From Balneolaceae bacterium (GTDB lineage: Bacteria > Bacteroidota > Rhodothermia > Balneolales > Balneolaceae): a stretch of 56,294 bases of DNA. Shown here one piece after another: positions 1 to 56,294 of the stretch (the stretch's first letter is position 1; each line of letters begins with the position of its first letter). The position numbers were made by a program, and so were the translations under genes. The notes beneath the pieces were generated by a model. The model searched no databases and was not told the DNA's origin. It was given only the letters and a program-made list of their open reading frames with translations. The stretch covers positions 123,307 through 179,600 of the forward strand of contig VEMX01000028.1 of the NCBI GenBank assembly GCA_009711805.1, in the 5' to 3' direction.

Positions 1-2
1 CG

Positions 3-902
3 ATCGGGCAGGTGCTGTTAGCCCGGAGAATGGGGAAAACACGTATCATAGCTGAAACAGGGGCAGGGCAGCATGGAGTTGCCACAGCCACCGCCTGCGC
101 CAAGTTCGGCCTCGACTGCATTGTGTATATGGGCGAGGAAGATATGGTTCGCCAGAAGCTGAATGTGGACCGTATGGAGCTGTTGGGAGCCGAGGTGCGG
201 AGCGTTACCAGCGGCTCCAGAACGTTGAAAGATGCCACTAACGAAGCCATTCGGGACTGGGTCACTAATGTGGATGATACATTTTATATTATTGGATCGG
301 TTGTGGGGCCACATCCCTACCCGGCCATGGTGCGTAATTTTCATGAAGTGATTGGCAAGGAAACCCAAAGGCAAATACAGGAAGCGGAGGGCAAAAGCCC
401 TAATTACCTGCTTGCCTGTGTGGGTGGAGGTTCAAATGCCATAGGCTTTTTCTACCCGTTTATTGAAGAAAAGTCAATACGTATCATCGGGATTGAAGCC
501 GGGGGATTGGGAGTAGACTCAGGTAAAACTGCGGCCACTATCACCAAAGGAAGTCCAGGAGTGCTTCATGGTTCACTCAGCTATTTATTACAAAGCAAAG
601 AAGGGCAAATTGAGCTGGCTCATTCCATAAGCGCAGGCCTCGATTACCCCGGTGTAGGGCCTGAACATGCTCATTTAAAAGATTTGGGAAGAGTGGATTA
701 CTACTCGATAACGGATGCTGAGGCTATGGAAGCCGTGAAATTACTCTCCAAAAAAGAGGGTATTATCCCGGCTCTCGAAACCGCACATGCTTTTGCATGG
801 CTGGAGAAGCTGATGCCCGAAACCAGTGAAGGTGAAATTGTGATTGTGAACTGTTCGGGAAGAGGGGATAAAGACATGAAAACCATTTCCGAAAATTTAT
901 AG
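3..902 (+). CDS. trpB: Tryptophan synthase beta subunit, 5'-truncated by window edge
   Basis: Condenses indole with L-serine to give tryptophan (last step of the pathway; cytoplasmic alpha2-beta2 complex with TrpA). The frame is already open at base 3 and reads [12 protein letters not shown], so the N-terminal part, including the PLP-lysine HKIN region, lies outside the window. What remains shows the TrpB signatures [12 protein letters not shown] and the PLP-phosphate loop GGGSNA, plus the C-terminal NCSGRGDKD. The stop is TAG at 900-902. trpA follows after 73 bases on the same strand, the usual trpBA order. About 299 residues of a roughly 395-residue protein are present. The GTG at base 12 is internal, not a start. 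Confidence 0.96.
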
Positions 903-975
903 ACAGAAGGAATTAAAAAAGCAGACACCATCGATTAAGGCTATCTGCCATGCAAAGAACAATTGAATTAAGACA

Positions 976-1773
976 ATGAATAGAATTCAAAAAGTATTTG
1001 AAGAGAAAGAGACCGATTCCAAGCTGATGAGTCTTTTTCTGACTGCAGGATTTCCAGACCTGGACGCTACCGTAGATTTGATTTTGGGGTTTGAGAAAAA
1101 TGGGGCCGATATCATTGAACTGGGCATGCCTTTTAGTGACCCTCTGGCAGATGGACCTACGATACAATATTCAAGTGACACAGCCATTAAAAATGGTGTC
1201 ACTATGAATCATATCTTTGATATGGTACAGAAAGTGCGCACTCAATCCGATATCCCCATTGTATTGATGGGATACATCAATCCGGTCCTTCATTATGGCA
1301 TTGAAAAGTTCTGCCAAAAAGCTAATGAGGTTGGAGTAGATGGGCTTATTATTCCTGATATTCCGATTGAAGAAGGAAGTATCATAGAGAATGATGCCAG
1401 GGAATATGAACTCTCAATGATTTACCTGGTAGCCCCTAATACAACGGATGAACGCATGAAACAGGCCGACGAGAAATCGGAAGGTTTTGTATACTGTGTC
1501 TCCGTAACCGGGGTAACGGGAGCCCGCGAAGGTGAAGAAGTGTCTAAATCCGTAAATCGTTTTATTGAAAGGGTGAGGCAGAATATAAATCATAATCCGG
1601 TTATGATAGGTTTCGGCATTAAAACACATGAAGATGCAAATGATATCGCATTAAATGCCGATGGTTTCATTGTTGGAAGTGCCTTAATTGATAACATTAA
1701 ATCAAATTATCCGGGTGATGACTGGAAAAAGAATATTTTTTCTTTTGTTCACTCGCTTAAATATGGAGACTAA
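976..1773 (+). CDS. trpA: Tryptophan synthase alpha subunit
   Basis: Cleaves indole-3-glycerol phosphate to indole and glyceraldehyde-3-phosphate, passing indole to TrpB. The protein has 265 residues, the normal length for the family (TIM barrel). The two catalytic acids are visible: Glu48 in IIELGMPFSDP and Asp59 in PLADGPTIQ. Loop VSVTGVTGAR and the phosphate-binding GFGIKTHEDA are also present. It starts with ATG 73 bases after trpB. Its end lies 7 bases before the most likely start of the DUF4837 gene, so the transcript probably continues into that gene and the biotin genes. Confidence 0.97.
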   Translation: MNRIQKVFEEKETDSKLMSLFLTAGFPDLDATVDLILGFEKNGADIIELGMPFSDPLADGPTIQYSSDTAIKNGVTMNHIFDMVQKVRTQSDIPIVLMGYINPVLHYGIEKFCQKANEVGVDGLIIPDIPIEEGSIIENDAREYELSMIYLVAPNTTDERMKQADEKSEGFVYCVSVTGVTGAREGEEVSKSVNRFIERVRQNINHNPVMIGFGIKTHEDANDIALNADGFIVGSALIDNIKSNYPGDDWKKNIFSFVHSLKYGD

Positions 1774-1780
1774 TAGTATT

Positions 1781-2896
1781 ATGAGCAGACTTAAAATTGT
1801 TTTTTTAGCCTTATTTGCTTCAATGTTAATGATAGGGTGTGATGGTGACTTCAGAGAATTAGCAAAAGGAAACACCCGGGAAGTAGTCGTTGTGATGGAT
1901 TCCTCAAAGTGGGAAAGTCAAACGGCGAATGCTATCCGAAATACCTTTGGGCGTTATGTATTAACCGTCCCCAACGGAGAGCCTTCTTATGACCTGACAT
2001 TCCTCGATATTCACACACAGGCACAGCTGGACCGTATTAAACGGCAAAAAAACATCATTTTTGCAGCTCCTTTTGATGAAGAAAGCAACGTAGGTCGGCA
2101 GGTGCGTGGATTCCTGGATGAACAGGTTGAAGAATTGGTGAAACAGGGGAATAGTTTTGCATTCCCGCTGGAAGATCAATGGTATCGTGATCAGTTTGCC
2201 CTGATATTGACTTCTACATCAGATTCTGCCCTGGCAGCAAAAATAGAAAATACCGAAGAAGAGCTTGTTGGACGTTTGTTTGAAAAGGAGATGAAACGGT
2301 GGACTTATTTTGTGTTTAAGAAAAAAGAACAGACTCAGTTTTCAGATTCAATGTGGGCCAATCATGGTTTTAAAGTCCGAATTCAGCATGATTATGTACA
2401 AGGGGTGGATACCACAGACTTTATGACTTTTCGCAGGCCTTTAACCCACAATGACCGCTGGATGTGGGTTTGGTGGAAAAATGACGTAGAAGATGACTCT
2501 TTTGTTGATGCAGACTGGATTAACAAAATGAGAGATTCCCTGAACCAGCAATATATTAAAGGAAGTAAGGACTCCAGGCATGTAACTACGTACTATGGAA
2601 GCCCCAGGTCCAGGCCCGTTAAAACAGATCAGTTTGAGACGGGAGATAGGTTGATAGGCTATGAAACCAGGGGAACATGGACAATGGTGAATGCCGCTAT
2701 GGGTGGTCCATTCGTTAATTTCACCTATTATGATCCTCTTACCGACCGCTTGTTTATGATAGAGTATGCCCAGTTTGCTCCCTCAGTTCGCAAAAAACTT
2801 CCTTTCGTTCGCCAGTTCAGAGCTATGGGCAGAACATTTGAATCTGATTCAACCTGGACACCTGATTCGGAAAACAAGGAAGGCCCAGCCATATAA
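1781..2896 (+). CDS. DUF4837 family lipoprotein
   Basis: Predicted envelope lipoprotein of 371 residues from the ATG at 1781. The N-terminus MSRLKIVFLALFASM followed by LMIGC is a lipoprotein signal with the lipobox cysteine near residue 21. The body (REVVVVMDSSKWES, then a long mixed alpha/beta region with WVWWKND and MGGPFVNFTYYD) matches what I know of DUF4837, a Bacteroidota/Balneolota family of unknown function. The frame is open further upstream, to 1688 inside trpA, but that would destroy the signal peptide. A second ATG at 1763 overlaps the trpA end. It lies between trp and bio genes with 7- and 4-base gaps, so it is co-transcribed, yet nothing links it to either pathway. Confidence 0.8.
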   Translation: MSRLKIVFLALFASMLMIGCDGDFRELAKGNTREVVVVMDSSKWESQTANAIRNTFGRYVLTVPNGEPSYDLTFLDIHTQAQLDRIKRQKNIIFAAPFDEESNVGRQVRGFLDEQVEELVKQGNSFAFPLEDQWYRDQFALILTSTSDSALAAKIENTEEELVGRLFEKEMKRWTYFVFKKKEQTQFSDSMWANHGFKVRIQHDYVQGVDTTDFMTFRRPLTHNDRWMWVWWKNDVEDDSFVDADWINKMRDSLNQQYIKGSKDSRHVTTYYGSPRSRPVKTDQFETGDRLIGYETRGTWTMVNAAMGGPFVNFTYYDPLTDRLFMIEYAQFAPSVRKKLPFVRQFRAMGRTFESDSTWTPDSENKEGPAI

Positions 2897-2900
2897 CAAC

Positions 2901-4076
2901 GTGCAACCTGATCAGCCAAAACAAAAATTTATTACAGATGCTCTTCAAAAAAGAAAAGAAGAGCATCAATTTCGTAGTTTGAAGGGGATAGATCCTGAAG
3001 CCGGTTCCATGAAGGTGATCAGAGAAGGGAAAGAATTGATTAATTTTTGTTCCAATGATTACCTGGGATTAGCAACCCATCCAAAGGTGATTGAGGCGGC
3101 TACGGTGTACACCCAAAAATATGGGGCAGGAGCCACGGCATCCCGGTTAGTGTCAGGTAATTTTAGCATCCATGAACAGCTGGAAGAAGAATTGAAAAAC
3201 ACCTTTGGCTTCGACGCAGCCATGTTGTTTAATACTGGCTTCCAGGCCAACACAACAGTAATTGCAGCATTGGCCGATCGTAACTCACTGATTCTGGCCG
3301 ACCGTAAAATCCATAACAGTATGCTTCAGGGTAGCATACTGAGCCGTGCAGAATTGAAACGATTTCATCATAACGACTATGCACACCTGGAACAACAGCT
3401 AAAATCGGCTGAAGGCAAAGAATATAACCGAATATGGATACTTACTGAAACAGTGTTTAGCATGGATGGAGATCGTAATGACCTGGATAAATTGATTTGT
3501 CTCTCCGAACAATACAATGCCCTGCTATTTTCAGATGATGCCCATGCCATTGGAGTATTGGGAGAGAAAGGGTTGGGTTTAAACCATGGGAAAGAAGGGA
3601 TTGATATTTCTGTAGGAACTTTTGGGAAGGCATTTGGGGTATTCGGCGCTTTTATAGGATGTAGCAAACCCATGAAAGAGTACCTCGTTAATCACTGTCC
3701 CGGGTTTATTTATACTACCGCTTTACCACCGGGAGTGGTGGGAGCTATTTCAAAAACCCTGAATCTGGTGCCGAAAATGGATGACCAAAGAGATGAATTG
3801 CTCAGAAATACCGCCTATATTAAGGCCGAGTTGCAAGCTCTTGGGTTTAACACTGCAGACTCTGATTCTCAGATTATACCTGTTATTATAGGGGACGAAA
3901 AAGATACGATGAATCTTTCAGGATGGCTGGAAGAACAGGGGATATGGGCATCAGCTATACGGCCTCCTACGGTACAACAAGGGTTATCCAGGATCAGAAT
4001 TACACTGACAGCGAAGCATACCAAAGAACAATTAAACAGGTTGATACGTGCTTTTAAAGAATGGGGTAAAAGATAA
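2901..4076 (+). CDS. bioF: 8-amino-7-oxononanoate synthase
   Basis: PLP enzyme joining pimeloyl-ACP and L-alanine to form 8-amino-7-oxononanoate. I start it at GTG 2901, four bases after the preceding stop, giving 391 residues, close to the 384 of E. coli BioF. The frame is open back to 2766, but that part only shadows the DUF4837 gene. Alpha-oxoamine synthase motifs are present: NDYLGLATHPKV, FNTGFQANTTV, the Asp-His pair in SDDAHAIG, and the PLP lysine K243 in SVGTFGKAFG. The sequence alone could also suggest a Kbl-type ligase; the bioC-bioD-bioA neighbours decide for bioF. No strong ribosome site precedes the GTG; AAGGAAGG is 17 bases away. Confidence 0.93.
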   Translation: MQPDQPKQKFITDALQKRKEEHQFRSLKGIDPEAGSMKVIREGKELINFCSNDYLGLATHPKVIEAATVYTQKYGAGATASRLVSGNFSIHEQLEEELKNTFGFDAAMLFNTGFQANTTVIAALADRNSLILADRKIHNSMLQGSILSRAELKRFHHNDYAHLEQQLKSAEGKEYNRIWILTETVFSMDGDRNDLDKLICLSEQYNALLFSDDAHAIGVLGEKGLGLNHGKEGIDISVGTFGKAFGVFGAFIGCSKPMKEYLVNHCPGFIYTTALPPGVVGAISKTLNLVPKMDDQRDELLRNTAYIKAELQALGFNTADSDSQIIPVIIGDEKDTMNLSGWLEEQGIWASAIRPPTVQQGLSRIRITLTAKHTKEQLNRLIRAFKEWGKR

Positions 4077-4800
4077 GCTCGAAATTATAGCCTATCATGG
4101 GTGGGGGTTCAGTTCCGATTTTTGGGATGTATGGAAGAAATCAGTCCCCTCGTCGGTAAAAATTAAAACGGCTGATCGCGGATATTTTTTTGAAAAAAAG
4201 AGTCCGGTATTTTCATCGAACAATCGCTCCCTGAAATTGCTTTTTTTGCACTCCTTTGGAGCTCATTGGTGTCCGGCAGAACAGCTTATGCAAGCAGATA
4301 TAGTCATCATCTTTAATGGATTCAAAACATTTCATCCTGAAGATAAAAGAGAAAAGAACAAGTCGCGTCTTCTGCTGAACCGAATGATTAATCGTTTTGA
4401 AGATAAGCCTCAACAGGTACTGGCAGATTTTTTGGCGAATTCATTTTACCCGGAAAACAAAGATATTACATTTAATCGGGATTGGGATAATAAATTGCTG
4501 ATCAATGATTTAAAAAGATTAGGTGAATCAGATTTTAATCTAAAGCTATTATCAAAAAACGGGAAGAATGTACAGATTTTTAGTCTTGAAGGAGGCAAAG
4601 ATAAGATTCTTCGAAGATCCGCTGGAAAGGCATTTACAACTCTTACAGATCAAAAGGCGGTATATCATTTCGTGAAAGAAGCCGGCCATGCATTACCGGT
4701 TACGCATACACAAGATTGCTGGTCGTTTATCAATGCAATGATTCCTATTTTTATACACAATGAATATAACAGAGAAAAAAAAGCAACAGGCAGTTCATAA
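4048..4800 (+). CDS. BioH/BioG-type pimeloyl-ACP methyl ester esterase (alpha/beta hydrolase)
   Basis: Likely removes the methyl ester that BioC adds, releasing pimeloyl-ACP. The protein has 250 residues from GTG 4048, overlapping the bioF end by 29 bases. The N-terminus has the oxyanion-type HGWGFSSDFW seen in BioH. The nucleophile elbow is LHSFGAH, so the first glycine of the usual GxSxG is missing (Ser at about residue 69). The acid is probably the Asp in EGGKDKIL, and the histidine lies in EAGHALPVTH, which resembles the corresponding BioH segment. Its place between bioF and bioC supports the function strongly. I cannot decide between the BioH and BioG subfamilies, so no symbol is given. 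Confidence 0.78.
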   Translation: MLLKNGVKDKLEIIAYHGWGFSSDFWDVWKKSVPSSVKIKTADRGYFFEKKSPVFSSNNRSLKLLFLHSFGAHWCPAEQLMQADIVIIFNGFKTFHPEDKREKNKSRLLLNRMINRFEDKPQQVLADFLANSFYPENKDITFNRDWDNKLLINDLKRLGESDFNLKLLSKNGKNVQIFSLEGGKDKILRRSAGKAFTTLTDQKAVYHFVKEAGHALPVTHTQDCWSFINAMIPIFIHNEYNREKKATGSS

Positions 4801-5566
4801 ATTTGGAGAAGCGGCTCAATACTATCATCAGCATGCAGACATACAGAAACAAGTAGCAAACGGCCTCATTTCTTCGCTGAACCCATGGAGAGATATACTC
4901 CCTCCCGGACCTATACTTGAAGTAGGATGTGGTACCGGTTTTTTAACCAAACAGCTTGTAGAAATGTATCCAAAGCGATCAATTATTGTAACCGACGCTT
5001 CGGAAAAGATGTTACAGTTTTGTAAATCGGAACTCCAAAAATCGAATTGTCCACTGAATAATATCACTTTTAAAGTGGTGGAAGTTAATACGGGAATGAC
5101 GGTAGAGTCCGGTCAGTATGCCATGGTTATCAGTAACTTTGTGGCACAGTGGTTTGATGATACAGCCATGGGACTGGAGAGACTCGGAGCTTCTATTAAA
5201 AAGGGAGGACTTTTACTATGCTCTTTTCCCGGTAATCAAAGCTTTAGCCAGTGGTATGAACGGTGTCTTGAATTGGGGCTTCCCTTTACTGCAAACCCAC
5301 TGCCGGATGTTGAAGAAGTGGTCATAAAATTGTCTACGGCACCTTTCCAAATCGATTACTATGAAAATGATCTTCAAGAAAACTTTGATTCTGCCCTGGC
5401 TTTCTTCAGGCATTTAAAGCAGATGGGAGCTTCAGAAAATGTGACCGGAAAATCACTGAATACCAAGCAGTTCCGTCTGCTTCTCAATCACTGGGATCAA
5501 CAATCGAAAGGAAAGATCAACATTAAATGGCATATCGTATACCTGGCAGCTAAAAAAGATGGATAA
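4760..5566 (+). CDS. bioC: Malonyl-ACP O-methyltransferase
   Basis: SAM-dependent methyltransferase that caps malonyl-ACP so fatty acid synthesis can build the pimelate chain. It has 268 residues. The SAM-binding motif I is ILEVGCGTGF at about residues 52-61, followed by the acidic end of strand 2 (IIVTDASEKM) and a BioC-like NFVAQWFDD segment near residues 125-133. The ATG at 4760 lies inside the preceding esterase gene (41-base overlap), and its stop overlaps the bioD start by 8 bases, a translationally coupled arrangement. Confidence 0.92.
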   Translation: MNITEKKKQQAVHKFGEAAQYYHQHADIQKQVANGLISSLNPWRDILPPGPILEVGCGTGFLTKQLVEMYPKRSIIVTDASEKMLQFCKSELQKSNCPLNNITFKVVEVNTGMTVESGQYAMVISNFVAQWFDDTAMGLERLGASIKKGGLLLCSFPGNQSFSQWYERCLELGLPFTANPLPDVEEVVIKLSTAPFQIDYYENDLQENFDSALAFFRHLKQMGASENVTGKSLNTKQFRLLLNHWDQQSKGKINIKWHIVYLAAKKDG

Positions 5567-6194
5567 AAACATAGTATTTCCCGAAAAACTATTTGTAAGC
5601 GGTACTGATACCGGAATAGGTAAAACCGTGATTTCAACCATGCTGATGTCGGTGTTGGACGCCTCTTACTGGAAACCAGTACAGTCTGGGCTGGATGAGG
5701 AGACCGATACCGAGTTTGTACGTCGTATCTCAAAAGCAGACAACTCACGTATCATTTCTGAGCGGTATCGCCTGGAAACACCAATGTCTCCGCACGCGGC
5801 TGCAGATATTGACAGAGTTGAAATTGATCTTGCAGATTTTGCTTTGCCAGAATACCAGAGCCGGCATTTAATTGTTGAAGGGGCAGGAGGGCTTTGGGTA
5901 CCTTTGAACTGGAAGCATTCTATGCTGGATTTAATCCAACAACTGGATATCCCTGTACTTCTGGTTGCCCGTAGCGAGCTGGGTACTTTAAATCATACAT
6001 TACTTTCTTTAGAGGCATTGGAAAAAAGAGGAATAGAAGTATTCGGGGTTATTCTGAATGGCCCTCATCACAGTAGCAACTACGAAACGATCAAACATTT
6101 TGGCAAAGTAGCTGTTTGGGAAGTTGAACCTGTAGAAAAATTAAGAAAGAAAGCGCTGGAAAAAGCTTTCCTCAAAATGATAAATAATATTTAA
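5559..6194 (+). CDS. bioD: ATP-dependent dethiobiotin synthetase
   Basis: Closes the ureido ring of 7,8-diaminononanoate with CO2 and ATP to give dethiobiotin. The 211-residue length is normal. The P-loop GTDTGIGKT is at residues 15-23, WKPVQSG follows strand 2, and VEGAGGLWVPL is the conserved substrate/ATP loop. It overlaps bioC by 8 bases and is followed by bioA after 13 bases. Confidence 0.95.
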   Translation: MDKNIVFPEKLFVSGTDTGIGKTVISTMLMSVLDASYWKPVQSGLDEETDTEFVRRISKADNSRIISERYRLETPMSPHAAADIDRVEIDLADFALPEYQSRHLIVEGAGGLWVPLNWKHSMLDLIQQLDIPVLLVARSELGTLNHTLLSLEALEKRGIEVFGVILNGPHHSSNYETIKHFGKVAVWEVEPVEKLRKKALEKAFLKMINNI

Positions 6195-6207
6195 CCTGCG
6201 ATTTTAT

Positions 6208-7488
6208 ATGCATAAGAATCTTTGGCACCCCTTTACCATTATTAAAGATGCTCCCACTCCCCTTAAAGTGCAATCAGGAAAAGGAGTCTGGCTTACGCTC
6301 GAAGATGGAAAAGAGGTAATCGATAGTATTTCCAGCTGGTGGGTAAACCTTCACGGCCACGCCCATTCTCATATTTCGGATGCTATATATGAGCAGTCTC
6401 AGAAACTGGAGCACGTTATATTTTCAGGCTTTACACACGACCCGGCCGAGCAGCTTGCCGAGAAACTCGTGGAGAAGCTGCCGGGACGACTAAACCGCGT
6501 ATTCTATTCTGATAATGGTTCAACGGCGGTAGAGGTGGGCATGAAAATGGCCTATCAATACTGGCGAAATAACGGGGAGGAACGGAAGACCTTTATCTGT
6601 TTTGAGGGCGCCTACCACGGCGATACTTTCGGGGCTATGTCGGCCGGAGAGCGATCGGTATTTACTGATGTGTTTAAAGATCTTCTTTTTGATGTTGAAG
6701 TGCTCCCTTATCCTGAAACATGGGAAGGTGACACAGAGGTAGCTGAAAAGGAAGATGCGGTCATTGAACAGCTTGAAATGCTATTGGATGAACATCCCGA
6801 TAAATATGCGGGAATCTTGATGGAACCCCTGGTGCAGGGAGCAGGAGGGATGCGCATGTGTTCCGAGAACTTCCTCCAGAAATTACATTGGGTGAACAGG
6901 CAGTTTGGCGTATTGTTGATTTTAGATGAAGTGATGACGGGATTTGGACGTACCGGCGATTACTTTGCCTGCCGGCGGGCTCAGGTAGAACCTGACATCA
7001 TATGTCTCTCGAAAGGGATTACCGGTGGTTTTATGCCATTGGCTGCTACGGTATGTTCAGATCAAATATTTGAATCTTTCAATTCATCGGATCCCATGAA
7101 AACTTTTTGGCATGGCCATAGCTATACCGGAAATCCTATTGGCTGTGCGGCGGGCCTGGCGTCAATGGACTTGTTGGAAGAAGAAGAGTTTAAAAAAATG
7201 GAGGCTCTTCATATAAAAGAAATGGAAGGACTAAAGAGCCATCCCCAGTTAGAGAAGTTTCGAATTAAGGGCACTATTGCTGCCATGGATATCAAAAATG
7301 AAGAAGAGACAGGGTATCTTAATTCTGTAGCCGGCCACATCAAGAAAAGGTGTGTAAATTATGATGTACTTTTACGTCCACTGGGCAATGTATTGTATCT
7401 GATGCCCCCATACTGTATTACCGAAGAGGAATTAAGTACTGTTTATAAAACCATCCCGAAATTACTGGAAGAGGGGGCGAGTGATTAA
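6208..7488 (+). CDS. bioA: Adenosylmethionine-8-amino-7-oxononanoate aminotransferase
   Basis: PLP aminotransferase making 7,8-diaminononanoate with SAM as amino donor. It has 426 residues and class-III aminotransferase signatures: HPFTIIKDAP at the N-terminus, SISSWWVNLHGHAH, FYSDNGSTAVEVGMKMA (phosphate cup), LILDEVMTGFGRTG and the PLP lysine K269 in CLSKGITGG. The order bioA last is unusual, but all genes are on one strand. No bioB (biotin synthase) is present in this window, so the final sulfur insertion must be encoded elsewhere or obtained otherwise. Confidence 0.95.
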   Translation: MHKNLWHPFTIIKDAPTPLKVQSGKGVWLTLEDGKEVIDSISSWWVNLHGHAHSHISDAIYEQSQKLEHVIFSGFTHDPAEQLAEKLVEKLPGRLNRVFYSDNGSTAVEVGMKMAYQYWRNNGEERKTFICFEGAYHGDTFGAMSAGERSVFTDVFKDLLFDVEVLPYPETWEGDTEVAEKEDAVIEQLEMLLDEHPDKYAGILMEPLVQGAGGMRMCSENFLQKLHWVNRQFGVLLILDEVMTGFGRTGDYFACRRAQVEPDIICLSKGITGGFMPLAATVCSDQIFESFNSSDPMKTFWHGHSYTGNPIGCAAGLASMDLLEEEEFKKMEALHIKEMEGLKSHPQLEKFRIKGTIAAMDIKNEEETGYLNSVAGHIKKRCVNYDVLLRPLGNVLYLMPPYCITEEELSTVYKTIPKLLEEGASD

Positions 7489-7674
7489 GGATGTCAAGCG
7501 GATACTAACTCAACACTGAGCCCGAGCCTAGGGAATCTATGCTTACACCATATATCCGATGAATCTTCTTATGATCTGAACCTATACTGTTTATCGACAT
7601 TCAGCTTAAAAAACCCACTGCTCAACCCTCAGAAGAGCTGCGGTTTTCCGTTAGTTCAACTGTTGAAAAGAGAT

Positions 7675-7732
7675 CCAAAAAAAGAAGGGCCTTCAGATTG
7701 GATTTGCTTCAACAAATCTGAGACCCTTCTTT
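7675..7732 (-). terminator. Convergent terminator hairpin between bioA and the chemoreceptor gene
   Basis: The arms AAAGAAGGG (7681-7689) and CCCTTCTTT (7724-7732) pair, with a second block TCAGATT/AATCTGA inside. Read on the minus strand, the stem is followed by a run of seven T (bases 7681 down to about 7675), a good intrinsic terminator for the chemoreceptor gene. On the plus strand the tail is only TTCTTTCG, so it is weaker for bioA. Confidence 0.75.
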
Positions 7733-7763
7733 CGTGCTCGGTAGAGAAAATTATATGATCAAA

Positions 7764-9689
7764 TCAGGCAGCGTTGATTAAGCGTTTAAGCCCGTCAACA
7801 GCCAGATTGATCTGTTTGCTTTCGTTAATCATTTCCTGTGCAGTAGCAGATAGTTCTTCTGCTGAAGAAGCTGTTTTTTGTACTACTTCTTCGGTTTCAG
7901 CCAATCCGGCTGATACCTGATCTGTAGCCTCAGCTTGCTGCTCTGTAGTTTGGCTTTGCTCAAGCAGCATCACCCGGATATTTTGGGAGTGCTTGCTAAT
8001 CATGTCGAACCAATGTTCATAGTTTTGGATGGTTTCTTCACCTTCTTCGGCTGCGGTTACAGAACCTTGAATTATCAATTCTGTTTCCTTAGCGGCTTCG
8101 GTAGCGCTCTTGGCAAGCATACGTACTTCGTTGGCTACAACCGCGAATCCTGCTCCAGCTTCGCCGGCATGCTCTGCTTCAATAGCAGCGTTAAGAGCCA
8201 GTAAATTGGTTTGGAAGGCGATATCGTCAATTCGATTTATAATAGCTGTAGATTTGGAAGCTCCCTCTTTCATGCGGGCAAAAGAATCTTTCAGCTGTTT
8301 AAGTTCGGTATGTCCCTGTTCGGAAATACTGTCAAGGTCAGTAGCACTTTCAAGTGCAGTGTTACTCATCTCTACATTTCGTTTGGCTTGAGAGGTGATT
8401 TGTGAGGTAGATGCAGATACTTCCTCAATAGAAGAGGCCTGTTGACTGGCTCCACTTGCAAGTATTTCAGAGTTTTGGTTAATGTGATTTGAAAAATGCG
8501 TGTACTGTTTAACACTTTCATCCACCGATAGGATCGATTTTCGTATAGGTATTTCAATTTTGCTGGCCAAAAGCAGCGACATTGCTACCACAATGGCAGC
8601 CAGCACAAGAAGTCCAATAATAGATACTCTAAAGAATTGTGTTAAGGTAGCAAGCCCTTCCTTTTTAGACATTTCAGTAACAATTACCCAATCTAAAGAC
8701 ATAATAGAAATTGGAGCAAATACCGTCAGCACTTCATCACCTAAATAGGAAGTCTGTTCAATAAATCCGCTTTCTCCGCTAATACCGCTTTTAACAGCTT
8801 GAGTGTTGGCTATTCCTGAACTTTCTTCAATATCCTTAAAACTCTTTTTTACGGTATAATGTTCAGAATCAAGGTAACTATCCGAACGCAGTCGTCCATC
8901 AGCACCTACCAAATAGGATTCTCCGGTTTCTCCCTGTCCAACTCGGTTCGTCATAATTTCTGAAATACTATTCAAAGGCATCTGGAAAGCCAGTACACCT
9001 ATCTTTTGGTTTCCTGAAAATACAGGAGTGGAGATGAACGAAGCAGGATCTCCATTTGAAGGGGCATAAGGAGCAAAATCGATCAGCACTGTTTCATCTT
9101 TATTCAGTTTAATACCTTCGCTAAAAGCATGGCCCAGACCGGAGGATTTATATTTTCCGTTATCCAGGTTTGTGGCATAATCCAATTCTTTAAATACTGA
9201 GTAAATGAGCTCTCCTTCTGTGTTGAATAAGAAAATGTCATAATAATCAAACTTCTGCTGGGCCAGATAATAGGTTGGATGATATGTATCATGATATTCA
9301 GAATAGATACTCCCGTCTTTTGCTTTAAAGAGCTCGTGCTTTTCACCCGTAGGATGGGGATTGTCATAGATATAAGCATTCTGAAGATAATCCATGGGTG
9401 AAACAGAATCTGCAAGCGCCTGCCAAGCAGTATTGAAATCTTTGATGGCACTTTCTGTCTCGTCACTTCTTCCTAATTTCAACAGATGAGAATCTATAGT
9501 TTCGAAATATCCAACAACTTGTGTCTTTTTAAGATCCCTGACAGACTCAAGGTTCTTTTCAACACTGGATGTAATATTTGTACCTACCATTTGGTATAAA
9601 ATAAAAAGTAGGATCAACGTTGGAATGATTCCAATCGCAAGCGTAGAGATGATGAGTCGGCCCTTGAGCCCTTTTAATAATGTGCCCAT
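7764..9689 (-). CDS. Methyl-accepting chemotaxis protein with periplasmic Cache-type sensor
   Basis: Inner-membrane chemoreceptor of 641 residues that would signal to CheA/CheW. TM1 is about residues 12-34 and TM2 about 354-375. Between them is a large periplasmic domain whose motifs ([50 protein letters not shown]) look like a double-Cache/PAS-like sensor. No clear HAMP domain follows TM2; a short linker leads into the coiled-coil signalling domain. The hairpin tip [19 protein letters not shown] lies near residues 482-500, followed by [15 protein letters not shown]. Glutamine/glutamate pairs suitable for methylation flank the tip. The ligand is unknown and no other che genes are near. Confidence 0.92.
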
Positions 9690-10321
9690 AATAATAGAGT
9701 TTTATTGCTGTTTCCTAAAAGTGTCTATCCATATTATCGGCGTTGTCATTACTTTCTTAAACAAATACAAAGTCTTGCTTAAATATGTTAGTGGTTAGGT
9801 ATGTTTCCGTAAATAGAAAAAGTAAAAGTCAAAAAAAAGCTTGTTAAATCTTTTAAAAACTGTTTTGACGGCATATAACTGTAGGGGGAAGACCGAATGA
9901 AAAACGCTGGCCACATGGAAAATCACTCTTGAAGAAAAAAAGAATTGAAATTTAAGTTGTATTTCTGAGAGCGAGCAATTGCACTGAATGAGCACTCCAA
10001 TCTTGACCAGCTTATATTGTTTGAGTATGCTATACTAATCTTTTCAGTCTTGAGCGAAGCGGTGACTGAAAAGGCTCAGTACAGGAAGTTTCTGACTTCG
10101 CGAAGCCCCCGAAAGGGATCACTTTGTGAGACGCCTTTGACACATAAAGGACAATATATTCTTGTTCCGGTCGAACGAGTTTGGACCTCATCTGCCGACT
10201 CCAGCTCGTCTCATGATGAATGGTATACGGGTAGACTTCCCGGAAGCTGGAGTTCAAGCTATATTAGAATAATAACCTTTATCCCTCATCTAACCCTGCT
10301 GAAAGCACCCCTTACGGGAAA

Positions 10322-10365
10322 CCCTCTCCTTTAGGTGAGGACCGAGGTGAGGTGGGAAACAACGC
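10322..10365 (+). repeat. Interspersed repeat, copy 1
   Basis: Contains CTCTCCTTTAGGTGAGG then ACCGAGGTGAGGTGGG and ends CAACGC. The same string recurs almost unchanged at 11195-11236 and, in the opposite orientation and shorter, at 11107-11136. The first half is a palindrome (CTCTCCT...AGGAGAG in the better copies), so it can fold. Confidence 0.7.
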
Positions 10366-10669
10366 CTGAGAACTATACACATAGCTAACCCTGATTTTAT
10401 AAACACCTCAAGAGTTCCTCTGGATCTTACTTTATGTTGCACTTACTGAACTCAGAAATGAGGGAAAAGAGAAACCGAAATAACAGCCCGACCAAATCTT
10501 TTCCTGGTACTTCCCAGAAAAGGGTGTCTTCCGGTAGCATAAAAAAGTCTTCTTGTGTAGGTTTTGCGGCGTCTAAACCAACCAAAACCCAAAAGTACTA
10601 CTCAATGATCTAATTACCAACCAACCACATCAACCTATCTAAACTACGGGGGTATTAAAGAATGAGTCA

Positions 10670-10868
10670 TCGCGGGCGAAGTGTATACGAAGACCCGCGA
10701 TCTCCCTGGTACGGGCAAGGTGGTTAACAACGAGGCCGTGGCAGGTACAACCCATGTGGCGGGAGATCCCGGTTCTGCACCTACGCTACCGCTTCGGCTA
10801 GCCCGGGATGACGGGGTTTTCCCGCACGCATCCCGATTTGATCGGGAGAAGATGCGGAATCACCTTGT
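10670..10868. repeat. Cluster of strong palindromes (REP/BIME-like)
   Basis: Successive hairpins: TCGCGGG at 10670-10676 pairs with CCCGCGA at 10694-10700; GATCTCCC near 10698-10705 can pair with GGGAGATC near 10760-10768; then CCCGG...CCGGG; then GCATCCCGAT with ATCGGGAGAAGATGC near 10828-10856. GC content is visibly higher than in the surroundings. No protein is supported. These are probably repeated elsewhere in the genome, but that cannot be seen here. Confidence 0.55.
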
Positions 10869-11106
10869 TAGGGCATGTAGCCATGGACAAGCGGTGCTAC
10901 CGAAGAAAAGTACCCAAACTTAAATACGATACGAACCTTTTTCCGCCAGAGCCAAGTATCAACTAACTCAAAAAATAAGTACGTTGTTAACCTACACAAG
11001 CAAGACCTCCAGACACTCTACTTGGGTAAGTACCGTTTTCCTCCAAGAGAGAGGCAGCTGGAAAGGGTGGTTGCAGAGGTTAGAGAATCGTGATGTAACG
11101 CATTCA

Positions 11107-11136
11107 CCTCACCCAACCCTCTCCTTCAGGAGAGGG
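11107..11136 (-). repeat. Interspersed repeat, inverted partial copy
   Basis: CCTCACCCAACCCTCTCC followed by TTCAGGAGAGGG is the reverse complement of the palindromic half plus part of the tail of the repeat at 11195-11236, with a few changes. Confidence 0.6.
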
Positions 11137-11194
11137 CTTTAATTTTGCCAGGGCAAAATGTTTTTGCATTGGTTTTTATAAGCAAGAAAATCCT

Positions 11195-11236
11195 CCTCTC
11201 CTTAAGGAGAGGACCGAGGTGAGGTGGGAACAACGC
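11195..11236 (+). repeat. Interspersed repeat, copy 2
   Basis: CCTCTCCTTAAGGAGAGG is a perfect 18-base palindrome and is followed by ACCGAGGTGAGGTGGG and CAACGC, as at 10322-10365. Same orientation as that copy. Confidence 0.7.
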
Positions 11237-11434
11237 TTCTAAACCATTATGAAGACTCATCGCTCTGCTGCAGGTGTTCAATATAGATCCGGGCTGTCTA
11301 TCATCAACGAGGTCATCCAGAAACGTTCTGACCGGGAGCAGGAAGAGGGGGAATATACCGCAAATAGAACGCGTTAAGGATTTTCACAATGAGCGGGTAC
11401 CTTCGGCTACGCCCGAGCGCCCCCTAAACTTGTA

Positions 11435-13198
11435 TTATCCTGCTCCACCGGAAGCGCCACCGCCAGCCACACCGGGAGTAGCTCCGCCTGCACCGCCAGT
11501 CCCTCCAAATGAAGTTGTTCCTGATGCAGAAAGCGTACTCATCGATGAGGCAATATGAGCCGGAGTATTAGTACTGTTTGGCAGAAGTATAATCCAGTAC
11601 AATGCGTGCAGGGCTTCAGGATTTGCCTTGAAGAGCTGTTCGATGTTTTGCTTACTGAGCCCAAGGGCAATGCTGTAGATATAATGTTTCCCAAGAAGGT
11701 CATCAGGTACTGAATGATCGGCAGCTGTTTTAAGGGCATCTCGGTACGACATCCATTTTCTAAAAACTTCTTCACCCTTTGGGGTTCTGCGAACAATGAC
11801 AAAAGAAAAGGCTAAACATAAGACGGTAAAGATACTGGCCCCTAATACAATCTCATGTGTGAAAATAAGGGTGGCTATCGAGACAGCTAACAAGAACAAC
11901 TGGATACTTATGTTCCAGTAGATGCCTTTATAGCTTGTACGGTCGATCCAACCCTTAGCTTTACAGTATGCGGTTACTTCTTTTTTCCACTTAGAAAACC
12001 ATTTTCGTGGTTTTGATTCACTAAACTTGAAAATCTCCTGGAGACTATTATTTCCTTCTGCAATGCGTTCATTTACATATGAAATCATAGAAACTTCCCA
12101 TCCTTTTAGAGAAATTTCCTGCGTTTTACCAGTGGCAGATACTTCAAACACGTGGTCATCTTCAGATCCCCGGCCATTGTCCGTGTCCTCATTCTCGGTG
12201 ATTGTAAAATATCCTTTCCTGGCTAAATCCAATAAGGTAGCCATTACATGTGTACCGGTTATGGCATGGCCGGAGAACAACCATCCGACTACGGCTGGTT
12301 TTAGGTTACCCGGTATAAGCAGGCTATCTCTGTCTCGTAGATTGATTGTATGCCTTACACCATATTTCCGGTAAATGAGGATGAAAGCAAGAAGGCTTAA
12401 TCCAACAATTACTATGGCAAGTTTTATACCCAGCTGGAAAAGGTAAGCTTCACGTTCTGCTTTTGCCTCACGTTCTTGTTGGTAGTTTATTTCATCCTGG
12501 CGGGCCCAGCTTAGCGAATAACCAGGATTGGTAATATTTATTATATCCTTGTCTAACACTGAAGTTGGAAACACCGTCCTTATTTGGATTCTTTGATGAC
12601 GGCTGATATCCGTCCCCGAAAAGGAATATCCCTGATTATTCAGTTGTGCTTCAAAACCGGTTTCAGGCTCTCTTATCCAGTAATGAAGACTGTCGGGCAA
12701 TGTCTGTTGAGGTAAAATGACATCAAGATGAAAAGTGTCAGTAGACTTTTCTCTGTCTGAAGAAGCATATATCCAGAAAAATTCACTCCAGGAAGGGCCT
12801 GTAATTAATGCACCCTCCAGAGTATATGAGATAGTAAATACCCGTTCTTCATCAATGGCGGAATAAAACCATTTTAAGTTGATGGCTTCATCAGATTCCT
12901 CTACAAGAAAGGTGCCGATTTCTTCTGTATTCTTGTTGAGGTAATAGGAATTTCCTTCCGAGATCCTGATGTCATTAATATTGTGAAAGTTCTTTTTGGG
13001 CAATCTGTAGTTGGCCCATGAGTAATCTCCGTCAAAATGATAGGTGCGATGTTCGGTAATACGGATACTTCCGTCCGCATTAATTTGAACTTCAACGCGT
13101 ATCTCAGGAATGGTGTATTCTTTTGCGTGGCTGAGAGAAGTGGAAGAGAGAGTAAAGATGACAAATAAACCGAAAATCCCTAAAATATATCGCATCAT
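11435..13198 (-). CDS. DUF2207 domain membrane protein
   Basis: Predicted inner-membrane protein of 587 residues with an N-terminal signal (MRYILGIFGLFVIFTLSSTSLSHA), an extracytoplasmic beta-rich domain (EVQINADGSIRITEHRTYHFDG is the typical DUF2207 opening), a TM near residues 255-275, a cytoplasmic region with GWLFSGHAITGTHVMATLLDLARKGY, two more TMs near 440-485, and a Gly/Ala-rich C-terminal tail (GGTGGAGGATPGVAGGGASG), also typical of the family. Function is unknown. Two Met codons open the frame; either could start. The stop lies only a few bases from the repeat-rich region, but the glycine-rich tail suggests a complete protein. Confidence 0.85.
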   Translation of the reverse strand: MMRYILGIFGLFVIFTLSSTSLSHAKEYTIPEIRVEVQINADGSIRITEHRTYHFDGDYSWANYRLPKKNFHNINDIRISEGNSYYLNKNTEEIGTFLVEESDEAINLKWFYSAIDEERVFTISYTLEGALITGPSWSEFFWIYASSDREKSTDTFHLDVILPQQTLPDSLHYWIREPETGFEAQLNNQGYSFSGTDISRHQRIQIRTVFPTSVLDKDIINITNPGYSLSWARQDEINYQQEREAKAEREAYLFQLGIKLAIVIVGLSLLAFILIYRKYGVRHTINLRDRDSLLIPGNLKPAVVGWLFSGHAITGTHVMATLLDLARKGYFTITENEDTDNGRGSEDDHVFEVSATGKTQEISLKGWEVSMISYVNERIAEGNNSLQEIFKFSESKPRKWFSKWKKEVTAYCKAKGWIDRTSYKGIYWNISIQLFLLAVSIATLIFTHEIVLGASIFTVLCLAFSFVIVRRTPKGEEVFRKWMSYRDALKTAADHSVPDDLLGKHYIYSIALGLSKQNIEQLFKANPEALHALYWIILLPNSTNTPAHIASSMSTLSASGTTSFGGTGGAGGATPGVAGGGASGGAG

Positions 13199-13434
13199 TG
13201 CAGCTTTTTTCTAAATGTTGGGTCTAAGTACGCTTACTTTATTAATGTTGTTACAGAAGAATAATTGTTTAAATAAAGCTGAGTTCAACAAATATAGGGA
13301 TAACATCAAAGAAATCCCGAGGGCTATACATGTCATCAGCACTCCAGGCTTTATCGAGGGATGGTGACTGGAACCGATGAAGAGGTGGAGCAGGGCGTTG
13401 ATTGGGTTCAGGAGAACAACCACGGGAATTGAGG
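13199..13434. other. Intergenic stretch without recognisable feature
   Basis: Between the DUF2207 gene start and the broken small gene. A 70-residue open frame on the minus strand (13211-13423) has no start context or composition that supports it. Part of this stretch should contain the DUF2207 promoter. Confidence 0.4.
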
Positions 13435-13880
13435 TTATACCACTATTGGGTTTTGGGTCGATTTTTTTTCATCACTTTGCAAGCCGATGATTAAAATGGG
13501 ACGCGTTTACCGGTTGGAGATTAGCTTAAAACAGTATTGGAAGGGAGTAACCTCGCAGCGTCCGTAGGTCCTGCGAGCGTTACGGGATTCTCCCTGGAAA
13601 GCCGAACGCTACGAGGACCTGCGGACGCTCGTAGGTTCTCTAAATGGTACTTCTAACCGGTAAACGGGTTAAAATGGGATTATTTACGTTCTTAAATTGA
13701 ATTTTGCTCTTAAAACCTTGTCCAATTGCAGGCGATAATGCCACAGATACTTTAATTCGCTCTTTTTTAAAATCCTTATATTTGTTGTCTTCATTAATAA
13801 TGTCAGTAGTTATCTCATATATCACAAAAACTGATAATGACAACAATCAGTGTGATTGTTGCGAATATCTTGATATTCAT
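13435..13880 (-). pseudogene. Small membrane-anchored or secreted protein gene, broken by a T5 frameshift and an inverted-repeat element
   Basis: ATG at 13880 lies one base after the thrC stop, so this was the last gene of the thr operon. It reads MNIKIFATITLIVVIISF (signal or TM anchor), then meets TGA because a T5 run (about 13826-13830) puts it out of frame. Removing one T restores VIYEITTDIINEDN and continues through KVSVALSPAIGQGFKSK to NNPIL at 13670. There the 178-bp element at 13491-13679 interrupts it. Deleting the element with one 11-bp repeat rejoins the frame (IIGLQSDEKKSTQNP) up to TAA at 13435-13437. The rebuilt protein is 88 residues. I do not recognise the family. Confidence 0.6.
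13491..13679. mobile_element. MITE-like inverted-repeat element with 11-bp flanking direct repeats
   Basis: TTAAAATGGGA occurs at 13491-13501 and again at 13669-13679, as a target duplication would. Inside it, the ends CGCGTTTACCGGTTGGAGA (13502-13520) and TCTAACCGGTAAACGGG (13652-13668) are inverted repeats matching at 15 of 17 aligned positions. Two internal 25-base arms (13557-13581 and 13605-13629) are also inverted to each other at 21 of 25 positions, and each arm region has its own hairpin (CTCGCAG/CTGCGAG; CTACGAG/CTCGTAG). It encodes no protein, so it would be a non-autonomous element. Confidence 0.7.
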
Positions 13881-13881
13881 T

Positions 13882-15171
13882 TTATGATTCCAATAAGAAC
13901 TCTTTGAAATCTTCATATTCGGAAGAAAAGGGGATAGACTTTTTTTCTTGGTCCTCAAAACTAACCACCGTATTCAGCGAATGGTCGATTTGCTCTTCCA
14001 CTACATCTTTAAATTTATATGGATGTGCAGTTTCGAGAAAGATACCCGTCCCGGAATGAATATCCAGGTATGTTGAGAGACCTAAATAGCCAACAGCACC
14101 ATGTGGATCCAGCACGTAATCATTTTCCTGAGCTACTTTATTAATGGCTGCCCGCGTTTCCTCATCTGTGTATGAGTATCCGGATATATGATCCGACATT
14201 GCTGCATGCGAACCCTTAAACAAATCGAGTATGCGATGAAAATTACTGGGATCTCCCACGTCCATTGCATTAGAAATTGTTTGTTTACTCGGCCGGGGAC
14301 GATAGGTGGCAGTTTCCAAATATTCGGGTACGGTATCATTTATATTGGAACATGCCAGGAAATGTCCGATTGGCAATCCCATACGCTGAGCTATTAAACC
14401 GGCCGTCAGGTTTCCATAATTTCCACTTGGAACCGATATTACCACATCTTTCCATTTTTCAGGGGGCAATTGTCCCATCCCATAGAAATAGTAGATGCTC
14501 TGAGGAAGCATCCGGGCAATGTTAATGGAATTTGCCGAGGTTAGGTTTTTCCGGGATTGCAACTCCCCATCCAAAAAAGCTTGTTTCACCAGTTTTTGAC
14601 AATCATCAAAAGTTCCATTCACTTCCAGGGCCGTTATATTATTTCCGAGGGTGGTCATTTGTTGTTCCTGGAAATGACTGATTTTACCGGATGGATAAAG
14701 GATGACGACTTCAATATTGGCAACATCGTAAAAGCCCTGTGCTACGGCACTACCAGTATCGCCAGAGGTAGCAACAAGTACCGTTAATTTGTGATCGGAT
14801 TGTTTGCTGAAGTAACTGAGGCTTCGGGCCAGGAAGCGGGCTCCAACATCCTTAAAAGCGAAAGTAGGACCATGGAATAACTCCAGGGCATAGGTCTCTT
14901 CCGTCAATTGCTTTAAAGGGATATCGAAATTCAATGTGTCTTCAACAAGCTCTGAAAGGGCTTTGTCCGGAATCTCTTTTCCAATAAAAGGTTTCATAAT
15001 CTCGAACCCAATTTGGGGAAGTGAGAGGTTTCCCAGCTCTGCAAAGAAAGCAGGAGAGAGAACCGGAATTTGCTCTGGCATATATAAGCCGTTGTCTTCG
15101 GGTAATCCTTTAAATATTGCCTGCCGGAAGTTGGCAGGCTTTGCTTGTCCTTTAGTACTATAATATTTCAT
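13882..15171 (-). CDS. thrC: Threonine synthase
   Basis: PLP enzyme converting O-phosphohomoserine to threonine. It has 429 residues, close to E. coli ThrC. The N-terminal MKYYSTKG is typical; the PLP lysine is K107 in GPTFAFKDVGARF; ATSGDTGSAVAQGF and SANSINIARMLPQ are the conserved cofactor loops. It starts inside the end of thrB with a 4-base ATGA overlap, so translation is coupled. Confidence 0.96.
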   Translation of the reverse strand: MKYYSTKGQAKPANFRQAIFKGLPEDNGLYMPEQIPVLSPAFFAELGNLSLPQIGFEIMKPFIGKEIPDKALSELVEDTLNFDIPLKQLTEETYALELFHGPTFAFKDVGARFLARSLSYFSKQSDHKLTVLVATSGDTGSAVAQGFYDVANIEVVILYPSGKISHFQEQQMTTLGNNITALEVNGTFDDCQKLVKQAFLDGELQSRKNLTSANSINIARMLPQSIYYFYGMGQLPPEKWKDVVISVPSGNYGNLTAGLIAQRMGLPIGHFLACSNINDTVPEYLETATYRPRPSKQTISNAMDVGDPSNFHRILDLFKGSHAAMSDHISGYSYTDEETRAAINKVAQENDYVLDPHGAVGYLGLSTYLDIHSGTGIFLETAHPYKFKDVVEEQIDHSLNTVVSFEDQEKKSIPFSSEYEDFKEFLLES

Positions 15172-16100
15172 TCCAGCACCTCGGCACCTTTAGTGTTAAC
15201 GGATGAAACATATACATTGGAATCAATATTTTGTTGGTCATAGAGTGCTTTAAATGCCCTGGCGGTTTTATCTGCAATTTCTTTTCCCCGGCATAAGGCA
15301 AAAATAGAAGGACCCGATCCTGAAATACTGCATCCCAGGGCTCCACAATCCATTGCTATCTGTTTGGCCTGTGCAAGGTAGGGGATTAGCATAGAACGAA
15401 CCGGTTCGGCTACCACATCCTTCAACGAACGACTGATGAGCCCATAATCCGCTTTGGCCAGACCGCTTACCAAGCCGGCTACATTGCCCCACTGAGTGAT
15501 AGCATCTTTCAGATCAATCTGCTTTTTGAGCATTTTTTTAGCTTCTGAGGTTTTAACCTCTATCTGGGGATGTACTACTGTAGTAAATAAATCTTTGGGG
15601 TAATCCAGTTGAATAAGATCCAGAGGGGTATAACTGCGAACGAGTACAAAGCCTCCCAGCATGGAAGGTGCCACATTATCGGCATGGGCAACACCGGATG
15701 AGGCGCGTTCTCCTTCCATGGCAAATTCAACCAGTTTCTCTTTATTATAAGGGCGGCCAAGTAGTTCATTCACCCCGAAAACCCCGGCTACAGAACTGGA
15801 GGCACTGGAGCCCAGCCCGCTTCCCGGCTTTACTTTTTTGGTAAGCTCAAACCCGAAGCCAAAGTCAGGAGGGGAGTCCAAATGATCCAATAATGCTTGT
15901 ACAGCTATAGTTACTACATTTTCATTTTTATACCTGGAGAGCTGATTATCGCCATGAATGGCGGTTATAACCAGGTCTTTAACGGGAGTTTTCTTTATAA
16001 TTAATTGGTCACCAACATCATCCATGGGGTAACCTAACACATCAAAACCACATGCAACATTAGATACGCTTGCAGGGGCAAATACTTTAATTGAATTCAT
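15168..16100 (-). CDS. thrB: Homoserine kinase (GHMP family)
   Basis: Phosphorylates homoserine with ATP, supplying ThrC. 310 residues; the GHMP ATP-binding loop PGSGLGSSASS is at residues 92-102, and the C-terminal motif GCSISGSGPSIFAL is present. It lies 8 bases after thrA and overlaps thrC by 4 bases. Confidence 0.95.
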   Translation of the reverse strand: MNSIKVFAPASVSNVACGFDVLGYPMDDVGDQLIIKKTPVKDLVITAIHGDNQLSRYKNENVVTIAVQALLDHLDSPPDFGFGFELTKKVKPGSGLGSSASSSVAGVFGVNELLGRPYNKEKLVEFAMEGERASSGVAHADNVAPSMLGGFVLVRSYTPLDLIQLDYPKDLFTTVVHPQIEVKTSEAKKMLKKQIDLKDAITQWGNVAGLVSGLAKADYGLISRSLKDVVAEPVRSMLIPYLAQAKQIAMDCGALGCSISGSGPSIFALCRGKEIADKTARAFKALYDQQNIDSNVYVSSVNTKGAEVLE

Positions 16101-16108
16101 CGTTGATT

Positions 16109-18559
16109 TTAAGCTGAGGCTATTTTCATTATATCTGCGAATATTCCTGAAGCAGTAACGGCTGCTCCTGCACCGGCTCCTTTCACCACCAGGGGCTGCT
16201 CACTATATCGATTGGTATAGAAAAGCACAATATTATCTTTGCCCCCCAGATTATAAAAAGGGTGTTCGGGGCCAAAAGATTCGAGGTCCGTTTGGGCTTT
16301 CCCATCTTCGAAGGTAGCTACGTATTTGAGACGTTGTCCTTTGGCAGAAGCTTGCTTATAAATGTTCTGGAATACTTCGTCATGTTCATCCAGTTTGTCA
16401 TAAAACTCCTCAACTGTGTTGGTATCCATGCAGCTTTCTGGTACAAAACCGTTATTGGTGATGTCTTCCAGTTCCAGTTTATGTTCGCTTACCCGGGCAA
16501 GAATCAGGATTTTTCGCATCACATCCACACCACTGAGGTCGATTTGTGGATCAGGTTCCGTAAATCCTGCGGAGTCGGCATCCCGCACTACTTCACTAAA
16601 AGGTTTGCTGCCGTCATAATGATTGAACAGGAAATTCAGTGTACCGGAAAGCACTGCTTGTATTTTGTGTACTTTATCACCGCTTTTAATGAGGTCGTTT
16701 AACGTAGATATAACCGGTAAGCCAGCTCCTACATTCGTTTCATAAAGAAATTTAGCTTTATACTTTAAGGCAGAATTGGTGAGTTCTCTGAAGGTTTCAT
16801 AAGAAGAGGAGCATGCAACCTTATTGGGAGTAACGACCGAGATACTGCTTTCCAGCACTTCTTTATAAAGTGTCGCGATATCTTTGGAAGCTGTTGAGTC
16901 AATGAAAACACTGTTTCGGAGGTTTAACTCTTTCATATGCTCTACAAAGGATGACGTTTCCATGGCTTCGCTTTGCTCACTCAGCAGATGTTCCCAGTTG
17001 TTGAGGTCTATGCCGTTTTCATCAAAATACATTTGGCGGGAATTGGCAAGGCCGGTAACAAGGAGGTCAAGATTCAGGTTCTCGGCTAAATAATCCCGTT
17101 GTGCTTTAACCTGTTCGATGAACACTTTTCCCACATTTCCCACTCCAATCATAAAGAGGCTAAGTTTACGACGGTCGGAGAGGAAGAAGCTTTCATGAAT
17201 ACTATTTAGGGATTTCTTAAGGTCCTTTTTGTCAATCACTACGGAAATGTTCAGCTCGGTAGATCCCTGGGCAATGGCCCGCACGTTTACCCCATTGTGA
17301 CTGAGCGTATCAAACAGTTTAGCACTGATGCCCACCTGCTGCTTCATGCGTGATCCAACCAAGGCAATGATTGATAATCCGGTCTCTTCCTCAAGAGGAT
17401 TGATTTTATGAGCCTCTATCTCCCGGGCAAATTCATTACTTACCGATTTCCGGGCTTGTTCAAGGTCTTCCTTAGAAATCCCGACGGTGATGGTATGCTC
17501 TGAGGAAGCCTGAGTGATCAGAATGACATTAATTCCCTCACGGCTCAGAGATCCGAAAAGCCTATACGAGATGTTAGGTACGGCTATCATCCCGCTGCCG
17601 GAGAGCGTAAGCAGTGCAATGTCATCAATAGATGAGGTGCCTTTTACGAAATTGCCATTTTCAGATGCTCCCACCGATATTTTGGTGCCGGAGTGATCTG
17701 GCGCAAAGGTATTTTTGATAGTGATGGGAATATCGGCATCCAACACGGGTTGAATGGTAGGCGGATAAATCACCTTGGCTCCAAAATGAGAAAGTTCCAT
17801 AGCCTCCTCATACGATAAACTTTTGATGGTATGGGCATTAGGTACCAGCCGGGGATCGGAGGTCATCATTCCATTAACATCCGTCCATATCTGTAGTTCA
17901 GAGGCCTCTACGGCTGCGGCAATGAGTGCAGCGGTATAATCCGACCCGCCACGTCCCAGGGTAGTGATGTGATTATCCGTTTTGGAAGAAGCTACAAAAC
18001 CGGGACATATAGCTATGGCAGCTGATTCCTTAAATGTTTGCTGGATGTTCTCATAAGTGAGAGCAAAATCTACGGTAGCTTTGCCAAATTGACTATCTGT
18101 TTTTATGAATGCTTTGGAGTTATATAGTTCGGCATCCAGCCCGGTAGATTTTAAATAGTCTGTCACAATCATAGAGGAAATAACTTCTCCATAGCTCATT
18201 ATATGATCGTTGGAACGAGGGGAGAGCTCGCCAATCAGAAAAACACCCCGGCATATATCTTCAAGTTCGTTTAATGCCAGTTTTACCTGTGCCAGTGAAT
18301 TGCTGCGCGTGTTAACGGGCAGTAAGCTCGTACAGATTTCAAGATGACGTTGTTCAATCTGTGCTAATAGTTCCAGGTACTCTTCATTTCCGGCAGAGGC
18401 AAGGATGGCACACCGTTCCAGCAGGTTAGTGATACCGCTAAGAGCAGAAATCACAACAACCAGTTTATCCTGTTCCGATTGCTGGCGGATGATGTGTTCA
18501 GCTTTTTTAAGGTTTTGAGCGTTAGCGACGGAAGTACCGCCAAATTTTAAGACATTCAT
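16109..18559 (-). CDS. thrA: Bifunctional aspartokinase / homoserine dehydrogenase
   Basis: Catalyses the first and third steps from aspartate to threonine and methionine. At 816 residues it matches E. coli ThrA (820). The kinase domain opens with KFGGTSVANAQNL and has TLGRGGSDYTAALIAAA. Two ACT-type regulatory segments (GMIAVPNISYRLFGSL; QQVGISAKLFDTLS) lie near residues 320-460. The dehydrogenase domain has the NAD(P) loop MIGVGNVGKVFIEQ near 475 and GGSDK-type dehydrogenase motifs such as GTLNFLFNHYD. The ACT domains suggest allosteric inhibition by threonine, as known for the family; transcription is probably also attenuated (see leader). Confidence 0.96.
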   Translation of the reverse strand: MNVLKFGGTSVANAQNLKKAEHIIRQQSEQDKLVVVISALSGITNLLERCAILASAGNEEYLELLAQIEQRHLEICTSLLPVNTRSNSLAQVKLALNELEDICRGVFLIGELSPRSNDHIMSYGEVISSMIVTDYLKSTGLDAELYNSKAFIKTDSQFGKATVDFALTYENIQQTFKESAAIAICPGFVASSKTDNHITTLGRGGSDYTAALIAAAVEASELQIWTDVNGMMTSDPRLVPNAHTIKSLSYEEAMELSHFGAKVIYPPTIQPVLDADIPITIKNTFAPDHSGTKISVGASENGNFVKGTSSIDDIALLTLSGSGMIAVPNISYRLFGSLSREGINVILITQASSEHTITVGISKEDLEQARKSVSNEFAREIEAHKINPLEEETGLSIIALVGSRMKQQVGISAKLFDTLSHNGVNVRAIAQGSTELNISVVIDKKDLKKSLNSIHESFFLSDRRKLSLFMIGVGNVGKVFIEQVKAQRDYLAENLNLDLLVTGLANSRQMYFDENGIDLNNWEHLLSEQSEAMETSSFVEHMKELNLRNSVFIDSTASKDIATLYKEVLESSISVVTPNKVACSSSYETFRELTNSALKYKAKFLYETNVGAGLPVISTLNDLIKSGDKVHKIQAVLSGTLNFLFNHYDGSKPFSEVVRDADSAGFTEPDPQIDLSGVDVMRKILILARVSEHKLELEDITNNGFVPESCMDTNTVEEFYDKLDEHDEVFQNIYKQASAKGQRLKYVATFEDGKAQTDLESFGPEHPFYNLGGKDNIVLFYTNRYSEQPLVVKGAGAGAAVTASGIFADIMKIASA

Positions 18560-18634
18560 GTGTAAGGTTGATACGTAAAGTGAGTATTGACTTCAGTTGA
18601 GTTAATGGCAAAGCTGCCCAATGGACGATATGTA

Positions 18635-18656
18635 GAAAAGCACCCCCTAAGGGGTT
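18635..18656 (-). terminator. Attenuator-like hairpin overlapping the thr leader stop codon
   Basis: On the minus strand AACCCC TTA GGGGGT GCTTTTC forms a short GC stem followed by four T. The leader peptide's last codons (ACC CCT TAG) lie in the left arm, so a ribosome finishing or stalling in the Thr codons would change whether the stem forms. The stem is short and the U-tract modest; an alternative antiterminator pairing was not worked out. Confidence 0.55.
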
Positions 18657-18760
18657 GTAATAATCGTTGTGATGGTAGTGGTTGCAGATATAGCAATTCC
18701 GCCTGAAGTGAGTTCTTCAGAAGTAGGAATTAAAGTGCTATGTCTGGTAGTCAATTTCAC
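18647..18760 (-). CDS. Threonine operon leader peptide (attenuation)
   Basis: A 37-codon frame upstream of thrA from GTG at 18760 (MKLTTRHSTL...) to TAG at 18649-18647. The last 12 codons read A-T-T-T-I-T-T-I-I-T-T-P: seven Thr and three Ile, the regulatory amino acids of a thr attenuator. The pattern is strikingly like E. coli ThrL. AGGG lies just upstream of the GTG; an in-frame TTG two codons later is an alternative start. A hairpin with a T-run overlaps the stop, and thrA begins 87 bases downstream. Function is inferred: ribosome stalling at Thr/Ile codons when charged tRNA is scarce would allow read-through into thrABC. Confidence 0.75.
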   Translation of the reverse strand: MKLTTRHSTLIPTSEELTSGGIAISATTTITTIITTP

Positions 18761-18914
18761 TGCCCTAAGATTATTTGTTTTAGCGATGAAAGTAAACCCC
18801 CAACTTCATTTTTTATGAAGTTTTTTCTCAGCACTTGTAATAAGAGCACTTATGCAGGAGAATATGTAGAAATGAATCCTGCCAGCTTAATTGCTGACAG
18901 GGGAAAGCCACATC
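18761..18914. promoter_or_regulatory. Probable thr operon promoter region with two hairpins
   Basis: Lies between the leader start and the end of the next upstream gene. Two inverted repeats are visible: CTTCAT/ATGAAG near 18805-18822 followed by TTTTTT on the plus strand, and CTGCCAGC/GCTGACAG near 18878-18900. The second may be the terminator of the upstream membrane-protein gene. I cannot place a promoter with confidence. Confidence 0.35.
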
Positions 18915-19364
18915 CTACGCAGTCCAGCTTTTTTTATTGGCATAGCCGGAAAGCCAGATAAGACCGACACCAATGAGTACAATGAGCAGCGGCATCACAG
19001 CTGCTCCCGGGCCGTACACATCAAATGAGTTACTAACAAAGAAAGAATGATACATTTGTACGATGACGGCTACCAGAGAAAGTATAAAAGCATGGCGAGC
19101 CCAACGTTTCTTGAGTAAAAGCAGCACACATCCGGCAGCACCGCTAAACACGGCAATAGCATAGGCCGCAGTAGCCCAGGCCGGACGATTGTTGAGTAGA
19201 TTCTGTTCCGTAGTTGTTAATTGTGAATAAGCTTCAGGGCTCATATATACTTCCATGAGATAAGCCATAACCCCAAGCAGGTTCCATATTAAAGCGATAG
19301 AACCCACCACCCAAAACCAGGTTGGAATCTTAATTTTTTGATCTTCAGACATAGCAGGAAACAT
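18915..19364 (-). CDS. Four-TM integral membrane protein of unknown function
   Basis: 149 residues, mostly hydrophobic. Four TM segments are evident: WFWVVGSIALIWNLLGVMAY, AAYAIAVFSGAAGCVLLLL, HAFILSLVAVIVQMYHSFFV and VMPLLIVLIGVGLIWLSGYA, with cytoplasmic-type basic loops (KKRWARH, NKKSW). Either of two Met codons (19364 or 19352, giving MSEDQKIKIP) could start; the second looks more natural. I recognise it only as a conserved small membrane protein of Bacteroidota-like genomes. Transcribed toward thrA but separated by the leader region. Confidence 0.75.
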   Translation of the reverse strand: MFPAMSEDQKIKIPTWFWVVGSIALIWNLLGVMAYLMEVYMSPEAYSQLTTTEQNLLNNRPAWATAAYAIAVFSGAAGCVLLLLKKRWARHAFILSLVAVIVQMYHSFFVSNSFDVYGPGAAVMPLLIVLIGVGLIWLSGYANKKSWTA

Positions 19365-19747
19365 TTAGTTAATGTTAATGCTCCGGCAGCCGCCTCCCTT
19401 GTAAGAATAGTATATGCTGAGAGTAGTGAAAAAGAGGCAAAAAGAAAACAGTTTTTACTTAAGTAATATGTGCAATGATGAGAATAAAGATCTATCGATT
19501 GTAAGAATTCCATATTTTTAAGGTTCTTATTAGATTTTGAACCAGAAAATACTTCCGAAACAGAAACCGAACTGAGAGAAAATGGCTGGGGAGAAAGTAA
19601 AAATGTATTTGGCCCTTGCTTAATATCTCCACAGGAACTTTGGATACAATAGATTAAAGCCTTGGCCGATGCTATTATCAATCAACCTTCCAAGGGTTTC
19701 AAACCTTAGGAGGGTTATTCTAAATAATCATAACCACATTTTAAACC
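19365..19747. other. Intergenic region with one imperfect palindrome
   Basis: No supported gene. A 130-residue open frame on the minus strand (19289-19681) overlaps the membrane-protein gene and lacks protein-like composition. An imperfect hairpin, AACCTTCCAAGGGTTT with AAACCTTAGGAGGGTT, spans 19684-19716, just upstream of the next gene. Confidence 0.4.
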
Positions 19748-20197
19748 ATGCCATCATATCTTTCCCAATTGTTGGATGACATTCGCGCCGCTCACCGTGC
19801 AGATGATTCAAGGGGAGAAAAACCGGAGCCCGACTCGTTGGAAGATCATTTCAGGGAAGTTGATCGGTGGACTTCCGGAGATGCTGAACATGCATTAAGC
19901 TATTATTGTGGACTGGATGCGGAGGCCTTTCCACCGCATGATCAACTCCGTGAGAAAGAGGTCAAGAAAATATGTGATGCCTTTACGGCCATGCTCCATT
20001 CCTGGGGATTTTATGTGGATTTGCCCGATGGGTTACCCCTGCACAGGGAGTACCAATTGATGGTAGGATTGTTGGACCATGAATGTACTCCAGTAAATAC
20101 CGGAATGTTTGTATTCGATTTCTGCACCGGCTACGCCCCTGGCTGCGAATTGAAAGAGTTTTGCCCATGCCTGGAAATTTGGGAGGATGAGGGCTGA
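19748..20197 (+). CDS. Hypothetical protein, acidic, cysteine-containing C-terminus
   Basis: 149 residues, soluble, acidic, no signal peptide or TM. The N-terminal half is helical and charged (LLDDIRAAHRADDSRGEKPEPD). The C-terminal half has four cysteines (HECTP, DFCTGYAPGCELKEFCPC) that could bind metal or form disulfides; this spacing does not match a family I know. The ATG at 19748 is preceded by GGAGGG further upstream in the hairpin. It stands alone between unrelated genes. Confidence 0.65.
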   Translation: MPSYLSQLLDDIRAAHRADDSRGEKPEPDSLEDHFREVDRWTSGDAEHALSYYCGLDAEAFPPHDQLREKEVKKICDAFTAMLHSWGFYVDLPDGLPLHREYQLMVGLLDHECTPVNTGMFVFDFCTGYAPGCELKEFCPCLEIWEDEG

Positions 20198-20292
20198 TCG
20201 TTTGTTTAATGAGCCTCCTGGATGTGGTTTTTGGATTGGGTGATATAGTGATTGAGTCAATGAATCAATGAGCAAATCACTCAATCCCCAAC

Positions 20293-20475
20293 TCAATACA
20301 AAAACCCAAACAACCAAAGCGGAATCTTATCCCCGGAAGCCTCTTCCAGGCCGTCGGCGGCAATAAATGCATTGGGCACTCCATGGATTTGCTCGCGGGT
20401 TTTGGAGGGGCCGTCCACTTCGAATGTCCAGGTATCATCCACCATAAAATCGGCAAAACGGGAGGCCGTAACCTT
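20293..20475 (-). pseudogene. C-terminal remnant of an AAA-type ATPase (DUF4143-like family), minus copy
   Basis: Read from about 20475 down to TGA at 20293, the minus strand gives VTASRFADFMVDDTWTFEV, then GPSKTREQIHGVPNAFIAAD and the terminal KIPLWLFGFLY. That ending is characteristic of a family of prokaryotic AAA ATPases with DUF4143-like C-termini. No ATPase domain is present: the frame runs into stops upstream, where the sequence becomes the oppositely oriented copy at 20459-20689. Confidence 0.65.
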
Positions 20476-20689
20476 TTTCCTGAACCAGTTGCGAAATGCA
20501 GGTCATTCCATAGCAATGGCTAAACAAGGGGATTTCATAGTGGATGGAAAATGGACGTTTGAAATCGGCGGTCCCTCCAAAGACGATCATTAAATCAAAA
20601 ATATGGATAACGCCTGGCTGGCCCTGGATGACCTGGAACATGCTTTCCTGAATCGAATCCCTCTCTGGTTGTTCGGCTTCTTGTATTAA
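20459..20689 (+). pseudogene. C-terminal remnant of an AAA-type ATPase (DUF4143-like family), plus copy
   Basis: The plus strand reads REAVTFFLNQLRNAGHSIAM, GDFIVDGKWTFEIGGPSK, then an in-frame TAA (aligned with a Gln codon in the other copy), then IKNMDNAWLALDDLEHAF and RIPLWLFGFLY with stop at 20687. By hand it matches the minus copy at about 30 of 53 positions. The Walker A/B region is absent. This is a decayed tail of a paralogous ATPase, joined head to head with the minus copy. Confidence 0.65.
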
Positions 20690-20715
20690 AGAATTTTTTG
20701 AGTTGATGAATTCTG

Positions 20716-20755
20716 CAAATCAACAAATCAACAAATCAGCAAATCAGCAAATCAA
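20716..20755. repeat. Five tandem copies of an 8-bp repeat
   Basis: CAAATCAA, CAAATCAA, CAAATCAG, CAAATCAG, CAAATCAA in series, three bases after the stop of the 20758-21972 gene. A scrambled version of similar words (gattgag, aatcaatgagcaaatcact) occurs at 20247-20290, on the other side of the two ATPase remnants. Confidence 0.8.
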
Positions 20756-20757
20756 AC

Positions 20758-21972
20758 CTACTCCACCTTCTTTTTTACCATTTCATACAGCTCTTTTACT
20801 TTCTCTGGGTTTACTCCATATTTAGCAGACAGGGTATCCAGGTCGGGTGTTTCACGGTTGTTGATGTATGGGATAAGCTCGCCAAGCAGCCCGTTCATTT
20901 GGTCCAGGTTCGGCTGTTCTACCGGCTGGGAGTCTTTAGCAAATAAATGATCATATGGGTTTAACTTAATCTCCTTTTTCAGGATGTTGGAAGCCGTTGC
21001 TATCATCCCCACATTTACGCGTTCATCCGGAGTATGCGAAAAAGTATAGCCCAGGTGGTTAAGTACATCCAGGAGCTGGCGGAAGCCGGAATCTGTCATG
21101 GCGAAGAGATACATCATCCGGTCCATTTCATCATAAAAAGCCGCACTGTAGTGAGGGAACTCTCCTCCTTCTTTCAGGGAAAGTTTATATACGCCCTGGT
21201 TGTACTCTACCAGGAAATTTTTTCTAAACAGTTCGGAATTAAAGGCTCCATCTATTTTATATAGCGCATTGTTGTTTACCAACTGGTGTTCGTTATGAAA
21301 AGTAAGGGGTGAGTTACTGCCTGCAATAAGCATACTAAAAGCAATGGGTTTTTCTTCTAGATCTTCCATCACCTCCTCGCCGGTCTCGTACCAGTCGCCG
21401 TTAGCCTCGTTGGCATAAAAGAAGATATCTTCCGGTTCAAAACCGTTAAAGTGCAGTATGGGCCCGTAGGTTTGCCAGCATTCACCGTTAAATCCGATGA
21501 GGTTGAACCAGAGCAATGGCGTCTCACTTAGCAGGATAGACGTGATGCTGGGCGAGTAGAGCAGGTAGCGGTCTTCGGTTAAAATGTCGCGCATCTCAAA
21601 GAAATCCGGTGCGGGTTGATCGGTAATACTGGCGAAGCTGTACCGCCAGGGATGTTTGGTTTGTGCACCAAGAAACGCTTTTTCTTTGGCCGAAAGAACA
21701 TTCAAACCAGAATGGTTCAGGTATTTGCGAATCAGGCCACCCTTCTTAAAAATACGGTGCGCAATATACTGGCTTGTTAACATTCCTCTCCATTCTTTCG
21801 GCATATCTTTAATAATATGCCGGAACGGCTGAAGCCTTCGCTTGCTTTCTTTGGCTAATTTGGATGTACGTGCCGCATAGTGAATTAAAAAATTGTCAAT
21901 TACGGTTCCGGTAAAAGTCGAGTTTTGCCGGCAAACTTTCAGAATATGTTGATAATTTTTTGTCATGGTCAA
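20758..21972 (-). CDS. Conserved hypothetical protein, 404 residues
   Basis: Soluble protein with no signal peptide or TM. The first 90 residues are basic and helical (AARTSKLAKESKRRLQPF). The middle is mixed alpha/beta with aromatic motifs (LLWFNLIGFNGECWQTYGPILHF, SAAFYDEMDRMMYLFAM). The C-terminus has a helical, possibly helix-turn-helix segment (LSAKYGVNPEKVKELYEMVKKK). I do not recognise a catalytic motif. Starts at ATG 21972 (MTMTKN); a second ATG two codons later is equally possible. Its downstream neighbour is the tandem repeat. Confidence 0.7.
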   Translation of the reverse strand: MTMTKNYQHILKVCRQNSTFTGTVIDNFLIHYAARTSKLAKESKRRLQPFRHIIKDMPKEWRGMLTSQYIAHRIFKKGGLIRKYLNHSGLNVLSAKEKAFLGAQTKHPWRYSFASITDQPAPDFFEMRDILTEDRYLLYSPSITSILLSETPLLWFNLIGFNGECWQTYGPILHFNGFEPEDIFFYANEANGDWYETGEEVMEDLEEKPIAFSMLIAGSNSPLTFHNEHQLVNNNALYKIDGAFNSELFRKNFLVEYNQGVYKLSLKEGGEFPHYSAAFYDEMDRMMYLFAMTDSGFRQLLDVLNHLGYTFSHTPDERVNVGMIATASNILKKEIKLNPYDHLFAKDSQPVEQPNLDQMNGLLGELIPYINNRETPDLDTLSAKYGVNPEKVKELYEMVKKKVE

Positions 21973-22087
21973 TTACAAATGTACGTAATATGAAGGTAGA
22001 ATATATAAGGGGAGATGATTTTTTTAAATATTTTGTAAGATATTGGTTTTTAAGCGCTCTTACTAAGTAAGTCGAAAATATTTTGCC

Positions 22088-22305
22088 TTAACCCGGATTA
22101 TTCATTAAGAAATTTAATCGTACGCAAGGCGAAGTGGAAATGGGAACGGTGAGTACCCCAATTTTCACTTGAACGCAGCGTACGGGGAAATTTCACCACC
22201 TAATCCGTACCTCAAAATTGGGCTATTACATAAAGCAATTCAACGATAATATATTCAAGTATATAGATCGCCATTTTGCATCCATTCGTGAATAATTCGG
22301 GTTAA
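22088..22305. mobile_element. TTAA-flanked inverted-repeat element (MITE-like)
   Basis: TTAA at 22088-22091 and 22302-22305 flank a 210-bp unit whose ends CCCGGATTATTCA (22092) and TGAATAATTCGGG (ending 22301) are inverted repeats with one mismatch. Inside is a long imperfect palindrome: AAATTT...GTACGC...AAGTGGAAATGGG pairs with CCCAATTTTCACTT...GCGTAC...AAATTT over about 22110-22197. No protein is encoded. TTAA on both sides suggests a TTAA-targeting transposase acted on it; the family is not identified. Confidence 0.6.
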
Positions 22306-22850
22306 AAGAGTTGGTAACCCTTGGGGGTTGTCCAATTTAGTTAGTCAGCAATTTTTACATCTTTTTAATGGCTATGCCCAAGCCTACAACAAAAATACAA
22401 TCGCAAAGGCAGCCTTTTTATTCCAAATTTTAACCGCAAAGTCATCAACTTCGATAAATACTTCACCCGGCTCAGCCTATAATATGCTGCAGAACCTAAA
22501 ACACTATGATGGCCGCGCTGGCGATTTCTCGGAATTTATAATACGTATCGAGAAACACATTGACGAGGTATATTTGGCCGAAGGCATTCATCAGCTTATG
22601 GGATAATCGAACCTTAGAGGAATTGTCCCGATCTGGTGTGAAGGATCATTTTTACACTCGCAAAGACTAAGATATTCTGCCTTTCAAAGACCATCTCAAG
22701 AAGAACAGTTTAATACATTATTTCTGCTCGTTCTGTAGGGCTTCCGGAATATTGGTAACTATATGATGTCACACCAAAAAGGTTAAAAAGATATTAAAAG
22801 AACGTTGTGGAAGTAGAAAGTAAACTCTTATATTTGTGCCTCTCAAAAAA
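22306..22850. other. Intergenic region upstream of tRNA-Leu, no confident gene
   Basis: A 92-residue open frame from TTG 22328 to 22606 exists, but I see no family motif or start context. The rest holds short A/T-rich sequence leading to the tRNA promoter. It may be decayed mobile DNA next to the inverted-repeat element. Confidence 0.35.
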
Positions 22851-22936
22851 GCCAAAGTGGCGGAATTGGTAGACGCGATGGATTCAAAATCCATTGAGCT
22901 TCAACGCTCGTGTGGGTTCGAGTCCCACCTTTGGTA
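22851..22936 (+). tRNA. tRNA-Leu (anticodon CAA)
   Basis: An 86-base class-II tRNA. The acceptor arms GCCAAAG (22851-22857) and CTTTGGT (22929-22935) pair with a G-U at the first position; the discriminator is A. The D-loop has GGTAGAC, the anticodon arm ATGGA/TCCAT has loop TTCAAAA (anticodon CAA, reads UUG), a long variable arm follows (GAGCTTCAACGCTC), and the T-arm is GTGGG TTCGAGT CCCAC. CCA is not encoded. Its last 17 bases are the left attachment site of the integrated element. Confidence 0.95.
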
Positions 22937-22937
22937 C
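22920..22937 (+). other. attL: 18-bp direct repeat at the tRNA-Leu 3' end
   Basis: GAGTCCCACCTTTGGTAC, spanning the T-arm and acceptor 3' strand of the tRNA, is repeated exactly at 28552-28569. tRNA 3' ends are classic targets of tyrosine integrases, and an integrase gene lies at the other end of the interval. Confidence 0.85.
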
Positions 22938-22985
22938 TACATAAGACTGCTTAATATCTTTTAATGTATTGAGTAGCAATGATTT

Positions 22986-23031
22986 AGCCTGATTGTAAAG
23001 TCATCGTTGGTAAAACAATCGGGCTTTTTTA
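22986..23031 (+). terminator. Intrinsic terminator downstream of tRNA-Leu, inside the element
   Basis: AGCCTGATTGT (22986-22996) pairs with ACAATCGGGCT (23015-23025), followed by six T. The loop is long (18 bases). It would end the tRNA transcript before it reads into the element against its genes. Confidence 0.75.
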
Positions 23032-23095
23032 TGCCTTTTAGTACCATTTCTTGATGCTGAATAATGACTATAAATCGGGGCATTAAATAGGGTAC

Positions 23096-23278
23096 TTATT
23101 CTGCTTTACTCTCACATACTACAAAAAATAATTCTCTCAAAGGTATGCGTTCCTGTGCGTGAAGTTTTGCCCTATCAAATTTTGATAAAGCACATGTGAA
23201 AGCACTTGATACGGCATTCCTGATAAAATAGTGATAAGCATAAAAAACCGCCTTCATATTTTCCATGTAAGCGGTCAT
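23096..23278 (-). CDS. Small hypothetical protein of the element
   Basis: 60 residues from ATG 23278 (MTAYMENMKAVFYAYHYF) to TAA. The same frame is open about 30 codons further upstream, with protein-like composition (AIKKANSCLNPDFSQYLTLTQFE) but no ATG, GTG or TTG, back to just after the stop of the next gene at 23364. The real protein may therefore be longer, through an unusual start, a frameshift or a lost start codon. No family recognised. Confidence 0.45.
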   Translation of the reverse strand: MTAYMENMKAVFYAYHYFIRNAVSSAFTCALSKFDRAKLHAQERIPLRELFFVVCESKAE

Positions 23279-23363
23279 CTCGAATTGAGTAAGGGTAAGG
23301 TATTGGCTAAAATCGGGGTTTAGGCAGGAATTAGCCTTTTTTATAGCGTTCGAAAAACAATTC

Positions 23364-23558
23364 TCATTTACGTTTCAATTCATAAACCTTAGATCTGCAT
23401 CCTGATTCTGAAACATTTTCAGATATTAAGATCTTCTCAAATCGTTCGGGGTGCTTCACTTGTTCACTGCTATCAAAGATAACACGTTCAATTGTTGGTA
23501 ACGCTTCGGGGTTGGTTACTGCTTCGATTTTATCAAGTCTATTATTAAGTGCTTTCAT
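23364..23558 (-). CDS. Small hypothetical protein of the element (MKAxNNRLD paralog 2)
   Basis: 64 residues from ATG 23558, starting MKALNNRLDKIEA and ending SGCRSKVYELKRK. A longer frame to 23597 exists, but this start mirrors that of the neighbouring small gene (MKAINNRLDRLEN), indicating two related proteins. It overlaps that gene by 14 bases. The N-terminal half is a probable coiled coil. Role unknown; possibly involved in element regulation or packaging of the operon's other small proteins. Confidence 0.55.
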   Translation of the reverse strand: MKALNNRLDKIEAVTNPEALPTIERVIFDSSEQVKHPERFEKILISENVSESGCRSKVYELKRK

Positions 23559-23706
23559 ATCCTTTAAAATTAGGTTTAAGAAATTCAGGTACATCATTCA
23601 CAATTAGCGTTCTGCCCTCCAGCTTTAACCGATATTTTTTATTTCCGGTATCATCTTTTGGAAGTTCATTTTCCAGCCTGTCAAGTCGGTTGTTTATTGC
23701 TTTCAT
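23545..23706 (-). CDS. Small hypothetical protein of the element (MKAxNNRLD paralog 1)
   Basis: 53 residues, shorter than common gene-finder cut-offs. ATG at 23706 overlaps the upstream gene's TGA (ATGA), the standard coupled arrangement in this operon. It reads MKAINNRLDRLENELPKDD, then a beta-like segment (KKYRLKLEGRTLIVNDVPEF), and stops with TAA at 23547-23545. Its first 13 residues nearly match those of the next gene downstream, so the pair probably arose by duplication. No known domain. Confidence 0.55.
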   Translation of the reverse strand: MKAINNRLDRLENELPKDDTGNKKYRLKLEGRTLIVNDVPEFLKPNFKGYEST

Positions 23707-23963
23707 CCTACTTTGCGTAAATTTTGGTGTTCTTCGAGAGCTTCGATTCTCTCGATAATTTCATTTTGTTCGATCAAATTAGAAAGACGACCGATTGCGT
23801 TACTCATGGCATACGTCGCCTGTATTTTTAACTGCATCTTATCACGGTCGATGTCATCGTCAAGAATAACACGCTCAATCTGTTTTATGCAGTCGGTGAG
23901 TCTTAATTCTGCATCCTTTAGGTTTAGGGCTTTTCTGCTTCGACGTTGTTTGTAAGTTCCCAT
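23703..23963 (-). CDS. Hypothetical helical protein of the element
   Basis: 86 residues beginning MGTYKQRRSRKALNLKD, a basic N-terminus followed by amphipathic helices (LRLTDCIKQIERVILDDDIDRDKMQLK; LSNLIEQNEIIERIEALEEHQ). Coupled to the next small gene by ATGA. It could be a DNA-binding or coiled-coil accessory protein; no family assigned. Confidence 0.6.
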   Translation of the reverse strand: MGTYKQRRSRKALNLKDAELRLTDCIKQIERVILDDDIDRDKMQLKIQATYAMSNAIGRLSNLIEQNEIIERIEALEEHQNLRKVG

Positions 23964-24037
23964 TATTTCGGCTTAGTTTTTTGTTAATATCTGCATTTAA
24001 AGAACTGTGAAGGGCATTTTTGATACCCCCCACATTC

Positions 24038-24295
24038 CTATGCTTCAATCTCTTTGCTAAGGCTGTCTTTCTCATCCTTCAGCTTCAAATATGCCCGTTC
24101 TGCCTTGCTAACATCACTTTCGGTACATTCACCTGCTTTGTGACCGGCTTGGGCTTGTAGGTAGTTATCGTATGCGTTCTGAAGGTCGCTATCAATTGAT
24201 GACTGCCTATCCTGAAGTGCTTTCAGTTCCTCACGTGCGTTGCGTTCCTTCGATCTTAATTCCTGTTTTTTTTGCTTAGTAGTTTCGTAATTCAT
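24038..24295 (-). CDS. Coiled-coil hypothetical protein of the element
   Basis: 85 residues, almost entirely charged helix (KKQELRSKERNAREELKAL, ERAYLKLKDEKDSLSKEIEA) with no hydrophobic core or TM: a predicted coiled coil. It starts with ATG 24295, 17 bases after the primase-like gene, and probably belongs to the same transcript. Function unknown. Confidence 0.6.
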   Translation of the reverse strand: MNYETTKQKKQELRSKERNAREELKALQDRQSSIDSDLQNAYDNYLQAQAGHKAGECTESDVSKAERAYLKLKDEKDSLSKEIEA

Positions 24296-24312
24296 GTGTG
24301 TTGGTTTAGTTA

Positions 24313-25311
24313 TTAATTAAGATGAAAATCCCATTCCGACGGATAACCACGTTCATCAAAAATTTCACCTGTATAGGGATTGTATCCATAGGGTGCATTT
24401 TCTTGAGCTTCATATTTGCCTTGTAACGCTCTATCTTTTTGTGAGTAGTGTATCGGGTCGCTTTTAGTAAGCTCTATTCCGTGAACCTTGCATAGGTGGA
24501 AAAATGAAGCAATCGTGATGCCGTTGCGGTTCGATTTTAAACACTTATTGTATTGAACATCACACTCACGGGAATTGTAGTCGGGGTGCCATTGGCTAAC
24601 CCTGTGAAATAAAGATCTGCCAGATTCTCCAAACTCTTCAGATAAGGCAAAACCAACTTTAAGCCAGTTATCGTAACTATCTGTAATATCGGTGTGAGTC
24701 ATTGAAATTTTATCGACAAGCTCTTCCACTTTTTCCCGATTATTTCTTCCAGTCGGTCGGGTGCTGGTATTGTCAATCGTATAGGTGAAGACTTCAGCAT
24801 CTACATTGAAATAAGGGTCGGGGTCATAACTGATAAAACGAAATGATGCTACATTCGAGGGTGCGGGGTCAATGGTTATGCCTGTATTGCTGAAGGCTTT
24901 CTGTATAGCTCTGAAATGGGCTTTGTGCTGGTCTTTATGCTTAATTGGTATCAAACCCCACAATCCATTGCCCGACGTGCTGTAACTCAAATATGCGACG
25001 TATGGGATATGCTGAATTTTAAACTTCAGGTCATCCATGTTGACAGCGTTATCTTTGCTATCAATATCAAACTGAATAAGTCCAGAATGTTCAATCATTC
25101 CCGATTCACCTCTATTGCTAAAAGTACCTGAAGGTGTGATACCTGATAAAGATCTCTTCTTAACTTGATACGCTTCACCTGATAAACAACGTAATTGCTG
25201 AATAACATCACTGTTATCATTCCTTAGCCAGTCCAGCAAGTTCACACTGGTAGGTGCATCTGGTTTCCGCACTGAAGGGAAAGACGATATTTTAACATCT
25301 AATCTATTCAC
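24313..25311 (-). CDS. VirE_N (BT4734-like) plus PriCT-type replication/primase-like protein
   Basis: 332 residues. The N-terminal part (LIQFDIDSKDN, YVAYLSYSTSGNGLWGLIPI, FRAIQKAFSNTGITIDPAPS, SFRFISYDPDPYFN) matches the BT4734/VirE N-terminal domain, an archaeo-eukaryotic-primase-like fold common on Bacteroidota mobile elements. The C-terminal region near 205-285 (ITDSYDNWLKVGFALSEEFG, GRSLFHRVSQWHPDYNSREC, ITIASFFHLCKVHGI) looks like a PriCT-2 domain. The helicase domain often found with this pair is absent. It probably primes replication of the excised element. Start overlaps the upstream gene's stop by 4 bases. Confidence 0.75.
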   Translation of the reverse strand: MNRLDVKISSFPSVRKPDAPTSVNLLDWLRNDNSDVIQQLRCLSGEAYQVKKRSLSGITPSGTFSNRGESGMIEHSGLIQFDIDSKDNAVNMDDLKFKIQHIPYVAYLSYSTSGNGLWGLIPIKHKDQHKAHFRAIQKAFSNTGITIDPAPSNVASFRFISYDPDPYFNVDAEVFTYTIDNTSTRPTGRNNREKVEELVDKISMTHTDITDSYDNWLKVGFALSEEFGESGRSLFHRVSQWHPDYNSRECDVQYNKCLKSNRNGITIASFFHLCKVHGIELTKSDPIHYSQKDRALQGKYEAQENAPYGYNPYTGEIFDERGYPSEWDFHLN

Positions 25312-25850
25312 GGGGCAAAATTCTGAAACGCTTTTAAATCTGAATTACTCATTTTTTTTTCTTGAGCCTTTTCTTTTTCTGCTTCTTTTTCTTCTTCCTT
25401 TTCCTCTTCTTCTTCTTCAGGGGTATCAATAGTGCTTTGATAGTCTAACCTTACCCTATTGGCAGGGCTTAAATCAGGGTTTTCACGAATAAATGTATTC
25501 CAGAGTCCTGATTCCTTTAAATCCTTTATGTAGCGCTTATGTGGGGGTGAATTAGGATTTAGCTTACCATATTGTTCACGAATGAACTGAGTAAGGAACC
25601 ATCTGCCATTGCCCAAGTTTCTTAAACGCTCTTCACCTGAATTAACTTTCTTTTGTAGCTCTTCAGGATTGACGTTTAAACCGTGCATCCGTTCTGCATA
25701 CAGAAGTTCACCTTCCATCTCAAATTGCCCTATGGTATCGCACTTTAATTGTAAGAACATCCAGAAAAGGCGTTCATCAGGATTTAGTTTCAAAAAATGT
25801 CCTGCATCCAGTAAAGCAGAGTCCATAAAGCGTTTACGTTGCTTAATCAT
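25308..25850 (-). CDS. Replication-initiator-like protein with acidic/basic tail
   Basis: 180 residues. The N-terminal 110 residues (KRFMDSALLDAGHFLKLNPDERLFWMFLQLKCDTIGQFE) resemble the winged-helix N-termini of phage and ICE replication proteins (the 'LSP.YKLFW..L...CD..G' pattern). The C-terminal third is low complexity: a run of glutamates and lysines (residues about 145-165). It begins directly after the TAG of the winged-helix gene and overlaps the VirE_N gene by 4 bases, so all three form a replication operon. Family assignment is from memory of the pattern. Confidence 0.6.
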   Translation of the reverse strand: MIKQRKRFMDSALLDAGHFLKLNPDERLFWMFLQLKCDTIGQFEMEGELLYAERMHGLNVNPEELQKKVNSGEERLRNLGNGRWFLTQFIREQYGKLNPNSPPHKRYIKDLKESGLWNTFIRENPDLSPANRVRLDYQSTIDTPEEEEEEKEEEKEAEKEKAQEKKMSNSDLKAFQNFAP

Positions 25851-26174
25851 CTAAACCCCCCAAGCCTTTGTAGGGAATAAATCGGGTGTGCTTACCTTTG
25901 GCAGATCTTCAGGTTTTGCAGAATAATATTTCGCCTTGTGTCCTGTGATTTTGCAGGGCTTTTCATAAACAACTATAACTTTGTTTTGCTCTTCGAGTTT
26001 AGCCAGATAGCGAGTCAGATTTGCCCGTATAATGCCAGTCTTTACACTTAGCATCATAGACGTTGCTGGGGCTTTCTTCAGTTCCTCTATGGTCAATATT
26101 ATTTGATTCTTTTTTTTGCTCTGAGTCATCATTGTTACAAGTTTTTTTACCAGTGTTTTACCTATCATCATCAA
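25851..26174 (-). CDS. Winged-helix DNA-binding protein of the element
   Basis: Up to 107 residues; an alternative start at 26132 (MMTQSKKKNQIILTIEELKK) gives 93 and may be the real one. The segment TSMMLSVKTGIIRANLTRYLAKLEEQNKVIVVYEKPCKITGHKAKYYS reads as helix-turn-helix followed by a beta wing. Likely a regulator or replication accessory factor of the element. The motif AACTTGTAAC lies immediately upstream of the 26132 start. Confidence 0.6.
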   Translation of the reverse strand: MMMIGKTLVKKLVTMMTQSKKKNQIILTIEELKKAPATSMMLSVKTGIIRANLTRYLAKLEEQNKVIVVYEKPCKITGHKAKYYSAKPEDLPKVSTPDLFPTKAWGV

Positions 26175-26237
26175 TTATCATTACAAATAACTGATTTATC
26201 ATTGTTTACGCTTTTTAGTTTATACCATAGCATAGAG

Positions 26238-26528
26238 TCAAACCGACCTTTTAGTCTTTCTATCCTGAAGGAACTTTTCTGCATCTACTGTTTCGTATAA
26301 AATGCGTCTGCCTTCTTGGATATAGGGTAGGTTCCCAGCATCACGATGATATTTTTGAGTGGGTGAACTCATTCCCGTTAACTCTTCAAATTCAGAAGTA
26401 GTCAGGTATGGTTTTCGATTAGCTTGTCGGATTAATTGAGGGATAAGCGTTTCTAAAACAGAAGCTGTTTTACGCTCAATGATTTCCTCAAATTTACTCT
26501 GGGTGGGTATGAATACTTCGTTCTGCAT
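26238..26528 (-). CDS. Excisionase-like / MerR-type helix-turn-helix protein
   Basis: 96 residues. The C-terminal half, YLTTSEFEELTGMSSPTQKYHRDAGNLPYIQEGRRILYETVDAEKFL, is the helix-turn-helix plus wing of excisionase/AlpA-type proteins used by small integrative elements. The N-terminal half (SKFEEIIERKTASVLETLIPQLI) is helical and may dimerise. An inverted repeat GGTCGAA/TTCGACC lies just upstream of its start and may be its operator. Confidence 0.7.
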   Translation of the reverse strand: MQNEVFIPTQSKFEEIIERKTASVLETLIPQLIRQANRKPYLTTSEFEELTGMSSPTQKYHRDAGNLPYIQEGRRILYETVDAEKFLQDRKTKRSV

Positions 26529-26530
26529 AA

Positions 26531-26562
26531 GGTCGAATGTTTAGTTTTAATTAACTTCGACC
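26531..26562. promoter_or_regulatory. Inverted repeat upstream of the excisionase-like gene
   Basis: GGTCGAA at 26531-26537 and TTCGACC at 26556-26562 are perfect 7-base inverted repeats separated by 18 A/T-rich bases, 3 bases before the start codon at 26528. Possible operator for the element's HTH proteins or an mRNA hairpin covering the start. Confidence 0.4.
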
Positions 26563-26622
26563 GTATGATAAAAGGCGGTTAACGATACCAGCAATAGTAC
26601 CGTAGGTATGGTTTTTTAATTA

Positions 26623-27081
26623 CTACCTTAACTTGTTTCTCTGGGTGTTAAATGAAGCGTAACTGGAATAAATTATCTCTTCCATTTCACTGTTAAATTT
26701 TTCTATCGCTTCAGGATAAGTACATTGATTTGATCTTCTAATTTCTTCAACACGATCAACACGTTTTTTTCTTGTATCGTAAAGGTCTTTAGGCGTTTTT
26801 ATGATACCTGATACATTTTCTTTATTAGCCTTCGATATTTCAAGGTCAATTAAATTAATCCATTCATTAGCCCAACTACTTCTAACCTGATTTTTATCTC
26901 TATCCTGTATTATCCACCCCTTAATTTTTCTTAAACGGAAAAGGCGTTTTTTAGGGTCGGCAATATCAAATATTGCAGGTATCTTTTTTTGATACTGCTC
27001 TTGAAGAGTTCCTCTGTCATCCCTTTCGATACCACCTTCAAAACTCAATTCTGCATTAAATTTCTTTTTATCCTTAGTCAT
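26623..27081 (-). CDS. Basic hypothetical protein of the element
   Basis: 152 residues, highly charged (MTKDKKKFNAELSFEGG; KKRLFRLRKIKGWIIQDRDK; RKKRVDRVEEIRRSNQCTYPE), predicted mostly helical. No recognisable domain. Located between the integrase and the excisionase-like gene. Its start is preceded, 14 bases upstream, by the same 11-base motif (GAACTTGTAAC) found 14 bases before the integrase start, which suggests shared control. Confidence 0.65.
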   Translation of the reverse strand: MTKDKKKFNAELSFEGGIERDDRGTLQEQYQKKIPAIFDIADPKKRLFRLRKIKGWIIQDRDKNQVRSSWANEWINLIDLEISKANKENVSGIIKTPKDLYDTRKKRVDRVEEIRRSNQCTYPEAIEKFNSEMEEIIYSSYASFNTQRNKLR

Positions 27082-27095
27082 CGTATTTTTATTTC

Positions 27096-27106
27096 GTTAC
27101 AAGTTC
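27096..27106 (-). promoter_or_regulatory. GAACTTGTAAC motif, copy 1
   Basis: Found 14 bases before the ATG at 27081. An identical copy at 28403-28413 sits 14 bases before the integrase ATG, and a shorter one at 26134-26143 lies before the winged-helix gene. It could be a promoter element or a regulator-binding site. Confidence 0.4.
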
Positions 27107-27107
27107 T

Positions 27108-27141
27108 TACCCCAGTTCCGTTGCAGGGCTGGGGTATTTTT
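27108..27141 (+). terminator. Hairpin between integrase and the next element gene
   Basis: TACCCCAG (27108-27115) pairs with CTGGGGTA (27129-27136), followed on the plus strand by TTTTTATTT. The T-run is on the side facing the integrase gene, so as an intrinsic terminator it acts on plus-strand (antisense) transcripts; it may instead be an mRNA processing or attenuation structure. Confidence 0.5.
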
Positions 27142-27143
27142 AT

Positions 27144-28388
27144 TTAAAAGATTTCGTCGATTGCTTCATCCGCTGCCTGTACGTTAATAGTCTTCAGATA
27201 CTGCATTGTAGTTTTAATGTTTTGATGCCCTAATAAGATCATCAATTTATAAACGGGTATTTTTTTCTTCTCGATGGCATATTGGGCAAAACTATGCCGT
27301 GATGCGTGCATGCTTAAGTTTTCTTTTATGCCAGCCAGCTTTGCCAGCTTCTTAAGTCCAGAGATTTTTTTATCAGTGTTTTTACCATTAATTGTAGTGG
27401 TTGCGCTTTCAGTTTGCTTCTTTATTATTACAGAATCTTTTAGCTCTTCAGGGCTTAAATCTGCAAGAAAAGGAAGTATAAAATCATCGTCTTTACTGTC
27501 ATCATTTCTATAAAAATCTAAATATTTCTTACAGTCATCGGGTATCTTAACATCAATATTGACGCCTGTTTTATTCATTTTATATTTTAAACGGTCATTT
27601 ATCACGTTTTTCCATTTCAATCCTACTAAGTCCCCTACACGCATACCGCAAAAATAGAAAGACAGAATAAAAGCGTTTCGGGCGTGCCATAAATTACTAT
27701 CAGGTTCCAGATCAAGATTTTCCAGTTTATCAATCTGCAAAAGTGATAGCTTAGTTTTAGATGACGGCTGATTTTTTTTAGGCAAATTGAATGTTTTGTC
27801 TTCAACGGGATTTTTAGGAATTAGCTTATACAGAACCGCCTTATCCAGAATAGCCTTAATAGATGCTATGTTCTTATGTATCGTCGATGCTTTGTTTTTG
27901 TACTTAGATTGCAATTTACTGACGAATTCATTGAGAAAAACAGGGTCAATAAAATTGAGAGGTAGGTCATCGGAACCATGATGCTCTCTTAATTTCTTGA
28001 TAGCTACACGATTCTGTTTCCAAGTGTAGTAACTGGTCTGTTTAATTTCTTTTTGATAGTCTTCAGCAAGTTTGAAAAAATTATCCTTACTCGAATGTTC
28101 TAATCTTTTTTTGATAGCATCCGCACTGGATTGTTTCTGCCTTTTAAGATCTCGATAGGCTTGTTCTGCATCTGCTCTAATGATAGCCAGTTCATCATTG
28201 AGCTTATCGGGGGTGCGATGCTTAGCTTTTACTTTTTCTTTTCCATCATTCCACTGATTAGGTTTCAATCGAATGCCAGAACTCACATACTTTGATTTCC
28301 TGTTTTCCGTGATGCGTAAATAGAGAGGGCAATAACCCCGATTATCTGGTCGGTCTTCTCTTAGGTAAAACTTAAATGTTGCAGGCAT
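27144..28388 (-). CDS. Tyrosine recombinase / phage-type integrase
   Basis: 414 residues, Bacteroidota-type architecture: an N-terminal arm-binding domain (FKFYLREDRPDNRGYCPLYLRIT), a SAM-like core-binding domain (near 105-205) and a C-terminal catalytic domain. Catalytic residues visible are Arg in SFYFCGMRVGDLVGLKW, His-x-x-Arg in MHASRHSFAQYAIEK, His in LGHQNIKTT and the nucleophile Tyr in TMQYLKTI. It lies next to attR at 28552, the usual place for an integrase, and should catalyse integration into the tRNA-Leu 3' end. Confidence 0.92.
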   Translation of the reverse strand: MPATFKFYLREDRPDNRGYCPLYLRITENRKSKYVSSGIRLKPNQWNDGKEKVKAKHRTPDKLNDELAIIRADAEQAYRDLKRQKQSSADAIKKRLEHSSKDNFFKLAEDYQKEIKQTSYYTWKQNRVAIKKLREHHGSDDLPLNFIDPVFLNEFVSKLQSKYKNKASTIHKNIASIKAILDKAVLYKLIPKNPVEDKTFNLPKKNQPSSKTKLSLLQIDKLENLDLEPDSNLWHARNAFILSFYFCGMRVGDLVGLKWKNVINDRLKYKMNKTGVNIDVKIPDDCKKYLDFYRNDDSKDDDFILPFLADLSPEELKDSVIIKKQTESATTTINGKNTDKKISGLKKLAKLAGIKENLSMHASRHSFAQYAIEKKKIPVYKLMILLGHQNIKTTMQYLKTINVQAADEAIDEIF

Positions 28389-28402
28389 GAATTAGGAAGT
28401 TT

Positions 28403-28413
28403 GTTACAAGTTC
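28403..28413 (-). promoter_or_regulatory. GAACTTGTAAC motif, copy 2
   Basis: Exactly 14 bases upstream of the integrase ATG (28388), identical to the copy before the gene at 26623-27081. Confidence 0.4.
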
Positions 28414-28551
28414 ATGCGTAATATACGAAATGGTAAAACACTGGTAAAACATTATCCTGAATTGAGATAGTTTAGTAAATGAACCTAAATACAGTTATAA
28501 TGCTTTAAACAATGCTTTTGGGATTAAGTAGAAATGCAGATATTAAATTTA

Positions 28552-28569
28552 GAGTCCCACCTTTGGTAC
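28552..28569 (+). other. attR: 18-bp direct repeat
   Basis: Exact copy of 22920-22937 (GAGTCCCACCTTTGGTAC). The bases outside differ (C before and T after in attL; A before and A after in attR), so the identity core is 18 bp. It is immediately followed by a terminator that would have served the uninterrupted tRNA gene. Confidence 0.85.
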
Positions 28570-28572
28570 AAT

Positions 28573-28603
28573 AAGCCTCATAAAGATTTTATGAGGCTTT
28601 TTT
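28573..28603 (+). terminator. Original tRNA-Leu terminator displaced by the element
   Basis: AAGCCTCATAAA (28573-28584) pairs with TTTATGAGGCTT (28588-28599), then a run of T. It lies 3 bases after attR, where it would follow the tRNA directly before integration. It may also end galE transcripts from the other side. Confidence 0.85.
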
Positions 28604-28672
28604 GTTATATAAAGCTTTGTAAAAGACCGGTTTTGCAAAGCTCTCGTGTAGAAATTTTAATTGATAAGAATT

Positions 28673-29686
28673 CTATTTTTGATATCCTTCCGGGTTTTTG
28701 GATTGCCATCTCCAGGCATCACGGCACATCTCCTGGACACCGCGTTTTGCCGTCCATCCCAACTCCTTTTCCGCTTTGGAGGGGTCAGCATAGCAAGAGG
28801 CAATATCTCCGGAGCGGCGTTCTGTAATGGTATAGGGTACTTTTTTTCCGGAAGCTTTTTCAAAAGCTTTTATCATGTCCAGTACACTGGAACCTTTGCC
28901 GGTGCCCAGATTGTATATGACAAGGCCGGGATCTGAGTTTAACTTTTCCAGGGCCTTTAAATGGCCGATAGCTAAATCTACCACATGAATATAATCTCTG
29001 ACTCCGGTTCCATCGGGAGTGGGGTAGTCATCTCCAAACACAGAAAGTTGTTCGAGTTTACCTACAGCTACCTGTGAGATATAAGGCATCAGGTTGTTGG
29101 GAATATCATTGGGATCTTCCCCAATAAGGCCACTTTTATGTGCTCCCACGGGATTAAAATACCGCAGCAACGCAACATTCCAGGAGTTTTCTGACTGGTA
29201 TAAATCCTTCAGAATGTATTCTATAAACAACTTGGTGCGCCCATAGGGATTGGTGGCAGACAAAGGAAAATCTTCGGTTATAGGAACGGTTTCCGGATCC
29301 CCATAAACGGTGGCCGAAGAACTGAATACAATATTCTTTACCTGGTGTTTCTTCATTATCTCACACAAGTAAAGAGTGCTGGTGAGGTTGTTGTAATAGT
29401 ACTTCATAGGCTTCTCAACGGATTCTCCCACCGCCTTATAACCGGCAAAATGAATGACAGAGTCTATAAAGTGATCACTGAATATTTGGTCGAGGGCTTT
29501 TTTGTTAAGTAAGTCTTGTTGATAAAAAGTGAGGTCTTTTCCGGTAATGTCTTTGACTCTTCGAAGGGATTCTTCACTACTGTTCGAAAGATTATCTACC
29601 ACAATCACTTCATGACCTTCATTAAGGAGTTCAAGGACTGTGTGGCTCCCAATATATCCAGCTCCACCGGTGACAAGTACATTCAT
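28673..29686 (-). CDS. galE: UDP-glucose 4-epimerase
   Basis: Interconverts UDP-glucose and UDP-galactose for envelope polysaccharide synthesis or galactose use. 337 residues, the E. coli length. The Rossmann loop GGAGYIGSH is at residues 7-15, the catalytic Ser in [10 protein letters not shown] and the Tyr-Lys pair in NPYGRTKLF; substrate loop [14 protein letters not shown] is as in bacterial GalE. Stands alone; first intact chromosomal gene beyond the element. Confidence 0.95.
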
Positions 29687-29793
29687 AGAATTAGAATAAG
29701 GATTAATGTATTTACTAAATACAAAGTCACTAAAAAGGAGGACATTTAAAAGGGAAATACAACGATTCAGAAACGCAAAAGCGATATTCTAAA

Positions 29794-29831
29794 CATAAAC
29801 CCCCATCTTATATTCGGGACAGGGTTTATGA
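29794..29831 (-). terminator. Possible terminator after the 29846 lipoprotein gene
   Basis: CATAAACCC (29794-29802) pairs with GGGTTTATG (29822-29830). The minus-strand tail is only TTTAG, so termination would be weak. Confidence 0.35.
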
Positions 29832-29845
29832 GGGTGTATATACGA

Positions 29846-30754
29846 TTAATTAATTAAAGCAGAACCGGAGACAAAGGAATCGGTATTGCTACTCAGGTTA
29901 TAAGAGACATGATCTTCTGCAGGATCAGGTATGTCTCCCACTAAAGGTTTAAGAACAAAAGGGGAGGGACTGTCATCCGGATTGGGTTCAATGGAGATAA
30001 CTACTTTACCTCCTGAGAGATCTAAAGGAAAGGTTAGCCCAGACGGAGGGTGCATTAAAAAGTCTTCTCCGGGGAAAGGGGGAGCTGTTTGAGGACCACT
30101 GTAGGGAGCTTCATCATCGGGACCAGAAACAGTGGTGAATGTTCCAGTACTAACAGGAGTACCATTATAAACGGCCCATCCCTCATATTTCCAGCCAACA
30201 GGTAAATCAGGGAGGTTTAAGCTTGCTGTAGGGGCTCCTCCTTCAGGATCTAAAAACCAGACCCCGCTTTTTTCGGTATCGTTTTCACCATCTGTTGGGG
30301 TTGCTAAAATATAAGATCCCGAGACCTCACTGAAATCATTACCAAATGAAGAACTGTGGCTCATTGACAATGTAGCTCTAATCTCATCAAAAGAACCAGA
30401 CAAGAGGTGCGTGTCGGAGGGGTCTGCATCAGTGTCGCCTGCGGGTTCAATGGTAAGGATGAAGTCAGAAGCATTATTTAATTCGTGAGAGACCTCAAAC
30501 CGACTATCTCCAATAGGTATACCGGTTAAACTGGTTAATGCTCCATTTTCGCTTACATTAAATTTTCCTGTACTGATGCGGTTGTCATCTACTATAATCC
30601 ATCCTTCGTAATGGAACCCATCCTGAAGAGGTTGAAGATTTTCAAAACTTAGAATAACATAATCTCCACCATCTGAAACAGAAGCTCCGCAAGCTGATAG
30701 AAACAGACAAACAAACAATAAAGCAGGTTTATATTTCATAGCATTCCTTATCAA
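29846..30754 (-). CDS. Lipoprotein with duplicated YEGW module
   Basis: Predicted envelope lipoprotein; the likely start is the Met at 30739 (MKYKPALLFVCLFLSAC), giving a lipobox LSAC at about residue 17. The mature part contains two similar modules: HYEGWIIVDDNRISTGKF and KYEGWAVYNGTPVSTGTF, each followed by a hydrophobic strand (DFILTIEP; KVVISIEP). The pattern recalls the C-terminal domains of anti-sigma-K-like proteins, but no TM or anti-sigma domain is present. Function unknown; it stands alone between galE and the two-component system. Confidence 0.7.
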   Translation of the reverse strand: MIRNAMKYKPALLFVCLFLSACGASVSDGGDYVILSFENLQPLQDGFHYEGWIIVDDNRISTGKFNVSENGALTSLTGIPIGDSRFEVSHELNNASDFILTIEPAGDTDADPSDTHLLSGSFDEIRATLSMSHSSSFGNDFSEVSGSYILATPTDGENDTEKSGVWFLDPEGGAPTASLNLPDLPVGWKYEGWAVYNGTPVSTGTFTTVSGPDDEAPYSGPQTAPPFPGEDFLMHPPSGLTFPLDLSGGKVVISIEPNPDDSPSPFVLKPLVGDIPDPAEDHVSYNLSSNTDSFVSGSALIN

Positions 30755-30842
30755 TTATTATGTTCTGGTAAAATATACTTTCTTAGCATGTTTCAATAAT
30801 TACTTAATTATCGTGTAATTTAAAAATCAGGGCATAACAAGG

Positions 30843-32327
30843 TTATTCATTAATGGGAGGACGGGGAGAAAGGGTAAACCGGAATGTAGTGCCTTGGTTA
30901 AGAATACTGTCGACAGAGAGGGTAGCTCCATGAAGTTCTATGATACGCTGGGCAATAGAGAGCCCAAGTCCTGCACCTATTTCTTCGCTCCGGCTGGTGT
31001 CGGCCTGGTAAAAACGATCAAATATGCGATTGATATTTTCTTTGGATATTCCGGTTCCGGTATCCGTAATGCTGAGTTTTACATTTTCTCCCTGGTTAAT
31101 GGTTTTTATAATCACTTGTCCACCTTGAGGAGTATTCTTTATGGCATTGTCGATAAGGTTCGAAAGGGCCCGTTCCATTAAGGCAATATCGGCACGCACG
31201 AGATTTAAAGGGGTGTCAGGGACTTGAGCTTTTAAATTAACTTGTTCATTGTCTGCCAATGGTTTAAACTGCATAACCAAATCATGAATTAGCTCTGCCA
31301 TCGATACATCCTCCAGTTCTGGCTGTACATTCTTTGCATCCAGTTTGGATAGTTCAAAAAGTTCCATGACCAGTTTGTTGAGCTTGCGTGTATTGCGAAG
31401 TACCGTATCAAAATATTTGGTCCGGTCTTTTTTGGAAAGGGTATCTTCTTTTTGTTGAATGGTCTCTAAATATCCCTGGATGGAAGCAAGCGGACTGCGA
31501 AGGTCATGGGATACATTGGCAACCAGTTCCCTTCGGAGTTTATCAACTTGCTTTATTTCTTCGAGGTTGGCAACCAGAGTGTCTGCCATTTGATTGAACG
31601 AACTTCCCAGTTGTCCAAGTTCATCATTGGAGTTTATCTCTATTCGTTTATCAAGCTGTCCATGCTCAAAGGCAACTACAGTCTCACTCATAGACCGGAT
31701 TCTTCGGGTTACCAGCCGAAAAAGAAGTAACCCTACCAAAAGGGTAAGTATGAGGATGATAGCAATTCCCGAAAGCGCATTTTTTAAGATGTAACTTTCT
31801 TCAATCATACCTGCGGTTTTATCATACTTTCTACCCCCCAGAATAACATACAGGTAGCAGCCATTTTCTCCCATGATCTGAATAGGAGCTACGGAAAAAG
31901 GTTTTTTCACTCCTTTGTTTAAGGGATCTTGCCCAAGTATGGGAAGGGGTTCGCCCTCCATAAACCGGTCCAGTGGTTGTACATCCACAAAATTGATGGC
32001 CAGAGTTGTAGCAGAGTCTTCGCTGGGATAGTAATCTTTAATCATGCCATTGGAGCCAAGCAAATAAATATCGACCTGTGGATTGATGCCATTCAAATAC
32101 ATAATTTTTGACCAGATGCTATCGGCCTCTATGGTATCCATAAGATAAGGTTGAAACTCAACGGCCATTTCCTCGGCCAAAGATCTATTGACCTTTTGCT
32201 GGGTTTCTTCCATGAACTTCATGGACGAGCGTACACTGATATAGGAAAAGGAAAATCCCAGGATCAAAATAAGCGCCAGAAAAATGAGGGAAAGCTTTGC
32301 ATAAAAGCTGTTGGTAAGGCTTTTCAT
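30843..32327 (-). CDS. Membrane sensor histidine kinase
   Basis: 494 residues. TM1 is near residues 10-30, a periplasmic sensor region of about 145 residues follows, TM2 is near 183-205, then HAMP (RRIRSMSETVVAFEHGQLDKR), HisKA with phospho-His in ANVSHDLRSPLAS (about residue 274), and HATPase_c with N-box NLIDNAIKNTP, G1 DTGTGIS and G2 GLGLSIAQ. Partner of the response regulator whose stop overlaps its start by 4 bases. The stimulus is unknown. Confidence 0.94.
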   Translation of the reverse strand: MKSLTNSFYAKLSLIFLALILILGFSFSYISVRSSMKFMEETQQKVNRSLAEEMAVEFQPYLMDTIEADSIWSKIMYLNGINPQVDIYLLGSNGMIKDYYPSEDSATTLAINFVDVQPLDRFMEGEPLPILGQDPLNKGVKKPFSVAPIQIMGENGCYLYVILGGRKYDKTAGMIEESYILKNALSGIAIILILTLLVGLLLFRLVTRRIRSMSETVVAFEHGQLDKRIEINSNDELGQLGSSFNQMADTLVANLEEIKQVDKLRRELVANVSHDLRSPLASIQGYLETIQQKEDTLSKKDRTKYFDTVLRNTRKLNKLVMELFELSKLDAKNVQPELEDVSMAELIHDLVMQFKPLADNEQVNLKAQVPDTPLNLVRADIALMERALSNLIDNAIKNTPQGGQVIIKTINQGENVKLSITDTGTGISKENINRIFDRFYQADTSRSEEIGAGLGLSIAQRIIELHGATLSVDSILNQGTTFRFTLSPRPPINE

Positions 32328-33046
32328 ATTTCAAGTTCTTCCATTTCTATAAAACGATATCCCATTCCCCACACTGTTTTTATAAATGTTGGCTCAGAGG
32401 GGGTTTCTTCAATTTTTCCTCTAAGCCGGTTGATATGAGAATTAACGGTGTGGCTGTATCCGTTATATTGGTAGCCCCAAACCAGGTCCAATAACTTTTG
32501 TCGGCTGTATGCCTTACCTGGGTTTTGAGCAAAGAGCAGAAGAAGGTCAAATTCTTTGACCGTGAGTTCTATATTCTTGCCATCCAATACTACAGATCGC
32601 TTTTGGGGATATACTTTGAGCTTCCCAAAGTTTAAAACTTCAGCTTTTTCTCCGCTTGCATGTTCTGCGGCCTTAACACGCCGGAGAAGAGCTTTAATAC
32701 GGGCAGTTAATTCTCGAATGCTGAAAGGCTTGGTGAGGTAGTCATCGGCTCCAAATTCGAGCCCCATAATTTTATCTACTTCTTCGGCTTTTGCTGTTAG
32801 CATCAGGATTGGGATCTGTACATTGTGTTTCCGAATCTCTTTGCAGATATCGAAACCGTTTTTACCGGGCAGCATAATGTCCAGTATAATCAGAGAGTAG
32901 TTATTATTAAGGGCGAGTTTTAAAGCTTTTGTGCCATTTCCACATTGTTCAATGGGATAGTTAAGGTCGCTGAGGTGTATTTTGATGAGCTCGGAAATAT
33001 CCGAGTCATCTTCAACAATAAGGACGGGGTATTCAGGAGCTTCCAT
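32324..33046 (-). CDS. OmpR/PhoB-type response regulator
   Basis: 240 residues. The receiver domain has the acidic pair EDD at 12-14, phospho-acceptor D56 in IILDIMLPG and the conserved Lys in LMLTAKAEE. The C-terminal winged-helix (VVLDGKNIELTVKEFDLLLLF, YSHTVNSHINRLRGKIE) binds DNA. Cognate to the downstream kinase (ATGA overlap). Confidence 0.95.
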   Translation of the reverse strand: MEAPEYPVLIVEDDSDISELIKIHLSDLNYPIEQCGNGTKALKLALNNNYSLIILDIMLPGKNGFDICKEIRKHNVQIPILMLTAKAEEVDKIMGLEFGADDYLTKPFSIRELTARIKALLRRVKAAEHASGEKAEVLNFGKLKVYPQKRSVVLDGKNIELTVKEFDLLLLFAQNPGKAYSRQKLLDLVWGYQYNGYSHTVNSHINRLRGKIEETPSEPTFIKTVWGMGYRFIEMEELEI

Positions 33047-33114
33047 ATATAATTGATTTTATGCTCCTTAAAAAAGCGAGTTACAGGTTAAAATGTATCA
33101 CAGAATAATAACAT

Positions 33115-33471
33115 TTATATGTTGCTGATGATCTGTTGTAGTTCATCTATCACTTCATCACAAATGCAGGTAATTTTTTCGGAAGATTCTTTTAAGTCTT
33201 CTTCCGGTTTTTCATCCCAAATCAGAGTTTTACCATGCTCATATTCATCTATAATTTGTTCAATACCCAGCATTTTAGCTACGGGTTTAATTTTGTGACC
33301 TGCTTTTCTGAAATCAGTCTCATTATGCTGGTGCAAATACGTAGTGTAATTCCGGGAGAATTCTGTGAAAGAGATAATAGCTGCTTCCGCAAATTCTATA
33401 ATATACTTCTCTTCTCCATATAACATATCCTGGAGGGAAGTGAAATCAACAAGTTTATTTTCTGTATCCAA
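33115..33471 (-). CDS. Hpt-like phosphotransfer domain protein
   Basis: 118 residues, all helical and acidic. The segment DFRKAGHKIKPVAKMLGIEQI matches the Hpt core pattern (A-H-x-I/L-K ... G), with H59 as the probable phospho-accepting histidine. A freestanding Hpt protein would shuttle phosphate between response regulators. It lies 68 bases upstream of the response regulator gene and 6 bases after the thioesterase gene. A partner is not obvious: the adjacent kinase is not a hybrid. Confidence 0.65.
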   Translation of the reverse strand: MDTENKLVDFTSLQDMLYGEEKYIIEFAEAAIISFTEFSRNYTTYLHQHNETDFRKAGHKIKPVAKMLGIEQIIDEYEHGKTLIWDEKPEEDLKESSEKITCICDEVIDELQQIISNI

Positions 33472-33477
33472 AATAAT

Positions 33478-33849
33478 TTATTCGTTAGCAGGTTCAGAGA
33501 TATGATGGGGAGTAGGTTTTCCAAATTCATCAACGTGTACAAAAACGATTTCATCAATGGTGATAATAGGGTCTTTGTTGAACTTATTTCGTACTACGCA
33601 CTTAACAGTGATGGATGTTTTCCCAAATTTAACAGTCTCCATACCAATTTCTATGACTTCACCTAACTTGGCTGAGTTAACAAAGTTAATCTCAGACATA
33701 TATTTAGTAACTATATTACCCTTTCCCAATTGGCACAATACATAAATAGCGGCTTCTTCATCCACCCAGCTGAGTACAGAACCGCCGAAAAGAGTTCCAT
33801 GTGCATTTAAATCCTGGGGCTTTATAAGTTTTCTACTGAAAAATCTCAT
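33478..33849 (-). CDS. Acyl-CoA thioesterase, hotdog fold (YciA/BACH-like)
   Basis: 123 residues. The opening LIKPQDLNAHGTLFGGSVLSWVDEEAAI is the canonical hotdog thioesterase motif with the catalytic Asp/Glu region, followed by SEINFVNSAKLGEVIEI. Hydrolyses acyl-CoA; substrate length cannot be told. Six bases upstream of the Hpt-like gene, so co-transcribed. Confidence 0.9.
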   Translation of the reverse strand: MRFFSRKLIKPQDLNAHGTLFGGSVLSWVDEEAAIYVLCQLGKGNIVTKYMSEINFVNSAKLGEVIEIGMETVKFGKTSITVKCVVRNKFNKDPIITIDEIVFVHVDEFGKPTPHHISEPANE

Positions 33850-34029
33850 TGAAATTCGTTTATTGGTTTAAATATACAGGTTCGATCACAGAGTAACTAT
33901 TAGGTTTTATAAATCATTCACCGTTTAACAGAAGGATTAACAGCAGCTAAATTCTACCTCAATTGTAACAATGGGCTGACATTTCACTCTCTGACTATAC
34001 ATCTGTAATTATATAACTACATAAGGACA

Positions 34030-34785
34030 ATGAAAACTATTGCTTTAACAAATCAAAAAGGCGGCGTTGGTAAAACCACGACTACTATTAATGTAGGTGC
34101 TGGATTAGCAAAATTGGGCAAAAAAGTGTTATTGGTTGACCTGGACCCCCAGGCCAATCTGACTTATTCCCTCAGGATGCATTCTCATCGGTTAGATAAA
34201 ACCATATATCACGCCTTGAGGGGAATCGCCAAAGCTGAAGAGGTGATCATAAATCATAATGGGTTTGATTTTATGCCATCATCGCTGGAACTATCGGGTG
34301 CTGAGCTGGAATTGGCCAGTGAACCCGCCCGGGAACGTCTTTTGAAAGATGTCATTGATCAGATTAAGGAAGAAGATTATGACTATGTGCTGATTGATTG
34401 CCCCCCAAACCTTGGGCTGTTAACACTCAATGCTTTTACAGCCGTTAACGATATTTTTATTGTCCTCCAGTCAGAATACCTGGCTTTACATGGCTTATCG
34501 AAGCTACTTGACCTGGTTAAAGTAGTGAACCAACGCCTGAACAGCGATCTTAGGGTAGGTGGAATTATATGTACATTATACGATGGACGAAAAAACCTGA
34601 ATAAAGAAGTAGTAGGCCATATTAAAGATTATTTTGGGCCCAAGGTATTCAACACTATTATAAGAGATAATGTAGCACTGGCGGAGGCTCCCAGTCATCA
34701 CAAAACGATATTTGAATATGATGGCAACAGTCATGGAGCTAAAGACTATCTGGCGCTTGCCAAAGAAATAAAAAACGGTCATTAA
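34030..34785 (+). CDS. ParA-family ATPase (segregation)
   Basis: 251 residues. Deviant Walker [13 protein letters not shown] starts at K10; switch motifs [10 protein letters not shown] and [18 protein letters not shown] follow, then the ParA/Soj signature. No N-terminal HTH, so a type Ib/Soj-like ParA. It is paired with a ribbon-helix-helix protein 4 bases downstream rather than ParB, an arrangement typical of plasmids and cargo-positioning systems. Upstream 180 bases are free for a promoter. Confidence 0.92.
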
Positions 34786-34789
34786 TACC

Positions 34790-35053
34790 ATGAGTAAAAA
34801 GAAGAGTTTAGGACATAATCCACTGGCGTACAGTACGTTTGGAGATTCGTCTTTTGATTTTATTTCAAGCTCTGAAGAAAAACGGGAAGCAAAAGAGGAA
34901 ATTAAAAAACCTCAAAAAAGTGTGGTGAGCTATTACCTGGAAGATCCTCTTGTTAGCCGAATACGAAAGAAAGCAGACGAAGAAGAAAAGTCCTATTCGG
35001 CCTATGTAAATGAGCTCTTGAAGAAGAGTATGAATGAGGAAACGGATAATTAA
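34790..35053 (+). CDS. Ribbon-helix-helix DNA-binding protein, ParA partner
   Basis: 87 residues. The C-terminal 40 residues (SVVSYYLEDPLVSRIRKKADEEEKSYSAYVNELLKKS) have the ribbon-helix-helix pattern: a short beta strand then two helices with S/A-Y-V-N at the second helix start. The N-terminal half is polar and disordered with a conserved-looking NPLAYSTFGDSSFDFI; such tails often stimulate the ParA ATPase. Probably the centromere-binding or adaptor partner of the upstream ParA. 58 bases before recC. Confidence 0.75.
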   Translation: MSKKKSLGHNPLAYSTFGDSSFDFISSSEEKREAKEEIKKPQKSVVSYYLEDPLVSRIRKKADEEEKSYSAYVNELLKKSMNEETDN

Positions 35054-35111
35054 AATTAACCCTTCAAAAGGATTCCTCATTTGTTATTATTAGCCGAACC
35101 AAAAGGCTGAT

Positions 35112-38100
35112 ATGTTTCATCACTTTAAATCTCATTCTTTATCGGATCTGGCTGATTATTTTGCAAAGCAGCTGACAACAGACCCAACCAACACCCTGGA
35201 ACCGGTATGGATTGTAGTGCAGAATAATGAAGTAAGGGAATGGCTGACGTTACAGTATGCTCAGCGAAAAGGCATAGCTGCTAATTTCAATTTTATTCTA
35301 CCCTCCGAATTTTTGTGGCTGCTTTACCGGCTCAAGAAACCTAATGTGCCTCATGAACTGCCCAGCGACCTTGAATCCATGCGTTGGACACTTCTGCATT
35401 TATTCAGGAATCAGCCGGCTCTATGGGAACAAGTGCCTTTATTGGATGATGAGAAAAAGAGCGAGCGGCAGCTGTATGAGTTTTGTGGGCAGTTGGCAGA
35501 CGTGTTTGATCTCTACCAGGTATATCGCCCGGATATGATTAGAGGATGGGCTCAGTCGAACTTAATGACCCCATCTGCAGATGAAAAGTGGCAGGCTTTA
35601 ATCTGGAATAAACTAAAGGAGTACTGGGCACAACGGTTTTCTGATGAACTGTATCCGGGGCGTTCCCAGGCATTGCAGGAGCTGTTAAGCTGGATTGAAG
35701 ATGACGAAGCATTTAAAAACTCTCTTCCCGAAGCCCTGCATGTGTTTGGGTTATCACAAAGCTCGAAACCATTCCTGGATATCATTACTTCTGTTTCGGC
35801 CAACAGCGAGGTTTTCTACTATAATTTAGTTTCTCAGGATGTTGTAAAGAATGAATTTGGAGAGCTCCTGGAAAGGTGGAATCGCTGTAAGTATAATCAA
35901 ACACAGTTATTATCGCAGCTTGCTGCCACTAAGAAACTGAAGACCATAGAACAGGATGCATTAAAAGAAACACAAGAAATGCCGTCTATTCGGTTGCACT
36001 CCTGCCATAACCGAAGACGGGAGGTGGAAGTACTTAAAGATGAAGTGCTCCGGTTTTTGGACGACTATCCTCAATTTAACTTGCAGGATGTATTGGTATT
36101 AGTACCTGATGCCGATGCTTATGCATCTACTTTGTCTACCATCTTTGGGCAATCGAAGGAAGAGCTTGCTTTACCGATAACGAACCTTAATGCCTATGCC
36201 TCGGATACTGTTGAGTATACCATTCAGCAGCTATTGGATGTATTAGGTTCAGATTTTAAAGTAACGGAAGTGTTACAATTACTGGTACTGAAGCCGGTAA
36301 AAGAAAAGTTTGGTATCACAGATTCTGAACTCGACCTTGTGGAAGAATGGATAATCAGGAATAAAATATTTTTTGGGTTGGGAGACTCCGTTCAGGATGC
36401 CTATTCCTGGAAAAAAGGAATCTCTCAATTAATCTCAGGCTTTTCAATGGAATTAGATTCACTGGAGGTATACCGGGGGCTGGTACCCGACAGGGGCGTG
36501 GGCAGTACAGATCAAATCGTACTGGCTTCCAGGCTTTCAGCGTTTGTGCATGCGCTAAAAGAGGCTCATGCCTTTACCGAAAGTCATAAACACCCGGAAG
36601 CATGGCTTGAGGTAATTCAACAGCTGATAAGGCTTTTTATCGGAGAATCAGAATCGACGGCGCGGCAATTAACTGTGCTGCATAACAAGGTTAAGAAACT
36701 TAAAACACAGCTTGCGTTAAGTGGATTTGAAGGAAAAGTATCATTTGAACTTATGAGGTCATGGTTGAGTGAGAAATTCAATTCCTTTAGTTCAAGCTCA
36801 GGTAGATTTGGCCAGGGAATTACCGTAAGTACCTATGTGCCATACCGATCTGTTCCATTCAAATTTATAGCCATGCTGGGTATGAATGAAGGGGTGTTTC
36901 CCCGCCAGGTGGTTCGTCCGTCTTTTGATTTAATTAATCAAAATCCCCAGGCAGGAGATCGTATTCTTAAAGAGGATGATGCCTGGCTTTTTGCCGAAAC
37001 TCTGCAAGCAGCAGGTTCTCATCTGCATCTAAGCTATGAGGGGAGAGACCAGAAAACGGATACCGAAAAACTTCCTTCCATATTAATTCAACAGATGCTG
37101 GATATACCGGAGCCCGAAATTAAGGTCTGTAAGCATTCGCTGCATCCTTTTAATACGTCCTATTATGATAATGGAGAAAAGTCGTATTCAGCTTATAATG
37201 CAACGGTAGCATCCCGGCTTCATGCTTCTGATAAATCAGGGCGAAGGTTCATAAATAATGAGTTCCGGATTGAAGAAGAGGAACCCGGGAGTTTGGGAAC
37301 ACATGACTTGATCCAATACTTTTGTCATCCATGTAAGTATTTTGCCGCCAATAAATTAGATATTTCATTTTTTGATGATATTCAGGAGTTGGAAGACCGG
37401 GAACCGTTTAAACTTCAGGGGCTTGACCGTTATTATATAGATCACCTTCTCTTTGAGAGTTTACAACAAAATAAAAACGAAAAGCTCATATATAATTACG
37501 CAAAATCAGCTCACCTTATACCGGAAGCTTTGGCAGGTAAAAAAGCATTCCACAAAGAAAAGGAACTGGTTGATGAACTCTGGCAGGAAGTTCAACCCTA
37601 TATAAAAGGAGAGGAGCGGGATGAGAACATTGAATGCTCGGTCAACGGAATCCATCTTTCCGGTGTCACAGGCGGTATATATGATGATACATTACTAACC
37701 ATAAAGCCTGGAAGGTGTAAGGCAGGAGCCCTTATTGAGCACTGGATTAAGCATTTATTGTTGATTGAATCGGGAGTGCAGTGCAGCCAAAGCCTGTTTG
37801 TTTCTAAAGAAAGAAAATATGGACGAAGCTTTATACAAACGCTCACTATTAAATCGGGAGATATTGATTCTACAGTCATTTCGGATTATGTAGACTGGTT
37901 TACCACTAAGAAGCCTTTAATAGATTCCTTGAATTTTTTCCCGGAAACTTCACTGGCATATGCCACTCATTTTTTAAAGCATCAGGATACAGAGGCCGCA
38001 ATGAAAAAAGCTCTCAAAGAATGGGAACCAGATAAATACAGTTATGATGCCGATGCCGAAGACTTTTACAACCAATTGGTATGGAAGGGAGAACATCCGT

Positions 38101-38177
38101 TAGCTCTGCCATCTTTCCATGAACGGGCTATTCGGTTTTGGACTCCATACCTGAATACACAGGGGGAAGGCAACTAA
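35112..38177 (+). CDS. recC: Exodeoxyribonuclease V subunit gamma
   Basis: Chi-recognition subunit of the RecBCD helicase-nuclease that processes double-strand ends for RecA. 1021 residues (E. coli 1122). It opens with LADYFAKQLTTDP and WIVVQNNEVREWLTLQYAQ, the usual RecC N-terminus, and carries TYVPYRSVPFKFIAMLGMNEGVFPRQ, a RecC hallmark. As expected, helicase motifs are degenerate. First gene of recC-recB-recD; its TAA overlaps the recB ATG by one base. Confidence 0.93.
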   Translation: MFHHFKSHSLSDLADYFAKQLTTDPTNTLEPVWIVVQNNEVREWLTLQYAQRKGIAANFNFILPSEFLWLLYRLKKPNVPHELPSDLESMRWTLLHLFRNQPALWEQVPLLDDEKKSERQLYEFCGQLADVFDLYQVYRPDMIRGWAQSNLMTPSADEKWQALIWNKLKEYWAQRFSDELYPGRSQALQELLSWIEDDEAFKNSLPEALHVFGLSQSSKPFLDIITSVSANSEVFYYNLVSQDVVKNEFGELLERWNRCKYNQTQLLSQLAATKKLKTIEQDALKETQEMPSIRLHSCHNRRREVEVLKDEVLRFLDDYPQFNLQDVLVLVPDADAYASTLSTIFGQSKEELALPITNLNAYASDTVEYTIQQLLDVLGSDFKVTEVLQLLVLKPVKEKFGITDSELDLVEEWIIRNKIFFGLGDSVQDAYSWKKGISQLISGFSMELDSLEVYRGLVPDRGVGSTDQIVLASRLSAFVHALKEAHAFTESHKHPEAWLEVIQQLIRLFIGESESTARQLTVLHNKVKKLKTQLALSGFEGKVSFELMRSWLSEKFNSFSSSSGRFGQGITVSTYVPYRSVPFKFIAMLGMNEGVFPRQVVRPSFDLINQNPQAGDRILKEDDAWLFAETLQAAGSHLHLSYEGRDQKTDTEKLPSILIQQMLDIPEPEIKVCKHSLHPFNTSYYDNGEKSYSAYNATVASRLHASDKSGRRFINNEFRIEEEEPGSLGTHDLIQYFCHPCKYFAANKLDISFFDDIQELEDREPFKLQGLDRYYIDHLLFESLQQNKNEKLIYNYAKSAHLIPEALAGKKAFHKEKELVDELWQEVQPYIKGEERDENIECSVNGIHLSGVTGGIYDDTLLTIKPGRCKAGALIEHWIKHLLLIESGVQCSQSLFVSKERKYGRSFIQTLTIKSGDIDSTVISDYVDWFTTKKPLIDSLNFFPETSLAYATHFLKHQDTEAAMKKALKEWEPDKYSYDADAEDFYNQLVWKGEHPLALPSFHERAIRFWTPYLNTQGEGN

Positions 38178-41100
38178 TGGTAAAACCTTTAAGTGTATTT
38201 GAGGCCCCTCTGCAGGGTATCAGTGTAGTGGAAGCAAGTGCCGGTACCGGCAAAACATACAATATTACCTCATTATACGTCCGGGCCATCATAGAAAAGA
38301 GCCTGATTCCGGCCGATATACTTGTACTTACCTATACTGAAGCAGCTACTGCTGAGCTTAAATTCCGGTTGCGAAGGCGGCTTCGGGAAGCATATATAGC
38401 CCTGACAGAGGGATATGAAGGGAGTGATGCTTTTCTGAATACATTGTTGCAACAGAACTATATAAACCCGGACATAAAACTTAGAAATGCCATCATTCAC
38501 TTTGATGAAGCTGCTGTGTTTACAATCCATGGTTTTTGTAACCGGTTATTGAACGAAAACAACCTTCAGTTCCGGGTGCCTGCTAATTTCGAAGTGGTGA
38601 AAGATGAGTCTGACCTTATACAGGAATGCGTGGATGAGTATTGGAGGAATTATATACGATCAGCTAAAACAGATCCATACCGGGCTTTAATCTACGAGTT
38701 TTTGGTTGACGAAGGATTTAGCCCGGATGAACTGCAGGGTATCATCTATGAGATTATCAGCAGACCTTATGCAAACTTAGAACCGCCGGCTAAGGAATTA
38801 AATATGAGGCGTATCTATAATCTTGCGGATGAGTTGTTCAATAAGTTCAAAGAGGTATCTTATTATTGGAAGGAAGAAGGGGAAATATTAGAGCAAATTT
38901 TTCGGGGAGATGAGCTTAAAAGAAATATCTACCAGAAAAAGGTAGAAGACCAGTATTGGGCATTGTTGATGGATTGGTTAAAACAGGAACAGCCGTCGGT
39001 ACATCATTTTGAGAAGCTCGGCCAATTTGGGTTAAAAATAAGCCGGTCCGGAAAAAAGGGTACGAATATACCGGAACTAAAACTATGCCGGGCTATTGAT
39101 CAGTTTATAGGTATTGCCGAACAGCTAAAGCGGCTAAAGGCAGCATTTATTTTTGAGGCCATAAATGAAGTGAAGGAGCAATTAGATCAGATTAAATCAT
39201 CCCGCAACCTGCTTTCCTACAATGATTTTCTTAGCAGGGTAAACGATGCCCTTGTTCAAAGCAGTTCAGGAGATCTGCCCCGGAAACTAAGTAACAAATA
39301 CCCGGTAGCCCTGGTGGATGAATTTCAGGATACAGATCCCGTACAGTACAGCATTTTCAGGTGTATCTATGGTCAGCGGGAGCAGGCAGCTCTTTTTATG
39401 ATTGGGGACCCCAAACAGGCGATATATGGTTTCAGGGGGGCTGACATCCATACCTATTTTAAGGCCAGGAAAGATGCTCATGCTTCTCAGATATACTCCC
39501 TGAGTGCGAATTATCGCTCTTCTAAACAAATGATTGAAGCTGTAAATGAAATATTTGGGCATGCACCGTCTTCTTTTCTGCTGGAAAATTTTGAATTTAA
39601 TCCAGCTCAATTTCCCCAAAGTAAATCATCAGAGCCTGCACTAAGTGTGAATGGCACAACCGTAGATAAGCCCATGCGATTGATCTCGGTTCCCGGCGAA
39701 GATCATTGGAATAAACCCGATTATACCCAGGCCGTAATTGAATCCGTAGTTTCAGAAGTATTGAAGATACTAAATGAGCCTGTGCGTATTGGAGACGATG
39801 AAGTGAAGGAAGAAGATATTGCCATTTTGGTGAGAAAGACTGCCCAGGGAGAACTCATACAGGATAAACTAAGAGAGCATGGATTAAAGAGTGTCCTCAA
39901 ATCTAAAACCAGTGTTTTTAAAAGCCGGGAAGCCGATGAATTATTTCTCCTGTTAAAATCCATACAGCATATATCATATGAACCGGGCATACGGGCTGCT
40001 CTGGCTACCGACCTGGTGGGATATAATGCACACGAGATTCAAGAGTTACTGGAGGATGAACAACAGTGGGCAGAGGTCTATCATAATTTCATGGAGTTTA
40101 AACAGCTTTGGGAAGACAATGGAGTAGAGGCAGCTATAGAAGCCATATTTTCCGCCTTTAACACCCACATCCGGTTGGCTGAAGAAGCCGATGCAGAAAG
40201 ACGCATCACCAATGTGCGGCATATTTCAGACTTGTTGGCTACAGCTGAAAGCAGGCAACAAATATATGGCAAAAACTTACTTAAATGGTTGTACCGAAAG
40301 ATAAAAGGAAATTATAAAGAGACTGAAGAAGAAGAGCTGAAGCTCGAAAGCGACGAAAACCTTATCCAGATATCTACTATTCATGCAAGCAAAGGGTTAG
40401 AATATCCCATTGTGTTTTGTCCGTTTTTATGGGATGCTCCCACACAAAAAGATCGGAACCGGGTGCTCCGTTTTAGCAAAAATGAACAGGTGTATCTCGA
40501 CTTTAATGTAGGCATCAAGGACGATCGGCGGCTAAATCACACCTATTTAGACTATAAAGAAGAGTTGGCCGAGAGTATTCGTTTATCGTATGTAGCATTA
40601 ACCCGGGCCGCGTACGGCTGCTATATTCACTTCCCCGATGCAAAAGAAATAGAGCGTTCGCCTGTTGCAGGTATACTGGAAGGAGGTAAGCAAACGAATA
40701 AACAGATCCGGACAAAGGTTCTGAAAGAGGATAATGAAGCGGCATTTTCGTATGAACAGCTCCTGAAGCAATTAAAACAATTCAAATTTGTGGAAGTCCG
40801 GGAGCCAGACTATCACATAGAAGAATATATGGCTACGGAACAGGATACGAGGGGAGCGAAATTAATACCTGCTATTTCCAAAAGGAAAAACCTCGATCAA
40901 GTTCCAAGATTACTAAGCTATTCAGCATTGAGCAGAAACCGGCAAAATCAGGATGATGACGGGCATGATTATGATGAAACCATAGACCCATTGCCTTCTA
41001 AACAATTGCTTGACCAACGTTCTCGGTTTACATTTCCCAAAGGAGCCAAAGCAGGTACATTTTTGCATCAATTGTTTGAAGATGTGGATTTTTCTGATCC

Positions 41101-41722
41101 TGATGAACTGGAGAATCTTGTGGAAAATGAATTGGAAGCCCATGGCTTTGATATGGAATGGAAACCTATAGTGTCCGAATGGATGGATGAATCTTTACAC
41201 CATCCGCTGAATGAGAAGGGGCTGAAACTGGCCAATCTGAAGGAACATCAGCTTTTAAAAGAAATGGAATTTCATTTTCCCGTTCACGAACTAAAGAGCG
41301 ATAAACTATGGGCATTGTTAAGGGAAAAGCCCCCTTCAGCAAACCACAGGGAGGCTATATCCGGGTATATGAAAGGCTTTATCGATTTAACTTTTAAGGC
41401 AGATGGCAAATTTTATATCCTGGATTATAAATCGAATTATTTGGGAGATGCTCCGGAAGATTACAGCAAGCATGTGCTTAAAGAAGAAATGATGCACTCT
41501 GCTTACAATTTACAATATCATATTTATACAGCTGCTTTGCATCGCTTTTTAACGGTCCACCAGCCTTCCTATAACTATGGGGAGCATTTTGGGGGAGTGT
41601 TTTATCTTTACCTGAGGGGAATCGAAAAGAATAAACCAGGCAGCGGTGTTTATTTTGACAAGCCGTCTCTGTCTGTCATTCGGCAGTTTAATAAGGTGTT
41701 TGAGCAGGAGGGGACGGTATGA
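38177..41722 (+). CDS. recB: Exodeoxyribonuclease V subunit beta (helicase-nuclease)
   Basis: 3'-5' helicase and the nuclease of RecBCD. 1181 residues from ATG 38177 (the frame is open to 38138, but that overlaps recC). Walker A EASAGTGKT at residues 19-27, motif II VALVDEFQDTDP, motif III GDPKQAIYGFRGADI, motif V/VI IHASKGLEYPIV and SYVALTRAAYG. The C-terminal RecB-family nuclease has GYMKGFIDLTFK and YILDYKSN, with the Asp and D-x-K metal ligands. Its TGA overlaps the recD ATG. Confidence 0.95.
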   Translation: MVKPLSVFEAPLQGISVVEASAGTGKTYNITSLYVRAIIEKSLIPADILVLTYTEAATAELKFRLRRRLREAYIALTEGYEGSDAFLNTLLQQNYINPDIKLRNAIIHFDEAAVFTIHGFCNRLLNENNLQFRVPANFEVVKDESDLIQECVDEYWRNYIRSAKTDPYRALIYEFLVDEGFSPDELQGIIYEIISRPYANLEPPAKELNMRRIYNLADELFNKFKEVSYYWKEEGEILEQIFRGDELKRNIYQKKVEDQYWALLMDWLKQEQPSVHHFEKLGQFGLKISRSGKKGTNIPELKLCRAIDQFIGIAEQLKRLKAAFIFEAINEVKEQLDQIKSSRNLLSYNDFLSRVNDALVQSSSGDLPRKLSNKYPVALVDEFQDTDPVQYSIFRCIYGQREQAALFMIGDPKQAIYGFRGADIHTYFKARKDAHASQIYSLSANYRSSKQMIEAVNEIFGHAPSSFLLENFEFNPAQFPQSKSSEPALSVNGTTVDKPMRLISVPGEDHWNKPDYTQAVIESVVSEVLKILNEPVRIGDDEVKEEDIAILVRKTAQGELIQDKLREHGLKSVLKSKTSVFKSREADELFLLLKSIQHISYEPGIRAALATDLVGYNAHEIQELLEDEQQWAEVYHNFMEFKQLWEDNGVEAAIEAIFSAFNTHIRLAEEADAERRITNVRHISDLLATAESRQQIYGKNLLKWLYRKIKGNYKETEEEELKLESDENLIQISTIHASKGLEYPIVFCPFLWDAPTQKDRNRVLRFSKNEQVYLDFNVGIKDDRRLNHTYLDYKEELAESIRLSYVALTRAAYGCYIHFPDAKEIERSPVAGILEGGKQTNKQIRTKVLKEDNEAAFSYEQLLKQLKQFKFVEVREPDYHIEEYMATEQDTRGAKLIPAISKRKNLDQVPRLLSYSALSRNRQNQDDDGHDYDETIDPLPSKQLLDQRSRFTFPKGAKAGTFLHQLFEDVDFSDPDELENLVENELEAHGFDMEWKPIVSEWMDESLHHPLNEKGLKLANLKEHQLLKEMEFHFPVHELKSDKLWALLREKPPSANHREAISGYMKGFIDLTFKADGKFYILDYKSNYLGDAPEDYSKHVLKEEMMHSAYNLQYHIYTAALHRFLTVHQPSYNYGEHFGGVFYLYLRGIEKNKPGSGVYFDKPSLSVIRQFNKVFEQEGTV

Positions 41723-43521
41723 TTGCTATGCCCGTTTTTTTAGATGAGCTATTGCACCAGGAATTGATTTCAGAAGTGGAAATCGAATACGGCCGTTTTT
41801 TGTATTCATTGGAGGGGGAGCTGGACCCTGTGGTTCTTGTAGCGGGCATCGCTACTTTAAATGCTCAACTTAACGGTCATATTTGTTTGGATGTAGCACG
41901 GTCTTTTGAAAAAGGATTGTTGGCATCAACAGCACTACATGATGATTGTGGTATTCCCCAAAATGTAGATGAAATTATCGCCAGACTTGCTGAGAGTAAA
42001 TTGGTTGGGGAGGCCGGAGATACCAAACCTCTTATTCTGGAGCAAGGCAGATTGTATCTCCAGAAACTGTGGAGATATGAATATGAACTTGCTCAATGGT
42101 TGAATGCTAAATCAAGGGTTATTCACTCCATCTCAGACGCTGAAAAAGCGATTATACAATCTTTCCTGGAAAACAAAACTCTTTTTGATCCCATTAATTG
42201 GCAATCGGTAGCCCTGACTTTGTCTTTTATGCGGGATCTGTTATTTATTTCAGGGGGGCCCGGAACCGGTAAAACCCATGCGGTTCTTAACATAATTACA
42301 GCTTTGAAAACGGCAAAAGGAGGCGAGGATTATCGAATAGCCATGGCTGCTCCTACCGGCAAAGCTTCCAGAAGGCTTTCAGATTCTATCCAAAAAGGGA
42401 AAAACCCCATTACAAGCCAAGTAGACATCCCTGAAGAGGCCGTTACAGTTCATAAGTTGTTGGGCTCCGACTACCAGGGTTCAACATTTAAGTATGGAGA
42501 ACATAATAAGCTTCCATATGACTTGATTATTGTGGATGAAGCATCCATGCTTGATATTCATATGTGGATGAGGTTAGTCCGGGCCATAGCCGAATCAGCC
42601 AAACTCGTTATTCTGGGTGATAAAGACCAGTTGGCTTCTGTTGAGGCAGGTTCAATTTTGGGGGATGTATGCATGGGAGAGAATTCTTTTTCTGTAGAGG
42701 CAGCCCGGTGTTTACTGGAAGTTTTGGGAATGGAGGCACCGGTAAATGAAAATCTGCCAGTCATAAATGATAACATGGTGTTTTTAACCAAAAGTTATCG
42801 CTTTGATCACACAAGTGGGATTAAGCGATTGGCCAAAGCTATCAATGGATCAAATGCAGCGGGAGCTATTGAGCTGTTAAAAAGTGAATCTTATGCAGAT
42901 TTAAAGCTGCTTTCGGTCTCAACTCAGAATATCCAGTCCGTCATTGATGAGTATGTACTGCACCATTATGAACAATATTCTTCCCACAATGATGCATTAG
43001 GTTCCAGTAATGGCAAAAAAATATTATGTGCGTTAAGAGCAGGGCCCTTTGGAGTAGAGCGTATTAATGCTTTAGGAGAGAAGAAAATAAAGAAAAGGGA
43101 GGGAATAACAGCCGGACAGGAATGGTACCCCGAGCGGATTGTCATGTCAAAACGGAATAATCCGATTGTTAAAATTCGAAATGGAGAAATTGGGATTAGC
43201 AAGAATGATGGTGAAGAGTACCGTATCTATTTTGAAGGGGAAAGCAAGGTACCGGTTTCTGCCAGCAGATTGAGCGAATATGAACCTGCTTATGCTTTAA
43301 CAATCCATAAGAGCCAGGGCTCCGAATTTGATGATATAGCCATTGTGCTTCCAAATCGCATAAATCCATTGCTTTCAAAAGAACTGTTGTATACAGCCGT
43401 TACAAGAGCTCGCCATTCTGTTCTTGTAATAGGAGATGAAGAGGTAATAAAATCAACTATTGAAGCGTCAGTATATCGTAACAGTGGTTTAAAACAAAGG
43501 ATTTGGGAACAAATGCTGTAA
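41719..43521 (+). CDS. recD: Exodeoxyribonuclease V subunit alpha (5'-3' helicase)
   Basis: 5'-3' helicase of RecBCD; 600 residues (E. coli 608). N-terminal RecD domain, then Walker A SGGPGTGKTHAVLN near residue 177, Walker B LIIVDEASMLDI, motif III ILGDKDQLASVEAGS, and C-terminal TIHKSQGSEFDDI and YTAVTRARHSVL. ATGA overlap with recB. Followed by strong hairpins that end the operon. Confidence 0.95.
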   Translation: MIAMPVFLDELLHQELISEVEIEYGRFLYSLEGELDPVVLVAGIATLNAQLNGHICLDVARSFEKGLLASTALHDDCGIPQNVDEIIARLAESKLVGEAGDTKPLILEQGRLYLQKLWRYEYELAQWLNAKSRVIHSISDAEKAIIQSFLENKTLFDPINWQSVALTLSFMRDLLFISGGPGTGKTHAVLNIITALKTAKGGEDYRIAMAAPTGKASRRLSDSIQKGKNPITSQVDIPEEAVTVHKLLGSDYQGSTFKYGEHNKLPYDLIIVDEASMLDIHMWMRLVRAIAESAKLVILGDKDQLASVEAGSILGDVCMGENSFSVEAARCLLEVLGMEAPVNENLPVINDNMVFLTKSYRFDHTSGIKRLAKAINGSNAAGAIELLKSESYADLKLLSVSTQNIQSVIDEYVLHHYEQYSSHNDALGSSNGKKILCALRAGPFGVERINALGEKKIKKREGITAGQEWYPERIVMSKRNNPIVKIRNGEIGISKNDGEEYRIYFEGESKVPVSASRLSEYEPAYALTIHKSQGSEFDDIAIVLPNRINPLLSKELLYTAVTRARHSVLVIGDEEVIKSTIEASVYRNSGLKQRIWEQML

Positions 43522-43865
43522 AAAGCTCTTCTAATTTTTAAAAAAGATAAATTTTAGATAAACTTGAGTATTAAACGCAAAAAAGTCACAGCATTTAATG
43601 CTGCGACTTGGATAACTATTTTTTCGTACCCCGAAAAAGCCAACGTAAATATGGAGGGACGGTTGATAGCCGTTCCTCTTTCTTTTTTTTCTCTTATCTA
43701 AGTTGGCTATTTTTTTCTGCAATTCCTCTTAAAAATCATTAATAAGTATTAGAAGATTTTAAAGAAGGCTTTATTTGGTTTAAAACCGGATCTCTTATCT
43801 GATTGTTTGGAACATAAAATCATTTCGACTTTATAAATGGGCGAATTCCAAACAAAAAAAGAATT
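43522..43865. other. Intergenic region between recD and a lipoprotein gene
   Basis: Holds the terminators described at 43583-43640 and, beyond them, about 220 A/T-rich bases that should contain the promoter of the next gene. No further coding potential seen. Confidence 0.5.
43583..43640 (+). terminator. Terminator hairpins after recBCD
   Basis: AAGTCACAGCATT (43583-43595) pairs with AATGCTGCGACTT (43597-43609) apart from one A/C mismatch. A T6 run follows at about 43618-43624, and a second short stem TTTTTCG/CGAAAAA overlaps it (to 43637). Confidence 0.7.
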
Positions 43866-45170
43866 ATGAGATTTACGAACGGTTTAAAACTTTCGATACT
43901 TACAGTAATGATTGCCGCACTGGGCTTCGCATGTTCAGATAACGGCAGCCAAACAGATTCACAACTAACAGTAAACGGAAGAGTTGACGGTGCCGATGGC
44001 GCCCAAAAGGCCAAGGTTGCTAATACGGAAAGTACAATTGTAACTGCCGCGCGAGTTACCTCCAGTGGTTCTTTCGAGACTATTGAAGGAACACAAACAG
44101 AGACAGATGCTTCAGGTAATTTTCAACTTCATGTTGATGCTGAAGCGGCTCAGCATATAGCAATCGTAGCTGAAAACGAAGGGCAGCAATGGAGAGGTTA
44201 TATTACTTCTGAAGTAAGTAATGGCCAATTTGTTACCATCAAACCTATCGATTCTGAATCTACAGCTGAGACTAAGGTCTTTGCAGAGGTAGTGGCTTCA
44301 GGAAGTGCAGATATTGTTCAAAAATCTGATATAGAAGCAATTGTTAGCAGTAATTCCTCAGCAAGTATTATGTCTTCCAGCTCTGCGGTTTCAACAATAG
44401 CAGCAGGTTTAGAGACCGCAGCAGAAGCCCGGGTTGAGTACTATAATGAAAAGATGGATAGTGAAGCACAATCTTCGCTTGAACAAACATACGACTTGTT
44501 GGTTGATGCTCAGCTTCAACTCGAGTCTGAACTTGAATCCTCAACAACTGTAGAACAGGAAGAAGCTTCCTACGAAGTATTCTTCGAGTCTACTATAAAT
44601 GCTTTTATGTCGGCTGGTTTAAATGAAGAACAGACCGCAGAGGTTGTTGAAATGTGGGGACGCATCTATACCAATAGTGTTATTTCTGCTTCTACAGAGA
44701 TAGAAAATGATGCAAGAGCTAATGCAAGCATAATAGCATCATTGGCCATTGATAATGCAGTGCAAACTGAAGCTAAAGCTGCTGGAATGTCTGACAGTTC
44801 AATTCAGGCAATAATTGATGCAGGTGCTCAACTTAAATCTGATATAAAGGCCAGTGCAGGAGTAGAATCTAATATAGAGGCCGCTTTTAAAGCATATCAT
44901 GACGAAGTGCGAGCAACTATGGAAAATGATAGTTCAATGAGCGCAACATTGGTAGTAAATGTAGACACCGCTATCAATGCTTCAGGAGGATTCAAGTCGA
45001 TATTTGAAACCTCGATTTCAGGAGTATTTAAATCGGATGTAGTTGTAGATATTTACTCCAATTTCTTTGCGAACATTAAATCAAAAGTGGAAAGTGAAGC
45101 CTCTGATATGAGTCAGGCTAAAGTTGAATCAGTGTCTAAATTATTCATACTTATTAATCTTGCTTCCTAA
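43866..45170 (+). CDS. Lipoprotein, Ala/Ser-rich with N-terminal Ig-like domain
   Basis: 434 residues. Signal peptide LSILTVMIAALGFAC with the lipobox cysteine at about residue 23. Residues 30-140 look like a carboxypeptidase-regulatory-type beta sandwich (VNGRVDGADGAQKAKV, TETDASGNFQLHVDAEA). The rest is Ala/Ser/Glu-rich predicted helix without cysteine (SSAVSTIAAGLETAAEARVEY, SSLEQTYDLLVDAQLQLESEL). Likely surface or periplasmic; function unknown. Own promoter region upstream and a strong terminator downstream, so a single-gene unit. Confidence 0.75.
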   Translation: MRFTNGLKLSILTVMIAALGFACSDNGSQTDSQLTVNGRVDGADGAQKAKVANTESTIVTAARVTSSGSFETIEGTQTETDASGNFQLHVDAEAAQHIAIVAENEGQQWRGYITSEVSNGQFVTIKPIDSESTAETKVFAEVVASGSADIVQKSDIEAIVSSNSSASIMSSSSAVSTIAAGLETAAEARVEYYNEKMDSEAQSSLEQTYDLLVDAQLQLESELESSTTVEQEEASYEVFFESTINAFMSAGLNEEQTAEVVEMWGRIYTNSVISASTEIENDARANASIIASLAIDNAVQTEAKAAGMSDSSIQAIIDAGAQLKSDIKASAGVESNIEAAFKAYHDEVRATMENDSSMSATLVVNVDTAINASGGFKSIFETSISGVFKSDVVVDIYSNFFANIKSKVESEASDMSQAKVESVSKLFILINLAS

Positions 45171-45188
45171 ATACAAAGACAATTCATA

Positions 45189-45223
45189 AAAAAAGCCCGG
45201 ATCTTAAGATCCGGGCTTTTTTA
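45189..45223 (+). terminator. Strong intrinsic terminator
   Basis: AAGCCCGGATCTT/AAGATCCGGGCTT is a perfect palindrome with an A-run before and a T-run after, so it can work in both directions. Confidence 0.93.
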
Positions 45224-45391
45224 TTTACAGAGTGCTTTGATAAAACCAAGGATTTTGTTCAATGTTAAGGCCAGAAGGAGGTTGAAACCGCAGCATATAC
45301 CCCATATTCGAGGATTTCAAACAACGGATAACGCAGACATTGGGCAAAAGACTGGTTTTGTAAAGTGCTCTTACAATATTATTGAACGGAA

Positions 45392-46150
45392 TTACTCAGA
45401 ATCAATTACTTCAATAAGTTCAACCTCAAACACAAGAACAGAACCGGGTTTAATGGGAGAACCTTGGGGAGGATTACTTCCATAACCTATCTCAGAAGGA
45501 ATATAAAATTTATATACGGCACCTTCCTTCATTAACTGAAGACCTTCGGTCCAGCCGGGAATCACTCTGTTGAGCGAGAATTTGGCTCCCTCATAGGGCT
45601 CTCGTTGTGCATTATAGGCTCCATTTTCCTGGGCTACTTCTTTGCGGCTGGTATCAAAAAAGGTACCATCAATCAGGCGGCCTGTATAGTGTACGTGAAC
45701 CCTATCGGTAGCATCTGGAGAAGCACCGGATCCTTCTTCAATAACCTTATACTGAAGGCCGGATTCGGTTTCCTGAATACCTTCTTTTTCACGGTTTTCT
45801 TCTAAAAAGGCCTTATTGGTTTCTATATTCTCACTGTTCTGTTCTTCTGTCAGACTAATTAAATATGTTTGAATAATTAAATTAGCCTCTCTCTCAGAGA
45901 ACATATTGAGGGTATCATTCTTTTCGTCAAGTCCTTCTTTGATTCCGGCAGCAAAATTTTGCAAATCAAGATCGGTTAACCCTTGCTGTAAATAATATTT
46001 TCCACTCTGCAGCCCCAATGCGTAGCTTACACTGTCAATTTCGGCAGATAAGTCTGCCTTTGGGTCTGATATTGAAGAATTATTTGAGCATGCAGAAACA
46101 AAAAATAAAGCAACAAGCGTTATTGCTAAATAGAGATTAGTAAATTTCAT
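45392..46150 (-). CDS. FKBP-type peptidyl-prolyl isomerase lipoprotein
   Basis: 252 residues. Signal with lipobox VSAC (Cys near 21). Residues 30-125 form the helical FKBP_N dimerisation domain (DSVSYALGLQSGKYY, FAAGIKEGLDEKND). Residues 130-250 are the FKBP domain (GLQYKVIEEGSGASPDATDR, VHYTGRLIDGTFFDTS, VIPGWTEGLQLMKEGAVYKFYIPSEIGYG, VLVFEVELIEV). FkpA/Mip-like periplasmic fold catalyst. Confidence 0.94.
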   Translation of the reverse strand: MKFTNLYLAITLVALFFVSACSNNSSISDPKADLSAEIDSVSYALGLQSGKYYLQQGLTDLDLQNFAAGIKEGLDEKNDTLNMFSEREANLIIQTYLISLTEEQNSENIETNKAFLEENREKEGIQETESGLQYKVIEEGSGASPDATDRVHVHYTGRLIDGTFFDTSRKEVAQENGAYNAQREPYEGAKFSLNRVIPGWTEGLQLMKEGAVYKFYIPSEIGYGSNPPQGSPIKPGSVLVFEVELIEVIDSE

Positions 46151-46282
46151 TATTGATATTGTTGATTAGTGTTTAAAATTCAATCCGCGTTAAAATAAGA
46201 GTAAAAAGTGGCAATTTAGAATAATAAATTGCTTATCTATGTATATTAAAGACTAATTAAAATTCTACTACAGACTACAATT

Positions 46283-47821
46283 TTGACTTTTAACGATTTT
46301 GACCTGCACAACGAGCTTCAATCCGGGCTCAGAGATATAGGATATAAGGAACCGACACCTATTCAAGAAGAAAGTATACCTGCAATTTTAAACCAAAAAG
46401 ACGTAATAGGTGCCGCACAAACGGGTACAGGAAAAACAGGTGCATTTGTAATTCCTATTATTGAACAAATTTTAAAAGATCCATCTGAACACACACAAGC
46501 TTTGATTTTGTCGCCTACCCGCGAGCTTGCTCAGCAAATTGATGAACAAATATTTGCTTTAGGCTACCACACCGGAATCTCATCAGCAAACGTGATTGGT
46601 GGTGCTGACTTTTCTAAACAAGCTCAAGCCATTCGGGCGGGGGTAGATATAATAGTAGCTACTCCGGGACGCCTTATTGATCAAACAAAGGTGCTGGATA
46701 TTGATTTTAGCCATATTAAATACCTGGTGCTGGATGAAGCAGATCGCATGCTTGATATGGGGTTCTTACCAGATGTAACTAAAATCATTGACAAACTTCC
46801 CAAAGAGCGCCAAACGTTACTTTTTTCAGCAACGATGCCGGCTCAGATAAAAAACCTGGCTAAAAAAATCATGAAGCAGCCGGTTAAAATTGAGTTTGAA
46901 GTATCTACTCCGGCTGAAAGCGTGGAACAACACGCCTATCAACTTCATCCCAATAAAAAAGTGGACTTGGTGGTTCATTTACTGGAAACACTGGAGTGGG
47001 AATCGTGCATCATATTCTCAGCTACCAAACGGGGAACCGATAAACTGGAACGCACCCTGAATAAAAGGGGAATTAATGCCGGAAGTATACATGGCGACCG
47101 GGACCAAGATGAGCGGAACAAGGCCTTAAATGCTTTTAAAAATAAAACCACCCCGGTAATTGTGGCTACTGATGTATTGGCGCGGGGAATAGACATAGCC
47201 AATGTTTCTGTGATCATTAATTTTGATGTGCCCCGGGCCGTAGATGACTATATTCACCGTATTGGGCGAACCGGCAGATATGATAAATCAGGAATCGCCA
47301 TTACCTTGGTTAGCCGAAATGATGGCAAGTACTTTCATGATATACGGGCGAAGGTAAAAGACCAGCTTAAGGAAAAAGATTTGCCTGATGCTCTTAAAAG
47401 AGGGGATTCGAAGAAGAAATCATCCAGGCGAAAGCATACATCTTCCAAACCTAAGAGTAAAAAGAAGCATCAAAATACTGAGACGGATAAACAGCAGTCG
47501 AAAGATACTTCTGCTTCTTCATCTCAAAAACCCAGAAGACGAAGAAAACCTGCATCCCCCCAATCCAAGGGACAAAAAAAGCAGGAGAAAAAAGCCAAAC
47601 GGGATTCAGCGAAAAAGCCTAAACCAGATCAGAAAAAGAAGGCCAGGGAAAATAAAAGAAAGGAGCCCGTTTCTTCGCAAAGTAAAGAACAATCTTCAGC
47701 AGGTAATGTGATTCCGGCAGAACGAATTAAAAAGGCTACCAAACGTAACCAGAACAGCCCTAAACCAGCCAAAGGAATATGGGGATTGGTAAAGAGCTTT
47801 TTACCCAAAATAGGAAAGTAG
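46283..47821 (+). CDS. DEAD-box ATP-dependent RNA helicase (RhlE-like)
   Basis: 512 residues from a TTG start at 46283 (MTFNDFDLHNELQ, the typical N-terminus). Q motif GYKEPTPIQEESIP, motif I AAQTGTGKTGAF, Ia SPTRELAQQ, DEAD in VLDEADRMLDMGF, SAT in LLFSATMP, and motif VI YIHRIGRTGRY. The last 140 residues are a lysine/serine-rich basic tail for RNA binding, ending KGIWGLVKSFLPK. Likely acts in ribosome assembly or RNA turnover at low temperature (family knowledge). Confidence 0.94.
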   Translation: MTFNDFDLHNELQSGLRDIGYKEPTPIQEESIPAILNQKDVIGAAQTGTGKTGAFVIPIIEQILKDPSEHTQALILSPTRELAQQIDEQIFALGYHTGISSANVIGGADFSKQAQAIRAGVDIIVATPGRLIDQTKVLDIDFSHIKYLVLDEADRMLDMGFLPDVTKIIDKLPKERQTLLFSATMPAQIKNLAKKIMKQPVKIEFEVSTPAESVEQHAYQLHPNKKVDLVVHLLETLEWESCIIFSATKRGTDKLERTLNKRGINAGSIHGDRDQDERNKALNAFKNKTTPVIVATDVLARGIDIANVSVIINFDVPRAVDDYIHRIGRTGRYDKSGIAITLVSRNDGKYFHDIRAKVKDQLKEKDLPDALKRGDSKKKSSRRKHTSSKPKSKKKHQNTETDKQQSKDTSASSSQKPRRRRKPASPQSKGQKKQEKKAKRDSAKKPKPDQKKKARENKRKEPVSSQSKEQSSAGNVIPAERIKKATKRNQNSPKPAKGIWGLVKSFLPKIGK

Positions 47822-47888
47822 AATAGCCTTGGTTTCTTAACGAGAATCTAACATTAGACTTATTAACTTAGATCAAAAAAATAAATCT

Positions 47889-49070
47889 ATGAATCGCTAT
47901 ACCGTATTTTTAGTTCTTTTTTTAATTTTTACCGCTTGTGAGAAACCAGATGGTGATGAAACAGAGCAAGCTGTTATAGAAGAAATATCAGTGCATACTG
48001 GGGGAATTCAAAATCCTGAACGACTATCGCTGGTGGAGTCAACTAAAATTACAAATGTTATCCTGTTAATTGGAGATGGAACAGGATTAGCTCAAATAAC
48101 TTCTGGTCAGCTCAATTTAGTTGGTAAAGATGGAATGCTGCACATACAGACCATGCCGGTCACAGGGATCGTAAAAACACATTCTTCGGATAATTTAATC
48201 ACAGATTCCGCAGCAGGAGCTACGGCCTATTCTTGTGGCATCAAAACGTATAATGGTGCTATTGCAGTTACTCCCGACAAAAAAAGATGTAAGACCATTC
48301 TTGAAATGGCCGAAGAAAAGGGGCTTGCAACTGGCTTGGTGGCTACGTCAAGTATCACACACGCTACACCAGCCAGTTTTGGCGCTCATGTTGAAAGCCG
48401 AAGTATGGAAAATGAAATAGCCGCTCAACTGTTAGCGTCAGGTTCAGAAATTTTACTGGGAGGAGGGATGGAGTTTTTTGCTTCAGACTACCGGGAAGAT
48501 AGCAGAGATCTGCTTGGTGAATTCAGTGAAGCTGGATACCAGATTTTGAGTACGGCAGCAGAACTTGAAGCCGCAGAAGGAAATAAACTGCTGGGACTTT
48601 TTGCAGAAGATGGCCTGGAGCGAAATAACTCGGAACCTTTGCTCCCACAGATGGCAGAAATAGCTATTGATCGATTAAGTAAAGATGAAGACGGCTTCTT
48701 CCTGATGATTGAAGGAAGTCAAATTGACTGGGGCGGACATGGAAACGACGCTAATTATGTTTTAGAAGAAGTACGAGATTTTGATCAAACTGTAAAAGCA
48801 GTGTTAGATTTTGCCCAAAAGGACGGCGAAACGTTGGTTGTCCTTACTGCGGATCATGAAACAGGGGGAATGACTTTAACCAATCAGAAAGAAGAAGGCA
48901 AGGCGATGGAAATCTACTGGCCTACTGATTACCATACCGCTACTCCTGTCCCTTTAATGGCGTATGGCCCCAGAGCTCTGGAGTTTATGGGATGGAGAGA
49001 TAATACGTATATAGGGGTAAAACTGGCAGAACTGCTGGATGTAGGTACACTTCCCTCTATTGAAGAATAA
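47889..49070 (+). CDS. Alkaline phosphatase, lipoprotein
   Basis: 393 residues. Lipobox FTAC at residues 14-17. Alkaline phosphatase fold: metal-binding Asp63 in LIGDGTGLAQ, nucleophile Ser107 in TDSAAGATAYSCG, STHATPASFGAH-like ITHATPASFGAH, metal-binding EGSQIDWGGHGND, and TADHETGG. Releases phosphate in the periplasm or at the cell surface. Shorter than E. coli PhoA (471), consistent with the small PhoA-like group. No pho-box-like signal was found. Confidence 0.92.
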   Translation: MNRYTVFLVLFLIFTACEKPDGDETEQAVIEEISVHTGGIQNPERLSLVESTKITNVILLIGDGTGLAQITSGQLNLVGKDGMLHIQTMPVTGIVKTHSSDNLITDSAAGATAYSCGIKTYNGAIAVTPDKKRCKTILEMAEEKGLATGLVATSSITHATPASFGAHVESRSMENEIAAQLLASGSEILLGGGMEFFASDYREDSRDLLGEFSEAGYQILSTAAELEAAEGNKLLGLFAEDGLERNNSEPLLPQMAEIAIDRLSKDEDGFFLMIEGSQIDWGGHGNDANYVLEEVRDFDQTVKAVLDFAQKDGETLVVLTADHETGGMTLTNQKEEGKAMEIYWPTDYHTATPVPLMAYGPRALEFMGWRDNTYIGVKLAELLDVGTLPSIEE

Positions 49071-49412
49071 ACTGTTGGTGTAAAACACTTCACTTCATTT
49101 TAAGATGAAGTGAAGCCCAAGATATCCGGCTCTATGTTGATTTGTGTGTGTATTGGATCCTTCATTCATTGAGGACTGCTATAATTAGCGACGTTTTAGC
49201 TTCATTTTTATGAGGGGGATGAATGAGATAAGATGCCTCAAGATTGGTTTAAAACCATCCCTGAAGGTCCCGCAAAGATCCACACGGGGGGGAAAGGAGA
49301 AGGTTTCCCGAAGGGATGTTTTCAGCAAGGTGAGGTCGGATGACCAAGGACTTACAAATAAAAGGACCCTCATTTACAAAAAATGTCCCATCCCCTCGGG
49401 AGAAGGAGGTTT
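49071..49412. other. Intergenic region, decayed repeat-like sequence
   Basis: No supported gene. The stretch around 49256-49345 (GAAGGTCCCGCAAAG; GGTTTCCCGAAGGGATG; AGGTGAGGTCGGATGACC) has the GC-richer texture of the repeats at 10300-11240 but no long exact match to them. Confidence 0.4.
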
Positions 49413-50612
49413 TTATGGTATAATTTTAGTTCTTACCACAGGTTGTTCTCCGGAGACATCCGTATAGGCAATCATTAACCCATTTTTATAGGGAGTGATT
49501 TGAGGGAAGCCAGCGGATCGCTTTTTTGAAATATCAGTAAGGTAATGTGTGTTTAATGGAGTTCCATCCGGGGCATAAGATCGAATCATCAATGCCGCTT
49601 CGTCTTCATATTCTCCTAACCAGGATACCCAAATTTTACTATCCGAATAGTTCAGGTCTACACGACCGGTAGGGGAAACATCATCTACAATTATAGGGGA
49701 ACCGAAAGTGGTTCCATTGTCGTTGGATAGTGCCATTTTAACCATAGCCTTGCCATTTGCCCCTGTAAACCAGCTGGCAGCAACATCTTGTCCGTTAGAG
49801 TCTACAGCAGGTCCATTTACCGGGCAGCCTGCAATATGCCATCCATCGTCATTTAAAGGTTGGGGGTTGGTCCATGTTCCGTTCGAATATTTGGTGTAAT
49901 AGATATCCCGTATTTCTTCGGAGGTGCGATTTCTGTATATGACGAGATATCCATCATCTGTGTCGGTAATGGCAGTATTACAGCAATCACATACCGAGGA
50001 GTCCAGCTCAAATTTCTCTATAATCTCAGGGCTGTCTTTATCTACAAAGGCCGCTCGGAGCGTCATCGCTTTCGACATGTCGGAATATTCATCTTGTTTT
50101 CGGTTTGCCGTATTTCTTCCATCCAGCCATGTTGCAAGTATTTTGGAATCTCCTGCAGGGGTCATGCTTACAAAACCATGCTCCGTAGCCGTATTATCTT
50201 CATGAAGATTCATAGGAGCGGACCAAGTGTTAGAATAAGAAGTAAGTTTAATGTTATAGGAATAGGCATTCCCTGGAACTTTTTTGAGCCAGTGTACAGC
50301 CATTGGTTTTCCATTCTGAGAAACGATGGTCGGAAAATCAGCCCAATTTACAAACCAGGAAGAATCAGAAGCGATTTCTTCGGCACTTTTCCAGCTTTGT
50401 TCTTGAAATGAAGCGTATTTTAAAGTGGCAATATTATCTTTCTCCTCAACCCAACTCATAAAAACAGTTCCGGTGTTATCGGTGGTCAGCCGTGGGAACG
50501 AACTGTTTGATTCTGCAGGGTTGGTGATAGCTTTTGAGCTTTCTTGCTGGCTGGATACACACCCAAACAAGCCGATTATTAAGCAGGAACTAAGAAGTAG
50601 TAATTTTTTCAT
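49413..50612 (-). CDS. Lipoprotein with sialidase-like beta-propeller
   Basis: 399 residues. Signal LLLLSSCLIIGLFGC with the lipobox Cys near 18. The mature part is a series of beta-propeller blades with repeated Asp-box-like pieces (LKYASFQEQSWKSAE, YYTKYSNGTWTNPQPL, LSNDNGTTFGSPIIV), each blade ending in a W/F-S/A pattern. The insert SSVCDCCNTAITDTDDG could form a disulfide or metal site. No catalytic sialidase RIP/Arg triad was recognised, so a binding or structural role is as likely. The 50590-50988 gene overlaps its start. Confidence 0.75.
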   Translation of the reverse strand: MKKLLLLSSCLIIGLFGCVSSQQESSKAITNPAESNSSFPRLTTDNTGTVFMSWVEEKDNIATLKYASFQEQSWKSAEEIASDSSWFVNWADFPTIVSQNGKPMAVHWLKKVPGNAYSYNIKLTSYSNTWSAPMNLHEDNTATEHGFVSMTPAGDSKILATWLDGRNTANRKQDEYSDMSKAMTLRAAFVDKDSPEIIEKFELDSSVCDCCNTAITDTDDGYLVIYRNRTSEEIRDIYYTKYSNGTWTNPQPLNDDGWHIAGCPVNGPAVDSNGQDVAASWFTGANGKAMVKMALSNDNGTTFGSPIIVDDVSPTGRVDLNYSDSKIWVSWLGEYEDEAALMIRSYAPDGTPLNTHYLTDISKKRSAGFPQITPYKNGLMIAYTDVSGEQPVVRTKIIP

Positions 50613-50988
50613 ATTGGCTCGTATATAATTTATAAGCGGTGTATATAGCTGTTAGATGCACAAGCGGAACCGTGAATAGATACCAGCTTGGCTCAGAGTG
50701 TATAGAGTTTATGATTTCAATAATCCTCCAGAATATGAAAATTCCGAAAAAGATAGCAGCGTGTTTAAAGGGGGTTTTTTCAAGTACAGAAAGTATAATC
50801 ATTGTAATGAGCCATGTACTCACAAACATGGAGATGTAAATAACTGTAATCCATGAGGCTCCGGGCAGGTTCTCTATTCCATAATAGTGAAATTCATCAC
50901 TATGATAAAACATAATGATAAGTCGTATAAAACCTTCCAGAAAAAAATAACCGACAAACCCTATAAAATGGGTTAAAAAAGTTTTCAT
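50590..50988 (-). CDS. Small integral membrane protein of unknown function
   Basis: 132 residues, four predicted TMs (THFIGFVGYFFLEGFIRLII, VIYISMFVSTWLITMIILSV, HAAIFFGIFIFWRIIEII, WYLFTVPLVHLTAIYTAYKL). Its 3' end overlaps the start of the propeller lipoprotein by 23 bases, so the two are probably one transcript. No family recognised. Confidence 0.75.
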   Translation of the reverse strand: MKTFLTHFIGFVGYFFLEGFIRLIIMFYHSDEFHYYGIENLPGASWITVIYISMFVSTWLITMIILSVLEKTPFKHAAIFFGIFIFWRIIEIINSIHSEPSWYLFTVPLVHLTAIYTAYKLYTSQYEKITTS

Positions 50989-51051
50989 TAATGAACGTAT
51001 TTTTGATGATGATTGTAATCACTTCGTCACAGTTAACCAAATATATTTTTT

Positions 51052-51870
51052 ATGCCTGAAGGACCCGAAATATGGAGAACAGCAGATACTTTAAACGATG
51101 CTATTCAGTCACGGAAAGCAGAACAGGTGTTTTTTGCTTTCGATGAGCTTAAAGAGTATGAAGATGTCTTACAGGGATGCACTGTGGCAGGGGTTGAACC
51201 CAGGGGTAAAGCTCTTATAACTTCCTTCGATAATGGCTTGAATATCTATTCTCATAATCAACTTTATGGGAAATGGATGATTCGCAGCAAGGGTGAAAAG
51301 CCGGAGACCAACCGCAGTTTAAGGTTGGCTATTCATACCCAGGACGCATCAGCATTTCTCTATTCTGCTTCAGAGATCCAGGTACTTGAACATCATCAGG
51401 TAGAAGCTCATAGTTATATAAAAAAACTGGGCCCCGATGTAGTACATCCCGATACTACTTATAAGGAGGTTATTGACCGATTTAACAGTGAAACATTCAG
51501 AAACAGAAAATTGACTACGCTTTTACTGGATCCGGGTTTTTTAAGCGGCATTGGTAATTACCTGAGAAGTGAAATACTTTTTTGTGCAGGTGTTGATCCC
51601 GATCTTAAGTGCAAAGACTGCAGTTCTGGCGAAATAGAAAAACTGGCGAGCTACTCACTGAAACTTCCCAGAAGGTCGTACCAAACCGGAGGAATTACGA
51701 CAGAAGACGTACTGGTGGAGTCGTTAAAAAGGGAGGGGGCATCCCGAAAAGAATACCGACACTATGTATATGGCAGAAATGGAAAGAGATGCTATAAATG
51801 CGGGGAAGTTATACAGGTAGTGAAAACAGGCGGGCGAAAGGTATATTATTGTCCCACAGCACAAAAATGA
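51052..51870 (+). CDS. Endonuclease VIII-type DNA glycosylase (Fpg/Nei family)
   Basis: Removes oxidised bases and nicks DNA. 272 residues. Starts MPEGPEIWRTAD, so Pro2 (catalytic after Met removal) and Glu3 are in place; PGFLSGIGNYLRSEILF is the helix-two-turn-helix DNA-binding element. The C-terminal zinc finger has CYKCG but ends YYCPTAQK: the fourth Cys of the usual C-x2-C...C-x2-C is alanine. The frame and length are otherwise complete. Nei rather than Fpg is suggested by the overall sequence, not proven. Confidence 0.88.
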   Translation: MPEGPEIWRTADTLNDAIQSRKAEQVFFAFDELKEYEDVLQGCTVAGVEPRGKALITSFDNGLNIYSHNQLYGKWMIRSKGEKPETNRSLRLAIHTQDASAFLYSASEIQVLEHHQVEAHSYIKKLGPDVVHPDTTYKEVIDRFNSETFRNRKLTTLLLDPGFLSGIGNYLRSEILFCAGVDPDLKCKDCSSGEIEKLASYSLKLPRRSYQTGGITTEDVLVESLKREGASRKEYRHYVYGRNGKRCYKCGEVIQVVKTGGRKVYYCPTAQK

Positions 51871-51958
51871 AGTCTCAAAAAAGACAAAAAGAGGATATAA
51901 AATTGCGAGCAATATTTGTAAGTTTAGAGACTGAAATTATCAACAAATAAAGATCGGG

Positions 51959-52459
51959 ATGAAACTTAAAATCACTATTATATTTAGCCTGTTGCTTACC
52001 GCATCAGCCTTTGCACAGAATGAAAATGAAGAAATTATACGCTTGTCGGAACCGGTTGCGGCAACTGATACCTATGAAATATTTGGAGCCAATGAGGGAA
52101 ACTGGGAGCAGGCAGAGACACTGAATACCATCATTCAATCAAGTGATGACTATTCGGGTAAAACAATTGTTTTAGAAACCGAAGTAGGAAAAGTGTGCCA
52201 GAAGAAAGGATGTTTTTTTATAGCAAAAGACGGAGAGCATACCGCAAGAGTAACATTCAAGGATTATAGCTTTTTTGTGCCTACAGATTCTGAAGGTAAA
52301 AAAGTAAAACTGGTGGGTATGTTTGAGGTAAAAGAACTAAGCGAGGAACAAGCTAAACATTTTGCCGAAGATGCAGGTCAAAATCCTGATACAGTGGAAG
52401 GTCCTGTTAAGGAATACTCCATAATTGCCACTTCCGTTCTTGTTCCCAAATCAAAGTAA
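51959..52459 (+). CDS. DUF4920 domain protein, secreted
   Basis: 166 residues. Signal peptide KITIIFSLLLTASAFAQ. The mature domain (GKTIVLETEVGKVCQKKGCFFIAKDG, VKLVGMFEVKEL) is an OB-like beta barrel with a CxxxxC pair, as in DUF4920, a family I associate with periplasmic proteins of Bacteroidota and Proteobacteria. Function unknown. 28 bases before the next gene. Confidence 0.8.
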   Translation: MKLKITIIFSLLLTASAFAQNENEEIIRLSEPVAATDTYEIFGANEGNWEQAETLNTIIQSSDDYSGKTIVLETEVGKVCQKKGCFFIAKDGEHTARVTFKDYSFFVPTDSEGKKVKLVGMFEVKELSEEQAKHFAEDAGQNPDTVEGPVKEYSIIATSVLVPKSK

Positions 52460-52487
52460 TCAGAATACATAAATTTAATAATTATTT

Positions 52488-52979
52488 ATGCCAGAGAACG
52501 AATTACTGAGCCCGGAGAATGTCATCAAATCAGATAAACAATTGATGGAATCTCCAGAAGTAGAAGAAATAGCAAAAAATGTAATTGAAGAACATAAACT
52601 TGAATTCGGCCCGGCCGAAATTGGGTACTTTCTTATATACCCGAACATCTCTAAGCAGAGAGCAGCCAAGTGTATGAAAGCCAACCGCGAGGTTAAGTAC
52701 TACTCGGGGAATGATTACCTGATAGAAATTTCAGGTGAGCTGTGGGATATGCTTGATAACAACTCCCGAAAGATGTTACTGTATCATGAGTTGCTGCAGG
52801 TTGATCCTACCTACAAAACCAAAAATAATGAATGGGTAATGAAAATCAGGAAACCGGATTTTTCGGATTTTTATACCATCAACGACAAATTTGGCAATGA
52901 ATGGTACAAAACTATTCAGGCCACCGCTTCCTCCCTGTACGATCTTGACCCCAAACAGGAGAGCAAAGTACGGATGTAA
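52488..52979 (+). CDS. Putative metallopeptidase-like protein with degenerate HExxH
   Basis: 163 residues. The layout (AEIGYFLIYPNISKQRAAKCMKANREVKYYSGNDYLIEISGELW, then KMLLYHELLQVDP) resembles the putative phage-type metallopeptidase family, whose core is HExxH followed by V-D. Here the second zinc histidine is Gln (HELLQ), so it may be inactive or use another ligand. Not located in a prophage. 28 bases after the DUF4920 gene; terminator follows. Confidence 0.6.
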   Translation: MPENELLSPENVIKSDKQLMESPEVEEIAKNVIEEHKLEFGPAEIGYFLIYPNISKQRAAKCMKANREVKYYSGNDYLIEISGELWDMLDNNSRKMLLYHELLQVDPTYKTKNNEWVMKIRKPDFSDFYTINDKFGNEWYKTIQATASSLYDLDPKQESKVRM

Positions 52980-52997
52980 TAACGATTGATAGAACGG

Positions 52998-53031
52998 AAG
53001 CCTGTATATATGCGGGCTTGCGTTTTTTTTT
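52998..53031 (+). terminator. Intrinsic terminator after the metallopeptidase-like gene
   Basis: AAGCCTG (52998-53004) pairs with CGGGCTT (53013-53019, one G-U), followed by a run of nine T. Confidence 0.85.
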
Positions 53032-53110
53032 GGAGCCATCTTTTTCTGTCTTTCCAGATGTTATACATATTTGATTATATTCGGCACTAAATAACAATTG
53101 AAATGCCGCA

Positions 53111-53641
53111 ATGAATTACCACTTAGATCTACTTCCCGTATACCATCACTTAACCATCAGACTCTGTTTTCTTGCTATATTGACGCTAATGCTTTCCTGT
53201 AATAATATGGAGGACCAGAATCAGGTTCCTGCGGTGCAGCAAAATCGACAGGCGGAAGCGGAAGCAGAAGCCATAAAGAATACCTTAGTTGAAATGTGGG
53301 ATGCCATTGAACAGGAAGACATCGAAAGATATCAAACCTATATTCACCCCGATTTCACCCAGTTTGGGGAAACGGACAGTACCATCTCTATTGGTAAGAA
53401 AAATGAAATTGAAGGGGTAAAAAACTGGATAGCCGACAGTGATAACATTCATACTGAAATGCATGAACCCAAGGTTACGATCAAAGGTAATGTTGGCTGG
53501 ATTACCTATTACTGGTCAGATTCAGGGACTACCAATGGCGAACCTTTTTCATCCAGAGGCAAATCAACCCGTATTTTTGTGAAAGAGAACGGGAAATGGC
53601 TCTGCATTCATGGGCATTATACTTTATTGCCAGCTTCATAA
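53111..53641 (+). CDS. NTF2-like (SnoaL/DUF4440) lipoprotein
   Basis: 176 residues. The N-terminus (LTIRLCFLAILTLMLSC) is a lipoprotein signal; the first 16 residues before it may be over-called, since no nearer in-frame Met is seen. Residues 55-174 are an NTF2-like cone fold: TLVEMWDAIEQEDIERYQTYIHPDFTQFG, VGWITYYWSDSG, STRIFVKENGKWLCIHGHYTLLP. Such domains bind or isomerise small ligands; the role here is unknown. Confidence 0.75.
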   Translation: MNYHLDLLPVYHHLTIRLCFLAILTLMLSCNNMEDQNQVPAVQQNRQAEAEAEAIKNTLVEMWDAIEQEDIERYQTYIHPDFTQFGETDSTISIGKKNEIEGVKNWIADSDNIHTEMHEPKVTIKGNVGWITYYWSDSGTTNGEPFSSRGKSTRIFVKENGKWLCIHGHYTLLPAS

Positions 53642-53691
53642 GTGGGAAGGGGAGTACTCCCATATTTATTTTGAAGGAGTAAGTTCAGGAA

Positions 53692-53919
53692 TTACCCCTT
53701 TATTTCATATCCATCCTTTTCCAGGATCTTTTTGATTCGGTTTACATGATCTCCCTGGATCTCAATGGTTTTTCCTTTCGTGGTGCCGCCGGTACCTAAT
53801 TGGGATTTTAGTTTTTTCTCGAGTTTTTCAATCACCTGGGGATTATGGGTAATACCTTTGATTACTGAAACTTGTTTACCGCGTCTTCCGGCTGTTTCTA
53901 ATTTCACTGATACTTTCAT
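53692..53919 (-). CDS. SUI1/YciH-type translation factor
   Basis: 75 residues, the SUI1 fold only (VKLETAGRRGKQVSVIKGI, KKLKSQLGTGGTTKGKTIEIQGDH, IKKILEKDGYEIKG). Archaeal/eukaryal eIF1 homologue; bacterial YciH acts in initiation fidelity. Shorter than E. coli YciH (108) because the N-terminal extension is missing; a longer frame is not open. 17 bases after the MATE gene in the same direction. Confidence 0.88.
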   Translation of the reverse strand: MKVSVKLETAGRRGKQVSVIKGITHNPQVIEKLEKKLKSQLGTGGTTKGKTIEIQGDHVNRIKKILEKDGYEIKG

Positions 53920-53936
53920 TCTTGAATAAAATGTGA

Positions 53937-55346
53937 TTAAACTTCTGTTGTTTTCCAGTTCCCGCGTTTAAAAAGGATAAATCCTATAACTGCAAGAACA
54001 CTTTCTGCAATAATGATGGAATAAAATACTCCTTCCTCGTTCCAACCTAAAGTAATTGCTAAAAAATAAGCTAACGGTATTTCAAGCACCCAAAAACAGA
54101 AAAAATTAATCATTGTTGGGGTTACCGTATCCCCTGAACCATTAAAAGCTTGTATAATAACCATGCCAAAAGCATAGGCAAGGTAGCCATAGCTGATAAT
54201 GCGAAGACATTGAGCTCCTACATCTACCACTGCCGCTTCATTGGTAAAAAGAAGTATCGCTTGTTCTGCATAGATAATAAAAATGATTCCTACCAGCCCC
54301 AGGAAAAGCATATTTATTCCGGCTGTAATCCAGGTAGATTTTTCAGCCCGGTCGGGCTTTTTTGCTCCGAGGTTTTGCCCAACCAGTGTAGCAGCGGCAT
54401 TGCTCATTCCCCATGAAGGGAGAATAGAGAAAATAAAAATTCGGATTCCTATGGTGTATCCGGCCAGGGCTATGCTTCCAAATTCAGCAATAATACGAAC
54501 CAGGCCAATCCAGCTTGAAGTGGCAATAAGGAACTGCCCAATGCCTCCCAGAGAAACACGGACCAGTTTTTTTATGATATCGAGCTGTATAACCAAGTGC
54601 TTTTTTAAAAGCCTGATTCTTCCATGGTCCTCAAACAGTTTATAAAACTGATAGACAACAGCCAGTCCGCGGCCGGTAGTAGTGGCTATGGCAGCTCCTG
54701 TAATGCCCAATTCCGGGAAAGGGCCAAGGCCAAATATGAGAATAGGGTCAAAAATGATATTAAAACCATTAGCAAGCCAAAGCACCCGCATTGATATAGC
54801 TGCATCACCAACCCCTCTGAAAATGGAGTTTATAACAAAAAGCAGCATGATCACTACATTTCCTCCAAGCATAATTGCGGTGTAGGAATATAAGTCTTCC
54901 ACAATTTCGGCTTCGGCTCCCATCAGGGAAAGGAGTTCAGGAGCAAATAATATGCCTGTCAGCGCAATAGGGAATGAAGCCAAAAAACCCACTATAATAG
55001 ATTGTACTGCGGCACGGGCGGCACTATCAGCGTCTTTTTCGCCGGTTCGCCGGGAGACTATAGCTGTTGTAGCCATACTGAAACCAATACCTATGGCATA
55101 TACAATGGTAAGCAGCGATTCAGTTATACCCACTGCTGCTACAGCATTGGCACCCAGCTTGGATACAAAAAAGATATCCACAACGGCAAAAACAGACTCC
55201 ATCATCATTTCCAGCACCATAGGTACCGATAAAATAAGTATAGCTCTGCCTATACTTCCGGATGTGAAGTCAAGATCATTGCCAGCAAGGGAAGCTTTTA
55301 TGTCTTCCCAAATAGAGGAGTCAGTCTCCTCTAATACATCATTCAT
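53937..55346 (-). CDS. MATE-family multidrug/organic cation antiporter
   Basis: Inner-membrane efflux protein, 469 residues, 12 predicted TMs in two halves. Typical MATE segments: SIGRAILILSVPMVLEMMMES, VDIFFVSKLGANAVAAVGI, IGFSMATTAIVSRRTGEKD, and in the C-half AATLVGQNLGAKKPDRAEKS. Exports drugs or metabolites using Na+ or H+. Eleven bases downstream of the AAA-like gene, so probably one operon with it. Confidence 0.94.
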   Translation of the reverse strand: MNDVLEETDSSIWEDIKASLAGNDLDFTSGSIGRAILILSVPMVLEMMMESVFAVVDIFFVSKLGANAVAAVGITESLLTIVYAIGIGFSMATTAIVSRRTGEKDADSAARAAVQSIIVGFLASFPIALTGILFAPELLSLMGAEAEIVEDLYSYTAIMLGGNVVIMLLFVINSIFRGVGDAAISMRVLWLANGFNIIFDPILIFGLGPFPELGITGAAIATTTGRGLAVVYQFYKLFEDHGRIRLLKKHLVIQLDIIKKLVRVSLGGIGQFLIATSSWIGLVRIIAEFGSIALAGYTIGIRIFIFSILPSWGMSNAAATLVGQNLGAKKPDRAEKSTWITAGINMLFLGLVGIIFIIYAEQAILLFTNEAAVVDVGAQCLRIISYGYLAYAFGMVIIQAFNGSGDTVTPTMINFFCFWVLEIPLAYFLAITLGWNEEGVFYSIIIAESVLAVIGFILFKRGNWKTTEV

Positions 55347-55357
55347 AAATTACTTGG

Positions 55358-55918
55358 TTAAACAGGTCGGGGAGAAGGAAGACTTGAGCCATGTACTTTT
55401 ATTTGCTTGATCTTCCAGGCAATCCTTTCAAAAAAGGAGGTAGGTTCTTTAAAAAGAACAACAGTATCTGCACTTCGAACAATTGTTTTATCTAATTGGT
55501 CTTCATTTTCAAAGTCTATCAATACCGGGCACTCCAATGCTTTTATTTGCTTAATAAAATGCTTTTCCTGTGGGGTTGCATATTTTACTGTTGAAGAAGT
55601 AAAACCCGTATAAGCACCACAAAGTTGCTGTGCATTTTTGCACAGCAGCAGGGGAGTATCAGGGGTTACTTTTTCCAGGGCTGTATCGATATTTTGGTAG
55701 CTTTCCTCTTCATAAGGTGTAATAATCTCAGAAAGATCTAATATAAGAGTTTCTCCAATTACTTCCCTTTTGAGCTCCTCAATAGCATAGTTACGATTGG
55801 TAGAGAAAACACCTGCAAAAACAATAAGCTGATTCTTCTTTTCATCTGAAGAACGAAAGTCTTTCAAAAACTGCTGGTATTCTGTGCTATTATATTCTAT
55901 TACCGTATTTGAATCCAT
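55358..55918 (-). CDS. Degenerate AAA-like protein of unknown function
   Basis: 186 residues, no signal or TM. The secondary-structure rhythm resembles an AAA+ core: strand then loop LIVFAGVFSTNRNYAIEEL where Walker A would be (no GKT/S), TPLLLCKNAQQL where Walker B would be (no acidic pair), and ECPVLIDFENEDQLDKTIVRSADTVVLF resembling the sensor I to arginine-finger stretch. If so, it is a nucleotide-binding-dead relative. This is an interpretation from motif spacing only. First gene of the unit with the MATE transporter. Confidence 0.5.
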   Translation of the reverse strand: MDSNTVIEYNSTEYQQFLKDFRSSDEKKNQLIVFAGVFSTNRNYAIEELKREVIGETLILDLSEIITPYEEESYQNIDTALEKVTPDTPLLLCKNAQQLCGAYTGFTSSTVKYATPQEKHFIKQIKALECPVLIDFENEDQLDKTIVRSADTVVLFKEPTSFFERIAWKIKQIKVHGSSLPSPRPV

Positions 55919-56294
55919 CTATCTAAGCCTGTATTTATTGAGAGCCAAAGTTACCCTTTACATTGATTTTATAAAAGAAGAAAATGAAGCTTCTTTATTT
56001 CTTCCTCTCAACCAATCCATAGCCCAACCTTTGGAGAAAAGCATCGGTTTTATCATCTCCCCGGAAAATTCCGTACCCCGGATTGCATTCGGGGTTGTTC
56101 GGTAGGTTCCAAAATCTCAAAAATGAGTAACCGATCTATTGGTTAGCCAGCAAGTCCTCTCCTCCAGGAGGCTGTGAGAAAATATCTTTTCAACAGGGAT
56201 TTCATAAATGAGCAACATGTATAGTTATCTGAGTTCGCTTTAGGCGGTTGTTGCTGTTCTTACCGGATTCCAACTGGCAACCTCTTCGATAAGT
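55919..56294. other. Window end, no confident gene
   Basis: On the minus strand a stop-free stretch from about 56134 to TAA at 55997-55995 reads like a protein C-terminus (NPGYGIFRGDDKTDAFLQRL), but a TAG interrupts it upstream and no start is visible. It may be the tail of a decayed gene. The promoter for the gene ending at 55358 should also lie here. Confidence 0.3.

Follow-up and report, generated by a model that had tools for sequence, protein, structure and literature searches.

How does the thrABC operon of a Balneolaceae bacterium respond to the supply of threonine, and does its leader work in the manner of E. coli thrL? The question comes from a window of 56,294 nucleotides, the whole stretch of DNA analysed here, which belongs to a genome of 4.08 Mb (G000:C2). 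On its minus strand, a promoter and a leader frame are followed by thrA, thrB and thrC in this order. thrA (16109..18559), the regulated first gene, encodes a bifunctional aspartokinase/homoserine dehydrogenase, while homoserine kinase thrB (15168..16100) and threonine synthase thrC (13882..15171) were assigned by sequence and operon position. A preliminary description had proposed that thrL-type attenuation operates here. Elsewhere in the window (24313-28388, minus strand), a tyrosine-recombinase-like integrase lies beside a primase/VirE-like protein and small genes; this region looks like an integrated mobile element.

The leader peptide and its distribution

The frame of 37 codons noticed earlier upstream of thrA is indeed present. 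It starts with GTG, runs from 18760 to 18647 of the minus strand, with thrA 88 nt further on, and encodes MKLTTRHSTLIPTSEELTSGGIAISATTTITTIITTP followed by a stop codon. Its last codons, ATTTITTIITTP (18650..18685), form a regulatory run with 7 Thr and 3 Ile in 12 codons. Ten or more Thr/Ile in 12 codons were never obtained in 2000 dinucleotide shuffles (the maximum, 9, was reached once) and the stretch is unique in the 56-kb window, all frames of both strands considered.

This arrangement extends well beyond the window. A search with the hairpin 14-mer pattern ACCCCTTAGGGGGT gave a single match in each of 13 among 92 Balneolaceae genomes, all upstream of thrA; in these 13 the Thr/Ile leader terminates at a TAG within the hairpin and thrA begins 84-94 nt beyond. 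Scanning of GTDB contigs retrieved the same arrangement in Gracilimonas species, which are the closest named relatives carrying the element, in other Balneolaceae and in HGW-Bacteroidetes-4. It lies upstream of thrA in about 69 of the 76 examined thrA-bearing genomes of a distant Bacteroidota family (coded f24) and is also found in two further families (f29 and f37). Altogether 84 distinct thr leaders were collected, and the aligned upstream regions of Bacteroidota thrA orthologs retain both the Thr/Ile run and a covarying hairpin. The covariance model built from these leaders gives the window 63 bits, a score that is not independent since the window sequence is among the 84 training leaders, and detects no second copy in the window's genome. 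Its matches with E < 0.1 are all upstream of thrA, weaker ones being mixed. The window and six relatives gave no match to the Rfam Thr_leader family at permissive E-values. In two loci of genus g11 (L009 and L010), the region upstream of thrA retains part of the downstream spacer, the Thr run and the hairpin being lost.

A sigma70-like promoter is predicted at 18768..18796 (minus strand), with a -35 box TTTACT (18796-18791), a spacer of 17 nt and a -10 box TAATCT (18773-18768); Balneolaceae orthologs align with it as TTTACT-17-TAGACT/TACACT/TAATCT. The GTG start is supported by this promoter, which ends 7 nt upstream, and by the conserved spacing of 18 nt between the start and a 5′ motif described below. 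Transcription is predicted to start at about 18761, so the thr leader mRNA would be almost leaderless. Leader start codons are found about 5-17 nt behind the promoter -10/-7 boxes in Balneolaceae and in f24 and f29 alike. At f24 loci (e.g. L089, L094, L130, L149) a conserved palindrome, TAACNNTTGTTA, overlaps the promoter -33 TTG upstream of the thr leader and is possibly a transcription-factor binding site or a promoter element.

Control of thrABC by a leader that senses threonine and isoleucine is thus very probable. The ortholog comparison, a check that the initial proposal itself had named, strongly supports this part of it, with such a leader in a lineage remote from Enterobacteria and an N-terminus unrelated to theirs.

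The stop-codon hairpin and the repeated nonamer

The end of the Thr/Ile run enters a hairpin, hp1 (18642..18655, minus strand; -8.1 kcal/mol), composed of a 5′ arm ACCCC (18655-18651), a loop TTAG (18650-18647) and a 3′ arm GGGGT (18646-18642), whose pairing is also found in orthologs. The preliminary description had the final codons forming one arm of a GC hairpin, and hp1 does overlap the last Thr codon, the Pro codon and the stop TAG (18649-18647), the latter falling in the loop. The stop begins within the hp1 loop in 78 of 85 leaders; in the remaining seven the frame continues through hp1 and its stop comes shortly afterwards, no later than the next conserved word. With the loop as anchor, all 84 leaders form standard pairs over the inner 5 bp. 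The arms occur in eleven combinations, among them TCCGC/GCGGA and the inverted ACGGG/CCCGT; hp1 was picked as the best-pairing hairpin near the stop, which favours the count of 84 but not the covariation. When 3′ arms are swapped between genomes with different arms, a 5-bp stem is retained in 10% of cases, compared with 100% for native arms. A thrA tree with 51 rows requires at least 19 changes of arm class, and at least 5 for the TCCGC class. RNAalifold applied to a MAFFT alignment returned no structure, because from one family to another the arms are shifted by one alignment column, and the pairing counts were therefore made on hairpin-anchored sequences.

The hisL pause hairpin of E. coli and Salmonella, CCUGA-CUAGUCUU-UCAGG, has the leader stop in its loop and is separated by 11 nt from the paused 3′ end. 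RNA polymerase is halted about 11 nt past this hairpin and brought into step with the ribosome (pause reviewed in PMC9291695). Like the hisL hairpin, hp1 lies right after the regulatory codons and carries the stop in its loop, and it would probably act as a pause hairpin. In hisL, an antiterminator and an intrinsic terminator come after the hairpin; neither is found here. Compared with the 11 nt of hisL, the conserved site here begins 14-16 nt downstream of the base that opens the 3′ arm of hp1 (77 of 84 leaders), in most leaders 6-9 nt beyond the stem. This site, the 3′ motif CATATCGTC (18624..18632, minus strand; consensus CATATYAYC), is a candidate RNA-polymerase pause site. The E. coli pause consensus is G-10 Y-1 G+1 (PMC9291695); most 3′ motifs do not match it, and the base after the motif's Y is A in 72 and G in 10 of the 84 leaders. 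After the 3′ motif comes a small hairpin, hp2 (18607..18618, minus strand; GGCA at 18618-18615, loop GCTT, TGCC at 18610-18607), which occupies the same place in most orthologs and whose sequence is variable but mostly compensated.

A variant of the same nonamer, CATAGCACT, covers leader codons 7-9 (18734..18742, minus strand), exactly 18 nt past the start codon. Outside Balneolaceae, 43 of 69 thr leaders have NATAY at +18, as do 25 of 28 Balneolaceae his leaders, against a background, drawn from the window and the leaders, of 0.7-1.4% per non-start codon, 1.4% in the case of the thr leaders, and 1 of 41 window genes at +18. Leader starts outside Balneolaceae were partly assigned by this +18 rule; the motif tests used all in-frame starts together with the background. 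Most thr leaders of Balneolaceae carry the variant ATAGC. Codon 7 ends in T in 48 of 48 aligned cases while its amino acid varies between H, N, Y and D, which indicates a constraint on nucleotides. A conserved H-I-T-S peptide acting as ribosome-arrest motif was considered and rejected for codon 7, where nucleotides and not amino acids are conserved.

Balneolaceae hisG leaders provide a second example of this arrangement: a near-leaderless start, NATAY at +18 and a His run, with a stop-in-loop hairpin in most and without U-tract in 26 of 28. The 5′ part, common to thr and his leaders, is therefore not threonine-specific. After the hairpin of these hisG leaders (L209 at G000:C36, about 5650-5800; L208, L217, L245-L269), a pyrimidine tract such as TTTTTCTAC replaces CATATYAYC.

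The two CATATYAYC copies could have a role other than pausing. A 'downstream box' was once proposed around the region of codons 7-9, and the 5′ copy might be a translation element for leaderless initiation, or both copies might bind a protein, sensing by the leader being unchanged. The spacing of the 5′ copy is fixed relative to the start codon and not to the promoter, and its presence in thr and his leaders alike also points in this direction; the 5′ motif may act in translation. The 3′ copy, however, shares the consensus but keeps its place relative to hp1, with no start codon nearby, and we regard a non-pausing role of the nonamers as somewhat unlikely.

Another possibility is that the output is translational, the leader ribosome gating the thrA start codon through hp1 and hp2 or by reinitiation. 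In most genomes the leader stop is just 77-130 nt from thrA, and leader genes, also those of Bacteroidetes, have been suggested to work by reinitiation (PMC4833913). In the same work, however, the reinitiation peak is at 10-14 bp (PMC4833913), and neither hp1 nor hp2 pairs with the region up to the thrA start. Moreover, the leader stop and thrA are 77 to 243 nt apart, depending on the genome, while the spacing of hp1, the 3′ motif and hp2 stays tight. This variable distance favours a transcriptional over a translational readout, and we hold the latter to be unlikely.

The missing terminator and antiterminator

If the readout is transcriptional, the first model to consider is that of the preliminary description, in which hp1, with its short stem and the following CTTTTC, is an intrinsic terminator and an antiterminator forms upon ribosome stalling. 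The present leader has the features of E. coli thrL (Rfam RF00506, Thr_leader) that inspired it: a Thr/Ile leader directly upstream of thrABC, in which the position of the ribosome would be the sensor, a run overlapping a GC hairpin and a TTTT 2 nt after the stem. But this CTTTTC is the single T-run at the hairpin and is missing in nearly all orthologs, the longest T-run within 10 nt after hp1 being of 3 or fewer in 73 of 85 leaders. A strict scan for U-tract terminators between the Thr run and thrA was positive in only 1 of 84 thr leaders, whereas the same scan detected terminators in 11 of 12 non-Balneolaceae hisG leaders and 6 of 8 ilvD leaders. These lineages do, then, use intrinsic terminators in leaders. 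An intrinsic terminator at hp1 or at hp2 was thus rejected on the absence of U-tracts, and the T-run reading of the earlier description does not hold.

The other half of the switch is missing as well. In the 84 leaders, the complementarity of the hp1 arms to upstream or downstream segments equals that of swapped arms, in a test that clearly detected the arm's own partner as positive control. The four-segment thrL switch is consequently not supported. Nor do the CATATYAYC copies or hp2 pair with other leader segments, native and shuffled sequences being equal; a CATAGC copy is complementary to a later GCTATG in genus g4, and partly in the window, which is conserved but without covariation.

Classic attenuators do exist around this element. 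Upstream of ilvD in the window's own genome (L226, G000:C26) and in relatives (L223, L224), a classic Ile/Val leader peptide, MRTIIISLVIIQIIGIPYRPGEAL, ends at its stop and is followed by a strong U-tract terminator before ilvD; relatives also have them at hisG, and other Bacteroidota at thrA (L103, L104 and L180), where a thr leader peptide precedes an apparently classic U-tract terminator. L103 and L104 belong to other families, and these thrA cases would mean that the terminator-less form arose or disappeared inside the phylum. Such neighbours lend the thrL model some plausibility, yet the lack of terminators and of a partner for either hp1 arm makes it quite improbable for this leader, and the claim that thrL's own mechanism operates here is not supported. 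Besides lacking these two parts, the leader differs from thrL by the stop codon inside the hairpin, the near-leaderless start and the repeated nonamer.

Finally, that hp1 is a DNA palindrome serving as a repressor operator, the Thr run being incidental, would fit the invariance of ACCCC..GGGGT inside Balneolaceae and the other conserved palindrome of f24 promoters, but is extremely improbable, as an operator would keep its sequence whereas the arms are replaced by unrelated complementary ones, always directly follow in-frame Thr/Ile codons and enclose the stop in their loop.

A proposed role of pausing and Rho, and the place of the element among attenuators

We propose that thrABC is governed by a ribosome-controlled attenuator of a terminator-less type; taken as a whole, this explanation stands at close to an even chance, its sensing part being well supported. 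On the parts whose spacing and covariation the comparison establishes, it would operate as follows. Polymerase would pause first near the 5′ CATATYAYC, when the start codon has just emerged, giving time for ribosome loading, and a second time at the 3′ CATATYAYC, where hp1, lodged in the exit channel, would hold it in the manner of E. coli hisL. With charged tRNA-Thr and tRNA-Ile in ample supply, the peptide would be finished and the ribosome would exit at the stop inside hp1; hp1 would then re-form, the naked Thr run would load Rho and transcription would stop before thrA. A ribosome starved for a codon stalls at that codon. When Thr or Ile is scarce, the ribosome would thus be held in the run, blocking hp1 and covering the Rho-loading RNA, and transcription would proceed into thrABC.

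We infer release by Rho because no intrinsic terminator exists, and it is the more tentative part of the model, possible but somewhat short of probable. Rho is encoded in 6 of 6 genomes tested. The Thr run has on average 31% C and 7.5% G across leaders, but this C-rich, G-poor composition follows automatically from Thr codons and is thus weak evidence for a rut site; in the spacers between hp1 and thrA, C is only mildly above G. Besides full Rho, Balneolaceae genomes (G000:C20:14542-15648, G021 and G013) encode another Rho-like protein, which is shorter, with about 410-424 aa, and scores under the family cut-off.

Leaders without terminator have precedents. In E. coli tnaC, Rho acts on a leader ORF and free Trp is sensed by nascent-peptide arrest. 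The thr leader resembles it by its leader ORF, the lack of an intrinsic terminator and the presence of a rho gene, and differs in its conserved hairpin and repeated motif as well as in the mode of sensing. The cys leaders of Mycobacterium carry codons of the pathway's amino acid, have no terminators, and Rho was suggested to act (PMC1262725); they have no conserved hairpin, unlike the element described here with its hairpin and repeated motif. In the same phylum, transcriptome data of Flavobacterium psychrophilum gave 'strong clues' for leader peptide attenuation at amino-acid operons, and the main text of that study describes no thr element, motif or terminator-less architecture (PMC9723704). 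In the literature covered, main texts in open access, neither this architecture nor the repeated motif turned out to be described.

To our knowledge, amino-acid attenuation has been little explored outside Proteobacteria, Actinobacteria and Firmicutes. We file the element as a new variant of ribosome-mediated attenuation that departs from the thrL class by two features, terminator and antiterminator. Rfam does not contain this RNA element, which is found across the phylum and covaries strongly. It probably senses an amino acid via a leader peptide, yet lacks both the terminator and the antiterminator by which textbook attenuation is defined. More speculatively, and in our opinion fairly unlikely in this complete form, Bacteroidota would possess a two-pause attenuator in which one pause word, CATATYAYC, set 18 nt behind the start codon, first loads the ribosome onto a nearly leaderless leader mRNA and, set behind a stop-codon hairpin, then synchronises it with polymerase, Rho terminating transcription. 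As the 5′ word is common to thr and his leaders, it would serve the phylum as a coupling signal of general use. The conserved words next to the start codon and to the hairpin offer a handle on transcription-translation coupling and polymerase pausing in Bacteroidota.
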